The notes beneath the pieces are model-generated. The model worked only from the letters and a program-made list of their open reading frames with translations. It did no database searches and had not been told where the DNA came from. From an uncultured Flavobacteriaceae bacterium (GTDB lineage: Bacteria > Bacteroidota > Bacteroidia > Flavobacteriales > Flavobacteriaceae): a stretch of 64,000 nucleotides of DNA. A program made the translations under genes and the position numbers. Of the stretch, positions 1 through 64,000 are shown one piece after another. How positions within the stretch are numbered: position 1 is the stretch's first letter; every line of letters starts with the position of its first letter. The stretch spans positions 124,001-188,000 of the forward strand of contig CANKUU010000002.1 in the NCBI GenBank assembly GCA_947486785.1. The letters are read 5' to 3'.

Positions 1-1771
1 TATTCTGATGCTTAAACTCGCCAAGAGCTTCTACCTTAAAGTACTTTAAAAACTTATAGTTTAAACTAAATCGAGGTTCCCATATTTGGGTATTAAACTT
101 ATCTAAATAGTTGTGTCGCAAACCTATATTTACAAACAGTAGTTTATTTAAAGCCCATTTAATTTCACTAAAAACACCATAGGTACGCAATACTTTACTT
201 TCGTAAAAAAGGTATTGAGGTCGATCTACATCATCAAGATTATTTATTTGGGTTTCTACTAAATGGTACCCGTTAATCCAATGTACTTGAGGTGAAAGTT
301 CTAAATCTCCTAAAAACTTAAAGCTAGTTTCTGAAACGGTATTCTTTTGTAAAAATCGCTGATTTTTAAGAATGTTCGCGTTAATACCCTTTAGCTGATA
401 CTCACTTTCGTAAATAGAAAGTTCTGATCTAAATTTTTCAGACCAAGTTCTTTGATATTTTAAGCTTGCCGCAGTACTATTTTGGTTTAAACTACTTTCT
501 TTAACTTCTTCTGCCCCATTAACCTCTTCTCTTTCGTTAAAGACCAAGGCGTTGGCGGTTTGAATAAAATTTAACTGAAATCTATCTTTATTAGAAGGTT
601 GGTATAAGGCTCGAAAAGAAGCATCATAAAAGTCAAAATCAATTCCTGAATTAATGACATTAACTACATGATTTTCTATTTCGGTATTTTGAGCGATACG
701 ATTAAAATATTCACCATACGTGGGGGTATCTATAAAATCGCTAATTGATTTTCGTGCTGCTACTTGTAATGAAGCTTTTTTACTAATGGGTACATCTACA
801 AAACCATTAACATCCAAAAAATTTACCCCAATATTACCTTTTAACTTTTTATTGATAAATTTATCTGTAGTCATGGCTATTGTGCCCGAAACACCATCGG
901 TTTCGGCAGCACTAGTTCCGTTTTTATAAAGCTCAACTTTTTGGGTAATATTAGAGTTATACATCGATATTAAACCAAAAAAATGACCCGATTGATACAT
1001 TTTAATGCCGTCCCAAGAAATCAAATTTTGATCATTACTACCTCCTCTAATATTAATATTTGAAACCGTTTCATCAATACTGTGTATGCCCGCAAAAGAT
1101 TGAACACCATGCAATACATCTTTGTCTATAAGACCAGGAAGTAAACGCATTTTATTTAATTTTAATTGAAACGCACCATTGTCTAATTTATCAACACCTT
1201 GGGTTAAATAGTCATAAACGACTATTTCAGATAATTGCTCGTAATTTGGGTCTAAATAAATTGCTTTACAATCGGCAGAAAGCTCAAAATTATTCGCTTG
1301 TCTTGAAAGTGTTTTGTGGCCGATATGTCGAATTCGGATGAGATCCTCATCAGAAGAAATAGCAATTTCAAAATAGCCTTCTTCGTTTGATATAACGCCT
1401 TTGTTGCCATTTTGTATGGTTACAAAAGGTAATACTTCTTTGGTATATCTATCTTTTATATAGCCGCAAAGTATCTTTTCTTTGTTTTTAATGGAGATGA
1501 TTTTATCAGAAATAAAGACAAAATCTAAGTTTGATTGCGCACCTAAATCTGAAACAATTTCTTTTATTGGTGCTGATCTAGTGCTATAGTTTACGGTAAC
1601 ACTATCTACTAAAGTTGAGGCATAATTAAACTGAACGCTATACTGAGCTTGCAATTCTGTTAACACATTTGATAAACGTTTTTTAACAGCATTACTTTCT
1701 TGAGCGAAGGTGCAATTACATATACATAGTAGTGTAATTGTGAGGAGCGGGACATTAAACTTCTTATTCAC
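1..1771 (-). CDS. TonB-dependent receptor with N-terminal secretin/TonB (STN-like) domain, FecA-type; partial, continues past left edge
   Basis: Reading the minus strand from a GTG near 1771 gives a signal-peptide-like start followed by an STN-like segment (KKRLSNVLTELQAQYSVQFNYASTLVDSVTVNYSTRSAPIKEIVSDLG), then a carboxypeptidase-like and plug region. Open to the window edge, so absent from the ORF track. Directly downstream of FecR. Confidence 0.8.
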   Translation of the reverse strand, partial: MNKKFNVPLLTITLLCICNCTFAQESNAVKKRLSNVLTELQAQYSVQFNYASTLVDSVTVNYSTRSAPIKEIVSDLGAQSNLDFVFISDKIISIKNKEKILCGYIKDRYTKEVLPFVTIQNGNKGVISNEEGYFEIAISSDEDLIRIRHIGHKTLSRQANNFELSADCKAIYLDPNYEQLSEIVVYDYLTQGVDKLDNGAFQLKLNKMRLLPGLIDKDVLHGVQSFAGIHSIDETVSNINIRGGSNDQNLISWDGIKMYQSGHFFGLISMYNSNITQKVELYKNGTSAAETDGVSGTIAMTTDKFINKKLKGNIGVNFLDVNGFVDVPISKKASLQVAARKSISDFIDTPTYGEYFNRIAQNTEIENHVVNVINSGIDFDFYDASFRALYQPSNKDRFQLNFIQTANALVFNEREEVNGAEEVKESSLNQNSTAASLKYQRTWSEKFRSELSIYESEYQLKGINANILKNQRFLQKNTVSETSFKFLGDLELSPQVHWINGYHLVETQINNLDDVDRPQYLFYESKVLRTYGVFSEIKWALNKLLFVNIGLRHNYLDKFNTQIWEPRFSLNYKFLKYFKVEALGEFKHQN

Positions 1772-2678
1772 TCATACTCAAACGCACATTGTTTGAATTT
1801 ATTATCTCATAATTTATACCTAGTGGCTCAGATACTGCATTTAGGGCGTTTGCAAGGTTACCGTGTGTAAAAGCACCTGTAAATAACTGTTCGGTATTTA
1901 CCGATTCTGTAGTTATTTTTACGCCATATTGACGCTCTAACTCTTCAAATACCTCAGCAAGTGGGGTATGATCAAATGTACTTAAATTGTTTATCCATTC
2001 GGGCATTTCAGAGCTATGCTTACCGGTAACTATTTCACCAGCCTCTGATCTATATTTATCACCAACCTTTAATATTTTAGTGTCACGATCTGTTTTAACT
2101 CGTACGGTACCCTCATAACAAGTAACCTCAAAAATATGCCCTCTTTGTTTAATATTAAATTCGGTACCTAAAACACTTACCGTACCGCTAGCAGTTACAA
2201 CATCAAATTTTGCTCCTTTAGCAACATCAAAAAATGCTTCTCCTTCTAATTCAATTTCTCTTTTGTTTTGCCACTCTTCCTCGTTGTACTTTACCTCAGA
2301 CAAAGCATTTAGTACCACTTTTGAAGCATCGGGTAAAGCTATTGTTGTTTTCTCAACTACCGCAGTTTGTACTTCAACTAACTGGTTATTAGTAAACATG
2401 AAATAAACACCAACCAATACTAAAGCAACACTTGCAATACGCATCAATGGCTTATACCAATTTAATTTTTTAACAGGGGTAGTATCTTCTTTTAGCTGTT
2501 TTTTGAAATCTTCAAAATCTGGCATTTTAGAAAAATTCGCTGCTTTAAATTGGGTAGCGTCTTCAATAATGCTTTTGTAAAAAGAGGCGTCTTCATGAGC
2601 TTCAAAAGTGCTTCTTTCTTCATCTGTCATTTCATCAGACAACCACTTTTTTAGTAGATCGTTATTATTTATGAGCAT
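1764..2678 (-). CDS. FecR family anti-sigma factor
   Basis: 304 aa; N-terminal cytoplasmic segment, single TM (IASVALVLVGVYFMF), FecR motif (GEAFFDVAKG...VLGTEFNIKQRG) and C-terminal DUF4974-like segment (LAEVFEELERQYGVKI). Confidence 0.9.
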   Translation of the reverse strand: MLINNNDLLKKWLSDEMTDEERSTFEAHEDASFYKSIIEDATQFKAANFSKMPDFEDFKKQLKEDTTPVKKLNWYKPLMRIASVALVLVGVYFMFTNNQLVEVQTAVVEKTTIALPDASKVVLNALSEVKYNEEEWQNKREIELEGEAFFDVAKGAKFDVVTASGTVSVLGTEFNIKQRGHIFEVTCYEGTVRVKTDRDTKILKVGDKYRSEAGEIVTGKHSSEMPEWINNLSTFDHTPLAEVFEELERQYGVKITTESVNTEQLFTGAFTHGNLANALNAVSEPLGINYEIINSNNVRLSMSE

Positions 2679-2721
2679 AATCCTTTTTTTTATAAAACAA
2701 CTAACAAGCTAAATCTCCTGA

Positions 2722-3246
2722 CTATTTTATCTTAAAATTTTCTAATTCTTTTTTTAATTGATTAAAAGCCGAGTAAATACGGTACTCTACCACCTTTCGA
2801 GTGACTCCTAATAATTCTGCAATTTCTTCATGCTTTTTACCTTCAACCTTATTTAGCATAAAAGCGGTTCGTTGATCTTCTGATAAATTAGCAATAGCAT
2901 TTTGGTACTTTTTATTATACTCTTCTTTTTCAAGTATAAACTCTGGGGTTTCATTTGTATAGTTTTTAGGCGCTACCGACTTATAGTTTAAAACTACTTT
3001 TTGGTGTTTTACCTCATTTAGCATTAAGTTATTTGCTATGGTAAACAAATAAGACTTTGCTTTAGTTAAGGGTACTTTCTTACAATTTTCCCATAACTTA
3101 ATAAATGCCTCTTGTGCTTTATCACCAGGATTTAAATTTTCACCATACTTATAATAAAGAAAATCGTGTAGATTTTTAGCGTGTTTCTCATATAAATTGG
3201 CATATATGGTGTCGTTACATACGTCTTGATGTAGATCTTTTTTCAA
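2722..3246 (-). CDS. ECF RNA polymerase sigma factor, FecI-like
   Basis: 174 aa; sigma70 region 2 (YLFTIANNLMLNEVKHQK) and region 4 (LSEDQRTAFMLNKVEGKKHEEIAELLGVTRKVVEYRIYSAFNQLKK); upstream of fecR. Confidence 0.9.
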   Translation of the reverse strand: MKKDLHQDVCNDTIYANLYEKHAKNLHDFLYYKYGENLNPGDKAQEAFIKLWENCKKVPLTKAKSYLFTIANNLMLNEVKHQKVVLNYKSVAPKNYTNETPEFILEKEEYNKKYQNAIANLSEDQRTAFMLNKVEGKKHEEIAELLGVTRKVVEYRIYSAFNQLKKELENFKIK

Positions 3247-3360
3247 CTCTCACTATTTTATTTGATAAAAGTAAATAAACTTTTCTATTAAATTTTCAGG
3301 AAATTTAATACTTCAGTTGTTTTACTACTAAACGTAGACCAAATACACCAACAATAAACG

Positions 3361-4452
3361 ATGAAAAAAAATAACCCCATAGTAGCTATTCTATTAATTA
3401 TTTGCGTTTTAGCAAGTAGCTCTTGTAGGAAAGAAGATTCTGAATATGTGGGTGAAACCCCAGCAGACCGACTACCGAAAAATGCTAACATTACTAATTT
3501 ATTATCAAGAATTACCATGAATGATGGTTCTTATGATAATATTATAGACCAAGCAAGTTGTTTTTCTGTTAAACTGCCGGTTACTGTTTTTGCTAATGAA
3601 ACACAAATTATAGTAAATACTGCTGATGATTTAGATCGTTTAGAAGATCTTATTAGCGAAAGAAACGATGAAAATAATAGGCTGACGATTATTTTTCCGA
3701 TCACTATTATTTTATCAGATTTTACCGAAGTAACGCTAACAAGTAATGATGAATTACAAGCTTATGCCAACACCTGTGAACCTGTCAACACTTCAGATTC
3801 AGATGTAGAGTGCATCGATATTCAATATCCTATTGAAGCGGCTTACGTTAATGTAAATAGTGGCGCAATTGAAACAAAGGCGATTACTAACGATAAAAAA
3901 TTATTTGATTTTCTAGAAGATTTAAATAATGATGTAGTGGTAAGTTTAAATTTTCCGATCACCGTTATACTAAGTGACCGATCTGAAATAGAAATTTCAT
4001 CGATAGAAGAATTAGAAAACGTTATCAACGAACATAAAGACGATTGTGATGAACTTGACACCAACCAAATGGTAAACGATTGTGCCAACTGCGAACCTGA
4101 TGATTTAGTAGCTATATGGGCTTTTTGTTCAGAGTGGACGGTTAAACGTCTTAAAGTGGACCAGCTTGAAGTAGGCCATATTTATGAAGATTTTGTGTTT
4201 AAGTTTAATCAAGATGGCACTTTACTAGCTTCTTCTAGCCTATTATCCTACTCAGGATCTTGGACCACTAGCGGCACAGGCAATGATATCTTGTTAACCA
4301 TTAATATACCCCAATTACCTAATTTTCACTTTAACGGAACATGGAACCTGATTAACATTAAAAACTTTATGAATGGTAACAACGGTAAAATTAGACTGAA
4401 TTTTAAAACAGCTACTAATAATAAACTTCGATTTAAACAAAACTGTGATTAA
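3361..4452 (+). CDS. Hypothetical lipoprotein with internal repeats
   Basis: Lipobox-like N-terminus (LASSSC); internally repeated FPITIILSD..E / LNFPITVILSD..E segments; divergent from the FecI gene. Confidence 0.7.
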   Translation: MKKNNPIVAILLIICVLASSSCRKEDSEYVGETPADRLPKNANITNLLSRITMNDGSYDNIIDQASCFSVKLPVTVFANETQIIVNTADDLDRLEDLISERNDENNRLTIIFPITIILSDFTEVTLTSNDELQAYANTCEPVNTSDSDVECIDIQYPIEAAYVNVNSGAIETKAITNDKKLFDFLEDLNNDVVVSLNFPITVILSDRSEIEISSIEELENVINEHKDDCDELDTNQMVNDCANCEPDDLVAIWAFCSEWTVKRLKVDQLEVGHIYEDFVFKFNQDGTLLASSSLLSYSGSWTTSGTGNDILLTINIPQLPNFHFNGTWNLINIKNFMNGNNGKIRLNFKTATNNKLRFKQNCD

Positions 4453-4475
4453 AGGCTACTGCCTTTTACACCAGT

Positions 4476-4512
4476 AAAAAATAGCGCGGATAGGTATCTG
4501 CGCTATTTTTTT
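4476..4512. terminator. Rho-independent terminator-like hairpin
   Basis: AAAATAGCGC-GGATAGGTATCT-GCGCTATTTTTTT. Confidence 0.75.
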
Positions 4513-4560
4513 GTTTCACAGCTTGTTTTACTAGGTAGCACCAGCTTTATAAGCCGAAGC

Positions 4561-5382
4561 TTATCCTAGCCCCACATCTAAAGTCATCATTACAATAAAA
4601 CCTGCAATAAAACCCATTACAGCTATATCTGAGTGTTTGTCTTGCTGTGTTTCTGGAATTACTTCTTCTACCACAACAAAAATCATTGCCCCAGCTGCAA
4701 AAGAAAGCGCATATGGTAATATCGGCTGAAACGTTAATACTGCCCAAGCACCAATTACTGCTGCAATAGGCTCAACCAATGCAGATGCTTGGCCATATTG
4801 AAAACTCTTCCACCTGCTTAAGCCTTGCCTTCTTAATGGCATAGCTACGGCAAAACCTTCTGGAAAATTCTGTAAACCAATACCTAGTGCTAAAGCAACC
4901 GCCCCCCCAATAGTTGCGCCATCAAAACCAGCAGCTACACCACCAAAAAGAACTCCTACCGCCAATCCTTCTGGTATATTATGTAAAGTAATTGCCAAAG
5001 TTAAAAGTGTAGTTTTATGCCAAGGTGTTTTCATACCCTCTGCATCTGATTCTTTAAAATTTAAATGTAAATGCGGCAACACTTTATCTAATCCGAAGAG
5101 AAAAAGGGCGCCAAAAAAGAATCCCACAGCAGCAGGTATCACTTTTACAAAACCCGTCCCCGGACTCATCTCTATTCCTGGGGCTAATAAGCTCCAAAAA
5201 CTAGCGGCCACCATAACACCGCCCGTAAAACCCAACATACCATCCATTACCGCACGATTTGGATTCTTAAACAAAAAAACCAAAGCGGCACCCGATGCGG
5301 TTAAAAGCCACGTAAATAAAGTTGCATAAAATGCAGCTAGAATGGGATTGATCGATTTCAAAAATTCAATTACTTCTTGCAT
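4561..5382 (-). CDS. ZIP family metal transporter (ZupT-like)
   Basis: 273 aa; HNIPEGLAVGVLFGG and QNFPEGFAVAMPL motifs typical of ZIP TM4/TM5. Confidence 0.9.
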   Translation of the reverse strand: MQEVIEFLKSINPILAAFYATLFTWLLTASGAALVFLFKNPNRAVMDGMLGFTGGVMVAASFWSLLAPGIEMSPGTGFVKVIPAAVGFFFGALFLFGLDKVLPHLHLNFKESDAEGMKTPWHKTTLLTLAITLHNIPEGLAVGVLFGGVAAGFDGATIGGAVALALGIGLQNFPEGFAVAMPLRRQGLSRWKSFQYGQASALVEPIAAVIGAWAVLTFQPILPYALSFAAGAMIFVVVEEVIPETQQDKHSDIAVMGFIAGFIVMMTLDVGLG

Positions 5383-5384
5383 AA

Positions 5385-6041
5385 CTATTCTGCTATTTTC
5401 AGGTATAAATTACTGGCTATTAGGTAAGAGATATGTATGGTATGTGTTTTAATTTGTATAATGTACGAACCATCAAATTCTTCTTTATCGCGTACATAAA
5501 TGGTATCGCCTAAGGCAATTTTATGTTTGTCTAAAAACTTAAGAAATGGCGGCGATGAATCTTTTACACCCACACATGTGCCACTAGCACCCACTGGCAC
5601 ATCACATAGTAGTTTTTTTATCGCCTTTTTAAACACTCCTTCTTTTGAAGGAATTGGATCTCCATGCGGGTCTACTTGCGGAAAACCCAAATGCCTCTCG
5701 AGCTGATCTACAAGTTTATCGCTCTTAATATGCTCTAACTGCTCGGCCACTACATGTACCTCATCCCAAGAAAAATCTAACTTTTCAACCAAAAAAACCT
5801 CCCAAAGACGATGCTTTCGAATTAACGAAAGTGCAATTTTTTGACCATATTCAGTAAGATTAACGCCTCTGTAAGGTTTATAATTAACCACACCCTTCTC
5901 TGATAATTTTTTAACCATATCTGTTACCGAAGAAGGTTTGGCAGCAACTTTTTCTGCCATTGCATTTGTAGAAACCGTAGTATTCTCTCCTTTACCTAGG
6001 TGATAAATCGCCTTTATGTAATCTTCTTCAGAAAGTGTCAT
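5385..6041 (-). CDS. DtxR/MntR family metal-dependent transcriptional regulator
   Basis: MTLSEEDYIKAIYHLG..., HTH and dimerisation region plus C-terminal FeoA/SH3-like domain; 2-bp gap to the ZIP gene. Start moved to the internal Met (ORF track 5385..6077). Confidence 0.88.
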   Translation of the reverse strand: MTLSEEDYIKAIYHLGKGENTTVSTNAMAEKVAAKPSSVTDMVKKLSEKGVVNYKPYRGVNLTEYGQKIALSLIRKHRLWEVFLVEKLDFSWDEVHVVAEQLEHIKSDKLVDQLERHLGFPQVDPHGDPIPSKEGVFKKAIKKLLCDVPVGASGTCVGVKDSSPPFLKFLDKHKIALGDTIYVRDKEEFDGSYIIQIKTHTIHISYLIASNLYLKIAE

Positions 6042-6181
6042 TCTAATCTTTTTTGTAACAGTACTGTTTGGCAGCACATACTCTCATAAGCTTTCACATT
6101 CATTCAACCCCTAAACGGTATTTGAACCCTACTAAAAATAGCCTTTAAACAAAAATACATTTTTATATCCAAAAACAAATA

Positions 6182-6197
6182 TTTAGTTTTATCTAAA
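6182..6197. promoter_or_regulatory. Candidate DtxR-type operator (TTTAG-N6-CTAAA)
   Basis: Inverted repeat TTTAGTTTTATCTAAA immediately before the ATG at 6208, in the divergent region shared with the DtxR-family gene. Confidence 0.35.
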
Positions 6198-6207
6198 AAT
6201 TAATTTT

Positions 6208-8502
6208 ATGCATTCAAAAATTAAATTTTTGAAAGATAAAAACATAAGCTACAGTCTACTTTGCTTGTTTTATTTTGCTGTTTTTTGGGCACAGGCGCAA
6301 CAAACAGCAATTTATGGTACAATTACAGATAGTGATGCCCCTATACCCTTTGCCAATATCTATTTAGAGGGCACCTCCATAGGAACCGCTTCCGATGGCG
6401 ACGGAAAATATCATTTAAAAAACATTCCTGCCGGAAAGTACAAGCTAAAAGCCACCGTTTTGGGCTACCATAACTTTTCTAAAACCATTTACATACAACC
6501 CAATGCGCAATTAAATATTCCTATTGCGTTAACACCAGCCTCCGAACAGCTCGAGGAAACCGTTGTTACGGGTACGCTTAAAGCAGTTAGCAGGTCTCAA
6601 AGTCCTGTTCCGGTAGAAGTGTATAGTCCCACTTTTTTAAAAAAGAATCCTACGGCCAATATTTTTGAAGCTTTACAAAACGTAAACGGTGTGCGCCCAC
6701 AAATAAATTGTAATGTTTGTAATACGGGCGATATTCATATCAATGGCTTAGAAGGCCCCTACACACTGGTTTTAATAGACGGCATGCCTATTGTAAGCGG
6801 CCTAGGAACGGTTTACGGCCTATCGGGTATTCCAAACTCGCTTATAGAACAAGTAGAAATTATTAAAGGGCCCGCATCGAGTCTTTATGGCAGTGAAGCA
6901 GTAGGCGGACTCATTAATATCATCACCAAAAACGCTTTAGCAGCACCAGTTTTTGCCGCCGATACCTTTATTACTGATTGGGGCGAATATAATATTGATG
7001 TAGGTGGCAAAATAACTATAGGAAAGAAAACTAATTTGCTTTTAGGGCTTAACTATTTCAATTTTGATGGGTTAATGGATAATAACGGAGATAATTTTAC
7101 TGATTTAACACTGCAAGACCGTATTTCTATTTTTCAAAAATGGAATTTTCAACGCAAAGACAATCGCATCTTCACCTTGGCTGGGCGTTATTTTTATGAA
7201 GACAGATGGGGCGGCGAATTACAATGGACACCAGCGTTTCGCGGCGGTGATGAAATTTACGGCGAAAGCATCTATACCAGTCGGTGGGAGGTTTTGGGTA
7301 AATACCAACTGCCTGTAAATGAAAAACTGCTTTTATCGCTCTCTTACAACAACCACGCACAAAACTCGGTATATGGCGATGTTGCTTATAGAGCCGATCA
7401 GCGAATAGGCTTCGCTCAATTAACCTGGGATAAAAAAATAAACAAACACGATATACTGTTAGGTAGTGCCCTACGCTACAATTATTATGATGATAACACA
7501 ACGGCTACAGTAGCTGCTGATGAAGTAGTTATTCCGAGTTTGTTTGTGCAAGATGAAATTGGCTTTTCTAAAAAACACGCTCTGTTATTGGGCATGCGTT
7601 ATGACTATGACAAAAGACACGGAAACATTGTTACACCAAGAATGGCATATCGTTTTAAAATGACCGATAATGACATTATACGCCTAAATGCAGGTACCGG
7701 TTTTAGGGTGGTTAATTTATTTACCGAAGAGCATGCCGCCCTTACCGGTGCGCGAGATGTTATTGTAGCTGAAACATTACAACCTGAAAAATCATTTAAT
7801 GTAAACCTCAATTATCTAAAAAAAATATACGCTGACAATGGCACCTTTGCCCATATTGATGCCTCGCTGTTTTACACCCATTTTAGCAATGCCATTCTAC
7901 CCGATTACGATACGAACCCCAACCAAATTATTTATGATAATTTAAAAGGAAAATCAGTTTCTCAGGGGCTTAGCGTTAACCTTGATGTGGTATTTCCGTC
8001 TGGTTTTAAATACTTGATTGGGGCTACTTTTCAAGATGTGCGTCAAACAGAAAACAATAGCTCAAGTCGTCAAATTTTAACCGAAAGCTATACCGCTACT
8101 TGGAATGCAGGTTATAATTTCAAAAAAATAAACCTAAGTATTGATTATACTGGTAATTTATATGGCCCTATGCGATTACCTACCCTTGGCCCAAAAGACC
8201 CTCGTAGTGACTATTCGCCCGTATGGAGTATTCAAAATATACAGTTTACCTACAAGGGCTTTGCTAATTTTGAAATTTACGGAGGCGTAAAAAACCTTTT
8301 AAACTGGACACCCAACAAAGGCAATCCGTTTATTATTGCCCGTGCAAATGACCCTTTTGACAAAAACGTAGTTTTTGATACCAATGGTAATGTAATAGCT
8401 ACCGCTGACAACCCCCATGCCTTAACTTTTGACCCTAGTTACGTATACGCTCCAAACCAAGGAATACGTAGTTTCTTGGGGCTACGGTATCGCCTAAATT
8501 AA
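6208..8502 (+). CDS. TonB-dependent receptor with N-terminal carboxypeptidase-like domain, probably metal-related
   Basis: 764 aa; TITDSDAPIPFANIYLEGTSIGTASDGDGKYHLKNIPAG, plug motif PYTLVLIDGMPIV...VEIIKGPASSLYGSEAVGGLINIITK, C-terminal beta-strand ending FLGLRYRLN. Confidence 0.9.
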   Translation: MHSKIKFLKDKNISYSLLCLFYFAVFWAQAQQTAIYGTITDSDAPIPFANIYLEGTSIGTASDGDGKYHLKNIPAGKYKLKATVLGYHNFSKTIYIQPNAQLNIPIALTPASEQLEETVVTGTLKAVSRSQSPVPVEVYSPTFLKKNPTANIFEALQNVNGVRPQINCNVCNTGDIHINGLEGPYTLVLIDGMPIVSGLGTVYGLSGIPNSLIEQVEIIKGPASSLYGSEAVGGLINIITKNALAAPVFAADTFITDWGEYNIDVGGKITIGKKTNLLLGLNYFNFDGLMDNNGDNFTDLTLQDRISIFQKWNFQRKDNRIFTLAGRYFYEDRWGGELQWTPAFRGGDEIYGESIYTSRWEVLGKYQLPVNEKLLLSLSYNNHAQNSVYGDVAYRADQRIGFAQLTWDKKINKHDILLGSALRYNYYDDNTTATVAADEVVIPSLFVQDEIGFSKKHALLLGMRYDYDKRHGNIVTPRMAYRFKMTDNDIIRLNAGTGFRVVNLFTEEHAALTGARDVIVAETLQPEKSFNVNLNYLKKIYADNGTFAHIDASLFYTHFSNAILPDYDTNPNQIIYDNLKGKSVSQGLSVNLDVVFPSGFKYLIGATFQDVRQTENNSSSRQILTESYTATWNAGYNFKKINLSIDYTGNLYGPMRLPTLGPKDPRSDYSPVWSIQNIQFTYKGFANFEIYGGVKNLLNWTPNKGNPFIIARANDPFDKNVVFDTNGNVIATADNPHALTFDPSYVYAPNQGIRSFLGLRYRLN

Positions 8503-8699
8503 TTTTAACCTGCTTTAAATAGAAAACCTATTACGCCTTACAATCACTTCAAACCAAAACGTACTAGTGTATTTTTTAAGGTAACCCTAGCTATGCCAAA
8601 AGCTATAGGGGTGCTACCATTAAGAAAACACTTTATTTTACGGTGCTTTTAAGTCTCAGCACAAAGTTCTATTGCATACAGCGGGTTTAATGGCTATTT

Positions 8700-9881
8700 T
8701 TGAAAGTACAAATACCAATTACAGCATTGAATGATTCTTTACATTACGACTATATCATAATAGGTGCTGGTGCAGCCGGTTTAATGCTAGCCCATGCTAT
8801 GGGTGAAGATGCTTTTTTTAAGAAAAAAAGTATTTTGCTGCTAGACAAAGATGACAAAAAAACCAACGATCGTACTTGGTGTTTTTGGGAACGTGGAGCG
8901 GGGCAATTTGAATTTCTTGTTTCTAAAAAATGGCATCATATTTTTTTCAAAGGAAAACAATTTTCAAAACGCTATAACATCAATCCCTATTGCTATAAAA
9001 TGATACGGGGTATTGATTTTTATACCGCATTATTGCAAAAAATAGCCAAATACCCCAATGTTACTTTTAAAAAAGCAGCGGTAACCAATGTGGTTGATAA
9101 CGGAAAAGTAGTAACCGTAACTACCGCAACACAAACATTTGTTGCTAACAAAGTTTGCAATAGCATTTTTAGCTATAAAATGGCTACCCACCAAAAAAAA
9201 TACCCTGTTTTACAGCAGCATTTTTTAGGCTGGGTGGTACAAACAGAAAAAGCTGTTTTTGATGCTGACCAAGCTACCTATATGGATTTTTCTATTCCCC
9301 AGCAGAAAAATACCCGTTTTATGTATGTACTTCCTTTTTCTGCAAAAGAAGCCCTGATAGAATATACCTTATTTTCAACAGATTTACTACCAAAAGACAC
9401 CTATGAAACTGCCCTAAAAGACTACCTCACCAATGATTTAAAATGTAGTGCATATACCATAAAAGAAAAAGAAATGGGCAGCATACCCATGACCTGCTAT
9501 GAGTTTAAAGAACACCACACCAAAAACCTTCGTTATATTGGTACAGCAGGGGGCTGGGCAAAACCCAGCACAGGCTATACTTTTGCCAGTACAGCACAAA
9601 AAATTCCTATTTTAATAGCGCATATAAAAAGTGGAAAGCCGCTAAAAATTTTGCGTTTTAAAAATAGGTTCTGGTACTACGATTTATTATTTTTAGATGT
9701 GCTTTATAAAGATAATGCCAGCGGATACCACATCTTTGAAACCCTTTTTAAAAATCGAAGACCGCAGCTCATCTTTAAATTTTTAGATGAAAAAACGCGC
9801 CTTTGGGAAGATATAAAATACATTGCTGGCTGCCCAAAAAAGCCTTTTATACAAGCCTTATTTCGAAGATTGTTTTTTTAA
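8700..9881 (+). CDS. crtY: Lycopene cyclase family protein (CrtY/CrtL type)
   Basis: FAD-binding YDYIIIGAGAAGLMLAHAM, DDKKTNDRTWCFWE, and C-terminal GTAGGWAKPSTGYTFA motifs of lycopene beta-cyclases. The start in the track (8700) begins with a non-ATG codon, so the exact start is uncertain. Confidence 0.85.
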   Translation: MKVQIPITALNDSLHYDYIIIGAGAAGLMLAHAMGEDAFFKKKSILLLDKDDKKTNDRTWCFWERGAGQFEFLVSKKWHHIFFKGKQFSKRYNINPYCYKMIRGIDFYTALLQKIAKYPNVTFKKAAVTNVVDNGKVVTVTTATQTFVANKVCNSIFSYKMATHQKKYPVLQQHFLGWVVQTEKAVFDADQATYMDFSIPQQKNTRFMYVLPFSAKEALIEYTLFSTDLLPKDTYETALKDYLTNDLKCSAYTIKEKEMGSIPMTCYEFKEHHTKNLRYIGTAGGWAKPSTGYTFASTAQKIPILIAHIKSGKPLKILRFKNRFWYYDLLFLDVLYKDNASGYHIFETLFKNRRPQLIFKFLDEKTRLWEDIKYIAGCPKKPFIQALFRRLFF

Positions 9882-9903
9882 GAACGGTATAAAATAACAG
9901 GGG

Positions 9904-9932
9904 GCACATCCCCCTAGCCCCCTTCAAAGGGG
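9904..9932. repeat. 29-bp direct repeat, copy 1
   Basis: GCACATCCCCCTAGCCCCCTTCAAAGGGG; identical to 11218-11246. Confidence 0.9.
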
Positions 9933-10000
9933 CGACAGAGCGAAAGCTATAGGCGAGATGCAGCGATGGCAAGGGATGTCCGCAAGAGTAAGCAAATAAC

Positions 10001-10420
10001 ATGAAAAACCAAATAATAGCATACCATCCAAAACTAAAAGAGTACGCTAGGCAGCCAACCAACAATAGCACCCTGTCTAACGTAGACTTAGGGCAACGCT
10101 TAAAAGGCAAGTGTATGGGTAAAGGCGAATATTGGATTCCTGATTTTGTGTTGGTGGCTAAAAGAGAAAATGCGATAACTAAGAAAATAACATTCGAAAC
10201 CATAGTAGTAGTTGCCAAGCGTACTCGAAATACAGACTTTACCCTCAACCAAAAAGAAGCAGATAAATTAACAAGATGGAAAATAAAAGCAGTAAAAGGT
10301 AAATTAATACATGGAACAGATTTAGGATTAAAACCTGATAATTGGTTAACCAAAAAAGGAAAATTTATAAAACTATTTAACGAAGGTGGTACTTTAAAAA
10401 CAGCCTTAAAAACAAACTAA
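10001..10420 (+). CDS. Putative orphan polymorphic-toxin C-terminal nuclease-like domain with DUF559-like N-terminal sequence
   Basis: N-terminus MKNQIIAYHPKLKEYARQPTNNSTLSNVDLGQRLKGK resembles the start of DUF559 proteins; remainder IPDFVLVAKRE...KITFETIVVVAKRTRNTDFTLNQKEADKL resembles Rhs-type toxin tails (PDxxIV...VVxxK...TxNQ). By eye only. Confidence 0.4.
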   Translation: MKNQIIAYHPKLKEYARQPTNNSTLSNVDLGQRLKGKCMGKGEYWIPDFVLVAKRENAITKKITFETIVVVAKRTRNTDFTLNQKEADKLTRWKIKAVKGKLIHGTDLGLKPDNWLTKKGKFIKLFNEGGTLKTALKTN

Positions 10421-10425
10421 GCATC

Positions 10426-11121
10426 ATGAGTATTTTAAAAAAACATCAAAAAGTATTTAGCTTACTGCAGGTAGAATTAGAACAATTTGGTTTTAATGAA
10501 TTTAATTATCGACCTCATAATTATTTGTTAGATGCCAAAAAAAACATAGGAGAACTTACCTATTTATTAAGTTTTCATCTTTCCTCAAAAAGTATTTCAT
10601 TAAGCTATGTTTATGGAGAAATCATGGTAAACCCAGTAAACAAAATACTAAACCAATTTATACCAGACTTATCAGATAACAATGAATTTATAACTTTAAA
10701 AAACCATAAAAACGGAGGAACACAAGACGATTTTGAAAAAATAAACCGGCATGTAAAAAACGTAGACATAGGAGTTTATATAGCTGTCATTATGGAACAT
10801 ATAAAAAAAATAGACTTTCCCTTTTTTGAGCAATACCCCACTTTGGAAACCATTAACCAAGAAATTATTAATAAAGTACCAGAGGATGATTATTTTGAAT
10901 GGTTTCCTGGCCTTTTTTTGTATAAAGCATTAATAATTATGAAGCTTTGTGCTAATTCAAAATACGAAGATTACAAAAATAGAAAAATAGAACTATATAA
11001 AGAATATTTAGAAAAAGACATTAACAAATATAAAGATACCTATAAAAGATTTTTATCTCTTATTGATTATTTAGACAGCGGCAAATATTTAAAAATAATA
11101 GAAAGTGACACTATTGTTTAA
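10426..11121 (+). CDS. Hypothetical protein, candidate immunity protein
   Basis: 231 aa, 5 bp downstream of the preceding ORF, charged soluble protein, no family recognised with certainty; position fits a toxin-immunity pair. Confidence 0.4.
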   Translation: MSILKKHQKVFSLLQVELEQFGFNEFNYRPHNYLLDAKKNIGELTYLLSFHLSSKSISLSYVYGEIMVNPVNKILNQFIPDLSDNNEFITLKNHKNGGTQDDFEKINRHVKNVDIGVYIAVIMEHIKKIDFPFFEQYPTLETINQEIINKVPEDDYFEWFPGLFLYKALIIMKLCANSKYEDYKNRKIELYKEYLEKDINKYKDTYKRFLSLIDYLDSGKYLKIIESDTIV

Positions 11122-11217
11122 GTTGATTTTTTATCCCCCCACTGGCGAGCAGAAAACAGATAAAATAAACGCTAGCGCAAGTGTCACAATAGTACCAGCA
11201 AGCAGTTAGAGTAAAGA

Positions 11218-11246
11218 GCACATCCCCCTAGCCCCCTTCAAAGGGG
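11218..11246. repeat. 29-bp direct repeat, copy 2
   Basis: GCACATCCCCCTAGCCCCCTTCAAAGGGG; identical and same orientation as 9904-9932. Confidence 0.9.
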
Positions 11247-11365
11247 GAATTGTGAGTACTGGTAATTAACATTGGTACAAATAAATAAGAACTATAAACG
11301 TAATGCACTCCATTTCGTTAGCCCCTAAGGGAGCAAAAACAGAAAGCGAGTTTAGCACTAAATTA

Positions 11366-12340
11366 CTACACCTTGCGACTCATTAAATTTTTGCCAAAAA
11401 TTCTTAGCACTTCTTTCTTTTCCTCAGAAATTGATAGCCTGTTAAGTACCTCAAATGCTTTATTGGTATATTTTTCAATTTCTTGCTGCGTATTTTCACA
11501 GGCACCCGTAGTCTCAAATATGTGTTTAATAGCACTAATTTTATGGGTAGGATCTTGTGGCTGAATAGAAAAAAGGTCAAACAGCTCATTTTTCTGATCT
11601 GTAGAACCTAATTCTAATGCTTTTAAATACAAAAAGGTTTTCTTATTCTCAATAATATCACCCCCTACTTGTTTTCCAAAGGTTTTAGGATCTCCAAAAG
11701 CATCTAAATAATCATCTTGTAATTGAAAGGCTATACCCAAATTTCTTCCAAATTCATATAACACATCTTGCTCATAAACAGTAGCCCCTGCAACAATTCC
11801 TCCCATTTTTAAGGCTGCTGCAACTAAAACTGCTGTTTTAAACTCAATCATTTTTAAATACTCTGCTAAAATTACATCATCACGGGTTTCAAAATCTACA
11901 TCATATTGCTGACCCTCACATACTTCAAGGGCTGTTTTACTAAAAAGCTTTGCCAAAGCTCTAAATGTTTCACCATCATAATTTTCAAACAGCTGATAAG
12001 CACTAATAAGCATCGCATCACCTGAAAGAATACCCGTATTTATATCCCATTTTTCATGCACGGTAGCCTTGCCTCTTCGCAGGGGCGCATCATCCATAAT
12101 ATCATCATGTACTAAAGAAAAATTATGAAAAATTTCAATTGCCAAAGCTGCATCAAAAGCTTTTTTATAATCTGATCCAAAAATATCAGTAGCCATAAGC
12201 ACCAATACCGGACGCAAACGCTTGCCGCCCAAACCCAAAATATAGGTAATGGGCTCATACAAATTAACAGGCTCTTTAGTTTTAGTTGCTAACTCTAAGT
12301 ACGAGATAAACTCATTGCGATAGTGCGCTATAGCATGCAT
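11366..12340 (-). CDS. Polyprenyl synthetase family protein
   Basis: GGKRLRP, LVHDDIMDDAPLRRG (first Asp-rich motif) and LAFQLQDDYLD-type (AFQLQDDYLDAFGD) second Asp-rich motif. Confidence 0.93.
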   Translation of the reverse strand: MHAIAHYRNEFISYLELATKTKEPVNLYEPITYILGLGGKRLRPVLVLMATDIFGSDYKKAFDAALAIEIFHNFSLVHDDIMDDAPLRRGKATVHEKWDINTGILSGDAMLISAYQLFENYDGETFRALAKLFSKTALEVCEGQQYDVDFETRDDVILAEYLKMIEFKTAVLVAAALKMGGIVAGATVYEQDVLYEFGRNLGIAFQLQDDYLDAFGDPKTFGKQVGGDIIENKKTFLYLKALELGSTDQKNELFDLFSIQPQDPTHKISAIKHIFETTGACENTQQEIEKYTNKAFEVLNRLSISEEKKEVLRIFGKNLMSRKV

Positions 12341-12465
12341 AGATGTTTTTTTTCAAAAATACACCAATTCAAAACAATGACATACTGCATATGGAAATGT
12401 TAAAAAGAAAAAAACCTAGGAAACTTTTTGTGTTTTTAAAGTTTCCTGTTATATATTTGCCTCCG

Positions 12466-13071
12466 ATGAAAGCAAAAATTTTAGAAAAGGCTACCGACAT
12501 GTTCTTAAACTACGGGTTTAAGAGTGTTACAATGGATGATATTGCACATGAAATGGGCATTTCTAAAAAAACAATTTATACGCATTACGATAATAAAACT
12601 AAATTGGTAGCGGAGAGTACCATGCACCTCTTTATTATTATTACTGAAGGGATTAATGAAATTATAGCCCTTAACAAAAACCCTATTGAAGAACTCTACG
12701 AGATTAAGAAATTTGTTATGGAGCATTTAAAAGACGAAAAGTCTTCGCCCCAATACCAACTTCAAAAATACTATCCAAAAATTTACAAAGAACTAAAAGA
12801 AAAAGAATATGATATTATGCTAGACTGTGTTGTAAACAACATAAAAAGGGGACTTGAACTGGGTATTTACAGAGATAATATTAATGTCGATTTTATTTCA
12901 AGAATCTACTACTCTGGTGTATTTGCCATAAAAGACAACACCTTGTTTCCAAATACCGAATTTAAAATGACCACCCTAGAGGGTTATTTTTTAGAATACC
13001 ACCTACGGGGTATTGTTACCCCAAAAGGACGACAAATATTAAATAAAATCATCAATTCAAATCAAGAATAA
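12466..13071 (+). CDS. TetR/AcrR family transcriptional regulator
   Basis: MKAKILEKATDMFLNYGFKSVTMDDIAHEMGISKKTIYTHYDNKTKLV, a typical TetR HTH; start moved to internal ATG (ORF track 12343). Precedes efflux operon. Confidence 0.92.
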   Translation: MKAKILEKATDMFLNYGFKSVTMDDIAHEMGISKKTIYTHYDNKTKLVAESTMHLFIIITEGINEIIALNKNPIEELYEIKKFVMEHLKDEKSSPQYQLQKYYPKIYKELKEKEYDIMLDCVVNNIKRGLELGIYRDNINVDFISRIYYSGVFAIKDNTLFPNTEFKMTTLEGYFLEYHLRGIVTPKGRQILNKIINSNQE

Positions 13072-13072
13072 C

Positions 13073-14419
13073 ATGCGAAAATTTCTGCTATTGGTTTTAA
13101 GCTTGTCTGTTGCTCATATTGGGCTTTCACAAGAACAAACAACAACCAATAATTTTACCTTACAAGAAGCTATTGCCTATGCATTGGCCAATAATTATAG
13201 TGCTATTAATGCCGACCGAGACCTCATTGATGCCAAGAAACAAAAATGGGAAACCATTGCTACAGGTCTTCCTCAAATATCAGCTGGGGTAAATTATCAA
13301 AATCAACTAAAACAACCTGTACAGTTAATTCCTGCAGAAATTTTTGGTGGCGAGCCAGGTACTTTTGCCGAAGTTATTTTTGGTCAGCCCCAGTCTGCAA
13401 CAGCCACAGCTACCTTACGGCAACAAATATTTGATGGCTCTTACATTGTGGGGGTACAGGCAACCAAAGCTTTTTTAGATTATAGCAAGAATAACAAAGA
13501 GAAAACGCAATTAGAAATAATAAAAGCAGTCACTGAAGCTTATGGCAATGTTTTACTTGCCCGTGAGAGCTATGCAATCTTAGAAAAAAACAAAGCGAAT
13601 TTAGAAAAGAATCTATACGAAACCACAAAACTGTATGAAAATGGTTTGGGTGACGAAGAAAGTGTAGAGCAACTTCAAATTACCCTTTCGTCGGTTAATA
13701 ATCAATTAAAAAATGCCGGTAGACTACAAAATATCACCTTACAAATGCTCAATTTAGTACTAGGTATCGCTATTGATGCTCCCACAACATTAAAACAAAA
13801 TTTAGATGATTTAGCCCAACAGCAAATTAATTTTGGACTCTTAGAAAGCGATTTCAATATTGAAAATAATGTGGATTACAAACTAGCATCAAACCTTAAT
13901 GAACAACGTTATTTTGAATTAAAACTTGCCAAAAGCAAGGCGCTACCTACCTTAAATTCATTTATTAATTATGGCACTTCGGCCTTTTCTGATAATTTTG
14001 ATTTTTTTGGTAGTGACCAAAAATGGTTCAACTCATCGGTACTTGGTTTTGATTTAACTATTCCCATATTTAGCTCCGGAAGACGCAGCGCAACTACTGC
14101 ACGCGCAAAAATAGCTCTAGAAAAAGCGAAAACGCAACTTAGCGAAGCAGAAGAGCAAATTAGATTGCAACTACAAAGTGCAAAAAGCAGCTATACCTTA
14201 GCTATTGATGAGTATGAAACCGCAAAAGACAACCTAAATTTAGCAGAACGTATTGCCCATAAAAACGAAGTTAAATATGCCGAAGGATTGTCTAGTAGCT
14301 TTGAACTACGCCAAGCACAATTACAGTTATACGATGCCCAACAAAATTACCTACAAAGTATGGTTGAGGTCATCAATAAAAAAACAGCCTTAGAAATTAT
14401 AATTAACAATAAATCATAA
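13073..14419 (+). CDS. TolC family outer membrane efflux protein
   Basis: 448 aa; signal peptide, two OEP-type repeats (LLARESYAILEKNKANLEKNLYETTKLYENGLGDEESVEQLQ). Confidence 0.9.
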   Translation: MRKFLLLVLSLSVAHIGLSQEQTTTNNFTLQEAIAYALANNYSAINADRDLIDAKKQKWETIATGLPQISAGVNYQNQLKQPVQLIPAEIFGGEPGTFAEVIFGQPQSATATATLRQQIFDGSYIVGVQATKAFLDYSKNNKEKTQLEIIKAVTEAYGNVLLARESYAILEKNKANLEKNLYETTKLYENGLGDEESVEQLQITLSSVNNQLKNAGRLQNITLQMLNLVLGIAIDAPTTLKQNLDDLAQQQINFGLLESDFNIENNVDYKLASNLNEQRYFELKLAKSKALPTLNSFINYGTSAFSDNFDFFGSDQKWFNSSVLGFDLTIPIFSSGRRSATTARAKIALEKAKTQLSEAEEQIRLQLQSAKSSYTLAIDEYETAKDNLNLAERIAHKNEVKYAEGLSSSFELRQAQLQLYDAQQNYLQSMVEVINKKTALEIIINNKS

Positions 14420-14470
14420 AAAACGAACAGCAACCTGCCTGTCCTAAAAACAGGTTTAAATACGACTCTT

Positions 14471-15655
14471 ATGAAAAAAATAATATACCTCTGTATCGCC
14501 ACCATTGCCATTTCTTCTTGCGGAGACGGCAAAATAATGTCTGTTGACGACCTTATAGCGGAAGGAAATTTGGAAGCATTACGCACCAAAAAAAGTGAAT
14601 TATCAAAAGAACAAAAAGCATTAAATGCCCAATTGCATCAGTTAGATTCTGTAATTGCAACATTTAAAGGGAATGAAAAATTACCATTGGTAACCACTAT
14701 CGTTGCTAAAGCCGATACCTTTGAGCACTACCTAGAACTACAAGGCGATGTAAAAACAAAGCAAAACGTATTAATATATCCTGAAATGGCAGGTACCCTG
14801 AAAAAGGTATATGTAAAAAAGGGCGACAAGGTAAACAAAGGGCAACTTTTAGCCAGCATTGATGATGGTGGTATGACTAGCCAATTGGCACAACTAAAAA
14901 CACAAGCGGCTTTAGCACAAACCACCTTTGAACGTCAACAAAAGTTATGGGAACAAAAAATAGGTTCAGAAATTCAATACCTTCAGGCAAAAAGCAACTA
15001 TGAAGCTAGTGAAAGTGCTGTAAAACAAGCGCAAAGTCAATTAGGCAAAGCAACCTTACGAGCCCCTTTCTCAGGTATTATTGATGATGTTATCAAAGAC
15101 CAAGGCACGGTAGTTTCTCCAGGGCCTGGGTCTGAGGTTTTCCGTATTGTTAACTTATCAAACATGTACATTGAGGTTGATGTTCCTGAGAGTTATTTAG
15201 GAAACGTAAAAAAAGGAAAAGAAGCTATCGTGTATTTCCCTATTTTGGGTGATACTATAGTTTCTAAAATTCGTCAAACCGGAAATTTTATCAATCCTGG
15301 CAACAGAGCCTTTTCTGCTGAAATTCCTGTACCCAATGGCAAAGGCAATATCAAGCCCAACCTTACAGCCAAGGTGAGTCTTAATGATTATACCAATGAA
15401 AAAGCAATTACTATTCCACAAAGCATAATTTCTGAAAATGCCGACGGAGAACAGTATGTATACATCGCTACGCCATCAGAAAAAGAAAACGAAGCTTTAA
15501 TTAAACGACAAATCATTACAACAGGCAGAACCCAAGGTAGTATGGTAGAAATTCTTTCGGGTATCGCTAACGGCGACCAACTCATTAAAGAAGGGGCTAG
15601 AAGTGTAAAAGATGGTCAAAATGTGCAGATTTTAAATTCAAGCAGCAATGAGTAA
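14471..15655 (+). CDS. RND efflux periplasmic adaptor subunit
   Basis: Lipobox (AISSCGDG), biotinyl-lipoyl-like segment (GTLKKVYVKKGDKVNKGQLLASID), coiled coil and ATLRAPFSGIIDDV. Confidence 0.92.
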   Translation: MKKIIYLCIATIAISSCGDGKIMSVDDLIAEGNLEALRTKKSELSKEQKALNAQLHQLDSVIATFKGNEKLPLVTTIVAKADTFEHYLELQGDVKTKQNVLIYPEMAGTLKKVYVKKGDKVNKGQLLASIDDGGMTSQLAQLKTQAALAQTTFERQQKLWEQKIGSEIQYLQAKSNYEASESAVKQAQSQLGKATLRAPFSGIIDDVIKDQGTVVSPGPGSEVFRIVNLSNMYIEVDVPESYLGNVKKGKEAIVYFPILGDTIVSKIRQTGNFINPGNRAFSAEIPVPNGKGNIKPNLTAKVSLNDYTNEKAITIPQSIISENADGEQYVYIATPSEKENEALIKRQIITTGRTQGSMVEILSGIANGDQLIKEGARSVKDGQNVQILNSSSNE

Positions 15656-18600
15656 GCAAAAGAAAAACGCCAATAAAGAGTTTAAAATATCCTCGTGGGC
15701 TATAGATAACCCCTCGGTTATTTATGTAATGATTGCTATTTTCCTATGGTTGGGCTTTCAATCATATCAAGCCATGCCACGCGAAGATCTTCCTGAAATC
15801 ATTCAAAACAAAATTTATGTGAGTACTCCTTATCCGGGGAATACTGCTGAAGATGTGGAGCGACTCATTACTGACCCTTTAGAAGATCGCCTAAAGAATA
15901 TTAGTAATGTGGTAAAAATAACCTCTACATCACAAGAAGACTACGCTATCATCACCATAGAATTTGATGAAGATTTAACGGTAGACCAAGCCAAACAAAA
16001 GGTAAAAGACGAGGTAGATAGCGAAAAAGCTAGTGAAGACTGGCCTACCTTTAATAATGCCAAATTAGAACCAAAAGTTTTCGATTTAAACCTTTCAGAA
16101 TCTTTTCCCATCATGAATGTGAATTTTACAGGAGACTACCCTGTAGAAAAACTGAAGGAATTTGCAGAATACCTGCAAGATGAAATTGAAGACCTACAAG
16201 AAATAAAAGAAGTAGGTATTAGAGGGGCGCAAGATAAAGAAGTAGAAGTTGCTGTTGACGTGTACAAAATGATGGCGGCAAAAGTTAGTTTTCAAGATGT
16301 TATTGGCGCTATCGCTAATGGCAATATAACCATGTCTGCCGGAAATCTTAAAGCGGGCGATCAGCGCAGAACAATACGTATTTTAGGAGAGGTTAAAAAC
16401 CCTAAAGAATTAGAAAATTTTGTTGTAAAAGCAGACAATGGGGCGATATACCTTAAAGATATTGCCAAAATTTCTTTTAATGAAAAAGAGAAAACAACCT
16501 TTGCACGTGAATACGGCAAAAGTGTTGTAATGCTCGATATTAAAAAACGATCGGGTAGTAATAAGATTGAGGCGACTACCAAAATTCGCGAGCTTGTAAA
16601 AGAAGCCGAAACTAATTATTTCCCCAAAGATTTAAATATAACCATTGCCAACGATTCATCGGGCAGAACCTTAAATCAAGTAGACGATTTAGTAAATAAT
16701 ATCATCTTTGGTATTATACTAGTAGTCGCGGTACTAATGTTCTTCTTAGGCTTTAGAAACGCCCTGTTTGTAGGTTTTGCCATACCCATGTCTATGTTTA
16801 TGTCATTCATGGTACTGTCACTCTTAGGCTACACCCTAAACACCATGATTCTTTTTGGAATGATCATGGGGCTTGGTATGCTAGTAGATAACGGTATTGT
16901 AGTGGTTGAAAATGTGTATCGCTTAATGAGCGAAGGCATGTCTAGAACCGAGGCTGCAAAAAAAGGAATTGGCGAAATAGCCATACCAATTATCATTTCT
17001 ACCTTAACTACGGTAGCGGCTTTTGTACCGCTAGCCTTTTGGCCCGGTATTTTTGGGCAATTTATGAAGTATTTCCCTATCACCTTATCAGTGGTATTGG
17101 GGTCGTCACTTTTTGTAGCCATTTTTATGAACTCTATGCTGGTCTCACAGTTTATGAGTATTGATGAAAAAGAACTTACCAAAAAACAACTATTACGTAT
17201 TACGGCTGTTTTGGGTAGTTTTGGGGTATTCATACTTTTCTTTGGAGGCGCTATGAGAGGTTTGGGTACGGTTATGATTGTAACCGCAATTTTCTTTTGG
17301 ATCTACAAATATGCCATTAAAAAATGGGCCACAAACTTTCAGAATAAGGCAATGGTTCGTTTTGAAAATTGGTATGAAAGACGCATCAAGCATGCGTTAA
17401 AAGGCAATAATGTATATTGGTACTTTGGCACCACTTTTCTTTTATTAATTGCTGTTTTTATGCTTTTTGGCATGTCTTTAGACAGCGGCAGAACCAAAGT
17501 AGAGTTCTTTCCAGATAATAAACCTAATGAAATATACGCGTATATTGAATACCCACAGGGTACGTCTATAGAAAAAACCAATGCCCTTACTAAGGAAATA
17601 GAAAAGCGTGTTTATGCGGTTGCCAACAGCCCCAAGTATACCGATGGTGATCACAACTATTTGGTAGAGTCGGCTGTATCGCAGGTTGGCGAAGGCGCTG
17701 GCAATCCACAAACAGATGGTGGTTCATCGGCAGAAATGCCACATCGTGGTAAGGTGACGGTTTCTATGAAAGAATATAAATATCGTAATGGAAGAGATAC
17801 CGAAGAGCTTCGTGGTGAAATTCAAGAAGCTTTAACGGGTATTTATCCTGGTGTAGGTATTTCTGTTGAAAAAGAAGCCAATGGCCCGCCAGCAGGATAC
17901 CCTATAAATATAGAATTGCAAGGTAAAGATTATACCGAGCTTATTAGTACTGCTGAAGATATTAGAAACTTTATCAATACTAAAAATATTGCAGGTATTG
18001 AAGAGCTTAAAATTGATGTCAACAAAGGCAAGCCAGCCATGCAAGTTGTGGTAGACCGTAAAAAAGCAGGTGAATTAGGCGTTTCTGTGGGGCAAGTTGG
18101 GCAGCAATTAAGACGTTCTTTATTTGGTGAAAAAGCAGGTATCTATAAGGTAGATGGTGAAGATTACGACATTAACGTTCGATTTGATGAAGACATTCGA
18201 TATAACAAAAGTGCCCTCTTCAATCAAAATATTATTTTTAGAGATCAGTCCACAGGAAAAATAAAAGAAATACCTGTTTCTGCAGTTGCCAAAAAACGAA
18301 ATTCCTCTGGTTTTAGTGCAATAAAGCACAAAGATAAAAAGAGAGTGGTAACGATATATTCGCAACTAAAACCCGGGTTTAGTGATGCGGGCGCTATTGT
18401 AGCCGAAATTCAAAAAGAAATGGAAGACTATAAAGGGCTTCCAAAAGATGTAAAGCTAGATTTTACAGGTCAAATTGAAGAGCAAAATAAGCAAATGTTA
18501 TTTCTTGTAAGCGCCTTCTTTGTTGGTTTAGCCTTAATTATGCTTATTCTTATTTTTCAATTTGGGGGCATCTCAAAACCAATGATTATCATGATCGCTA

Positions 18601-19181
18601 TTTTCTTGAGCTTTATTGGTGTTTTTGGTGGCTTAATGATTACAGGATGGTCATTTGTGATAATGATGACGATGATGGGTATTATTTCACTCGCAGGTAT
18701 CGTTGTAAACAACGGGGTAGTTTTATTAGACTATACGCAAATTCTCATCGATCGTAAAAAGGTAAAATTAGACTTAGAAGACAAAGACTTGCTTACAATG
18801 AATCAGGTTACCAAAATTATCGTGGCAAGTGGTAAAGCCAGATTGCGACCCGTAATTCTTACCGCCATTACCACCGTACTGGGTTTAATTCCCCTAGCCA
18901 TCGGATTAAACATTGATTTCTTTTCGTTATTTACCGAGTTTAACCCCAAAATTTATATGGGTGGTGATAATGTAATTTTCTGGGGGCCCCTAGCATGGAC
19001 GGTAATCTTTGGTTTAATAGTTGCCACTTTCTTAACCTTAATAATCGTTCCGGTATTATTCAACATTATTTACCGCATAAAAACAGCGGTTAGAGGTCTT
19101 AAAAAAGCGAATACTAGTGAAACTGAAAATACACCACTAGAAAATATCACATTAGACACTTTGCCAAATACGCAGCGATGA
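15648..19181 (+). CDS. RND family efflux transporter permease
   Basis: 1177 aa; AcrB-like architecture, PREDLPEI, GMIMGLGMLVDNGIVVVENVYR, and second-half GIVVNNGVVLLDY; overlaps adaptor by 8 bp. Confidence 0.95.
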   Translation: MSKQKKNANKEFKISSWAIDNPSVIYVMIAIFLWLGFQSYQAMPREDLPEIIQNKIYVSTPYPGNTAEDVERLITDPLEDRLKNISNVVKITSTSQEDYAIITIEFDEDLTVDQAKQKVKDEVDSEKASEDWPTFNNAKLEPKVFDLNLSESFPIMNVNFTGDYPVEKLKEFAEYLQDEIEDLQEIKEVGIRGAQDKEVEVAVDVYKMMAAKVSFQDVIGAIANGNITMSAGNLKAGDQRRTIRILGEVKNPKELENFVVKADNGAIYLKDIAKISFNEKEKTTFAREYGKSVVMLDIKKRSGSNKIEATTKIRELVKEAETNYFPKDLNITIANDSSGRTLNQVDDLVNNIIFGIILVVAVLMFFLGFRNALFVGFAIPMSMFMSFMVLSLLGYTLNTMILFGMIMGLGMLVDNGIVVVENVYRLMSEGMSRTEAAKKGIGEIAIPIIISTLTTVAAFVPLAFWPGIFGQFMKYFPITLSVVLGSSLFVAIFMNSMLVSQFMSIDEKELTKKQLLRITAVLGSFGVFILFFGGAMRGLGTVMIVTAIFFWIYKYAIKKWATNFQNKAMVRFENWYERRIKHALKGNNVYWYFGTTFLLLIAVFMLFGMSLDSGRTKVEFFPDNKPNEIYAYIEYPQGTSIEKTNALTKEIEKRVYAVANSPKYTDGDHNYLVESAVSQVGEGAGNPQTDGGSSAEMPHRGKVTVSMKEYKYRNGRDTEELRGEIQEALTGIYPGVGISVEKEANGPPAGYPINIELQGKDYTELISTAEDIRNFINTKNIAGIEELKIDVNKGKPAMQVVVDRKKAGELGVSVGQVGQQLRRSLFGEKAGIYKVDGEDYDINVRFDEDIRYNKSALFNQNIIFRDQSTGKIKEIPVSAVAKKRNSSGFSAIKHKDKKRVVTIYSQLKPGFSDAGAIVAEIQKEMEDYKGLPKDVKLDFTGQIEEQNKQMLFLVSAFFVGLALIMLILIFQFGGISKPMIIMIAIFLSFIGVFGGLMITGWSFVIMMTMMGIISLAGIVVNNGVVLLDYTQILIDRKKVKLDLEDKDLLTMNQVTKIIVASGKARLRPVILTAITTVLGLIPLAIGLNIDFFSLFTEFNPKIYMGGDNVIFWGPLAWTVIFGLIVATFLTLIIVPVLFNIIYRIKTAVRGLKKANTSETENTPLENITLDTLPNTQR

Positions 19182-19213
19182 GAGTGAGGTAGAATTATGA
19201 AAAGAACATGATC

Positions 19214-19255
19214 AAAAAAAGACCTGATAATTACAATTTATCGGGTCTTTTTTTT
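19214..19255 (+). terminator. Rho-independent terminator
   Basis: GACCTGATAA-TTACAATT-TATCGGGTC followed by a T tract. Confidence 0.8.
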
Positions 19256-19456
19256 GCTAAATCTCCTTATTTTATAAACTTTTAGCATACAATCTCAGCT
19301 AAGATTACAAGGCATTTCAAAAGGTTTTGTTGGTGATTGAATACCTGTATCGGGCTATCCTAATTGCATTTGCAAATTAAAGCGCAATACCCGATTGTAT
19401 TTTTTAGATGATACCATGATAACTTCTTACCTTTGCAGCTTTAAATTTTAACACAC

Positions 19457-21205
19457 ATGTACAGAAGTCATACCTGCGGAGAATTACGCGAATCGCATAT
19501 CAACCAAAAAATAAGCCTTTCGGGGTGGGTACATAAAACCAGAGACAAAGGTTTTGTTGTTTGGGTAGATCTGCGTGACCGTTATGGCATTACGCAACTT
19601 GTTTTTGATGAAGACAGAACTTCGTCTAAACTATTAGAACAAGCCCGAAGTTTGGGTCGAGAGTTTGTAGTACAAGTTCGTGGAGAGGTTATTGAAAGGG
19701 CGTCTAAAAACCCCAATATTCCAACAGGTAGTATTGAGGTATTGGTTGAAGATCTTGTGGTTTTAAACACCTCAAAAACCCCTCCTTTTACCATTGAAAA
19801 TGAAACCGATGGCGGCGAAGATATTCGCATGAAATATCGGTATTTAGATATTAGAAGAAACCCCGTAAAAGACAGTCTTATTTTTAGAAGCAAGGTGTCT
19901 ATGGAGGTAAGAAAATACTTGTCTGACCAAGGTTTTATAGAAGTGGAAACGCCTTATTTAATAAAATCTACACCAGAAGGTGCTCGCGATTTTGTAGTGC
20001 CTAGCCGTATGAATGAAGGTCAATTTTACGCCCTTCCGCAATCGCCACAAACCTTTAAACAATTATTAATGGTTGGTGGATTAGACAAATATTTTCAAAT
20101 TGTAAAGTGTTTTAGAGATGAAGATTTACGTGCAGACCGGCAGCCAGAATTTACGCAAATAGATTGCGAGATGGCTTTTGTAGAGCAAGAAGATATTTTA
20201 GCCGCTTTTGAAGGTTTAACCAAGCACCTTCTTAAAGAAATTAAGCAGATAGAAATTACTAGTTTTCCTCGGATAACCTATGACGACGCCATGAAAAAGT
20301 ATGGCAACGACAAACCCGATATTCGGTTCGGAATGGAGTTTGGCGAATTAAACACGGTAGCGCAGCACAAAAATTTTAATGTTTTTAACCAGGCAGAATT
20401 AGTTGTTGGAATTGCCGTACCGGGTGCAAATAGTTACACTAGAAAAGAAATAGATGCGCTTACCAATTGGGTAAAAAGACCCCAAGTAGGTGCCCTAGGC
20501 ATGGTGTATTGTCGCTGCAATGACGATGGCAGCTACAAATCATCGGTAGACAAATTTTACTCCCAAGAAGATTTAGCGCAATGGGCAGCAGTTACTGGCG
20601 CAAAACCTGGTGATTTAATTTGTGTGCTTTCTGGTGACACCAACAAAGTTCGTGCACAATTGAGTGCCTTACGTATGGAGTTAGCAGATCGTTTGGGACT
20701 AAGAAATCCGGAAGAATTTTCACCTTTATGGGTTGTAGATTTTCCGTTATTAGAACTAGATGAAGAAACAGGGCACTACCATGCCATGCACCACCCTTTC
20801 ACCTCTCCAAAACCCGGGCAGCTAGCATTACTTGATACCGACCCTGGTGCCGTTAGAGCAAACGCCTATGATTTGGTGCTTAACGGCAACGAAATTGGTG
20901 GTGGCTCTATTCGTATTCACGATGCAGCAACGCAAAGCACCATGTTTAAACATTTAGGCTTTACCCCTGAAGAGGCTAAAGCACAATTTGGTTTCTTAAT
21001 GGACGCTTTTCAATATGGCGCACCGCCACATGGTGGTATTGCCTTTGGCCTAGACCGTTTGGTTGCTATTTTAGGAGGGCAAGAAACCATTCGCGATTTT
21101 ATCGCTTTTCCAAAAAACAACAGTGGTCGTGATGTGATGATTGATGCCCCAGCACCCATAGACGAAGCGCAGTTGAAGGAATTAAATTTAAAATTAAATC
21201 TGTAA
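19457..21205 (+). CDS. aspS: Aspartate--tRNA ligase
   Basis: 582 aa; [47 protein letters not shown], class II motifs [18 protein letters not shown] and [16 protein letters not shown]. Confidence 0.97.
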
Positions 21206-21230
21206 AAACAGTTTTAAATAAAAAACAAAA

Positions 21231-21280
21231 TACCCCCACCGTTTTAAAAGTTACACATTTTAAAACGGTGGGTATATTTT
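21231..21280 (+). terminator. Rho-independent terminator
   Basis: TACCCCCACCGTTTTAAAA-GTTACACA-TTTTAAAACGGTGGGTATATTTT. Confidence 0.8.
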
Positions 21281-21403
21281 TAATGTGCTAGTGGTTTATG
21301 CGCCTCTATTCTGTAAAAAGCACCTTGCCTTTAAAGGAGCTATAAATAAAGCTCGTGCATAGCATAAAGATTTTAACTACTTTTAGTGCTGCAAATAATT
21401 TTA

Positions 21404-23188
21404 ATGGCAACCCCAGCGCACAGAGCCTTTAGAAAAATTCTTAAATGGCGGTATAAAAATATCTCCAATAAAACCTTTACCCATATTTTAGCGGTAGCCG
21501 TGGGTCTGTTAGCTGGTTTGGCATCGGTAACCCTTAAAAACCTTACGTATTTTATAGAATCGGCTTTAGAGGAAGGTATTGTTTTCTCTAGCAACCAATT
21601 GCATTTTATTTTACCTATTATTGGACTTGCCTTAGTATTTGTATATGTAAAATTGGTGCATAAAAAGCGCTTAGAACATGCTATTTCGTCTATTTTATTT
21701 GCGTTGAGTAAAAAGAAAGGCGTCATTAATTATAAAAAAATATACACGCCGCTTATTACGGCACCACTAACGGTAGGCTTTGGAGGCTCGGTTGGTTTGC
21801 TGGGCCCTGCAGTAGCATCAGGTTCTGCAATTAGCTCCAATTTAGGTAAAATACTACTCCTAAATACAAAAACACGGTCGCTACTCATTGCTTGTGCCTC
21901 AGCTGGTGCGGTAGCTTCAATTTTTCAATCGCCAATTGCTGCCATCATTTTTGCCGTAGAAATTTTCAGTATCGATTTCACCATGCTATCGATGCTTCCA
22001 CTCTTATTGGCGTCTATTTCAGGAGTACTCACATCTTATTTTTTTCTTGGAAACGAGGTGCTTTTTAATTTTTCACTTTCCGATAATTTTGAAATTAAAG
22101 ATACCTTATTTTATGTGCTTTTAGGCGTAGGTACGGCATTTGCCTCTATCTATTTTACCAAAATGTATTTTGGCATTCTACAGTTGTTTAAACCTTTGAA
22201 AAGTCCGAAATATCGTTTGCTCGTTGGGGGGCTTGCTATTGGTATTATGCTGTATTTTATTCCTCCCTTATATGGTGAAGGTTTTGGTTTTATTAATAGC
22301 CTTTTAGAAGGCGATCACCTTTCTGCATTAGGTGCAACCCCTTTTGATGACTATTTAAGTAATATATGGGTTGTAATTGCACTCTTATTTGGACTTACAG
22401 TTTTTAAAGCCATTGCCATGACCACTACTTTTGCAGCCGGGGGTGCAGGAGGTATTTTTATTCCTACCATGGTTATGGGTAGCGCTTTAGGTAACGTTTT
22501 TGCCAAAGTGGTTAATAACCTAGGCTTAGATTTTGCTGTTTCAGAGAGTAATTTCACTCTCATCGGTATGGCTGGCCTCATTGCAGGGGTACTACATGCC
22601 CCATTAACCGCTATTTTCTTAATTGCGGAAATCACAGGAGGTTATGAGCTTTTTGTACCCTTAATGATTACTGCATCAATATCTTACCTAATTACAAAAA
22701 ACACCCTAGATTATACTATTTATACTCGAGAGCTGGCTAAACAGGGCGCACTACTCACCCATAATAAAGACGAAAATGTACTTACCGTAATGCATATCGA
22801 TGATGTTATTGAACGAAAATTTAAAACGGTAACACCAGATATGCTCTTAGGTGATATGCTACATGAAGCTGTTTCAAAATCAGCTCGTAATATATTTCCA
22901 GTAATTGATGAGAGCAATGCCTTTTTGGGTATTGTTTTACTAGATGATATTAGAGAGTTTATGTTTGAAACTTCTTTATACAATTCAATAACAGTAGCTA
23001 CATTTATGAGAGCTGCCCCTGAGCATATCTTTTATGAAAAAGACAATATGCAACAAGTAATGAAAAAATTTCAGGATAGCGGCGCTTGGAATTTACCGGT
23101 GATTAAAAATGGCAAATACTATGGTTTTGTATCAAAATCAAAATTACTAACCGGCTATAGAAAAGAATTAATTAATTTTACACAATAG
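21404..23188 (+). CDS. ClC family chloride channel/antiporter with C-terminal CBS domains
   Basis: GFGGSVGLLGPAVASGSAISSN, FAAGGAGGIFIPTMVMG, and two C-terminal CBS-like segments. Start moved to internal ATG (ORF track 21386). Confidence 0.92.
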   Translation: MATPAHRAFRKILKWRYKNISNKTFTHILAVAVGLLAGLASVTLKNLTYFIESALEEGIVFSSNQLHFILPIIGLALVFVYVKLVHKKRLEHAISSILFALSKKKGVINYKKIYTPLITAPLTVGFGGSVGLLGPAVASGSAISSNLGKILLLNTKTRSLLIACASAGAVASIFQSPIAAIIFAVEIFSIDFTMLSMLPLLLASISGVLTSYFFLGNEVLFNFSLSDNFEIKDTLFYVLLGVGTAFASIYFTKMYFGILQLFKPLKSPKYRLLVGGLAIGIMLYFIPPLYGEGFGFINSLLEGDHLSALGATPFDDYLSNIWVVIALLFGLTVFKAIAMTTTFAAGGAGGIFIPTMVMGSALGNVFAKVVNNLGLDFAVSESNFTLIGMAGLIAGVLHAPLTAIFLIAEITGGYELFVPLMITASISYLITKNTLDYTIYTRELAKQGALLTHNKDENVLTVMHIDDVIERKFKTVTPDMLLGDMLHEAVSKSARNIFPVIDESNAFLGIVLLDDIREFMFETSLYNSITVATFMRAAPEHIFYEKDNMQQVMKKFQDSGAWNLPVIKNGKYYGFVSKSKLLTGYRKELINFTQ

Positions 23189-23226
23189 CAACAACCAGTC
23201 ATTAATGATACATTCCTACAAATAAA

Positions 23227-23481
23227 ATGAGATATCTTGTACTTCTTATTGTCATAATTTCGTTTAGCGCTATTATTTACGGTTATAACTTAGATGCTTC
23301 ACAAGAAGCACTTTCGCATAAATATATAGGTGCTGGCACCGCAGGTTTATTTCTGCTGGCAATGCCCCTTTTTTTATATAAAGAAAGTAAAGGAAAAGAC
23401 TTTAAAGATTATATGCTTACCGATGAAAATGTACGAAAGATGCAAGGTAAATCTCCAAAAGAAGATAAACCCTCTAATTAA
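23227..23481 (+). CDS. Small two-TM membrane protein
   Basis: 84 aa with two hydrophobic segments; compact placement after ClC. Confidence 0.6.
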   Translation: MRYLVLLIVIISFSAIIYGYNLDASQEALSHKYIGAGTAGLFLLAMPLFLYKESKGKDFKDYMLTDENVRKMQGKSPKEDKPSN

Positions 23482-23923
23482 GGTTTCTTCGCTGAATAAA
23501 AAATTTCTTTAATAAATTTGAGGCTTCTTTTTCTAATATTCCTCCTTTTATTTTTGTTTTTGGATGTAAAGTAGTACCCAAAACACCACAACCTCGCTGC
23601 GGATCTTTTGCAGCATAAACAATTTTAGAAATTTGACTCCAATACAAAGCACCTGCACACATTTGGCAAGGCTCTAAGGTGACGTATAGCGTACAATCTT
23701 TCAAAAATTTACCGCCTAAAAAATTGGCAGCTGCCGTAATTGCCTGCATTTCTGCATGTGCGGTTACATCAGTAAGCTGTTCGGTTAAATTATGTGCTCT
23801 TGCAATGATACGATCTTGAACTACTATTACAGCGCCTATTGGCACCTCCCCTTTTTTAAAAGCATCTTCTGCTTCTTGCAAGGCTTTTTTCATAAAATAG
23901 CTGTCATCTAAAGGTAAAATCAT
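23474..23923 (-). CDS. tadA: tRNA-specific adenosine deaminase / nucleoside deaminase
   Basis: HAEMQAI and PCQMCAGALYWSQI zinc motifs of cytidine-deaminase-fold TadA. Confidence 0.9.
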   Translation of the reverse strand: MILPLDDSYFMKKALQEAEDAFKKGEVPIGAVIVVQDRIIARAHNLTEQLTDVTAHAEMQAITAAANFLGGKFLKDCTLYVTLEPCQMCAGALYWSQISKIVYAAKDPQRGCGVLGTTLHPKTKIKGGILEKEASNLLKKFFIQRRNLN

Positions 23924-23973
23924 ACCGCTAATGTAAAACTAAGTTCTTTATAAAAAAGAATAATTAGCTAGAC

Positions 23974-25350
23974 TTAAGACTTATTAGCATAACTAACATT
24001 CTTGTAAAGCGGAATTTTTAAACCCATATAAAAATCAGCACTTTTACTATTATCAGACAATAGGTTTGTAAGTATAGAACCTGAACCAACTGTTAAAGGG
24101 CCTAAACGGAAACCAAGACCCCATGTGGGTGACCCGTATTGACGTAATCCAACAGGTGAATACACACTCAGCCATTTCGACTCCCATCTTGGTACTAAAG
24201 TTGCTGTATTAATAACAGTATTCGCAATACTTTTATTTAGGCTAGCTTTACGCATAGAAAGTGTGGTGTGTAAACCTAAATACCATTTGTTACCAATATA
24301 ATAGTCTCCTAGAATTTGAAGCGCAGAAGGCAATAATACTTTTTGACTCTCAGTAACCCTTGTTCCACTATAATTATCCTCTAAAATTTGATCAATGGTT
24401 TTAGTCTGAAAATCAATTGCAGAAACCGAACCATTAGCATCATATACTGTATTTTCTGCATTTTTATAATTTATACTGCCTATATCGGTTAGCGAAAGTG
24501 CTAGCTTAAACTTGTATTCTTGCGCACGTTTGCCTTGAACTTTGTCGTCCATTATCCGCTTTCTATACTCATAAACCAAACCAATATCAAAACCAACACC
24601 ACCCTGATTATTAGCAAAATTGAGATCTTGGCTTTCAAAATTTGAGGTGTTTCCGTAAGAAAGCGTTCCTTGAGTATTTAGCATATTTAGGGTGCCATTA
24701 AATTCACCTGATAACTCTTGTGATGAAATATAAGCAGCTCCGTAACCCGCTAAGTATTTAAGGGTAATACCTCCCTTTAAAAACTGTTCTTTAGTATTTA
24801 CAATTTCTCTTCCGTAGGTTAATCCTATTTCAGAAAAATAATGCGCTGTAAGATTCAAATTATCTGCGCTAAACTGAAAATCATTTCCAATATCAAAGCC
24901 ATCTTCAATACGCTCATAAAGAGCACCAGGAATATCATTTAAATTAAAAAAGCCTCTTAATCTTGTGGTAAAAGCGACACTTTGTTTTTCACCTAAATTG
25001 AACATGACAGAAGGACCTAAAATATCTACATTACCAAAAAAGTGATTTTTATCCAATGGTGTACGCTCTGAATTTTGACTAAAATTTGAACCACTATCTA
25101 AGGCGTCGACAAGTGAAATACCTATATAATCGTTACCTACAAAAGTACTAACAGAGGCAATATTAATATCACTCGCAAAAGGCGAATTAAAAACATTTGC
25201 CGGATTTAAAAGTACGCCGTGCACGCCCGAATAGTTATCTACAGACTGACCAATATAACTTTGAGCCATCATACCCAAATGAAAAAATGATAGTAGAACC
25301 ATTATGCCTACCCTATAACACCCCTTATTGCCTTTTAAATCTCTTCTCAT
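23974..25350 (-). CDS. DUF5723-like outer membrane protein
   Basis: Signal peptide followed by SYIGQSVDNYSGVHGVLLNPANVFNSPFASDINIASVS; start moved to internal ATG (ORF track end 25380). Confidence 0.65.
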   Translation of the reverse strand: MRRDLKGNKGCYRVGIMVLLSFFHLGMMAQSYIGQSVDNYSGVHGVLLNPANVFNSPFASDINIASVSTFVGNDYIGISLVDALDSGSNFSQNSERTPLDKNHFFGNVDILGPSVMFNLGEKQSVAFTTRLRGFFNLNDIPGALYERIEDGFDIGNDFQFSADNLNLTAHYFSEIGLTYGREIVNTKEQFLKGGITLKYLAGYGAAYISSQELSGEFNGTLNMLNTQGTLSYGNTSNFESQDLNFANNQGGVGFDIGLVYEYRKRIMDDKVQGKRAQEYKFKLALSLTDIGSINYKNAENTVYDANGSVSAIDFQTKTIDQILEDNYSGTRVTESQKVLLPSALQILGDYYIGNKWYLGLHTTLSMRKASLNKSIANTVINTATLVPRWESKWLSVYSPVGLRQYGSPTWGLGFRLGPLTVGSGSILTNLLSDNSKSADFYMGLKIPLYKNVSYANKS

Positions 25351-25600
25351 AAGATGAATTTTAATATTCAACTTCAACAAGCTGAACTTACGTTAATTAT
25401 GATATTACCCTACAACGACTGAAGTTTTAAAAAATTATATGAAAATAGTAGCAAACTATAATTGTTTTCATCTCTAAAACAATTTACAATACCTTTTTAC
25501 CATTAAATTTTAAACGATACCGCAAATAATTGTTAAAGATGTGGTACAATTAACTTTGAATAAAACCAAAAATTGTAGTTTTATCTTTAATTCTGCCTAA

Positions 25601-27376
25601 GTGAAAAAAAGCATCCTCGATAGCATATTAAAACCTAGCGATCTGCGCAAGATTAAGATTGATGACCTGCCACAGCTCGCCCAAGAACTACGAAAATTTA
25701 TTATTGAAATTGTAGCCAGTAAAGAAGGTCATTTAGGTGCGAGTCTTGGAGTAGTAGAACTTACGATAGCGCTACACTATGTTTTTAATACCCCAAAAGA
25801 TCTACTTATTTGGGATGTAGGCCATCAAGCCTATGGCCATAAAATTTTAACTGGACGAAAAAATATTTTTAGCACCAACAGACAGTTAGGAGGCATAAGT
25901 GGTTTTCCAAATAAAAAAGAGAGTGCTTATGATGCCTTTGGTACAGGGCATAGCTCTACATCTATTTCTGCCATTTTAGGCATGGCTATAGCATCAAGCC
26001 TAAAAAAAGAATTTAACAAACAACATATTGCTGTTATTGGAGATGCATCAATTGCGAGCGGAATGGCTTTTGAAGGCCTCAACCATATGGGGGTAACAAA
26101 AGCTAATGTTTTAATTGTGCTTAATGATAATGCTATTGGTATTGACCCAAGTGTTGGTGCGCTAAAAAAATACCTCACGAACGTTAAAACGGGTACTGCA
26201 AAAGATGAAAATATTTTTGAATGTTTAAACTTTGATTATTCTGGCCCTATTGATGGGCATGACTTTCATAAATTAATAGCAGAACTAGAACGTTTAAAAA
26301 CCGTTTCTGGCCCCAAATTATTACATGTAATCACTACAAAAGGAAAAGGATTAAAGCAGGCCGAAGAGCAGCAAGTAACCTACCACGCACCTGGAAAATT
26401 TAATAGCGCTACGGGCGACTTACTTCCAAAAGTAAACACTAATAAAACATCAAAATACCAAGATGTTTTCGGACATACTTTAGTTGAACTTGCCACCAAA
26501 AATTTAAATATTGTTGGTATTACCCCCGCAATGCCTACCGGCAGTTCTCTAAAATTTATGATGGAAAAAATTCCAGATCGTGCTTTTGATGTGGGTATTG
26601 CAGAACAACATGCTGTTACTATGGCCGCAGGTATGGCTTGCGAAGGCCTTGTGCCGTACTGTGCCATTTACTCCACTTTTCTACAAAGAGCTTATGACCA
26701 AATAATACACGATGTAGCTTTGCAAAATTTACCTGTTATTTTTTGCTTAGATCGTGCAGGTTTGGTGGGCGCAGATGGTGCTACACATCACGGTGTATAC
26801 GATATTGCGTATTTGCGTTGCATACCTAACTTAATTATTTTTGCCCCTCTTAATGAAATTGAATTGCGAAATATGATGTATACGGCGCAGCTTGGTTTAA
26901 AACAGCCTATTGCTATTAGATATCCGAGAGGAAAAGGAGCTTTACTACACTGGAAACAACCTTTTAAAGAAATAAAAATAGGTACTTCAACCGTATTAAA
27001 AACAGGTATAAAAATTGCAATTTTAACAATAGGCCCAATAGGTAATATGATTACTGAAATTATAGATGAAATGGGCAATCCTATAGAGATAGGGCATTAT
27101 AATATGCGCTTTATTAAACCACTAGATCATAATCGATTAGTACATATTTTTGAGACGTATAGCCATATAATTACGCTAGAAAATGCAGCTAAAATAGGAG
27201 GTTTTGGTAGTGCTGTGTTAGAATTTGCCAATACTCATAAATACTTAAAACCTATTAAAATTTTCGGAATAGACGACAATTTTATTAGCCATGGTACTAC
27301 AGATGAGTTGCATGAAATCGCAAGGATAGATAAAAAAACAATAAAGAATCATATAAATTATTTGATGAATGTTTAA
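25601..27376 (+). CDS. dxs: 1-deoxy-D-xylulose-5-phosphate synthase
   Basis: GHLGASLGVVELTIALHYVFNTPKDLLIWDVGHQAYGHKILTGR, FGTGHSSTSISA, GIAEQHAVTMAAGMA; GTG start. Confidence 0.95.
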   Translation: MKKSILDSILKPSDLRKIKIDDLPQLAQELRKFIIEIVASKEGHLGASLGVVELTIALHYVFNTPKDLLIWDVGHQAYGHKILTGRKNIFSTNRQLGGISGFPNKKESAYDAFGTGHSSTSISAILGMAIASSLKKEFNKQHIAVIGDASIASGMAFEGLNHMGVTKANVLIVLNDNAIGIDPSVGALKKYLTNVKTGTAKDENIFECLNFDYSGPIDGHDFHKLIAELERLKTVSGPKLLHVITTKGKGLKQAEEQQVTYHAPGKFNSATGDLLPKVNTNKTSKYQDVFGHTLVELATKNLNIVGITPAMPTGSSLKFMMEKIPDRAFDVGIAEQHAVTMAAGMACEGLVPYCAIYSTFLQRAYDQIIHDVALQNLPVIFCLDRAGLVGADGATHHGVYDIAYLRCIPNLIIFAPLNEIELRNMMYTAQLGLKQPIAIRYPRGKGALLHWKQPFKEIKIGTSTVLKTGIKIAILTIGPIGNMITEIIDEMGNPIEIGHYNMRFIKPLDHNRLVHIFETYSHIITLENAAKIGGFGSAVLEFANTHKYLKPIKIFGIDDNFISHGTTDELHEIARIDKKTIKNHINYLMNV

Positions 27377-28484
27377 TAATAAATTCACAAACTATATTCT
27401 TCTAGCTGTTATCTTAATTATTACGAGTACCAGCAATACCTTAGCCCAAGATACTATTACTACAAATACACAGGTAGATTCAACTAAAATTGATACTATC
27501 GTTATCCGAAGAAAACACTATAAGATAAAACATATACCAAGGGGCGTTGAACTGGTAAGTCCGAAAATTTCATTTAAAAACACTAAACCACTAAGCAAAC
27601 GTTTTAAGCGTTTTCGCCCACCCTCTTTTTGGGAGGAAATAAATAAGTTAAGTTTATCTATTAGTGAAGTTGCTTTTTTTAATTGGAAAGCAGGTGGCAA
27701 TAACTCGGTATCAGTAATTGCTAACGGAAGGTTTGAACGGAATTATAAATTTAGATACATCAACTGGAAGAATATTTTAAATCTCAGATTTGGATCAAAC
27801 GCCCAAGAAGGGCAAAAACCTAGAAAAACAGATGATGCCATTCGGTTTAGTTCAGCTTTTAGTTATCGTAGAGATACTATTAGTAATTGGTACTATTCGG
27901 CAAAGGCAAATTTTAATACCCAATTCTCAAATGGGTTTAAATACCCCGATAGAGATACACCTATTTCTAGATTTATGGCGCCAGGTTATTTTTTCTTTGG
28001 TGCAGGTACATCCTATATTCCTGAAAATAAAAAATTTATATTGTACATGTCACCAATCACCCTAAAATCAACCTTTGTCCTAGATCAAAATTTGGCAGAC
28101 AAAGGAGCATACGGGGTTCAAAAAGCGATTTTAGATGCCAATGGAAATGTAATTTCCCCAGGCAAAACAAAATTAGTTGAACTAGGTCTACTTATAAATC
28201 ATAGCTGGGAAAAAGAGATTTATAAAAATGTAGAAATGGATCATCGTATCAGTCTTTATACAGATTACCTAAATAGTTTTGGAAATATTGATATTGATTG
28301 GGAATTAAAATTTAAGCTAATTGTAAACAAATATATAAGCGCAAATATCGGAACACACGTAATCTATGATGACGATATTTTATTTGATCCTATAAAAAAT
28401 GAAAATGGTATTGTTATAGACGAAGGGGTACAACGAATACAATTTAAACAAATTATAGGAGTCGGCGTAGAATATAATTTTTAG
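27369..28484 (+). CDS. DUF3078-like outer membrane protein
   Basis: Signal peptide, LSISEVAFFNWKAGGNNSVSVIANGRFERNYK motif; overlaps dxs by 8 bp. Confidence 0.7.
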   Translation: MFNNKFTNYILLAVILIITSTSNTLAQDTITTNTQVDSTKIDTIVIRRKHYKIKHIPRGVELVSPKISFKNTKPLSKRFKRFRPPSFWEEINKLSLSISEVAFFNWKAGGNNSVSVIANGRFERNYKFRYINWKNILNLRFGSNAQEGQKPRKTDDAIRFSSAFSYRRDTISNWYYSAKANFNTQFSNGFKYPDRDTPISRFMAPGYFFFGAGTSYIPENKKFILYMSPITLKSTFVLDQNLADKGAYGVQKAILDANGNVISPGKTKLVELGLLINHSWEKEIYKNVEMDHRISLYTDYLNSFGNIDIDWELKFKLIVNKYISANIGTHVIYDDDILFDPIKNENGIVIDEGVQRIQFKQIIGVGVEYNF

Positions 28485-28514
28485 CCTCTATGATACAGTT
28501 AAATACAATTAAGA

Positions 28515-29858
28515 CTAAAGCTGTTTACCCATAATTTTGTTATGAATGTGTACCGCAGCACTATCGGAAAGACTAGCAACATAGCAACAGGTATTTAACA
28601 AAATTTGATAGGTAGATTGATCGGTTTTTCGATAAAATTCTGGTAGTGTTTTAAGCATTAAAGCATCATAATTAGAGGAACATCCTTCTTTAGTACGTAC
28701 TAATGCCCTTGTATACACCTCTAAAATATCTGAGATAATTTTATAGCCTGCTATCTCTTTTTCAATAACTTCTTGCGATTCATATACCTGCGCAACACTT
28801 ACATCAATAATGTCAGATATCTGCGCTTTATAGCCACTTTTGTCTAGTAAAGCGACATCAAAGCTGCCGTCAAGTATAGCCTCTTCATTGGCTATAAAAA
28901 TAGAAATAGCATCTCTTATTAAGGTATTTATTGCCAAAGCACGTAAATAGCTAAGTCGGTCTTGCTTATATTTTAATGCATTGTACTTAGCGGTATTTAT
29001 TGAATCTTTTACCAGTTTTATCAAATACTCTAATGCGTAATCTTCAGAAATTAGTCCTAAATTAATGCCATCTTCAAAATCTATAATAGTATAGCAAATA
29101 TCATCGGCTGCTTCTACTAAAAATGTTAAAGGATGTCTTGCAAAACTAATAGCATCGGTACTTCGGGTTTGCACTAAACCTAACTCATTAGCCACTTCTT
29201 GAAAGCTCTCTTTTTCGGACTGAAAAAAACCAAACTTCTTATCGGCTATATGCTTTGTAGCTTTTTTAGGTAATGATTCTTTAGGATATTTCATAAAAGC
29301 ACCTAAAGTAGCATAGCTTAGTCGTAAGCCCCCATCAACGCCTTCACGTGTTTCTGTCAACAATTTATACCCATTAGCGTTTCCTTCAAAATCAATAATA
29401 TCTTGAAATTCTTTTTCTGAAAGTTGGGCTTTAAACTGCTGTCCGTTTCCATTTTTAAAATACTCTCCAATGGCCTTTTCACCACTATGGCCAAAGGGTG
29501 GGTTACCAATATCATGAGCCAATGCCGCTGCGGCAACTATAGCTCCAAAATCATTAAACTGGTAGCCATGGGTTTCTTTTAAATGTGGATGTTTCTCTAA
29601 TAACTTTTTTCCAGCAATTCTACCTAAACTTCTACCTACTACTGACACTTCTAAACTGTGTGTTAATCTTGTATGAACAAAATCTGTTTTTGAGAGTGGT
29701 ATTACTTGAGTTTTATCTTGTAAACTACGAAAAGCTGCCGAAAAAATAATTCGATCATAGTCCACTTCAAAACCCAAGCGGGTCTCATCTTGCTCTTTAC
29801 GTAATCTTTTTGTGGTATCGCCGAAGCGCTTTAACGACAGAAGCTGTTCCCAATTCAT
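28515..29858 (-). CDS. dgt: dGTP triphosphohydrolase (HD domain)
   Basis: RLTHSLEVSVVGRSLG, AAALAHDIGNPPFGHSGE, EAADDICYTIIDFEDGI. Confidence 0.92.
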   Translation of the reverse strand: MNWEQLLSLKRFGDTTKRLRKEQDETRLGFEVDYDRIIFSAAFRSLQDKTQVIPLSKTDFVHTRLTHSLEVSVVGRSLGRIAGKKLLEKHPHLKETHGYQFNDFGAIVAAAALAHDIGNPPFGHSGEKAIGEYFKNGNGQQFKAQLSEKEFQDIIDFEGNANGYKLLTETREGVDGGLRLSYATLGAFMKYPKESLPKKATKHIADKKFGFFQSEKESFQEVANELGLVQTRSTDAISFARHPLTFLVEAADDICYTIIDFEDGINLGLISEDYALEYLIKLVKDSINTAKYNALKYKQDRLSYLRALAINTLIRDAISIFIANEEAILDGSFDVALLDKSGYKAQISDIIDVSVAQVYESQEVIEKEIAGYKIISDILEVYTRALVRTKEGCSSNYDALMLKTLPEFYRKTDQSTYQILLNTCCYVASLSDSAAVHIHNKIMGKQL

Positions 29859-30011
29859 TTGCTAATTAATGTTTTAAGCTTTGCATTACCTAGTTGGCTC
29901 TTAAGGTCTTATGAAAAACCTAAAAGAATAACCTATTAGTAGTTTTACTATGGTTTGCAAGATACAGCTTTTACTATGTTTGCGCGAATATTGATAGATT
30001 CTAATCGGTAC

Positions 30012-30049
30012 TTAACCTTCTCTTAATATAGTAACATTTAGGTAACCGT
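30012..30049 (+). promoter_or_regulatory. Pho-box-like direct repeats upstream of TonB receptor
   Basis: TTAACCT-N4-TTAATAT (30012, 30023) and TAACATT-N4-TAACCGT (30032, 30043), 11-bp spacing within each pair. Confidence 0.45.
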
Positions 30050-30140
30050 TTTGCAATATCCATTTAACATACCGATAACTCGACTTTTACAAGTAGGCAG
30101 TTCTTTTGCACCGGTATTTAAAACAAACACAAACATAGTA

Positions 30141-32948
30141 ATGAAAACAATTTTAACCACGTTACTTTTAGTAGCAACGGCACAAATTTTTGCCCAAAAT
30201 ACAGGTAGTATTGGCGGTACTCTTACCGACAAAGAATTAAATAATGAGCCTCTTGCTTTTGCAAATATTTTAATTGAAGGCACCACAAAAGGCACCACTT
30301 CAGATTTTGATGGTTTATATGAAATAACCAACCTAGAACCGGGTATTTATACGGTTATATTTAGCTTTTTAGGCTATGAAACTGTTAGCATGCCAAATGT
30401 AAAGGTGGAAGCAGGAAAAATAAGCACTATAAATTTAGCAATGTCTGCAAATGCAGGAGTTGAATTAGATGCCGTAACGGTTACAACAGTAGCACGAAAA
30501 GATTCTGAAACAGCACTTTTATTAGATCAAAAGAAGGCATCGGTAGTAAAAGAAAGTATTGGTTCAATTCAACTAGGTAAAATTGGCGTTTCTGATGTTG
30601 CTACAGCTACAACAAAAATATCAGGTGTTTCAAGTAGTGAAGGATCGGGCGATGTTTTTGTAAGAGGACTGGGTGATCGGTATTTAACTACAACACTTAA
30701 CGGCTTATCCGTTCCATCAGACGACGTAGAAAAGAAAAATATTGATTTAGGCCTATTTCCAACCCGAGTAATACAAAACGTAAGTATTAGCAAAACCTAT
30801 GCTGCACAATCTTCTGCAGATCAGGCTTCTGGCAACATAGATATTAGCTCTAGAGAGTTATCTGGGTCAAGTGAGTTTAGTTTAGGTGTGCAATCTGGCA
30901 TCAATACTAACGTAGCTGCTAGTGGCGTATTTGATAATTTTAAAGCGACAGTAAATAGCAGAAATACTGATTTTGGTTTTTATAGTCAAAGTCTTTCAAC
31001 AGAAGAATTAATATCAAGACAAGGGTGGAACCCCATAAAGCATGAAACGCCTATTGATTATGCGATGAACTTTGTGGCTGGAAAAAAATTCAATAATAAA
31101 ATTTCGTTATTACTCACAGGCTCACACAAATCATCTCATGAATATGGTCAAGGTCTTTTCAGACAATATCGATCTAATTTTATTGATGATACGATTACCG
31201 ATGCAACAAATTTTAAAAGAAAAACGATTACCTCTGCTTTATTGGATATTGCTTTTTTCGTTAACGAAAAAAACAAATTAAAATCGAGTACATTTTTTGT
31301 AAACAAAATTTCTGATCAAGTATATGAAGGTGGGCGAAATGGAGAAGGAACTATTTTTGAAGAAACAGATCCGTCAGAAGGCTTATTTCAGTTTGTTCGG
31401 GATCAAAACACCAAACAAACACGCCTACTGGTAACGCAATTACTAGGAACACATACTCTAAGCGATAACAATAAATTAAGCTGGGCAGCAGGTTACAACC
31501 TTGTTAACGCCGATGAACCTAACAGAATTAGGAATGAAGTAAACTTTGATCCTGATGGATCGCTGGTACAACTTGGTAGAACAGGTGGTTTTCAGCAAAG
31601 AAAATCGAAACAAGAAATAGAAGATGTAGCCATAAATGGTTACGTAAAAGATCTTCTTACCATTTTTGATAACGACGACCAATCTTTTAAGATTGAATTA
31701 GGTTTAAATGTTCGCAACAAAGAGCGAGATTTTAGATCTCAATTTATTGGTGTAGAAGAAAGACTTACTGGTATCATAAGCCCTACAAGTATAGACAATA
31801 TCGGAGGCATTTTTCAGCCCGGTAATTTTTCTAATCGCCTGTTAAAATTGAACGTTTTACAACCAGATGTATACAACGGAACCTTAAACTCTCAGGCGGC
31901 GTTTGCAGATTTTAAATTTAACCTAAACAAGTGGAGCTTTAATGCTGGTCTACGTTATCAAAAAGATGAAATAAAAGTAGGTTTCGACGTCGGCAACTTC
32001 CCTGGTCGTGTTGGCGAAATAATTAAAGATTACAGCAGCCTTTACCCAACGGTTAATATTAAGTATGACCTAAATGAAAAGAATACGCTAAGAATGGCGG
32101 TGAGTCAAACCATAACACTTCCCGAATTTAAAGAAATTGCTCCTTTTGAATATGTTTCGCAAACTGGACAAGTAGTTAGAGGTAATCCAGATCTTGAAGC
32201 TTCAACTAATCTTAATTACGATTTAAAATGGGAATACTACCCATCGAATGGACAGTTAATATCACTGGCTTCTTTTTATAAAAATATTTCAGACCCCATA
32301 AACACCGTACAGGATAGAGGTTCTGCAGGGGTATTCTCTTATTTTAATTCTGGAGAAAAAGCAGAAGTATTTGGTCTTGAAGCCGAAACTAAAATTAACT
32401 TAATAAAACCGATTGAAAACGAAGATGATGGCACCCAATCGGGATACAATTTAAACTTAAACTTAAATGCTACGCGCATGTGGCACAGGCAAGACTTAAA
32501 AGAAGTTTACAACGAACAAGGCGACTTTGTTAGAACCTTTAGATACAAAGGTTTAACAAAAACTGATTTACAAGGTGCTGCCGATTGGATATTTAATAGC
32601 AGTTTAAACTTTTCTACCGTAGGCGAAAATGCAATAAGTGCCTCTTTAACCGCAAACTACGCATCTGATAAGATTCTTGCATTAGGAGCACCAGAAATAC
32701 AAAGTGAAAGCGAAACTTTTTATAACGACGCAATTATAGAAAAAGGATTTGTTGCTTTAGATGCTGTAGTTAGCAAAGAGTTTGGCAAACATTTTAGAGT
32801 ACGACTTATTGGTAGAAATCTTTTAAATCCGACTATAAAAAGAACACAATTAGTAAAGCCAAGTACCACAAATATAGAAACCGAACAAACCGTTAGGTCT
32901 TACACCATAGGCACCAATCTTAGCTTAGGTATTAATTACAAATTTTAA
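30141..32948 (+). CDS. TonB-dependent receptor with carboxypeptidase-like N-terminal domain
   Basis: Signal peptide, GSIGGTLTDKELNNEPLAFANILIEGTTKGTTSDFDGLYEITNLEPG, plug domain and long beta-barrel ending SLGINYKF. Start moved to internal ATG (ORF track 30051). Confidence 0.92.
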   Translation: MKTILTTLLLVATAQIFAQNTGSIGGTLTDKELNNEPLAFANILIEGTTKGTTSDFDGLYEITNLEPGIYTVIFSFLGYETVSMPNVKVEAGKISTINLAMSANAGVELDAVTVTTVARKDSETALLLDQKKASVVKESIGSIQLGKIGVSDVATATTKISGVSSSEGSGDVFVRGLGDRYLTTTLNGLSVPSDDVEKKNIDLGLFPTRVIQNVSISKTYAAQSSADQASGNIDISSRELSGSSEFSLGVQSGINTNVAASGVFDNFKATVNSRNTDFGFYSQSLSTEELISRQGWNPIKHETPIDYAMNFVAGKKFNNKISLLLTGSHKSSHEYGQGLFRQYRSNFIDDTITDATNFKRKTITSALLDIAFFVNEKNKLKSSTFFVNKISDQVYEGGRNGEGTIFEETDPSEGLFQFVRDQNTKQTRLLVTQLLGTHTLSDNNKLSWAAGYNLVNADEPNRIRNEVNFDPDGSLVQLGRTGGFQQRKSKQEIEDVAINGYVKDLLTIFDNDDQSFKIELGLNVRNKERDFRSQFIGVEERLTGIISPTSIDNIGGIFQPGNFSNRLLKLNVLQPDVYNGTLNSQAAFADFKFNLNKWSFNAGLRYQKDEIKVGFDVGNFPGRVGEIIKDYSSLYPTVNIKYDLNEKNTLRMAVSQTITLPEFKEIAPFEYVSQTGQVVRGNPDLEASTNLNYDLKWEYYPSNGQLISLASFYKNISDPINTVQDRGSAGVFSYFNSGEKAEVFGLEAETKINLIKPIENEDDGTQSGYNLNLNLNATRMWHRQDLKEVYNEQGDFVRTFRYKGLTKTDLQGAADWIFNSSLNFSTVGENAISASLTANYASDKILALGAPEIQSESETFYNDAIIEKGFVALDAVVSKEFGKHFRVRLIGRNLLNPTIKRTQLVKPSTTNIETEQTVRSYTIGTNLSLGINYKF

Positions 32949-32994
32949 TAATCTCAAATATAAATTTAATCAGAAACTATTAAAACTATTAACT

Positions 32995-34101
32995 ATGAAA
33001 CTTAAATCAATTAATCTATTTTCAATGTTAGCGTTGGGTTTAACACTATCAATAATTAGCTGTAGTAGTGATGACAATGCTACAGATCCGGGTACCTCAG
33101 GAGCAGCACCCACATGTTCTGACAATATTCAAAATGGCGATGAAACCGGTGTAGATTGCGGCGGAAGTTGTACTGCCTGTTCAGATGATAACTCATCTAC
33201 AACTAATCTTGAAGGCAATATAACTGAAGATCGTACCTTAAATGCCTCAGAAACGTATACCTTAAAAGGCACCTTAAATATAAATTCAGGTGCAACTTTA
33301 ACCATTCCAGCAGGAACAACTATTGTTTCCGAAACTGGTACCGAAAATTATATTGCAGTACAGCAAGGAGGAAAAATAGATATTCAAGGTACAGCAACTG
33401 CACCCGTAGTTATGACCTCTGAAGACGAAACTCCTGGTGATTGGGGCGGATTAGTAATTGCAGGTAAAGCTACAACGACTGAAGGTATTAATGCAACTGC
33501 AGAAGTTGGAGGAATAATTTACGGCGGTACAGATAACGCTGATGACTCTGGTTCTATAAACTACTTAATCATTAACTATGCAGGAGCTCAAATCAACTCT
33601 GAGTCTCAATATAATGGTCTTACACTTTACGCTGTTGGTTCTGAAACAAGTATCGAAAACGTTGCCATTTTAAACGGTACAGATGATGGAGTTGAATTCT
33701 TTGGCGGTACGGTAAGCGCTAGTAACTTCTATTTAGAAAATAATGAAGATGATGCTATCGATTGGACTGAGGGCTGGAACGGTACCTTAACCAATGCGTA
33801 CATATCGCATACTAGAGCAGGTTTCTCTACCGCAGTTGAAGCAGACGGGGTAAATAATAACCCTAGCCTAGTTAACCTAACTGCTGTATCAACCCAAGAA
33901 GGAACAGCTTTACAGTTTAAAGCAGAATCAGGTGCTACTATCACTAATCTTTACTTAAGTGGTTATGAAACTTTAGTTGACATGAAAGATGACGGTCCTT
34001 TAGCAAATATACAAATTGACGGGGCTACCGCTACCGTTGAAGGCCCTTATGATGAAGGAACACAAGTAGACGTTACTATGTTTGATTGGGCTAGAAACTA
34101 G
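32995..34101 (+). CDS. Surface lipoprotein with right-handed beta-helix-like repeats
   Basis: Lipobox (SIISCSSDD), Cys-rich CSDNIQNGDETGVDCGGSCTAC, repeats such as NINSGATLTIPAGTTIV. Confidence 0.7.
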   Translation: MKLKSINLFSMLALGLTLSIISCSSDDNATDPGTSGAAPTCSDNIQNGDETGVDCGGSCTACSDDNSSTTNLEGNITEDRTLNASETYTLKGTLNINSGATLTIPAGTTIVSETGTENYIAVQQGGKIDIQGTATAPVVMTSEDETPGDWGGLVIAGKATTTEGINATAEVGGIIYGGTDNADDSGSINYLIINYAGAQINSESQYNGLTLYAVGSETSIENVAILNGTDDGVEFFGGTVSASNFYLENNEDDAIDWTEGWNGTLTNAYISHTRAGFSTAVEADGVNNNPSLVNLTAVSTQEGTALQFKAESGATITNLYLSGYETLVDMKDDGPLANIQIDGATATVEGPYDEGTQVDVTMFDWARN

Positions 34102-34119
34102 TTCTAATTAAATACCACT

Positions 34120-34155
34120 GAAAGCCCTGATTAAATTCGGGGCTTTCTATTTTTA
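34120..34155 (+). terminator. Rho-independent terminator
   Basis: GAAAGCCC-TGATTAAATTC-GGGGCTTTC then T-rich. Confidence 0.75.
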
Positions 34156-34249
34156 TAAAACAACTTAACCTTTAACTTACTAATAATTGATTTTAACTTA
34201 ACTCTAATTTTACATTTCAGGCTTTACTTTGCACTTTATTATAAAAGTC

Positions 34250-34636
34250 ATGAGAAATTTGATCCTTATTAGTAGTTTTTTGCTTCTTTCAGCAAATTTG
34301 TTTGCACAAAATACAGGGAGCTTAAAAGGTATGGTTACTGATGAATCGATGAACAATGAGCCCTTATTATTGGCAAATGTTCAACTAAAAGGCAAACAAC
34401 TTGTTTCACAGACAAACTTTCATGGCAATTTTGAAATCTCTGATTTAGAAGCAGGTAACTATACAGTAGTAGTTAGCTATTTGGGTTATGAGACTAAAGA
34501 AATACCCGTTACAATTAAGAAAAATACAACTGCAGAAATTAAAGCTATTTTAAACCCTTTAGAGTTTAATTTTGATGCTATTAAAGATGCTATGGAAGAA
34601 GGAGCCAAGGTGAGCTTAACCTCACGCCAAGAATAA
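34250..34636 (+). CDS. Stand-alone carboxypeptidase-regulatory-like domain protein
   Basis: NTGSLKGMVTDESMNNEPLLLANVQLKGKQLVSQTNFHGNFEISDLEAGNYTVVVSYLGYET; no plug or barrel follows. Confidence 0.75.
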   Translation: MRNLILISSFLLLSANLFAQNTGSLKGMVTDESMNNEPLLLANVQLKGKQLVSQTNFHGNFEISDLEAGNYTVVVSYLGYETKEIPVTIKKNTTAEIKAILNPLEFNFDAIKDAMEEGAKVSLTSRQE

Positions 34637-34657
34637 AATAAAAGTAACTTATGATAC

Positions 34658-34695
34658 AAAAAAAAAGCCCAGTCGTTTGATTGGGCTTTTTTTTA
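34658..34695. terminator. Bidirectional terminator-like hairpin
   Basis: AAAAAAAAGCCCAGTCGTTTGATTGGGCTTTTTTTT between convergent genes. Confidence 0.8.
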
Positions 34696-34713
34696 AAATT
34701 ATGGTACTTGTTA

Positions 34714-35073
34714 CTAATCTCTACTGACAATACCCTCTGTATTTTTAGTTTCAGTAACGGCAGCGATTGCATTTTCATTATATTCAACTTCCTTGAGTAC
34801 ATTATTAGCCCAAAATAACCATTTTCCTGTTTTCACTCCGTTTTCATAAGAGCCCACAGTAATCATTTCTCCCTTGGAGTTATAACTAAGCCACTCACCA
34901 TGTAATTGCTTGTCTAAATTAAAAGTTCCCTTTTGGCTAATTTCACCATTCGCATGAAAAAAGGTAGCTTCTATAAGGTTAGTTTCTTTGTTCAATTTCA
35001 TTTCTGGTTTAACCTGAGCTAAACAAGTGGTAGCAAATAATAAAACCGCTATAAAAAAAATAGATTTAGTCAT
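34714..35073 (-). CDS. YwqK/MORN-like repeat exported protein
   Basis: Signal peptide then repeats FHANGEISQKGTFNLDKQLHGEWLSYNSKGEMITVGSYENGVKTGKWLFW. Confidence 0.75.
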   Translation of the reverse strand: MTKSIFFIAVLLFATTCLAQVKPEMKLNKETNLIEATFFHANGEISQKGTFNLDKQLHGEWLSYNSKGEMITVGSYENGVKTGKWLFWANNVLKEVEYNENAIAAVTETKNTEGIVSRD

Positions 35074-35109
35074 AATATTGAAAACTTAAATTATCATTCA
35101 GGTCTAAAA

Positions 35110-35160
35110 TTACATAAACTTCACATAAAAACAACATTTACGTAACATTAAATTTACATT
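35110..35160. promoter_or_regulatory. Five tandem Pho-box-like half-sites at 11-bp spacing
   Basis: TTACATA(35110) TCACATA(35121) CAACATT(35132) TAACATT(35143) TTACATT(35154), each separated by 4 bp. Confidence 0.5.
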
Positions 35161-35537
35161 AAACACATAACAGACTTTTAATCAATACATTACATATAAT
35201 TAGTTTTATTAGTTTTATTTAAAACAACTACATATATCCTGAGAAGGTAAGGCGATCAAAAAAGTTGCATCAGGGTTTAACCAACTCTTTGCGCACTAAT
35301 TTAATGGTAATGGCAGCGGAGCGAAATAAAAAGCCCCTGAAATAAGCACGTTTACGAAAATTTATTTAAAACAAAATATCCTAAGCCTAAAACACCTAAC
35401 TTTTAATTTATATTTGATGAATTCATAGGAAGAGTAATACCCTATATTGTATTCCTAAATAAATACATTGCTTTATTTTTATAAAAGCTTCTTAAACGAA
35501 CGAATAAAGCCTTAGAAAGTTAAAAACTAGTAAGTAC

Positions 35538-36743
35538 ATGAAATTGAGATTTGTTTCGCTTTTAGCACTTTTGTCAATTTACACCATGTCAATTGCCCAA
35601 GAGTCAAACGCACCAGCCTACGGAAAAGGACTTTTTAATTTGATAGGAAAAGACAGTACTTGGAGTATGAAAATTGGCACGAGAATGCAATTTTTAACAA
35701 CAGCTAGCTGGACTAAACAGGAAAACGATGGCCTTAGCGACCCAAAACAAAATTTTTTAATAAGGCGCGCACGACTAAAACTAGATGGCTTTGCGTATGC
35801 TCCTAAACTAAGATATAAAATTGAACTAGGGCTTTCAAACCGTGATATCTCAGGGGGCTCCGAATTTACAAGTAATGCCCCAAGGTATATTTTAGATGCC
35901 GTAATTAAGTGGAATTTCTATAAAGATTTTGATTTATGGATGGGACAGTCAAAACTTCCTGGTAATATTGAGCGGATCATATCTTCAGGTAATTTACAAC
36001 AGGTAGATCGTTCGCTACTAAATAGTAGTTTCAATATAGATCGTGATCTCGGACTACAACTACGTCACCACTTCACCCTCTCGAATAAATTTTTAATTCG
36101 TGAAAAATACGCAATTACCATGGGCGAAGGCAGAAACATAACCACAGGAAACTTAGGTGGTTTTCAGCATACCTTGCGGTTAGAGCTATTACCATTTGGG
36201 GCATTTACAGCAAACGGTGACTATAGCGGTAGTGATTTAAAACGAGAAGAAAAACCAAAATTATTGATAGCTGCAACCTATGATTCGAACCAAAATGCTG
36301 TAAAAACCAGAAGTAACCAAGGTAAGTATATGAGAACCGATACTGGTTTTTACGAGACAAACATTAACACCATTTTCATAGATGCCATGTTTAAATACAA
36401 TGGAATTTCTTTCATGGCAGAGTATGCAAATAGATTGGCAAGCGACCCCATAGCCAAAAATACTGATGGAACACCCACTGGTGATGTAGTGGAAGTAGGT
36501 ACGGGTTTAAATCTACAATCAGGATATTTATTTCAAAATAATTGGGAAATATCAGGCCGTTATACGGCTATTAAACTAGATCCTATTCTTATGACGAAGA
36601 ATCTACAGAAGCAATATACCCTTGGCCTTTCTAAATTTATACACGGCCATAAATTAAAAGTTCAGACCGATCTAAGTTATCTTTCTGTTGATAATACTAC
36701 TAATAGCGTACTATTTAGAATACAAGTAGACATGCACTTTTAA
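35538..36743 (+). CDS. OprO/OprP-like phosphate-selective porin
   Basis: 401 aa; signal peptide, FLIRRARLKLDGFAYAPKLRYKIELGLSN, DLWMGQSKLPGNIERIISSGNLQQVDRS, ends with FRIQVDMHF. Confidence 0.8.
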   Translation: MKLRFVSLLALLSIYTMSIAQESNAPAYGKGLFNLIGKDSTWSMKIGTRMQFLTTASWTKQENDGLSDPKQNFLIRRARLKLDGFAYAPKLRYKIELGLSNRDISGGSEFTSNAPRYILDAVIKWNFYKDFDLWMGQSKLPGNIERIISSGNLQQVDRSLLNSSFNIDRDLGLQLRHHFTLSNKFLIREKYAITMGEGRNITTGNLGGFQHTLRLELLPFGAFTANGDYSGSDLKREEKPKLLIAATYDSNQNAVKTRSNQGKYMRTDTGFYETNINTIFIDAMFKYNGISFMAEYANRLASDPIAKNTDGTPTGDVVEVGTGLNLQSGYLFQNNWEISGRYTAIKLDPILMTKNLQKQYTLGLSKFIHGHKLKVQTDLSYLSVDNTTNSVLFRIQVDMHF

Positions 36744-36752
36744 CCTAAATAG

Positions 36753-36770
36753 TAACATTTAGATAACATT
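36753..36770 (+). promoter_or_regulatory. Pho-box-like direct repeat upstream of phosphate transporter
   Basis: TAACATT-TAGA-TAACATT: perfect 7-bp direct repeat with 4-bp spacer. Confidence 0.55.
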
Positions 36771-36820
36771 ATGATTCAAAAGACTATAGATATTTGTAAA
36801 CTTATTTGACACCAAAAATT

Positions 36821-39124
36821 ATGGATAACATTTACTTTATAATGATTATTGCTCTTGCAGCTTTGGCAATCGCAGATTTGGTTGTTGGCGTTAGTAATGA
36901 TGCTGTAAATTTCTTGAATTCGGCTATAGGCTCAAAAGCTATTTCTTTCAGAACCATTATGATTGTTGCCAGTTTAGGTATTGCCTTTGGGGCAATATTT
37001 TCAAGTGGAATGATGGAGGTTGCTCGAAAAGGCATTTTTAACCCAAGTGAATTTTACTTTGATGAAATAATGTTCATTTTTATGGCGGTAATGATTACCG
37101 ACATACTATTACTTGATTTCTTCAATACCTTAGGAATGCCAACATCTACAACCGTTTCTATTGTTTTTGAACTGTTGGGTGCTGCGGTTGCAATGTCCTT
37201 AATTAAAATTGGAGCTGATGGGGGTAATTTTGGAGAGGTAGTTAACTATATAAATACAACAAAAGCAGGTGAAATTATATATGGTATATTATTATCTGTT
37301 GTGGTCGCTTTTTCTATTGGTGCCATAGTACAATGGATTTCGCGTTTGTTATTATCCTATCATTTTGAGCGAAAAGCTAAATGGGTTGGTGCTCTTTTCG
37401 GTGGTGTAGCCCTTTCAGCTATAACCTACTTTATTCTTATGAAAGGAATAAAAGGAACTGCTTTTGCAAAAGAAAGCTACGACCTTATTGGCGGTAGCAC
37501 GATAAAACATTTTCTTGAAGAAAATTGGGTTTCAATCGCAGGAGTCAACTTTGTAATTTGGTCTATTCTATCCTATATTTTAATGAATTTCGCTAAGGCC
37601 AATATTTATAAAATAATTATTGGTGTAGGCACATTTGCCTTAGCACTTGCCTTTGCTGGAAATGATTTAGTAAATTTTGTTGGTGTACCTATTGCGGCTT
37701 GGCAATCTTATGAAGCTTGGATAGCGTCGGGCACTGCTGCATCAGAATTTAGTATGTCCGTATTAGATGCCAAAGTACCCACGCCAACATTACTACTATT
37801 TATTGCAGGTGTAATTATGGTAGTTACACTTTGGTTTTCAAGCAAGGCAAAGGCAGTCGTAAAAACCTCTTTAGATCTCTCAAGTCAAGAAGAAACTAAC
37901 GAACGCTTTCAACCGAACTTTATTTCCCGTAGTTTGGTACGCACAGCCGTTTCCTTTTCTAATATGATTTGGCAAATTGTGCCAAATTCTGCAAAAGAAA
38001 AAATTGAAAATCAATTTGAAAAACCCGTAATTCAGCTCGCAAAAAATAAAGTTCATGAGCTTCCTGCTTTTGATATGGTAAGGGCAGCAGTTAACTTAAT
38101 GGTTGCAGGTATATTAATTTCAATAGCTACATCTTACAAACTTCCATTATCTACAACTTATGTAACTTTTATGGTTGCCATGGGAACTTCATTAGCAGAT
38201 AGAGCATGGGGTGCAGAAAGCGCCGTATATCGAGTTGCTGGCGTACTTAATGTAATAGGCGGTTGGTTTGGTACCGCCATTGTTGCCTTTATTGCTTCTG
38301 GGTCAATTTTAGCGCTAATCAGTTTTGGTAAAGGCTCTGCCATTGCGGTATTACTTTTCGTTGCGATTTTACTTTTAGCAAGAAACTACATTTCACATAA
38401 TAAGAAATCAAAAGAAATTAAAGCTGAAGATTCATTAACCAAAGCAGAAAGCAGCTCTATACAAGGTGTTATAGAAGAAAGTGCAAATAATATCTCGAAC
38501 ATTATAAAAAGAACGAATAGAATATACACCAATTCTATTAACGGTCTTTCAGTACAAAACCTTGAATTACTAAAAAAGAATAAGAAACAAGGCGCAAAAT
38601 TGTCTAACGAAATAGATGATATACGTGATCATATTTTCTATTTCATTAAAAATTTAGATGAAGCTAGTGTAGGTGCCAGTAACTTCTACATTACCGTTTT
38701 AGGACACTTAACTGACATTACACAATCTTTAGAATACATAGGAAAAGTAAGTCTAAAACACATCAACAATAATCACAAAAAATTAAAATACAATCAAATC
38801 AAAGAACTCAAGCAAATAGATCAAAAATTAGAAGAAATATTTACGACCACTCAAGAAGCTTTTGATAATAGATCTTTTGAAGACATTGGAAGGGTATTAG
38901 CTAAAAAACAAGAATTATTTGATTTAATCTCCGAAAAAATTCAGATTCAAGTTGCACGCACAAGAACGGTAGAATCTAGTCCTAAAAACACTACTTTATA
39001 CTTCTCATTACTTTTAGAAACAAAAGATTTAATGACTACTACCATGACCCTTTTAGAGCTCTATTATAACGAACACGACAGCTCAATTACCCCAGCAACA
39101 ATTGATGAACCAGCTGAAAATTAA
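36821..39124 (+). CDS. PiT family inorganic phosphate transporter with C-terminal PhoU/DUF47-like helical domain
   Basis: VGVSNDAVNFLNSAIGSKA and AGNDLVNFVGVPIAAWQSYEAW signatures; ~230-aa soluble helical tail. Start moved to internal ATG (ORF track 36806). Confidence 0.9.
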   Translation: MDNIYFIMIIALAALAIADLVVGVSNDAVNFLNSAIGSKAISFRTIMIVASLGIAFGAIFSSGMMEVARKGIFNPSEFYFDEIMFIFMAVMITDILLLDFFNTLGMPTSTTVSIVFELLGAAVAMSLIKIGADGGNFGEVVNYINTTKAGEIIYGILLSVVVAFSIGAIVQWISRLLLSYHFERKAKWVGALFGGVALSAITYFILMKGIKGTAFAKESYDLIGGSTIKHFLEENWVSIAGVNFVIWSILSYILMNFAKANIYKIIIGVGTFALALAFAGNDLVNFVGVPIAAWQSYEAWIASGTAASEFSMSVLDAKVPTPTLLLFIAGVIMVVTLWFSSKAKAVVKTSLDLSSQEETNERFQPNFISRSLVRTAVSFSNMIWQIVPNSAKEKIENQFEKPVIQLAKNKVHELPAFDMVRAAVNLMVAGILISIATSYKLPLSTTYVTFMVAMGTSLADRAWGAESAVYRVAGVLNVIGGWFGTAIVAFIASGSILALISFGKGSAIAVLLFVAILLLARNYISHNKKSKEIKAEDSLTKAESSSIQGVIEESANNISNIIKRTNRIYTNSINGLSVQNLELLKKNKKQGAKLSNEIDDIRDHIFYFIKNLDEASVGASNFYITVLGHLTDITQSLEYIGKVSLKHINNNHKKLKYNQIKELKQIDQKLEEIFTTTQEAFDNRSFEDIGRVLAKKQELFDLISEKIQIQVARTRTVESSPKNTTLYFSLLLETKDLMTTTMTLLELYYNEHDSSITPATIDEPAEN

Positions 39125-39178
39125 CGGTTATTTTAGTTTCATAAAATATAATTATATTGTGTTTTTAAAAATATGGTA

Positions 39179-39895
39179 ATGAAGTACATTAGTTTTATAA
39201 TTTTGGTTTTTTTTAGTTTATTTTCTTTTGCACAAGAATTAACCGGAGCTCAGCTTCTTGATAAAGCCATTAAATACCACGACCCTAACGGCAACTGGTC
39301 TACTTTTGAAGGTAATTTAAGCGTTACCATGAAAACACCCGATAAGAATGAAAGAGTTAGTGAAATTACCATAAATCTAATAAAAGAATATTTTCAGGTC
39401 ACTTCTAAAAAAAACGGATCGGTTGTAAAGCAAACCTTAGATAAAGACAACTGTCATTTAACATTAAATGGCAAAAGCACTATTTCAGAAGAGGAGCAAA
39501 AAAAACACGGTCTAAGTTGCGAACGTGCCAAAATGTTTAAAAACTATTATACCTACCTCTATGGTCTGCCCATGAAATTGAAGGACAAAGGAACTCTTGT
39601 CGACCCGAAAACAAGGTTAAAAAAATTTAAAGGCAAAGAATATCTTGTTTTAAAAGTAAACTATAAACAAGATGTGGGTAAAGATACTTGGTACTTTTAC
39701 TTCGACCCCAAAACCTATGCCATGAAGGTATATCAATTTTTTCATGACGAAACTATAAATGATGGAGAATATATTCTTCTTTCTGATGAGCTAGAATATA
39801 ACCAAATTAAACTGCCACAAAACAGAGCATGGTACTACAATAAAAACGACCAACACTTAGGTACAGACATTTTAACAAAAGCTTCACCCCTTTAA
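39179..39895 (+). CDS. DUF6503-like exported protein
   Basis: Signal peptide, LTGAQLLDKAIKYHDPNGNWSTFEGNLSVTM. Confidence 0.65.
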   Translation: MKYISFIILVFFSLFSFAQELTGAQLLDKAIKYHDPNGNWSTFEGNLSVTMKTPDKNERVSEITINLIKEYFQVTSKKNGSVVKQTLDKDNCHLTLNGKSTISEEEQKKHGLSCERAKMFKNYYTYLYGLPMKLKDKGTLVDPKTRLKKFKGKEYLVLKVNYKQDVGKDTWYFYFDPKTYAMKVYQFFHDETINDGEYILLSDELEYNQIKLPQNRAWYYNKNDQHLGTDILTKASPL

Positions 39896-40077
39896 AAAAC
39901 ATTCTTTATTTAGGTTTTAAAATAAATTAAAGATTAAAAATAGGTATTAGCGCGGTTGACAGTAAAACAACTTAATCTAAAAAAGTACTTGTACATAACG
40001 AGAATTAGTGTCTTAGGTCGTATTTGATGAAAATTTCTTGAATATAAACTTATCTTGAAGCCTTAATATTACAATTA

Positions 40078-40485
40078 ATGAGGCTTTATCTTACCAAGCA
40101 AAAACCCATTGCGGTACATCATTTAGAAATAGGAAAAATTACAATATATTTAAATATTATAGTTTGCGAATTTAAAGAAGGGGTACACATTAACTTTGAA
40201 AATACTGCTTTTCCAATTCAAATAATCCAAATGACTGTTGGTGACAAAAAACCAATAGTTTACATTTCACATCGGCGAAATTCTTATTCTTGGAACCCCA
40301 TAAGATATGGAGAAGTTATTGATCTATTTCCAAATTTAATTGCTTTTGGTATTGTCGCCGAAAACAAAAGAAGGCGAACCATTGCAGAACTTGAGCAGCA
40401 TTTTATTAAGGTACCTATTAAACTTTTCACAAATATAGAAGATGCCTTTTTATGGGCCTCAGAAATTATTGAAGACTGCCCTTAA
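40078..40485 (+). CDS. Hypothetical protein, SpoIIAA/STAS-like length and C-terminus
   Basis: 135 aa intact ORF; conserved-looking soluble protein ending VPIKLFTNIEDAFLWASEII. Confidence 0.5.
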   Translation: MRLYLTKQKPIAVHHLEIGKITIYLNIIVCEFKEGVHINFENTAFPIQIIQMTVGDKKPIVYISHRRNSYSWNPIRYGEVIDLFPNLIAFGIVAENKRRRTIAELEQHFIKVPIKLFTNIEDAFLWASEIIEDCP

Positions 40486-40586
40486 TTAAATTAAACTGAT
40501 AGCAATTTATGAGCTAGCACCTACAATTTGGTTTAAGCATTTTGCGAAGTATAATAGTTGCAAATAAAAATGCTAATTGATAGCAG

Positions 40587-41171
40587 TTATCTATAAAAGT
40601 TCATTTCATCCATATAAGACCAAACTTCACTAGGTAATAATGGCTTTATGTTTTTACCATTTTTATGATTATTTCGTATAAAGGTGGAAGATATTTCCAT
40701 AATCGGTGCATGTACTTGATGTACCTTTGGGTGATTTAAAAACTTACGCTCAGTTGTACCCTTTGAAATTCGAGGATATACATAGAGATGATAATTCTCT
40801 AAAATTGTTTCATAATTTTTCCATTTATGAAAGCTTTTTAGATTATCCTCACCCATAATTAAATTAAACTGATAGTCTTTATTATACATTTCATCTAAAT
40901 GAACTAGGGTATTTATGGTGTAATTTGGTTGAGGTAAATCAAATTCGATTTTACTTGGTTTTAGTTGAGCATAGTCTTTGGTTGCTTCAAAAACCATTTG
41001 GTAGCGGTGGTGATTGTCTAAAAGTGTTTTTTTTACTTTAAAAGGGCTTTGAGGAGTAACTACAAACCAAACCTCATCTAAATTTGAAAACTCCACCATA
41101 TGGTTCGCTATCACCATATGCCCTACATGTATAGGGTTAAACGTTCCGAAGTAAAGACCAATATGTTTCAT
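40587..41171 (-). CDS. nadD: Nicotinate-nucleotide adenylyltransferase
   Basis: MKHIGLYFGTFNPIHVGHMVIANHM...EVWFVVTPQSPFK...STFIRNN. Start moved to internal ATG. Confidence 0.93.
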   Translation of the reverse strand: MKHIGLYFGTFNPIHVGHMVIANHMVEFSNLDEVWFVVTPQSPFKVKKTLLDNHHRYQMVFEATKDYAQLKPSKIEFDLPQPNYTINTLVHLDEMYNKDYQFNLIMGEDNLKSFHKWKNYETILENYHLYVYPRISKGTTERKFLNHPKVHQVHAPIMEISSTFIRNNHKNGKNIKPLLPSEVWSYMDEMNFYR

Positions 41172-41232
41172 TATTTGAAGTTTAAAACCTCTCTTGTTTT
41201 CATATAGTATCAAGAAAAGCTACAGCAGAAGC

Positions 41233-41826
41233 TCATTCATCCTTTTTAAAACTAGACTCGGCTAAATAATTTGCCACCAACTTGTGCGCATCACTTAAAG
41301 CTGTTTCTAAATCATAATTCTTAATAATATGATCAAATTGCGGCGCGGTAGCAAGTTCTACAGAAGCTTTAGCAATTCGCATATTAATTTTATCATCACT
41401 TTCTGTACTTCGCTTTTTTAAACGAATTTTTAATTCATCAATACTTGGTGGTTTTACAAAAACGGCCAAAGTCTTATCCGGAAACTTGTTTTTTATTCGC
41501 AAGCCTCCGGCAACGTCTATATCAAAAATAACATTCTTGCCTTGCGCCCAAAGCCGTTCTACTTCACTTTTTAAAGTGCCATAAAAATTATCTCGATACA
41601 CTTCTTCCCACTCTAAAAAATCTTCATTTTTAATGTGCTTTTTAAACTGGGTGACATTTAAAAAATAATAATGCTCTCCATTTTTTTCCTTACCACGACG
41701 TGGCCTGGAGGTAGCGGAGATTGAAAAAGCCAAATTAAGCTCAGATTGGGCTAACAAATGACGAACAATAGTTGTTTTACCGCTACCTGATGGAGCTGAA
41801 AAAATAATTAATTTTCCTCCTTTCAT
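41233..41826 (-). CDS. gmk: Guanylate kinase
   Basis: GKLIIFSAPSGSGKTTIVRHLL, ISATSRPRRGKEKNGEHYYF. Confidence 0.95.
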   Translation of the reverse strand: MKGGKLIIFSAPSGSGKTTIVRHLLAQSELNLAFSISATSRPRRGKEKNGEHYYFLNVTQFKKHIKNEDFLEWEEVYRDNFYGTLKSEVERLWAQGKNVIFDIDVAGGLRIKNKFPDKTLAVFVKPPSIDELKIRLKKRSTESDDKINMRIAKASVELATAPQFDHIIKNYDLETALSDAHKLVANYLAESSFKKDE

Positions 41827-42689
41827 TACAACACATTTAACATTTGCTCTTTAATTTTTTCGAGCTCGTCTTTCATTTGAACTACCAATTGTTGCATTGG
41901 CGCATAATTAGCTTTTGAGCCAATGGTATTAATTTCGCGACCCATTTCTTGTGTAATAAACGCTAATTTTTTTCCGTTCGAATCATCAGACTTTAAAGTT
42001 TTAGTAAAATAATCGAGGTGATTTGCTAAGCGTACTTTTTCTTCAGTAATATCATATTTTTCTAAGTAGTAAATCAATTCTTGTTCAAACCGGTTAGCAT
42101 CTACATCTGCTGCCATATCTGCAACTGCCTTTTCTAAACGTTGTCGTACATCGCTTTGCCGATCTGGGTCCATTTTAACTACCTCATCAAGTAAGTTTTC
42201 TAAGGCATTAAGCCGCTGCATAAAATCTTTCTCAAGTACACTACCCTCTTCAGAGCGAAAGGTATTAATTTCGATAAGAGCTTCATTCAAAGCCCGCAGA
42301 ATTACTTTATACTCTTCCTCATCAATATCTTCTCGATCTGTTTTCATGCTATCAGGCATGCGCATAGCAACCTCTAACAAAGAAGACATTTCTGCTTTGT
42401 AATCAGAAACTTTTTGCAATTGTTTAATGTAAGCTTGCACAACTTCTTCATTAATTTGTGCCGTTGTTGTAGTGCCTGTAGTTTCAATATACAAACCAAA
42501 ATCAACCTTACCTCTCACCAAAGAACTTGCTATAATTTTACGCAATTCTAGCTCTTTCTCACGATAAGCAGAAGGCATACGCGCGTTTACATCTAGATTT
42601 TTACTGTTTAAAGATTTTAACTCTATTGTAATTTTTTTTGAAGGAAGCTGTATTACATGCTTTCCAAAACCTGTCATCGATTGAATCAT
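41826..42689 (-). CDS. YicC/YloC family endoribonuclease-like protein
   Basis: MIQSMTGFGKH, KSLNSKNLDVNARMP, KLAFITQEMGREINTIGSKAN. Confidence 0.93.
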   Translation of the reverse strand: MIQSMTGFGKHVIQLPSKKITIELKSLNSKNLDVNARMPSAYREKELELRKIIASSLVRGKVDFGLYIETTGTTTTAQINEEVVQAYIKQLQKVSDYKAEMSSLLEVAMRMPDSMKTDREDIDEEEYKVILRALNEALIEINTFRSEEGSVLEKDFMQRLNALENLLDEVVKMDPDRQSDVRQRLEKAVADMAADVDANRFEQELIYYLEKYDITEEKVRLANHLDYFTKTLKSDDSNGKKLAFITQEMGREINTIGSKANYAPMQQLVVQMKDELEKIKEQMLNVL

Positions 42690-42747
42690 TGGGCATTTTG
42701 TAATTTTGGCAAAGATACTAGTTTTGACACAAGCAATCTTCGACTTT

Positions 42748-43572
42748 TTATAACTCTCTAACCCATATATTTCGATAGCTTACTCGACTATCGTCACCAT
42801 GGTCTTGTAATAATAAAGGTCCTTTCCCATGAACTGGGTTTTTTGGCCACCCAACATAAGGGGTAGTACCTTTTATTTCTGTATGATCTTGAATAAGAAT
42901 ACCGTTATGTAATACGGTCACCGTTGCCGACTTAGTCTTACCTCCTTCATCATTAAACTCCGGTGCATGGTAAATGATGTCATACACATTCCATTCTCCA
43001 GTCGGCATAGAAGCCATAGCCAAAGGAGAGCCCTGTTTGTACACAGAACCTACTTGACCATTTACATAAGTATCATTATCGTTATTATCTAAAATTTGTA
43101 TTTCATAAATACCATTTAAAAAAACTCCGCTATTACCCCTATTTTGGCCGTCTCGCTGCACAGGTAATGGAGACTTCCATTCTAGATGCAGCTGTATATC
43201 TCCAAATTCTTCTTTAGTTCTAATATCCCCTGTTTTGTCTGCCACCGTCATACTAGAATCTTTGTTTATAATCCATTTTGCAGGAGAGTTGTCTTCGGCA
43301 TGCACCCAATGATCTAATGAGGTACCATTAAAAAGAACTATTGCATCACTTGGCGCCTTAAGACCTTTCGCAGGGGTAACTACTGGCACTTTGGGCTCAT
43401 AATACTCTGTTTCTGATGGTGTCGTAGGTTCAGGCTTTTCATACTCTTCATAAGAAATAACACCATCATTAACTTCTACTGTGTTATTCATTTTTACTTC
43501 ATTTTTTGGCTCCTCACCGCAAGAAAGAAGCATCATCACAATTAAACTAATAGGTAGAATGAACTTTATCAT
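42748..43572 (-). CDS. DUF1080 (3-keto-disaccharide hydrolase family) lipoprotein
   Basis: Lipobox (LLSCGEE); IVLFNGTSLDHWVH, EWKSPLPV...GNSGVFLNGIYEIQILDN. Confidence 0.85.
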   Translation of the reverse strand: MIKFILPISLIVMMLLSCGEEPKNEVKMNNTVEVNDGVISYEEYEKPEPTTPSETEYYEPKVPVVTPAKGLKAPSDAIVLFNGTSLDHWVHAEDNSPAKWIINKDSSMTVADKTGDIRTKEEFGDIQLHLEWKSPLPVQRDGQNRGNSGVFLNGIYEIQILDNNDNDTYVNGQVGSVYKQGSPLAMASMPTGEWNVYDIIYHAPEFNDEGGKTKSATVTVLHNGILIQDHTEIKGTTPYVGWPKNPVHGKGPLLLQDHGDDSRVSYRNIWVREL

Positions 43573-43603
43573 GTCTTCTAATTAATATAAATTTCTATGC
43601 CTT

Positions 43604-44359
43604 TTATAGTTCTTTAACTTTAATGTTTCTGAAAGCAACTACATCTCCATGGTCTTGCAAACCAATTTTACCCGTAGTATATTTTGCAAAATGCTCCCAA
43701 TCGGCAAATTTTGATTTTGAAACCATCTCACTCCATTCTGGATTATTAACTGGAAATTGTACAATTTCTACATTATTCAAAACTACAACACCAGTATTTG
43801 TTTTGTGATTAATACTAATTTCACATAAATTCCACTCACCTACAGGTCTGGTTACATCTCTTAAAGGGGCAACCATATCATATAAGGCACCAGCCTGATG
43901 GCTTTCTCCATTTTTACCATCAGGATGATTGTCGTTATCTAAAACCTGAATTTCAGGCCCTGTTTCATAAGGTTGATTTAGTTCGTCTAATTCTTTTATT
44001 CCCCAAAAAATACCACTATTGCCAGCTTTAGAAATACGCCACTCTAAAGAAAGAACAAAATCGGTATACTCGTTATCAGAAACAAGATTGTAGCTTTCTC
44101 CTTTTTTGCGCTCCTTTGGCGGGTAAAAAACCATGGCACCCTCTTCTATTTTCCAATTATCAGAAACCTTGGTCTTTTTATATTCGTGCCATCCTTCAAA
44201 GGATTTTCCATCAAAAAGCATTTTCCATTCCTCAAAAGAAGCCTCGGTTTCAGTTTTTGCCTTATCATCAGCCATTTTTTCTTTGATCGGCAATTTTGCT
44301 TTTTCTTTACAAGAGATAGTCATTGCCACAATGAAAATAATTAACACTACTTTTTTCAT
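43604..44359 (-). CDS. DUF1080 (3-keto-disaccharide hydrolase family) lipoprotein
   Basis: Lipobox (MTISCKEK); KMLFDGKSFEGWHEYKKT, EWRISKAGNSGIFWGIKE, IGLQDHGDVVAFRNIKVKEL. Confidence 0.88.
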   Translation of the reverse strand: MKKVVLIIFIVAMTISCKEKAKLPIKEKMADDKAKTETEASFEEWKMLFDGKSFEGWHEYKKTKVSDNWKIEEGAMVFYPPKERKKGESYNLVSDNEYTDFVLSLEWRISKAGNSGIFWGIKELDELNQPYETGPEIQVLDNDNHPDGKNGESHQAGALYDMVAPLRDVTRPVGEWNLCEISINHKTNTGVVVLNNVEIVQFPVNNPEWSEMVSKSKFADWEHFAKYTTGKIGLQDHGDVVAFRNIKVKEL

Positions 44360-44463
44360 TCTAATAATTTTATTGATTTATGATTGTAGCCCAGGACGTT
44401 TCTATGGTAGTTCATAATATTGAGCTATAAATTTAAACTACCTAAACCCGCCAAACAAACTCT

Positions 44464-45531
44464 TTACAGTCCTAATATTTTTTTTAGCATTTCTTTATCA
44501 TGTTTAGCGCCGGCAAAATCATCAAAGGTTTTCTCGGTTGCTTCTATAATATGGTTTTTTATAAAAGCTGCGCCTTCGCGGGCACCTTGCTCAGGACTTT
44601 TTATACAACACTCCCATTCCATAACTGCCCAAACATCACAACCATATTGAGTTAATTTAGAGAAAATGGTTTTAAAATCAATCTGTCCGTCTCCAAGAGA
44701 ACGATACCTACCTGCTCGATCTCCCCAATCATTATAGCCGCCAAAAGCACCTTTTTTACCCGTTGGGCTAAATTCAGAATCCTTAACATGAAACGATTTT
44801 ATAAACTCATGATAATGATCAATATATGCTAAATAGTCGAGTTGTTGCAAAACAAAATGACTAGGATCATAAAGAATATTAACTCGTCTGTGGTTATTTG
44901 TTGAGGCAAGAAAACGCTCAAAAGTATCACCGTCGTGTAAATCTTCTCCTGGATGAATTTCATAACAAACATCTACACCTTCTTCATCAAAATGATTTAA
45001 AATTGGCAACCATCTTTTTGCCAACTCTTGAAAACCCATTTCAACCAATCCGGCAGGTCTTTGAGGCCAAGGATGCCAAGTATGCCATAGTAAGGCACCC
45101 GAAAAAGTAGCATGCGCCGTAATACCCAATCTTCTGCTTGCCGTTGCGGCTTTCTTTACCACATCAATAGCCCATTCGGTTCTAGCTTTTGGGTTATTTC
45201 TCAGCGCTTCGGGAGCAAAACTATCAAACATAAGATCATATGCAGGGTTAACCGCCACAAGCTGCCCTTGCAAATGGGTAGAAAGCTCTGTAATTTCTAG
45301 CCCATACGAGTTAACTTTCCCTTTAAGTTCATCACAATAAGTTTGGCTCTCTGCAGCCTTATTTATATCGATAAGAAAAGTCTCCCAAGTGGGAATTTGA
45401 ATGCCTTTATAACCCAAATCTGATGCCCACTTACACATGCCATCTAAAGAGTTAAACGGGGCTTTGCTATCTACAAATTGGGCTAAAAATACTGCTGGTC
45501 CTTTTATTGTCTTCATTTTATCGTTAGTCAA
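44464..45531 (-). CDS. Sugar phosphate isomerase/epimerase (TIM barrel), cytoplasmic
   Basis: CYEIHPGEDLHDGDTFERFLA, NILYDPSHFVLQQLDYLAYIDHY, FHVKDSEF; no signal peptide. Confidence 0.88.
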   Translation of the reverse strand: MTNDKMKTIKGPAVFLAQFVDSKAPFNSLDGMCKWASDLGYKGIQIPTWETFLIDINKAAESQTYCDELKGKVNSYGLEITELSTHLQGQLVAVNPAYDLMFDSFAPEALRNNPKARTEWAIDVVKKAATASRRLGITAHATFSGALLWHTWHPWPQRPAGLVEMGFQELAKRWLPILNHFDEEGVDVCYEIHPGEDLHDGDTFERFLASTNNHRRVNILYDPSHFVLQQLDYLAYIDHYHEFIKSFHVKDSEFSPTGKKGAFGGYNDWGDRAGRYRSLGDGQIDFKTIFSKLTQYGCDVWAVMEWECCIKSPEQGAREGAAFIKNHIIEATEKTFDDFAGAKHDKEMLKKILGL

Positions 45532-45664
45532 ATTTTAAAATTACTGTTTATAAATGTATCGGAATTTAACCTTATATTTAAGCCGCTTTGTTTTTAGTCA
45601 TTTTAGCTTTTAGATACGTCCTAAATATAGGAATTACCTAAAGAAAAACCATAAAAAAAAACGA

Positions 45665-47365
45665 ATGAATACAGAAGAACAGTTTGATGCGATTGTCGTA
45701 GGAACAGGAATAAGCGGTGGTTGGGCTGCAAAAGAATTATGTGAAAAGGGTTTAAAAACTTTAGTGCTTGATCGTGGACCAATGGTAAAACATATCGAAG
45801 GGTATACGACGATGAATGATGACCCATGGGACTATCCGTTAAAAGGAAAACTTTCGCAAGAAGATAAAAAGAAATACCATGTTCAAAGCCGTGTAAATTG
45901 GGCACCCACAGAAGATGTAAAACATTTTTTCGTTAACGATTTAGAACATCCGTATGTAGAATTAAAACGTTTTGACTGGATACGCGGTTATCAAGTAGGT
46001 GGACGCTCTTTAACCTGGGGAAGACAAAGTTATCGCTGGAGTGATATTGATTTTACAGCCAATAAGAAAGAAGGTATAGGTATTGACTGGCCTGTGCGCT
46101 ACAAAGATATTTCTCCTTGGTATGACAAAGTAGAGCAGTATATTGGTGTAAGTGGAGAAAAATTAGGATTAGAGGTCTTACCAGATGGTATTTTTCAACC
46201 GGCGATGCACTTAAATTGTGTTGAAGAGTCTTTTAAAAAATCAACTAGCGAAAAATTTAATGATGGGCGCCTTGTCACTATCGGAAGAGCCGCTCATATT
46301 ACAGACCCAAAGGCCACTTTTGAAGGCAGAGGTGTGTGCCAAAATAGAAATCGTTGCTGGCGCGGATGCCCTTTTGGAGGATATTTTAGCAGCAATTCAT
46401 CAACCTTACCCGCAGCCGAGCGAACAGGAAATATGACCCTAAGACCAAATTCTATTGTACATGAAGTGATGTATGATGACGCCACCAAAAAAGCAACCGG
46501 AGTTCGGGTAATAGATACAGAAACGCATGAAAAATTTGAGTTTAAAGCAAAAGTAATTTTTTTATGTGCATCGGCGATGGCATCGGTTGGTATTCTTATG
46601 CAGTCAAAATCGAAACGATTTCCAAATGGCATGGGTAATGATTCAGACGCATTAGGACGTGGTATAATGGACCACCACTATAAACTTGGTGCAACTGCAA
46701 AGGTAGATGGGTATTTAGACAAATACTATAAAGGGCGAAGACCTAATGGCTTTTATATTCCACGGTTTGTTAACCTTGATGCAAAAACAAAACGAAAAGA
46801 GTATCTGCGTGGTTTTGGTTATCAAGGTACCGCTAGTCGTAACGATTGGTCTACATCTATTGCCGAAATGGGCTTTGGCAAAGATTTAAAGAAAGAGATT
46901 TTAAAACCCGGAAGTTGGCAAATTGGTGTTACTGGTTTTGGCGAATTTCTACCCTATGATGATAATAGAGTCACCTTAAGCCCCACAGAAAAAGACCAAT
47001 GGGGTTTGCCACAGTTAGCTTTTGATGTTGAGTTTAAAGAGAATGAACTTAATATGCGAAAAGATATTAAAAAAGAAATTGTAAGTATGTTTAAAGCGGC
47101 AGGCTTTAAAGATGTAAATTCTTATGAAGAACCATCGGGACCTGGATTAGGTATTCATGAAATGGGTGGTGCGCGCATGGGGCATAATTCTAAAAATTCG
47201 GTTTTAAACAAAAACAACCAAATACATGCTGTGCCAAACGTTTATGTTACAGATGGGGCTTTTATGACTTCCTCAAGTTGCGTAAACCCATCTTTAACCT
47301 ATATGGCTTTTACTGCACGTGCTGCCGACCATGCAGCCAAACAATTAAAAGCTGGCAAATTTTAG
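45665..47365 (+). CDS. GMC family oxidoreductase (glucoside-dehydrogenase-like), copy 1
   Basis: FDAIVVGTGISGGWAAKELCEKGLKTLVLDRG, VGGRSLTWGRQSYRW, C-terminal NVYVTDGAFMTSSSCVNPSLTYMAFTARAADHAA. Confidence 0.9.
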   Translation: MNTEEQFDAIVVGTGISGGWAAKELCEKGLKTLVLDRGPMVKHIEGYTTMNDDPWDYPLKGKLSQEDKKKYHVQSRVNWAPTEDVKHFFVNDLEHPYVELKRFDWIRGYQVGGRSLTWGRQSYRWSDIDFTANKKEGIGIDWPVRYKDISPWYDKVEQYIGVSGEKLGLEVLPDGIFQPAMHLNCVEESFKKSTSEKFNDGRLVTIGRAAHITDPKATFEGRGVCQNRNRCWRGCPFGGYFSSNSSTLPAAERTGNMTLRPNSIVHEVMYDDATKKATGVRVIDTETHEKFEFKAKVIFLCASAMASVGILMQSKSKRFPNGMGNDSDALGRGIMDHHYKLGATAKVDGYLDKYYKGRRPNGFYIPRFVNLDAKTKRKEYLRGFGYQGTASRNDWSTSIAEMGFGKDLKKEILKPGSWQIGVTGFGEFLPYDDNRVTLSPTEKDQWGLPQLAFDVEFKENELNMRKDIKKEIVSMFKAAGFKDVNSYEEPSGPGLGIHEMGGARMGHNSKNSVLNKNNQIHAVPNVYVTDGAFMTSSSCVNPSLTYMAFTARAADHAAKQLKAGKF

Positions 47366-47580
47366 AAACTCGGCATAAAACATTAAATTTTATTGAGTTT
47401 AATGAAGTATATCGGCACTTAGCTGAAAGTAAAAGTGGATCGGCAAGCTAAATGTTATCGTAATTTAAGAGGATAATAGTATTTTTGAATATTAAATTTG
47501 GGCTAATTATTTAGATTTGAATTTACATTCATCAATTATTGAAATAACAATATAACATAACTAGCAAACGTTATTATTTT

Positions 47581-48042
47581 ATGAAAAACGCTTCTGCCAA
47601 TAATATGTGGGGTGATTACTTAAAAAACCACTTAGAGGATGTCTTTCACGAGACACCGAAAATTATTCATTTTTATGACAATGAGTTCGCTGCCAATGAA
47701 TCTGCTAAATTGGTGAAAAATGGTATTAAAAGAGCAACTTCAGACTCTCTTTTAAGGCTTCAACAAAGTGAAGAAAAACACGCAAAAATTGGTGACTTTA
47801 CAATAGTAACAAATTGGGAAGGAGAAGCACAATGTATTATTGAAACCACAAAAGTAAAATTGAAACCTTTTTTTAGTATTGATGAGGAATATGCTAAACT
47901 TGAAGCAGAGGGCGACAAGTCTTTAACGCACTGGAAAAAAGTATACTGGGATTATTTTACCAGAGAGCTTGCCAAATTTGGTCGCAAACCAAGTGAAAGT
48001 ATGATTGTTGTTTGTCAAGAGTTTGTTAAAGTATACCCATAA
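47581..48042 (+). CDS. ASCH domain protein
   Basis: KRATSDSLLRL...IGDFTIVTNWEGEAQCIIETTKVKLKPFFSIDEEYAKLEAEGDKSLTHWKKVYWDYF. Confidence 0.8.
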   Translation: MKNASANNMWGDYLKNHLEDVFHETPKIIHFYDNEFAANESAKLVKNGIKRATSDSLLRLQQSEEKHAKIGDFTIVTNWEGEAQCIIETTKVKLKPFFSIDEEYAKLEAEGDKSLTHWKKVYWDYFTRELAKFGRKPSESMIVVCQEFVKVYP

Positions 48043-48653
48043 AAAATACTGATAAGTTTTTTAACTTTACATAATTATTGGTCTTCCAAAACCTACAAAA
48101 CAATTTGGTTACACAAAATTCATTAGAAAATGTAGTAGCGAAATGTTTGCTTAGTTTACAGTTGTTTAAGAGGTAGCTTCTAGGCCAACACCTATTTGCA
48201 AATTTGCAATAGCGGCATGTTCTACTATATGCGCTACTCATCCTATTCCGACTACATTTTGCACCTTTTACTTCACAAAAAAGTACGAATTTTGCATATC
48301 TATCTCATACTATTTTTGAAAAAATGGTGGGTTTCATTCTTTTGATTTAGCTCCGGCACATCTTCATGATATGAAGTATTTAAAAGATATAAAACTCTCT
48401 GTAAAAGGTGCAGATGAATCGGTGATAGCGCTTACATAAATACTAATTATCGGTTACATTGGTTTTCTCATTACAATATGAATCGGTCTGTTCCAAAGCG
48501 AAAAAATCAACATACTTATGCGCCTTTAAAAAAAAGGTAGATAAGAGCGCGAATTAAAACTAACTAAGCTTAAATACACAACAGGTATCATTGCATCTTT
48601 TTCCTTAAGGCTCTTTTAAAAAAACTAAAGTCGAATTAGTACCAAAGTGAACA

Positions 48654-49793
48654 TTAAGATAGCAACTTCACCCAAACGTTATTATTTTTACTTGATTCTA
48701 CTGTAGCCTCAATAAAGTTCATGCCACGCACCCCATCTTCCATAGTTGGAAATTCACCATCATTATAAGCTTCGCCACGTATAGCCCTGGCAACACCTAA
48801 ATAAATATTTGCCATAGAATCAAAAATACCTTCAGGATGACCAGCGGGCAGCTTTGTGCCATCTAGCGATAATTTTGAATTATACGCATGTCCTGGTTTA
48901 AAGACCTGCATGGGTTGCGTATCGCTTTTTACATATAAGAAATTAGGGTTTTCTTGCTCCCAATGAAAAGAAGCTTTCTCGCCATAGATTGATATTGCTA
49001 ATCCGTTTTCTTCGCCAGTAGCCACTTGACTGCTTCTAATTACACCTTTTACATGATCATCCATCCGAATTAAAACTGTTCCATCAACATCCATTTGGTT
49101 ATCCTCGTAGAGATAATTAAAGTCGCATAGTAACGACGCTACTCGTAACCCAGTCGTATATTCTACCATATTAAATGCATGCACACCTATATCACCCATA
49201 CAAGAGCTTATTCCTGCTTTTTTAGGATCTAAGCGCCAAACAGTTGACCGTTTATCTTTATCATGAATAATTTCGTTTATCCATCCTTGATAATATTTCG
49301 CATCTACCTTATGTATTTTTCCTAATACACCATCTTTAATCATCTCTCGCATTTGCCGCACCATTGGATAGCCTGTGTAGGTATGAGTTAACGCAAACAC
49401 CTTGCCCGAAGCTTTATGCGCAGCTTGCAGTATTTTAGCCTCTTCAAGCGATGTGGTCATTGGCTTTTCGCAAATGACGTGAAAGCCATTATCTAATAAT
49501 TTTTTGGCCATTGGAAAATGCAGAAAATTTGGTGTAAGTACTGAGCATACCTGAATGCGCTTATCTTCGGGTAATTTTAGTTCTTCTTCCACCAAGGTGT
49601 CAAAATCTGAATAAATACGATTAAGAGGAATATCTATTTCTTTTGCAAACGCTTGACTAACCGCAAAATCTGGATTAAAACAGGCTCCAACAATTTGATA
49701 ATTATCATTGATATGAGATGCAACTCGATGTAAGACACCGATTAGCGAATCTCCTCCTCCACCTAAAATTCCTAACCTTATTTTTTTTGGCAT
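48654..49793 (-). CDS. Gfo/Idh/MocA family oxidoreductase
   Basis: LGILGGGGDSLIGVLHRVA, NGFHVICEKPMTTSLEEAK, AGISSCMGDIGVHAFNMVEYTTG. Confidence 0.92.
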   Translation of the reverse strand: MPKKIRLGILGGGGDSLIGVLHRVASHINDNYQIVGACFNPDFAVSQAFAKEIDIPLNRIYSDFDTLVEEELKLPEDKRIQVCSVLTPNFLHFPMAKKLLDNGFHVICEKPMTTSLEEAKILQAAHKASGKVFALTHTYTGYPMVRQMREMIKDGVLGKIHKVDAKYYQGWINEIIHDKDKRSTVWRLDPKKAGISSCMGDIGVHAFNMVEYTTGLRVASLLCDFNYLYEDNQMDVDGTVLIRMDDHVKGVIRSSQVATGEENGLAISIYGEKASFHWEQENPNFLYVKSDTQPMQVFKPGHAYNSKLSLDGTKLPAGHPEGIFDSMANIYLGVARAIRGEAYNDGEFPTMEDGVRGMNFIEATVESSKNNNVWVKLLS

Positions 49794-50010
49794 GGTACTT
49801 CTATCTTTTATTATTAAACAATTTTACATTATGAGGTATGAATATATAAAATATACTACTGTCTTACCCTATCTTTTTGTGGCAGAAATAAACTAAAATG
49901 TAAAACCAACTAGGTAGTCTGCCACCTAGTGCAAGCTATTTTAATTTTACCTCGCACAAATTTAAAGTTAAAACCAAATCACTTTTAAACAAATATGAGG
50001 CCTATGATGT

Positions 50011-50049
50011 AAACTGATGTTTTTGTAAGCAACAAAAACATCAGTTTTT
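50011..50049. terminator. Terminator-like hairpin downstream of minus-strand isomerase
   Basis: AAACTGATGTTTTT...AAAAACATCAGTTT, 14-bp stem. Confidence 0.6.
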
Positions 50050-50075
50050 CATTTTAACAGTTTTCACAAAAGCGA

Positions 50076-51068
50076 TTAGTTCAATTCCTTTGCAACTTTT
50101 AACATCAAATCTCTTGTCGCTTTTATGCCATCTTCTTCATTGAGAACGCTACCTTCATACTCTACCCCAATAAAACCAGTATATCCTGCATCCTTAACAA
50201 TTTGCATTAATCTTTTATAGTCAATATCAATCGCTTCTCCATTTTCATCGAAATCATTTGACTTTGCACTTACCGCTTTTGCGTAGGGCATTAACTCAGC
50301 AACACCTTTGTATTTGTCATATAGTTCTTTACAACTGCCGTCTTCATTTCTGGTAATACAGAAATTGCCAAAATCGGGCAGCGAACCGCAATTATCTAAG
50401 TTTACTTCTTTCATCACTTCAGCATGTAGCGCTGCGTTAGATGATAGCCCTCCGTGATTTTCTACCAAAACATTAATATTTTTAGTTTTAGCGTAAGTTG
50501 CCAACTTTGTAAGTCCATCAATAGCACTTCGTTTCCAATCTGCAGGCACCATACTACCGTTTAAATTTACTCGTATGGCATGGCAACCCATGGCCGCGGC
50601 GGCATCTACCCATTTTTTATGCTTTTCTACCGTTTCGTTTCGTTCTTTTTCATCATTTACTGCCAAGTTACCTTGACCGTCGATCATTATTAAAACATTC
50701 TCCATTCCGTGTTTTTCTGCCTCTGCATTTGATTTGTTAACAAACGCAGCCATCGCTTCATCAGAATAATTGGCATCTGAAAGTTCTGGATTATAAAGCT
50801 GACTTACGTACTCCAAACCTGTAAAGCCCCAGTTTTTGGCTTTTTCGGCAAAACTATAGGGGTCTACCCCATCTTCTAGTATCATTTTATGAATCGACCA
50901 CTGTGCTAGCGAAAGTTTAAAGAAAGGGGCTGCTTCCATGGCGTCATCTGCCATAACCTCTGTATTTTCAGATTCCTTTTTGCCATTCTCTTTACATGCA
51001 TAAACACCTAAGAGTGAAAAAGCAAGACCGGCTTGCGAACTACTTCTAATAAAATTTCTTCTTTTCAT
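50076..51068 (-). CDS. Sugar phosphate isomerase/epimerase (hydroxypyruvate-isomerase-like), exported
   Basis: RR-containing N-terminus MKRRNFIRSSSQAGLAFSLLGVYAC (Tat/lipobox-like); VLVENHGGLSSNAAL, LPDFGNFCI, GFIGVEYEGS. Confidence 0.85.
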   Translation of the reverse strand: MKRRNFIRSSSQAGLAFSLLGVYACKENGKKESENTEVMADDAMEAAPFFKLSLAQWSIHKMILEDGVDPYSFAEKAKNWGFTGLEYVSQLYNPELSDANYSDEAMAAFVNKSNAEAEKHGMENVLIMIDGQGNLAVNDEKERNETVEKHKKWVDAAAAMGCHAIRVNLNGSMVPADWKRSAIDGLTKLATYAKTKNINVLVENHGGLSSNAALHAEVMKEVNLDNCGSLPDFGNFCITRNEDGSCKELYDKYKGVAELMPYAKAVSAKSNDFDENGEAIDIDYKRLMQIVKDAGYTGFIGVEYEGSVLNEEDGIKATRDLMLKVAKELN

Positions 51069-51259
51069 GTGATAACTTATTTAATTTAATGTTTAACCCT
51101 ATCTGTTTTGAGCTAAATGATGCGTAAAAAAAATCAAACCTATTTTACCTTTCAAAAGGAAAAATAATGACAACAGCCATATTTTAATCTAATTTTTAAG
51201 TTCTAAAGTAGAACATTAATTTATATTTTAATAAATTTAAGCTCTAAACAATCTGTTAC

Positions 51260-52978
51260 ATGAGTAAATTTTATTACAACGAAGAACAAGAATCGTATGA
51301 TGCAATTGTGGTTGGCACAGGCATTAGTGGTGGTTGGGCTGCTAAAGAACTTTGTGAAAATGGTTTAAAAACCCTAGTCTTAGAAAGGGGGCGCATGGTT
51401 ACCCACAGGGATGACTATAAAACTGCAAACATGGATCCTTGGGATTTTCCGAATGGGGGTGCAGCAACACAAGAAATTATTGCGAAACAAGAAAAACAAA
51501 ATCGAACAGGTTATACTACACAAGCCGCAAGTCATATGTGGTTTGTAAACGATCTTGAACATCCGTACAACGAAACGAAAAGGTTTGATTGGATGCGTGG
51601 TTACCACGTAGGTGGCCGCTCTTTGCAATGGGGTCGCCACAGTTATCGTTGGAGTGATATTGACTTTAAAGCCAATGCGAATGACGGCATAGCTGTTGAT
51701 TGGCCGGTACGCTACAAAGATATTGCCCCTTGGTATGATAAGGTAGAATCTTATATTGGGGTAACGGGAGAGAAATTAGGCCTACCACAATTGCCTGATG
51801 GCCAATTTGAACCAATGATGGAGCTTAATTGTGCTGAACAGCTAATACGAGAAAAAGTAGCAGAAAATTTTGATGGGCGTGTCGTTACGGCTGGTCGTGT
51901 TGCACACATTAACAGCGATAAAAAATTTGCCGGTGACGGCAGATCGCGTTGTAAATTTAGAAACAGATGTATTAGAGGTTGCCCTTTTGGAGCTTATTTT
52001 AGCAGTCTTTCGTCTACCTTACCGGCAGCAGAAGCAACCGGTAACATGACTTTAAGACCAGATTCTATAGTGCATGAAGTTATGTATGACCCCGATACTA
52101 AAAAAGCGACGGGTGTTAAAGTTATTGATAGGGTTACAAAAGAAACTTTTGAGTTTAAAGCAAAGGTAATTTTCCTTTGTGCCTCTTCTATTGCTTCAAC
52201 TTCCATTTTAATGCAGTCGAAATCAGATCGCTTTCCAAACGGAATGGGTAATGATTCTGATCAACTCGGTCGTAATATTATGGATCATCATTTAGGTGTG
52301 GGTGCCTCTGGAAAACTAGAAGGTTTTGAAGATAAGTACTTTAAAGGAAGAAAACCAAACGGTATATATCTGCCTCGTTTTAGAAATTTAGGCGGAAAAA
52401 CGAATCGAACCGATTATAAGCGTGGCTTTGGATATCAAGGTGGCGGAGGAAGAGGTAATTGGCAAGATTCAATTGCTGAATTATCACATGGTAAAGATTT
52501 AAAAGATGCGATATTAAAACCAGGGGGTTGGACTTTTGGAATGGGCGGTTTTGGAGAAGTATTACCGTATGAAGACAATCGATTTACTTTAAACTACGAT
52601 AAGCTAGATCAATGGGGCTTACCAACCGTAACTTTTGATGCGGAATTTAAAGAAAATGAATGGAACATGCGTAAAGACATGAAAGAATCTGCCGTAGACA
52701 TGCTTACCAAAGCTGGCTTAAAAGAAGTAGAGCCATTTGACAATCCTGGTGCGCTAGGCTTAGGAATACATGAAATGGGAACCGCTCGTATGGGCAGAAA
52801 CAGAAAAACTTCTGTTGTAAATGGTCACAATGCGCTTCATGATGTACCCAACGTATATGTAACAGATGGTTCATTTATGACCTCAGCAAGTTGTGTTAAC
52901 CCATCATTAACTTACATGGCATTTACGGCTAGAGCTGCAAATCATGCCGCACAAGAACTTAAAAAAGGAAACATATAA
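51260..52978 (+). CDS. GMC family oxidoreductase (glucoside-dehydrogenase-like), copy 2
   Basis: YDAIVVGTGISGGWAAKELCENGLKTLVLERG, VGGRSLQWGRHSYRWSDIDF, NVYVTDGSFMTSASCVNPSLTYMAFTARAANHAA; strongly similar to copy 1. Confidence 0.92.
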   Translation: MSKFYYNEEQESYDAIVVGTGISGGWAAKELCENGLKTLVLERGRMVTHRDDYKTANMDPWDFPNGGAATQEIIAKQEKQNRTGYTTQAASHMWFVNDLEHPYNETKRFDWMRGYHVGGRSLQWGRHSYRWSDIDFKANANDGIAVDWPVRYKDIAPWYDKVESYIGVTGEKLGLPQLPDGQFEPMMELNCAEQLIREKVAENFDGRVVTAGRVAHINSDKKFAGDGRSRCKFRNRCIRGCPFGAYFSSLSSTLPAAEATGNMTLRPDSIVHEVMYDPDTKKATGVKVIDRVTKETFEFKAKVIFLCASSIASTSILMQSKSDRFPNGMGNDSDQLGRNIMDHHLGVGASGKLEGFEDKYFKGRKPNGIYLPRFRNLGGKTNRTDYKRGFGYQGGGGRGNWQDSIAELSHGKDLKDAILKPGGWTFGMGGFGEVLPYEDNRFTLNYDKLDQWGLPTVTFDAEFKENEWNMRKDMKESAVDMLTKAGLKEVEPFDNPGALGLGIHEMGTARMGRNRKTSVVNGHNALHDVPNVYVTDGSFMTSASCVNPSLTYMAFTARAANHAAQELKKGNI

Positions 52979-53625
52979 TGGATAGAAGAAAAGCACTCAG
53001 AAATATGGGTCTTGCAATGGGTTATACCGTAGCAGCACCAACGCTTATTAGTATAATGCAAAGCTGTAAAGAGGAAGTTGTTTTTGATTGGACACCAGAT
53101 TTTTTTACCAAAGAACAAGGTATGGCTTTAATCAAATTGGTTGATATTATTTTACCAAAAACAGATACCCCATCTGCCTCTGAAGTACAAACGCATCTTT
53201 TTATAGACCGTTTTAATAACGAAGTCTTAGATACGAATCAACAAGACTTTATAAAAATGACCGCATCTCGGTTTTTTAATAAAGCGCTTAAAGACGCAGG
53301 CGTCGAAAACATTACTGATTTAAACGAGGCGCAACTTGAGAAAACCTTAGCGGCAACTTTAAATGTTTCAAAAGAAATTGAAAAAACAAATGAAGAAGCC
53401 ATTGAAAAATATATGTTAGCGATTGCCGATGGCAAAGAAGCGCTCCTTGACGATGAAATTGCTTGCCACGCCTACGCAAGTAATTTACGAAATATGACCA
53501 TTATGGGTTTTAAAACTTCAGAATATATCGGAGAAGAAGTATTGGCCTATCAACCTATACCAGGTGAATATATAGGTTGTGCTGATGTTGAAGAACTGAC
53601 GAAAGGAAAAGCTTGGTCACTTTAA
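52978..53625 (+). CDS. Gluconate 2-dehydrogenase subunit 3 family protein
   Basis: MDRRKALRNMGLAMGYTVAAPTLISIMQSC (Tat/lipobox-like), LVDIILPKTDTPSASEV; start overlaps stop of GMC gene (TAATG). Confidence 0.88.
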   Translation: MDRRKALRNMGLAMGYTVAAPTLISIMQSCKEEVVFDWTPDFFTKEQGMALIKLVDIILPKTDTPSASEVQTHLFIDRFNNEVLDTNQQDFIKMTASRFFNKALKDAGVENITDLNEAQLEKTLAATLNVSKEIEKTNEEAIEKYMLAIADGKEALLDDEIACHAYASNLRNMTIMGFKTSEYIGEEVLAYQPIPGEYIGCADVEELTKGKAWSL

Positions 53626-53639
53626 CCCTATAAAACTGA

Positions 53640-53670
53640 GCCCTTGCATTGCAAGGGCTTTTTTATTTTT
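53640..53670 (+). terminator. Rho-independent terminator
   Basis: GCCCTTGCATTGCAAGGGCTTTTTTATTTTT. Confidence 0.8.
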
Positions 53671-53722
53671 ATAAAAATCATCTGTAAAATAGTGGTGTAC
53701 ATATAATCAATAAAGTTACCTA

Positions 53723-54640
53723 ATGAAAAGAAGAAGGTTTATTCAGAAAACTGCTTTATCCACGGGCGCAATTGCCATGAGCGGAGGACTCTCTTATGCA
53801 ACCGAAAAAGCACGTATGCCTAAACATAACTTTCATTTAAAATACGCTCCGCATTTGGGTATGTTCAAAAATCATGCAGGAGAAGATCCCATTGATCAGC
53901 TCCATTTTATGGCCGACCAAGGCTTTAGAGCTTTTGAAGACAATGAAATGCGTAATCGTTCCACTACTCTTCAAGAAAGAATCGCTAAAACTATGCAAGA
54001 TCTCAAGATGCAAATGGGAGTATTTGTAGCACATAAGATCTATTGGAAAGAACCCAATCTAGCTTCAGGTGATTTAGCTAAAAGAACTGAGTTTTTAAAC
54101 GACATTAAAAGCGCTATAGAAGTAGCTAAACGAGTTAATGCGAAGTGGATGACCGTTGTGCCAGGTCATGTTGATTTGCGTAAATCTATGGGCTTTCAGA
54201 CTGCGAATGTCATAGAATCTTTAAAACAAGCATCTGCCTTGCTAGAACCGCATAACATAAGCATGGTACTTGAACCATTAAATTTTAGAGATCATCCTGG
54301 TTTATTTTTAACAAGATCTCCACAAGCTTATGAAATATGCAAAGCTGTAGGTTCACCTTCCTGCAAAATATTATTTGACATTTATCACCAGCAAATTCAA
54401 GAAGGCAACTTAATACCTAATATGGAGGCTGCCTGGAGCGAAATAGCCTACATTCAAATAGGTGACAATCCGGGTCGCAAAGAACCTACTACTGGTGAAA
54501 TTAATTATAAAAATGTTTTTAAATGGATACATGATAAAAAATTCGATGGCATTTTAGGAATGGAACACGGTAACGCTAACCCCGATAAAAAAGGTGAACT
54601 AATGGTTATTGATGCCTATAAGCAAGTCGATACCTTTTAA
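53723..54640 (+). CDS. Sugar phosphate isomerase/epimerase (hydroxypyruvate-isomerase-like), Tat-exported
   Basis: MKRRRFIQKTALSTGAIAMSGGLSYA; MVLEPLNFRDHPGLFL, ILFDIYHQQIQEGNLI, QIGDNPGRKEPTTGEINYKNVF, GMEHGN. Confidence 0.88.
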   Translation: MKRRRFIQKTALSTGAIAMSGGLSYATEKARMPKHNFHLKYAPHLGMFKNHAGEDPIDQLHFMADQGFRAFEDNEMRNRSTTLQERIAKTMQDLKMQMGVFVAHKIYWKEPNLASGDLAKRTEFLNDIKSAIEVAKRVNAKWMTVVPGHVDLRKSMGFQTANVIESLKQASALLEPHNISMVLEPLNFRDHPGLFLTRSPQAYEICKAVGSPSCKILFDIYHQQIQEGNLIPNMEAAWSEIAYIQIGDNPGRKEPTTGEINYKNVFKWIHDKKFDGILGMEHGNANPDKKGELMVIDAYKQVDTF

Positions 54641-54855
54641 TACTACCATAGCAACTTAATATATTCTTTTCGAGAACCAAAACGTATTTTAAATAATTGA
54701 TATACTGCAATTTATTGGTATTACAGAGCGCACTAAATAGTGTATTTGATCTGAAATATTTTTTTTACTAAGCCGTTTATCGAAAAAATACGCTGTTTTC
54801 GTTGTACTACACCATAGCCGTATAACATTTAGATATCAGGCTCAGTTATTAAAGC

Positions 54856-55053
54856 ATGAAAACATATGTATCCGCAATTTTAGCCTACTTTATTTTAATG
54901 GTTGTTTCTAAGATCGTCTATTCGTATTATAGCAGTTTAAACCAATCTACTGATTTAAGTAATACACCGAAGATTAATCTAAACTTTAAACTATATCCTT
55001 TACGTGAAAGTCTAATGAGTGTTTGGATTAGTATTTTAAGTATTTGGTGTTAG
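54856..55053 (+). CDS. Small hypothetical membrane-associated protein
   Basis: 65 aa ORF with N-terminal hydrophobic segment; no other support. Confidence 0.25.
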   Translation: MKTYVSAILAYFILMVVSKIVYSYYSSLNQSTDLSNTPKINLNFKLYPLRESLMSVWISILSIWC

Positions 55054-55213
55054 CCGGCAACTCACAACAATCGTTTAACAAAAATTCGTACTAGTAAACT
55101 AAAGATTTCGTGCTTTTTATTGTTTTTTTATGTATTTGAACTGTAATTTGTGTAAAAACATACTTCTTTCTTCAAATATTTGATTTAAATTCGCACTCCG
55201 AAAGATTGAAGTT

Positions 55214-55297
55214 ATGGACAAGTATTACATCATTTTGGCGATTTACATTGCTGCTTTCGCAATTTCTAAAATTGCAAAGCCGTTCGTAGAAAAATAA
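55214..55297 (+). CDS. Candidate 27-aa single-TM microprotein
   Basis: MDKYYIILAIYIAAFAISKIAKPFVEK*; not in ORF track because it is short. Confidence 0.3.
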   Translation: MDKYYIILAIYIAAFAISKIAKPFVEK

Positions 55298-55465
55298 ATT
55301 TAACCGCTTTCAATTAGATATCTATATTCCTATTAGATACGACCTCTTTCAACCATTCTATTTTTAAGAATACAATAATTTGCAAACCAATACCTAGCTT
55401 TATATTAAATAGGCTTATTCGTATTCGCATTTTCAATATTAATTAGCAAAAACGTACTCACACAT

Positions 55466-55512
55466 AAAGCCCCAATAGTAATTTATATATTAGCTATTGG
55501 GGCTTTTTAAAA
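55466..55512. terminator. Terminator-like hairpin
   Basis: AAAGCCCCAATAG...CTATTGGGGCTTTTTAAAA. Confidence 0.8.
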
Positions 55513-55562
55513 GGTCTTCGTGTTGTTAAATACGAAGAATTATAATCTAATAAATCGTATGG

Positions 55563-58052
55563 TTAAGATCCACACATTAAACAATCATCATCTGGCTGAC
55601 CTTCTTTAGCTCTCGCAATCATCTCTTTCATTTCTTGAGGTGTCATAGGTACTATATCAGATTCTGATTGAGAAACCCCTATAGGCGTAGTTTGCACCTG
55701 AATAGCGGCTACTTGTTTTACAGACGGTACGGTTGCAGAAATTTCCGCTTCTGCTGCTACACTAATAGGCGTTTCTTTCTTTTTAGTGTTATCAAGCGTA
55801 AACTTAATTGCATCTACAGCAGCTTTTGTTCGTAAGTAATACATTCCTGTTTTTAATCCGCTTTTCCAAGCATAAAAATGCATTGATGTTAATTTTGAGT
55901 AATTCGCATTTTCCATAAATAGGTTTAATGATTGACTTTGATCAATAAAATACCCTCTTTGGCGCGACATATCAATAATGTCTTTCATACTTAACTCCCA
56001 AACTGTTTTATACAGTTCTCTTATCTCTGAAGGAATAGTCTCAATATGCTGAATAGAGCCGTTTGCACGCATTAATTCTTGTTTCATATTTTCATTCCAC
56101 AACCCTAAACTTACCAAATCTTCTAAGAGATGCTTGTTTACAACGATAAACTCTCCTGAGAGTACTCGTCTTGTATAAATATTTGACGTGTATGGCTCAA
56201 AACATTCATTGTTTCCTAATATTTGGGAAGTAGATGCTGTTGGCATTGGCGCAACTAATAGCGAGTTACGCACCCCATTTTTCATTACTTCTTTACGAAG
56301 TTTATCCCAGTTCCATCTACCAGACAACTCTTCGTCTTTAATATTCCACAAATTATGCTGAAAATCTCCTTTTGAAATAGGAGAACCTTCATAGGTTGAA
56401 TATGGCCCTTCTTCTATTGCTGCCTCCATTGAAGCGGTAACAGCTGCAAAATATAGCGTTTCAAATATTTCTTGATTAAGTTTCTTTGCCTCATCACTAG
56501 TAAACGGTAACCGCAACATAATAAAAGCATCTGCTAAACCTTGAACACCTAAGCCAATGGGGCGGTGACGCATGTTAGAGTTTTCTGCTTCTACTACAGG
56601 ATAGTAATTTCTATCTATTACTTTATTTAAATTTTTGGTCACCCGCTTGGTTACCTTGAATAGTTCTTTATGATCAAATTTTCCATTCTTAATGAACATT
56701 GGCAACGCAATCGATGCTAAATTACAAACGGCAATTTCATCTGGAGAGGTGTACTCCATAATCTCAGTACAAAGATTTGAGGATCTAATGGTACCAAGAT
56801 TCTTTTGATTACTCTTACGATTGGCAGCATCTTTATACAACATGTAAGGCGTACCTGTCTCTATTTGAGATTCAAGTATTTTCTCCCAAAGTTCTCTTGC
56901 TTTTACCGTTTTACGGCCTTTTCCTTCTGCCTCATAGCTCGTATACAGTTTTTCAAACTCTTCGCTATGACTGGTAAACAAACCTGGGCACTCGCTTGGG
57001 CACATAAGTGTCCAATTTTCATTATTCTCAACTCTTTTCATGAATAAATCTGAAATCCACATCGCATAAAATAAATCACGCGCTCTCATTTCTTCTTTAC
57101 CATGGTTCTTTTTCAAATCTAAAAACTCAAAGATATCTGCATGCCAAGGCTCCATATAGATTGCAAAACTCCCTTTACGTTTTCCGCCTCCTTGATCTAC
57201 ATATCTGGCCGTATCATTAAAAACTTGTAACATGGGTACAATACCGTTGGATGTTCCATTTGTTCCTGCAATATATGAGCCTGTTGCTCTAATATTATGA
57301 ATAGACAAGCCTATACCACCTGCCGATTGCGAAATTTTTGCGGTATCTTTTAAAGTATCATAAATGCCTTCAATGCTATCATCTTTCATTGCTATCAAAA
57401 AACATGAAGACATTTGGGGTTTTGGTGTACCAGAGTTAAACAAAGTTGGAGTCGCATGTGTAAAATATTTTTTAGACATTAACTCGTATGTTTCTATCGC
57501 AGCATCTAAATCATCTAAATGAATACCTATAGAAACCCTCATTAGCATATGCTGTGGACGCTCTGCTATTTTACCGTTTAGTTTTAATAAATACGATCGC
57601 TCTAAGGTTTTAAATCCAAAATAGTCGTAACCAAAATCGCGATTATAGATTATGGTTGAATCTAATTTTTCTGAATTTTCTGAAATCACTTTAAAAACCT
57701 CGTCTGAAATTAGTGGTGCTTTCTTTCCGGTTCGGGGATTTACGTAGAGGTATAAATCCTCCATTGTTTCTGAAAACGATTTCTTAGTGTTTTTATGTAA
57801 GTTAGATACTGAAATACGTGCGGCCAACTTAGCGTAATCTGGATGCGTTGTAGTCATTGTTGCTGCAATTTCTGCAGCTAAATTATCTAGCTCAGAAGTT
57901 GTTACACCATCATAAAGACCTTCAATAACACGCATTGCCACTTTTAATGGATCTACCAAGCCATTAAGGCTGTAACATAATTTTCTAATTCGAGCTGTAA
58001 TTTTATCAAACATGATAAGCTCTTTTCTACCGTCTCTTTTTATTACATACAT
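55563..58052 (-). CDS. nrdA: Ribonucleoside-diphosphate reductase alpha subunit (class I)
   Basis: N-terminal ATP-cone ([22 protein letters not shown]), [42 protein letters not shown]-terminal CLMCGS redox pair. Confidence 0.96.
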
Positions 58053-58190
58053 TTGGTTACTACTGTTTTTTGTGTGATTTGTATACTATTAAGTAACACC
58101 TTATTACAAGAGCTTTAAACTATTGTTAAAGATGTGGACCGAGTAATTGTTCGCTTGATACTACATGATGTACTACCAACACATGAAAGT

Positions 58191-59177
58191 TTAAAAATCT
58201 GCGTCGAAGCTAATTTTCTGCGCATCTTCATCTTTTTCTTTGTTTAAAACGCCAGCTTTCTGGTACTCGGAAACTCGTTTCTCAAAGAAGTTTGTTTTTC
58301 CTTGCAATGAAATCATATCCATAAAATCAAACGGATTGGTGGTATTATAAACCTTATCACATTCTAATTCTACAAGAAGTCGATCCGTTACAAATTCTAA
58401 ATATTGTGTCATAAGTTTCGAATTCATTCCGATTAAACTTGCAGGAAGTGATTCTGTTATAAACTCTCGCTCAATATCTAAAGCTTCAGTTAAAATTGCG
58501 GTAATTCGTTCTTTAGGAACTTTATTAATTAGGTGTCTGTTATGTAAATGCACCGCATAATCGCAATGCATGCCTTCGTCTCTTGAAATAAGTTCATTAG
58601 AAAAGGTTAAGCCTGGCATTAAACCTCTTTTCTTTAACCAAAAAATAGAACAGAAGGCACCTGAAAAGAAAATACCCTCAACCGCAGCAAAAGCAATTAA
58701 ACGTTCTGCAAAACTGGGCGATTCTATCCAATTTAAAGCCCAATCTGCCTTTTTCTTAATCGCAGGAAAATTCTCAATCGCTTTAAAAAGAACATTTTTT
58801 TCTTTTTCGTCTTTTACATATGTATCTATTAATAACGAATAGGTTTCAGAATGAATGTTTTCCATCATGATTTGAAAGCCATAGAAAAATTTTGCCTCTG
58901 CGTACTGCACTTCACTAACAAAATTCTCAGCTAAATTTTCATTTACAATACCATCTGAAGCAGCAAAAAATGCCAAAATATGTTTTATAAAATAGCGCTC
59001 ATCATCATTCAACTTATTGTTCCAATGAATAGGATCTTCACTAAGGTCAATTTCTTCTGCTGTCCAAAAACAAGCTTCACATTTTTTGTACCATTCCCAT
59101 AAATCATGATGTTTTATTGGAAAAATTACAAAGCGGTCAGCGTTTTCTTCCAGAATAGGCTCTAAGGCAGTGGACAT
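58191..59177 (-). CDS. nrdB: Ribonucleoside-diphosphate reductase beta subunit
   Basis: [50 protein letters not shown]-like [27 protein letters not shown] iron ligands. Start moved to internal ATG (ORF track end 59279). Confidence 0.95.
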
Positions 59178-59400
59178 AGTAGTTTTAATTTTAAAAATTA
59201 ATGTGATGGATTGGATATTACCCCGTGATGGGCTTACAAAGATGGAAAAATATGAGCTATCAAAAGCGTTTGAGACCAAGATTTGATCACAAAGTTTTTA
59301 ACATCGTATGTTGAAATCTAAGCTCAGTACTGATGTATATTAGCCTTGTCAAGGAAAAGCGATTTTAACCAAAACAACCCTAAATGAGCTAATAAAAAAT

Positions 59401-59438
59401 AAACCAAAAAGTATGTTTAGTAATATACTTTTTGGTTT
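59401..59438 (-). terminator. Orphan terminator-like hairpin (U tract on minus strand)
   Basis: AAACCAAAAAGTAT-GTTTAGTAAT-ATACTTTTTGGTTT, 14-bp perfect stem; minus-strand tail TTTATTTTTTATT. Confidence 0.55.
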
Positions 59439-59952
59439 AAAAATAGTCGTCTTTTTTAAAGGTTAACCTACAGTTTTAGATAGTACTTTTCTGTCTTTCT
59501 AAATGATCATTGATTAAAATCAAAAGTATATCTTCAGATAAACAATAACAACCTCTTCTCTTTTTTAGCAATTTTAGCCAACTTGCAAAGAATAGTCTCT
59601 GCATTCGAAATTTAATACCGTGCGTCAACTTTTACGTAGTACGTTTAATTTCTATTTAAAAAAGACCATAAAAAGTCATATTTTACAAATTTACACCCAA
59701 GTGTTGGCATCATCATGTAGCAGCTGAATTAGGCGCTATATTAAATACTGAACAAGAAAATATTTAAAAAATTGATGCCGATAATCGCTAACAATAAATA
59801 CTAATGCGCATCTACGGTGAAAAAAGCAAAATCATGTAACAAAAATATTATGCCTAAATAAGGTTAGCGCTATGGATAATTTAGCAATTTTATGAATTAA
59901 AGATAATACGAAATAGCGATAATTAATTAACTTTAAGAAATTACTAAATTTT

Positions 59953-60663
59953 ATGGTTAAAGCAGTTATAGTAGATGATGAGAAAAAAGCCCTACAAAGC
60001 CTAATTTGGGAGCTTACCAATTTTAGTAATGAAATTACTATTTCTGCAGCGTTTACCAATCCACTTGAAGCCCAAGCTTACTTAGAAAAAAACACCCCAG
60101 ATTGTCTTTTTTTAGATATTGAGATGCCCACTATGGATGGCTTTCAATTTATACAAAACCTTAAAAATAAAGATTTTCCTATTGTAATTACTACCGCTTA
60201 TAATCAATATGCAATAAAAGCTCTAAAGCATGAAGCAATAGACTACCTCTTAAAGCCAATAGATACTGATGACCTCTCGGAAACAGTGAAAAAAATTAAA
60301 AAATACAATAAGAAAAAACTAATATACAGCGCTACAATACCTGTTTTGCAAAAGAAAATTACTTTTAAAACTGATGGTAAACTGGTGTTTTTAGAAAGTG
60401 ATGAAATCATTTATGCCGAATCTGATGGAAATTATAGCACTATTTATCTAGTTGATGGCCATAAAATTGTGCTTACTAAAAAACTAAAAGAAGTTAATGA
60501 ACTGTTACCAGAAGACATATTTTTTAGAATACACAATTCATTTATCGTAAATCTTAGTAAGATTAAAGAGTTTATAAAAACTGATAACTACATTATCTTA
60601 AAACCTAATCATAAAATACCGGTCTCAAGGCAAAAAAAATCTGAACTCTTAGATTTGATTTAA
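59953..60663 (+). CDS. LytTR family response regulator
   Basis: REC domain (VKAVIVDDEKKAL...CLFLDIEMPTMDGFQFIQ) and LytTR domain (IIYAESDGNYSTIYLVDGHKIVLTKKLKEVNELLP...RIHNSFIVNL). Confidence 0.93.
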   Translation: MVKAVIVDDEKKALQSLIWELTNFSNEITISAAFTNPLEAQAYLEKNTPDCLFLDIEMPTMDGFQFIQNLKNKDFPIVITTAYNQYAIKALKHEAIDYLLKPIDTDDLSETVKKIKKYNKKKLIYSATIPVLQKKITFKTDGKLVFLESDEIIYAESDGNYSTIYLVDGHKIVLTKKLKEVNELLPEDIFFRIHNSFIVNLSKIKEFIKTDNYIILKPNHKIPVSRQKKSELLDLI

Positions 60664-60670
60664 ACAGCAT

Positions 60671-62653
60671 ATGATTCATAAAGTTACAAACATCAAATTA
60701 AATCTATTTGAACTGGTTAAAACAAACTTAAAAAATTGCTTTGTTTTTCTATGTTTTATAGTTTCAATTGCTTCATACTCTCAAAATAAACCGAATGATG
60801 CAGATTATAAAGCAGCCATTAATCGTCTTGTACAAGATTCTCCTAAAGATTATGAGCGCATACATACCGCGCTTCAAGGAAGCGAAAATGACACACTACG
60901 TTTGCACTATCTTTTAAAATACTCAAAACAGCACAACTTTAAATTTGGCCAAGCCTATGCCCTTTATGCCCTAGGAAAAATATATACAAATTCTACACAA
61001 TATTTAAAAGCAATCACCCATCACAAAAAGGCTTTAAAACTAGCTAAAGAAATTAATTTTTTAGAATTAAGAATTGCTTGTTTAAATAGTTTAGGCCTTA
61101 CTTATCGACAAATGTCGTCGATTAAACAAGCCATGGATTATAGTAGCAAAGCTTTAAGCTTGGCTAAATCTTCACAAAACCCCACCAAAACCATATTATA
61201 TAACCTAAACCAGGCGCAAAACGGTATCGGCAATATCTATCAGCAATTACAACAATACGATAGAGCTATAAAACAGTATGAAAAATCGGTACAACTTGAA
61301 ATAAAGCAAGGTAATAAATTGGGGCAAGCCATTAACTACCACAATATTGGCGAGTGTAAAGAGCTAACTAAGCAGTTTGATGAAGCGTTGCGTTATTACA
61401 AAAAAAGCCTTTTACTAAATGAAGCTATTGCCTGTTACCCAAACCTAGTAAAATGCAAAACTGCTATCGCTAGAATTTTAATAAAACAAGGCCAGGCTAA
61501 AGAGGCCATTGCCCTTCTTGAAGCCGCCGAGAATACTTCTAAAAAATTTAGCGATCAATATGTAATAGCGCCTGTTTATATTAATAAAGGTTGGGCAAAA
61601 ATGTTGCTAAAACAATACAACCAAGCAGAAAAGAATATACTTAAAGGACTTAATATTTCAAAAAAACATCATCTTATTCGATCTACTATAAATGCTTCTA
61701 ACTTATTGTCTACTTTATATCAAAGTAAAAATGAATTTGAAAAAGCACTTGACTATAAACTTAAAGCCTTTAAACTTAAAGACGATATATTAAATGCGAA
61801 TACGATTGGTTATATTAATAATCAAATTTCTAAAAACGATTCTGAAAAAAAGAGTATCGAAATTAAACTTTTGGCCGAACAGAACGAAAGCACGCAACTT
61901 GAACTTAGAAAAAATAAAACTATTGTACTAATAATTAGCTTAGCTATAGCCTTATTTGCTTTCATTTTATATATTCTTTATCGTCAAAATCAATTAAAAA
62001 ATGAAAAAAAATTATTGACACTAGAACAAAATATGCTTCGCAGTCAAATGAACCCGCACTTTTTATTTAACTCGCTAAACTCAATTAAACTATATATAAT
62101 AAATAACGACAAAAAGAATGCAGTTCATTATTTAAATAAATTCTCTAAACTAGTTAGAAAAATACTGGAAGCTTCTTCTGTTCGAGAAATTTCTCTTGCC
62201 GATGAATTAGAAACTATAGCTTTATACATGAAAATTGAGAATATTCGTTTTTCTAATGAAATCGATTTTCAAATCATCATTGATAAGGCAATTGACCCAC
62301 ATAATATAAAAATACCTTCATTTATCTTACAACCATTTTTAGAGAATTCTTTATGGCATGGACTTTCATCTAAAAAAGGCCAGAAAAAAATAAGATTAAA
62401 CATTAATAAGATGAATCGAGAATATGTTCAAATTAGCATACTTGACAATGGCATTGGACGAAAAGCATCAGAGGAAATAAAACGCAACAAAGTATTGAAA
62501 AAAAAATCTGTTGGTTTAGATATCACTAGAGATCGTTTGTCAAATTTTTCAAGAGGTTATCAAAATTACTTTAAGCTTGATATTTTTGATTGCTACAAAG
62601 AGGATAATACTGTAAATGGCACTAAAGTAGTGTTACAAATACCTATTATTTAG
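60671..62653 (+). CDS. TPR-containing LytS-type sensor histidine kinase
   Basis: Signal peptide, several TPRs, TM (TIVLIISLAIALFAFILYILY), LRSQMNPHFLFNSLNSIKLYI and ATPase motif FLENSLWHGL...LDNGIGRKAS. Confidence 0.93.
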   Translation: MIHKVTNIKLNLFELVKTNLKNCFVFLCFIVSIASYSQNKPNDADYKAAINRLVQDSPKDYERIHTALQGSENDTLRLHYLLKYSKQHNFKFGQAYALYALGKIYTNSTQYLKAITHHKKALKLAKEINFLELRIACLNSLGLTYRQMSSIKQAMDYSSKALSLAKSSQNPTKTILYNLNQAQNGIGNIYQQLQQYDRAIKQYEKSVQLEIKQGNKLGQAINYHNIGECKELTKQFDEALRYYKKSLLLNEAIACYPNLVKCKTAIARILIKQGQAKEAIALLEAAENTSKKFSDQYVIAPVYINKGWAKMLLKQYNQAEKNILKGLNISKKHHLIRSTINASNLLSTLYQSKNEFEKALDYKLKAFKLKDDILNANTIGYINNQISKNDSEKKSIEIKLLAEQNESTQLELRKNKTIVLIISLAIALFAFILYILYRQNQLKNEKKLLTLEQNMLRSQMNPHFLFNSLNSIKLYIINNDKKNAVHYLNKFSKLVRKILEASSVREISLADELETIALYMKIENIRFSNEIDFQIIIDKAIDPHNIKIPSFILQPFLENSLWHGLSSKKGQKKIRLNINKMNREYVQISILDNGIGRKASEEIKRNKVLKKKSVGLDITRDRLSNFSRGYQNYFKLDIFDCYKEDNTVNGTKVVLQIPII

Positions 62654-63215
62654 TATGTTGCTTTGCAACTTGCTCTAGCTCATTATACCATTTTTTGCCA
62701 AATTTTCGAACAAGCGCCTCTTTTACAAATTTGTAAACCGGTACTTTTAGCTCTGCACCTAATGAACAGGCTGGGTCGCAAATTTCCCATGTATGATAAT
62801 TTACTGCCGTCAACTCGGTATACTCTTTTACTCTAATGGGGTATAAATGACAAGAAACCGGTTTCTTCCACTTTATAACACCTTGATTATAAGCTTCTTC
62901 AATACCGCATTTTGCTACCTTATTATCACTAAAAATAACATAAGCGCATTCGCTGCCGTTAACTAAAGGTGTTTCCCATTCACCGTCTTCCCCTTTAACA
63001 AATGCACCTTGATCTTCAATTGCTGCAATTCCTTCGGAACGTAAAAACGGCTTTACATCGGCATAAATATCAACCAATATTTCAGTCTCTTTGTCTTCAA
63101 GGGGTGCACCTGCATCACCATCAATACAACATTGTCCTTTGCAAGCGTTTAAATTACAAACAAAGTCATTCTCTATAATTTCTTCAGATACTATGGTTTT
63201 TCCTAGTTGAAACAT
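62646..63215 (-). CDS. DUF3109 family protein
   Basis: MFQLGKTIVSEEIIENDFVCNLNACKGQCCIDGDAGAPLEDKE; multiple conserved Cys. Confidence 0.85.
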   Translation of the reverse strand: MFQLGKTIVSEEIIENDFVCNLNACKGQCCIDGDAGAPLEDKETEILVDIYADVKPFLRSEGIAAIEDQGAFVKGEDGEWETPLVNGSECAYVIFSDNKVAKCGIEEAYNQGVIKWKKPVSCHLYPIRVKEYTELTAVNYHTWEICDPACSLGAELKVPVYKFVKEALVRKFGKKWYNELEQVAKQHTK

Positions 63216-63379
63216 ACAATTTATTTAAAGAATACAAAGATAGGGTATCAAAAATAAGCAGCTCTTAAAATATATTTCTAGATTATGAACAATCTTCATC
63301 AGTTTATACTTTAAATTTGCACAAAAAAACACTACAAATTATTTCGAATTGTTTCGAAATGTTTGGGACTAGAAAAGAT

Positions 63380-63964
63380 ATGGATTTAGATTTAAACTTT
63401 AATTTAAAAGAAATAGCATCGTCGAGCATGATTTTGTTTGCTGTTATTGATATTGTTGGAAGTGTGCCTATTATTATAGGTTTACGAAACAAAGTAGGAC
63501 ACATTCAATCAGAAAAAGCATCAATGGTTGCCGCCATTTTAATGGTTGCTTTCTTATTTGTCGGCGAAGAAATTTTAAACTTAATTGGTATTGATGTCAA
63601 TTCTTTTGCGGTTGCGGGTGCATTTGTAATCTTTTTTTTAGCTATTGAAATGATTTTAGGAATTACGCTATACAGAGATGACGCCCCAGAGAGCGCATCT
63701 ATTGTACCTATAGCTTTTCCTTTAATTGCTGGTGCTGGTACAATGACTTCATTACTATCTTTAAGAGCAGAATTTTACGTTGAGAACATAATTGTAGCTA
63801 TCGTTGTAAATATTATCTTCGTGTATCTTGTACTTAAATCATCTACAAGAATAGAAAAATTTCTGGGCAAGAACGGAATTAGCGTTATTCGTAAAGTATT
63901 TGGGGTAATACTTTTAGCTATTGCGGTGAAGTTATTTGCTGCAAATATCAATGAGCTTTTCTAA
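63380..63964 (+). CDS. MarC family integral membrane protein
   Basis: LFAVIDIVGSVPIIIGLRNK, PIAFPLIAGAGTMTSLLSL. Start moved to internal ATG (ORF track 63317). Confidence 0.88.
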   Translation: MDLDLNFNLKEIASSSMILFAVIDIVGSVPIIIGLRNKVGHIQSEKASMVAAILMVAFLFVGEEILNLIGIDVNSFAVAGAFVIFFLAIEMILGITLYRDDAPESASIVPIAFPLIAGAGTMTSLLSLRAEFYVENIIVAIVVNIIFVYLVLKSSTRIEKFLGKNGISVIRKVFGVILLAIAVKLFAANINELF

Positions 63965-64000
63965 TTTAACGCTTGGGTTACTAGCCTTATATTATTAAGT

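Follow-up and report, generated by a model that had tools for sequence, protein, structure and literature searches.

The locus considered here carries five short direct repeats at a strict 11-bp spacing between a gene for a YwqK-like protein and a gene for a putative phosphate-selective porin, which raises the question of what binds there, in response to what, and which of the two neighbours it controls. Pho boxes, the operators of the phosphate response, are built of 7 + 4-nt direct repeats whose sequence varies among species (PMC4415409). A sequence-only reading of the window, that is, of the whole 64,000-nt stretch analysed, had taken the repeats for a PhoB/OmpR-type operator with a half-site different from that of E. 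coli. We examined this proposal by sequence analysis of the window, of the genome to which it belongs and of related Flavobacteriaceae.

The phased array and its neighbours

The window features on which the argument draws are listed below.

30031-30096, plus strand: possible weak, degenerate 11-bp-phased array GTAACATTTAG GTAACCGTTTT GCAATATCCAT TTAACATACCG ATAACTCGACT TTTACAAGTAG, then AGTTCTTTTGC; low matrix scores
30051-32948, plus strand: TonB-dependent receptor gene (domain match), the start codon probably being the ATG at 30142
32995-34101, plus strand: secreted lipoprotein-like gene, which adjoins the TonB receptor gene in relatives
34229-34636, plus strand: CarboxypepD_reg-like small secreted protein gene (domain match; relatives compared)
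34714-35073, minus strand: gene for a YwqK-like secreted protein of 119 aa, a MORN_2 repeat variant (PF07661, 24.8 bits, below the 29.6 cut-off)
35105-35112, minus strand: candidate -7 element of ywqK, TAATTTTA, 1 bp off and with one mismatch to TAnnTTTG
35109-35163, plus strand: five-unit 11-bp direct-repeat array, proposed as a Pho box array on its phasing and ywqK-side conservation
35538-36743, plus strand: Porin_O_P family (phosphate-selective porin) gene (domain match; relatives compared)
36806-39124, plus strand: PiT-type phosphate transporter gene (PHO4, PF01384)
39173-39895, plus strand: DUF6503 protein gene, often next after PiT in relatives

The array occupies part of a 464-bp gap between ywqK, on the minus strand, and the porin gene, which is followed by the PiT gene, its probable operon partner. 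The ywqK ATG (35073) and the first half-site are 36 nt apart, and the porin ATG lies 377 nt downstream of the array. Of these genes ywqK is the one most closely linked to the array. The PiT protein is about 75-80% identical to those of Maribacter and related genera, relatives that place the organism in the Flavobacteriaceae, and the secreted lipoprotein-like protein (32995-34101) had no match among Pfam and NCBIfam families. A search of the same genome for PstS (PF12849) gave no match, and PiT and the porin may therefore be the main phosphate route of this organism.

Five 7-bp half-sites at exact 11-bp steps, separated by 4-bp spacers, had been described, and re-reading of the sequence confirmed every position: TTACATA at 35110, TCACATA at 35121, CAACATT at 35132, TAACATT at 35143 and TTACATT at 35154, each followed by 4 bp. 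The repeats are thus tandem and direct, with seven conserved and four less conserved positions, and their half-site reads NNACAT(A/T), not the CTGTCAT of the E. coli-type Pho box. The unit is better taken as an 11-mer, NTNACATTAAN, than as a 7-mer with a random spacer. Tandem Repeats Finder did not detect the window array, presumably because its copies are too diverged. The ACAT cores begin at 35112, 35123, 35134, 35145 and 35156, and no sixth copy follows in register, the next ACAT (35165) coming after a step of 9 bp.

On both strands of the whole window this is the sole run of more than two ACATs phased at 11 bp. When the window was shuffled 200 times (Markov-1), phased runs never exceeded 3 copies; three shuffles attained that length, and the maximum was 1 or 2 in the rest. 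Further arrays in the 3.57-Mb genome were sought by pattern searches. A three-copy pattern with ≤2 mismatches matched five times, three of these matches being overlapping registers of the window array, and its reversed control had no match in the same search. The two remaining matches were weak; one, at C20:71520, proved meaningful as the rsmG-linked array described below. Few other strong arrays were found by a strict search, suggesting that the regulon in this genome is either small or built on degenerate sites. Elsewhere in the window, degenerate 11-bp-phased TAAC units at 30031-30110, 5' of the TonB receptor ATG, are by their sequence a possible weak array. A similar layout is seen 5' of TonB receptors at L153, L155, L174 and L182.

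The gap has one further peculiarity, a perfect 14-bp direct repeat (TTTATTTAAAACAA) at 35214-35227 and 35361-35374 around a more GC-rich stretch of ~133 bp. This stretch looks like an insertion, which may have displaced the porin promoter. The idea of a mobile or repeated element in the gap was rejected, as the gap is single in the genome save for one 25-bp match.

Recurrence and orientation across Flavobacteriaceae

Related genomes had been named as the place to check the motif, and the motif does recur there before phosphate-uptake genes, both at PiT loci and, in genera that have them, at porin-pst operons. In 79 independent named Flavobacteriaceae PiT loci (L105, which had helped to build the matrix, was omitted) there were 54 three-unit 11-bp arrays, 46 of them before ywqK or the porin gene. 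The largest class was inverted and on the ywqK side (32 of 54, corresponding to 32 of the 35 loci with ywqK); the others were direct at the porin (14), direct at PiT (2) or in other gaps (6), and none of the 54 was classed inside a coding ORF. Control spacings of 8, 9, 10, 12, 13 and 14 bp gave 0-2 matches each in the same 79 loci. The porin figure, 14 of 40, is a minimum, since in many porin promoters just two units are strong, too few to pass the threshold. A stringent porin-promoter pattern applied across the genus was abandoned as too strict, having recovered one known array.

Close relatives show the same arrangement in more than one form. In orthologous porin loci of seven congeners the ywqK-side array was clear in some, and a second array, absent in the window species, stood directly 5' of the porin gene. 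Five congeners without an adjacent porin gene keep the array between ywqK and PiT, and at L138 and L147, where a long distance separates ywqK from the porin gene, the array is still beside ywqK. One congener also has an extra 587-aa membrane protein, Na+/phosphate cotransporter-like by eye, encoded convergently to PiT (L061:1784-3547). The link to pst was examined in other genera, the window genome being without a PF12849 match: where PstSCAB is present, most porin-pstSCAB operons open with TTAACATT followed by TTATTTG or TTCTTTG, and at L096 and L102 ywqK with its own array adjoins an array-bearing porin-pstSCAB operon. PiT and pstSCAB loci therefore share an operator, so that one operator serves either transporter type. 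Placement at phosphate-uptake promoters (porin, PiT and porin-pstSCAB) is accordingly recurrent across genomes.

The arrays also stand at fixed distances from core promoter elements. TAnnTTTG is the -7 element of Bacteroidota. Arrays at porin and pst genes run with the gene, and in 32 of 37 promoters TTnTTTG comes after the array at a constant +5 bp, whereas those at ywqK run against the gene, with TAnnTTTG at +19 bp exactly matched in 16 of 36 promoters and matched with ≤1 mismatch in 23. This fixed spacing in both orientations suggests that both types of array occupy the position of an upstream promoter element. The spacing is kept in relatives and degenerate in the window, where the candidate box TAATTTTA (35112-35105) overlaps the first half-site and would make a weak -7 element of ywqK. 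Comparison of these sequences places the window array in the inverted, ywqK-side type, the porin-proximal array of relatives being missing. Sequence comparison thus directly shows the array, how far it is conserved, that it goes with phosphate-uptake genes and that its distance from the -7 element is fixed in relatives. The existence of two fixed orientations, direct before porin and pst genes and inverted before ywqK, appears to be new within the searchable open literature.

Another recurrent array, TTTACAATTAATTAACGTTAAATTTACATTGAA, is found close to where rsmG ends (3'). On the opposite strand, ~55 nt away and in the same inverted geometry as at ywqK, is a conserved ORF of 40-43 aa whose product ends in the motif KxYAxxCRxSYxRMLSL. 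The ORF was present in 9 of 9 congeners examined and, by profile search, in 16 further genera, with an array nearby in 14 of the 16; an inverted Pho-type array thus lies ~55 nt 5' of it in 23 of 25 genomes. Differences between copies fall mostly at third codon positions (516, against 233 at first and 165 at second positions), which shows that the ORF is coding. The ~42-aa protein had no Pfam or NCBIfam match. Its loci outside the window are as follows.

G000:C20:71591-71719 (L203:1501-1629, L005): copy of the ~42-aa ORF in the window genome
L027, L028, L048, L050-L054, L204-L217 and L219: other ~42-aa ORF loci

A small RNA driven by the array was also considered, as 377 bp of non-coding plus strand follow the window array and the rsmG-linked arrays point into gaps. 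This idea was dropped because the sequence past the rsmG-linked arrays is not conserved, while the opposite strand encodes the conserved small protein. We tentatively propose instead a Pho operator code with two orientations, in which direct arrays at TTnTTTG would activate porin and pst genes, inverted arrays at ywqK and the ~42-aa gene would give a different output (repression, or activation via a different contact), and the ~42-aa protein would join the phosphate response as a new member across the family; as a whole this proposal is plausible without being the outcome we would expect.

Regulator, target and alternative readings

A full-length OmpR-family response regulator with an adjacent PhoR-like kinase is encoded in the window genome at G000:C1:285,628. 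PhoB was the best model for the regulator, with scores below the curated cut-offs of both PhoB models (213 versus 296.2 bits; 205.3 versus 270 bits), so that PhoB orthology is assigned by best match and context only. A related element of two half-sites lies 5' of this phoB-like gene, as autoregulation would predict, and half-sites 5' of the gene are conserved in most of 14 congeners, L201 being a case where they are weak or missing. Two further full-length PhoB-like response regulators are encoded at C18 and C4; no array was seen at these genes. In some genera the regulator is tied to the transporter, a phoB-phoR-like pair lying directly 3' of PiT at L142 and L147; the PhoB-like and PhoR-like proteins of these two species are 77/63% and 58/51% identical to the window genome's pair.

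We consider it highly probable that the window array is a Pho box array bound under low phosphate by a flavobacterial PhoB/PhoP-type regulator, and this regulator is probably the product of the pair at G000:C1:285,628. Upon phosphate scarcity the PhoR-like kinase would phosphorylate the regulator, several molecules of which would then bind the array head to tail, one per 11-bp unit; PhoB~P so bound would act on ywqK and perhaps on the porin-PiT operon too. Sequence comparison gives good support to the operator class and to its link with phosphate genes, and the proposal of a PhoB/OmpR-type operator with a non-E. coli half-site gains from the retention of the array in its position in dozens of Flavobacteriaceae, from its occurrence before PiT, Porin_O_P and porin-pstSCAB, from the element at the phoB-like promoter and from the TTTAACA core obtained by DAP-seq of a flavobacterial PhoP (PMC9603813). 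We infer the binding, the phosphate dependence, its sign and the effect on transcription.

The promoter controlled is the least certain part. The array had been read as lying 5' of ywqK and also facing the porin gene: its place at the ywqK promoter held, in inverted orientation, while the porin's own direct array of relatives proved to be absent here. Most likely ywqK is the direct target because the array lies, inverted, at its upstream promoter element position. With the porin-proximal array of its relatives lost in this species, the porin-PiT operon at a distance of 377 bp may be a second target. That loss, the direction of the half-sites, which point at the porin gene, and the same array between ywqK and PiT in porin-less congeners would also suit an array that, as a distal activating site or through an upstream promoter, serves chiefly the porin-PiT operon across 377 bp and not ywqK. 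This seems unlikely, given that relatives have both a proximal porin array and a ywqK-side array, that on the ywqK side TAnnTTTG keeps a constant offset of +19 and that the array stays by ywqK when the porin gene is distant. Classical activating Pho boxes do not run against their gene as the window array does against ywqK, which is a counterpoint to the Pho box reading; so are the scarcity of other strong arrays in this genome, the PhoB scores below cut-off, the lack of significant OprP induction in F. johnsoniae (PMC8115612), and the comparison with ArcA and the many non-phosphate targets reported for Riemerella anatipestifer PhoP (PMC9603813). An inverted array could be a repressor site that turns ywqK off at low phosphate. 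Its orientation opposite to porin and pst arrays would fit this, as would its abutting or overlapping of the ywqK -7 box, which in the window extends to the overlap of the first half-site with the candidate box; since the upstream-element position is taken in both orientations, however, we regard repression as possible but doubtful.

Phosphate itself might enter only indirectly, if another OmpR/PhoB-family regulator, either a different response regulator of this genome or one of an ArcA-like redox type, bound the array. Repeats of 11 bp are general to this DNA-binding family, the regulators at C18 and C4 offer candidates, and the R. anatipestifer PhoP motif was found similar to that of ArcA (PMC9603813). 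We nevertheless judge this improbable: the arrays follow the phoB-like promoter as well as ywqK, porin, pst and PiT genes, two species have phoBR-like genes next to PiT, and no array was seen at the C18 and C4 genes. An origin in chance or in the structural phasing of AT-rich DNA (intrinsic curvature), with no regulator involved, could appeal to the AT-rich region and to a period near the helical repeat. The ACAT core never loses its C, however, the array is conserved from genus to genus, many of them in all, and control spacings yield next to nothing; judged by conservation across these sequences, this explanation is close to refuted and scarcely credible. A Pho box array bound by a PhoB/PhoP-type regulator thus remains our preferred reading.

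Relation to known phosphate operators

Much algal matter in the sea is degraded by Flavobacteriaceae, which often live at low phosphate, and an operator with spacing rules makes their phosphate regulon predictable across the family. The YwqK-like and ~42-aa proteins, both uncharacterised, are flagged as likely members of that regulon, and the orientation of the arrays raises a testable question on operator function. The operator is of a known kind, with a half-site previously seen in one flavobacterium. A search of the open literature, subscription literature lying outside it, found no account of a Pho operator common to the Flavobacteriaceae, and in such open papers neither its distribution across the family, nor the two orientations of the array, nor the ~42-aa protein appears to have been described.

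The gene types of the window (OprP, TonB receptor, lipoprotein) together with phoBR are also those of the F. johnsoniae phoBR / PUSIV cluster, which differs in gene order and for which the main text gives no Pho box or motif (PMC8115612). Phosphate depletion strongly induces the TonB receptor, the lipoprotein and PhoB of this cluster, and the window TonB receptor shares domain types with the induced receptor; the F. johnsoniae OprP gene was not significantly induced (log2FC -1.3, p 0.25) (PMC8115612). In R. anatipestifer, a related flavobacterium, TTTAACA was the most conserved core of the PhoP DAP-seq motif, and EMSA showed binding at the protein's own phoPR promoter (PMC9603813). This core matches the half-site of the arrays described here, so the half-site itself is not new. 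The authors compared the motif with that of ArcA and reported many non-phosphate targets; the account, as far as accessible, presents a single motif and stresses virulence and Bat genes, and within that part the 11-bp tandem architecture, the two-orientation pattern and porin, PiT or pst targets go unmentioned (PMC9603813).

Like the E. coli PhoB Pho box (CTGTCAT-N4), the flavobacterial array consists of 7 + 4 = 11-bp direct repeats, takes the upstream-element position and is linked to phosphate uptake; it departs from that operator in its half-site (TNACATT), in having three to five units and two orientations, and in its Bacteroidota-type -7 boxes. The Bacillus subtilis PhoP box, with TTAACA-like repeats, has almost the half-site of the flavobacterial array and likewise an 11-bp period; the two belong to different phyla, promoter types and gene sets.
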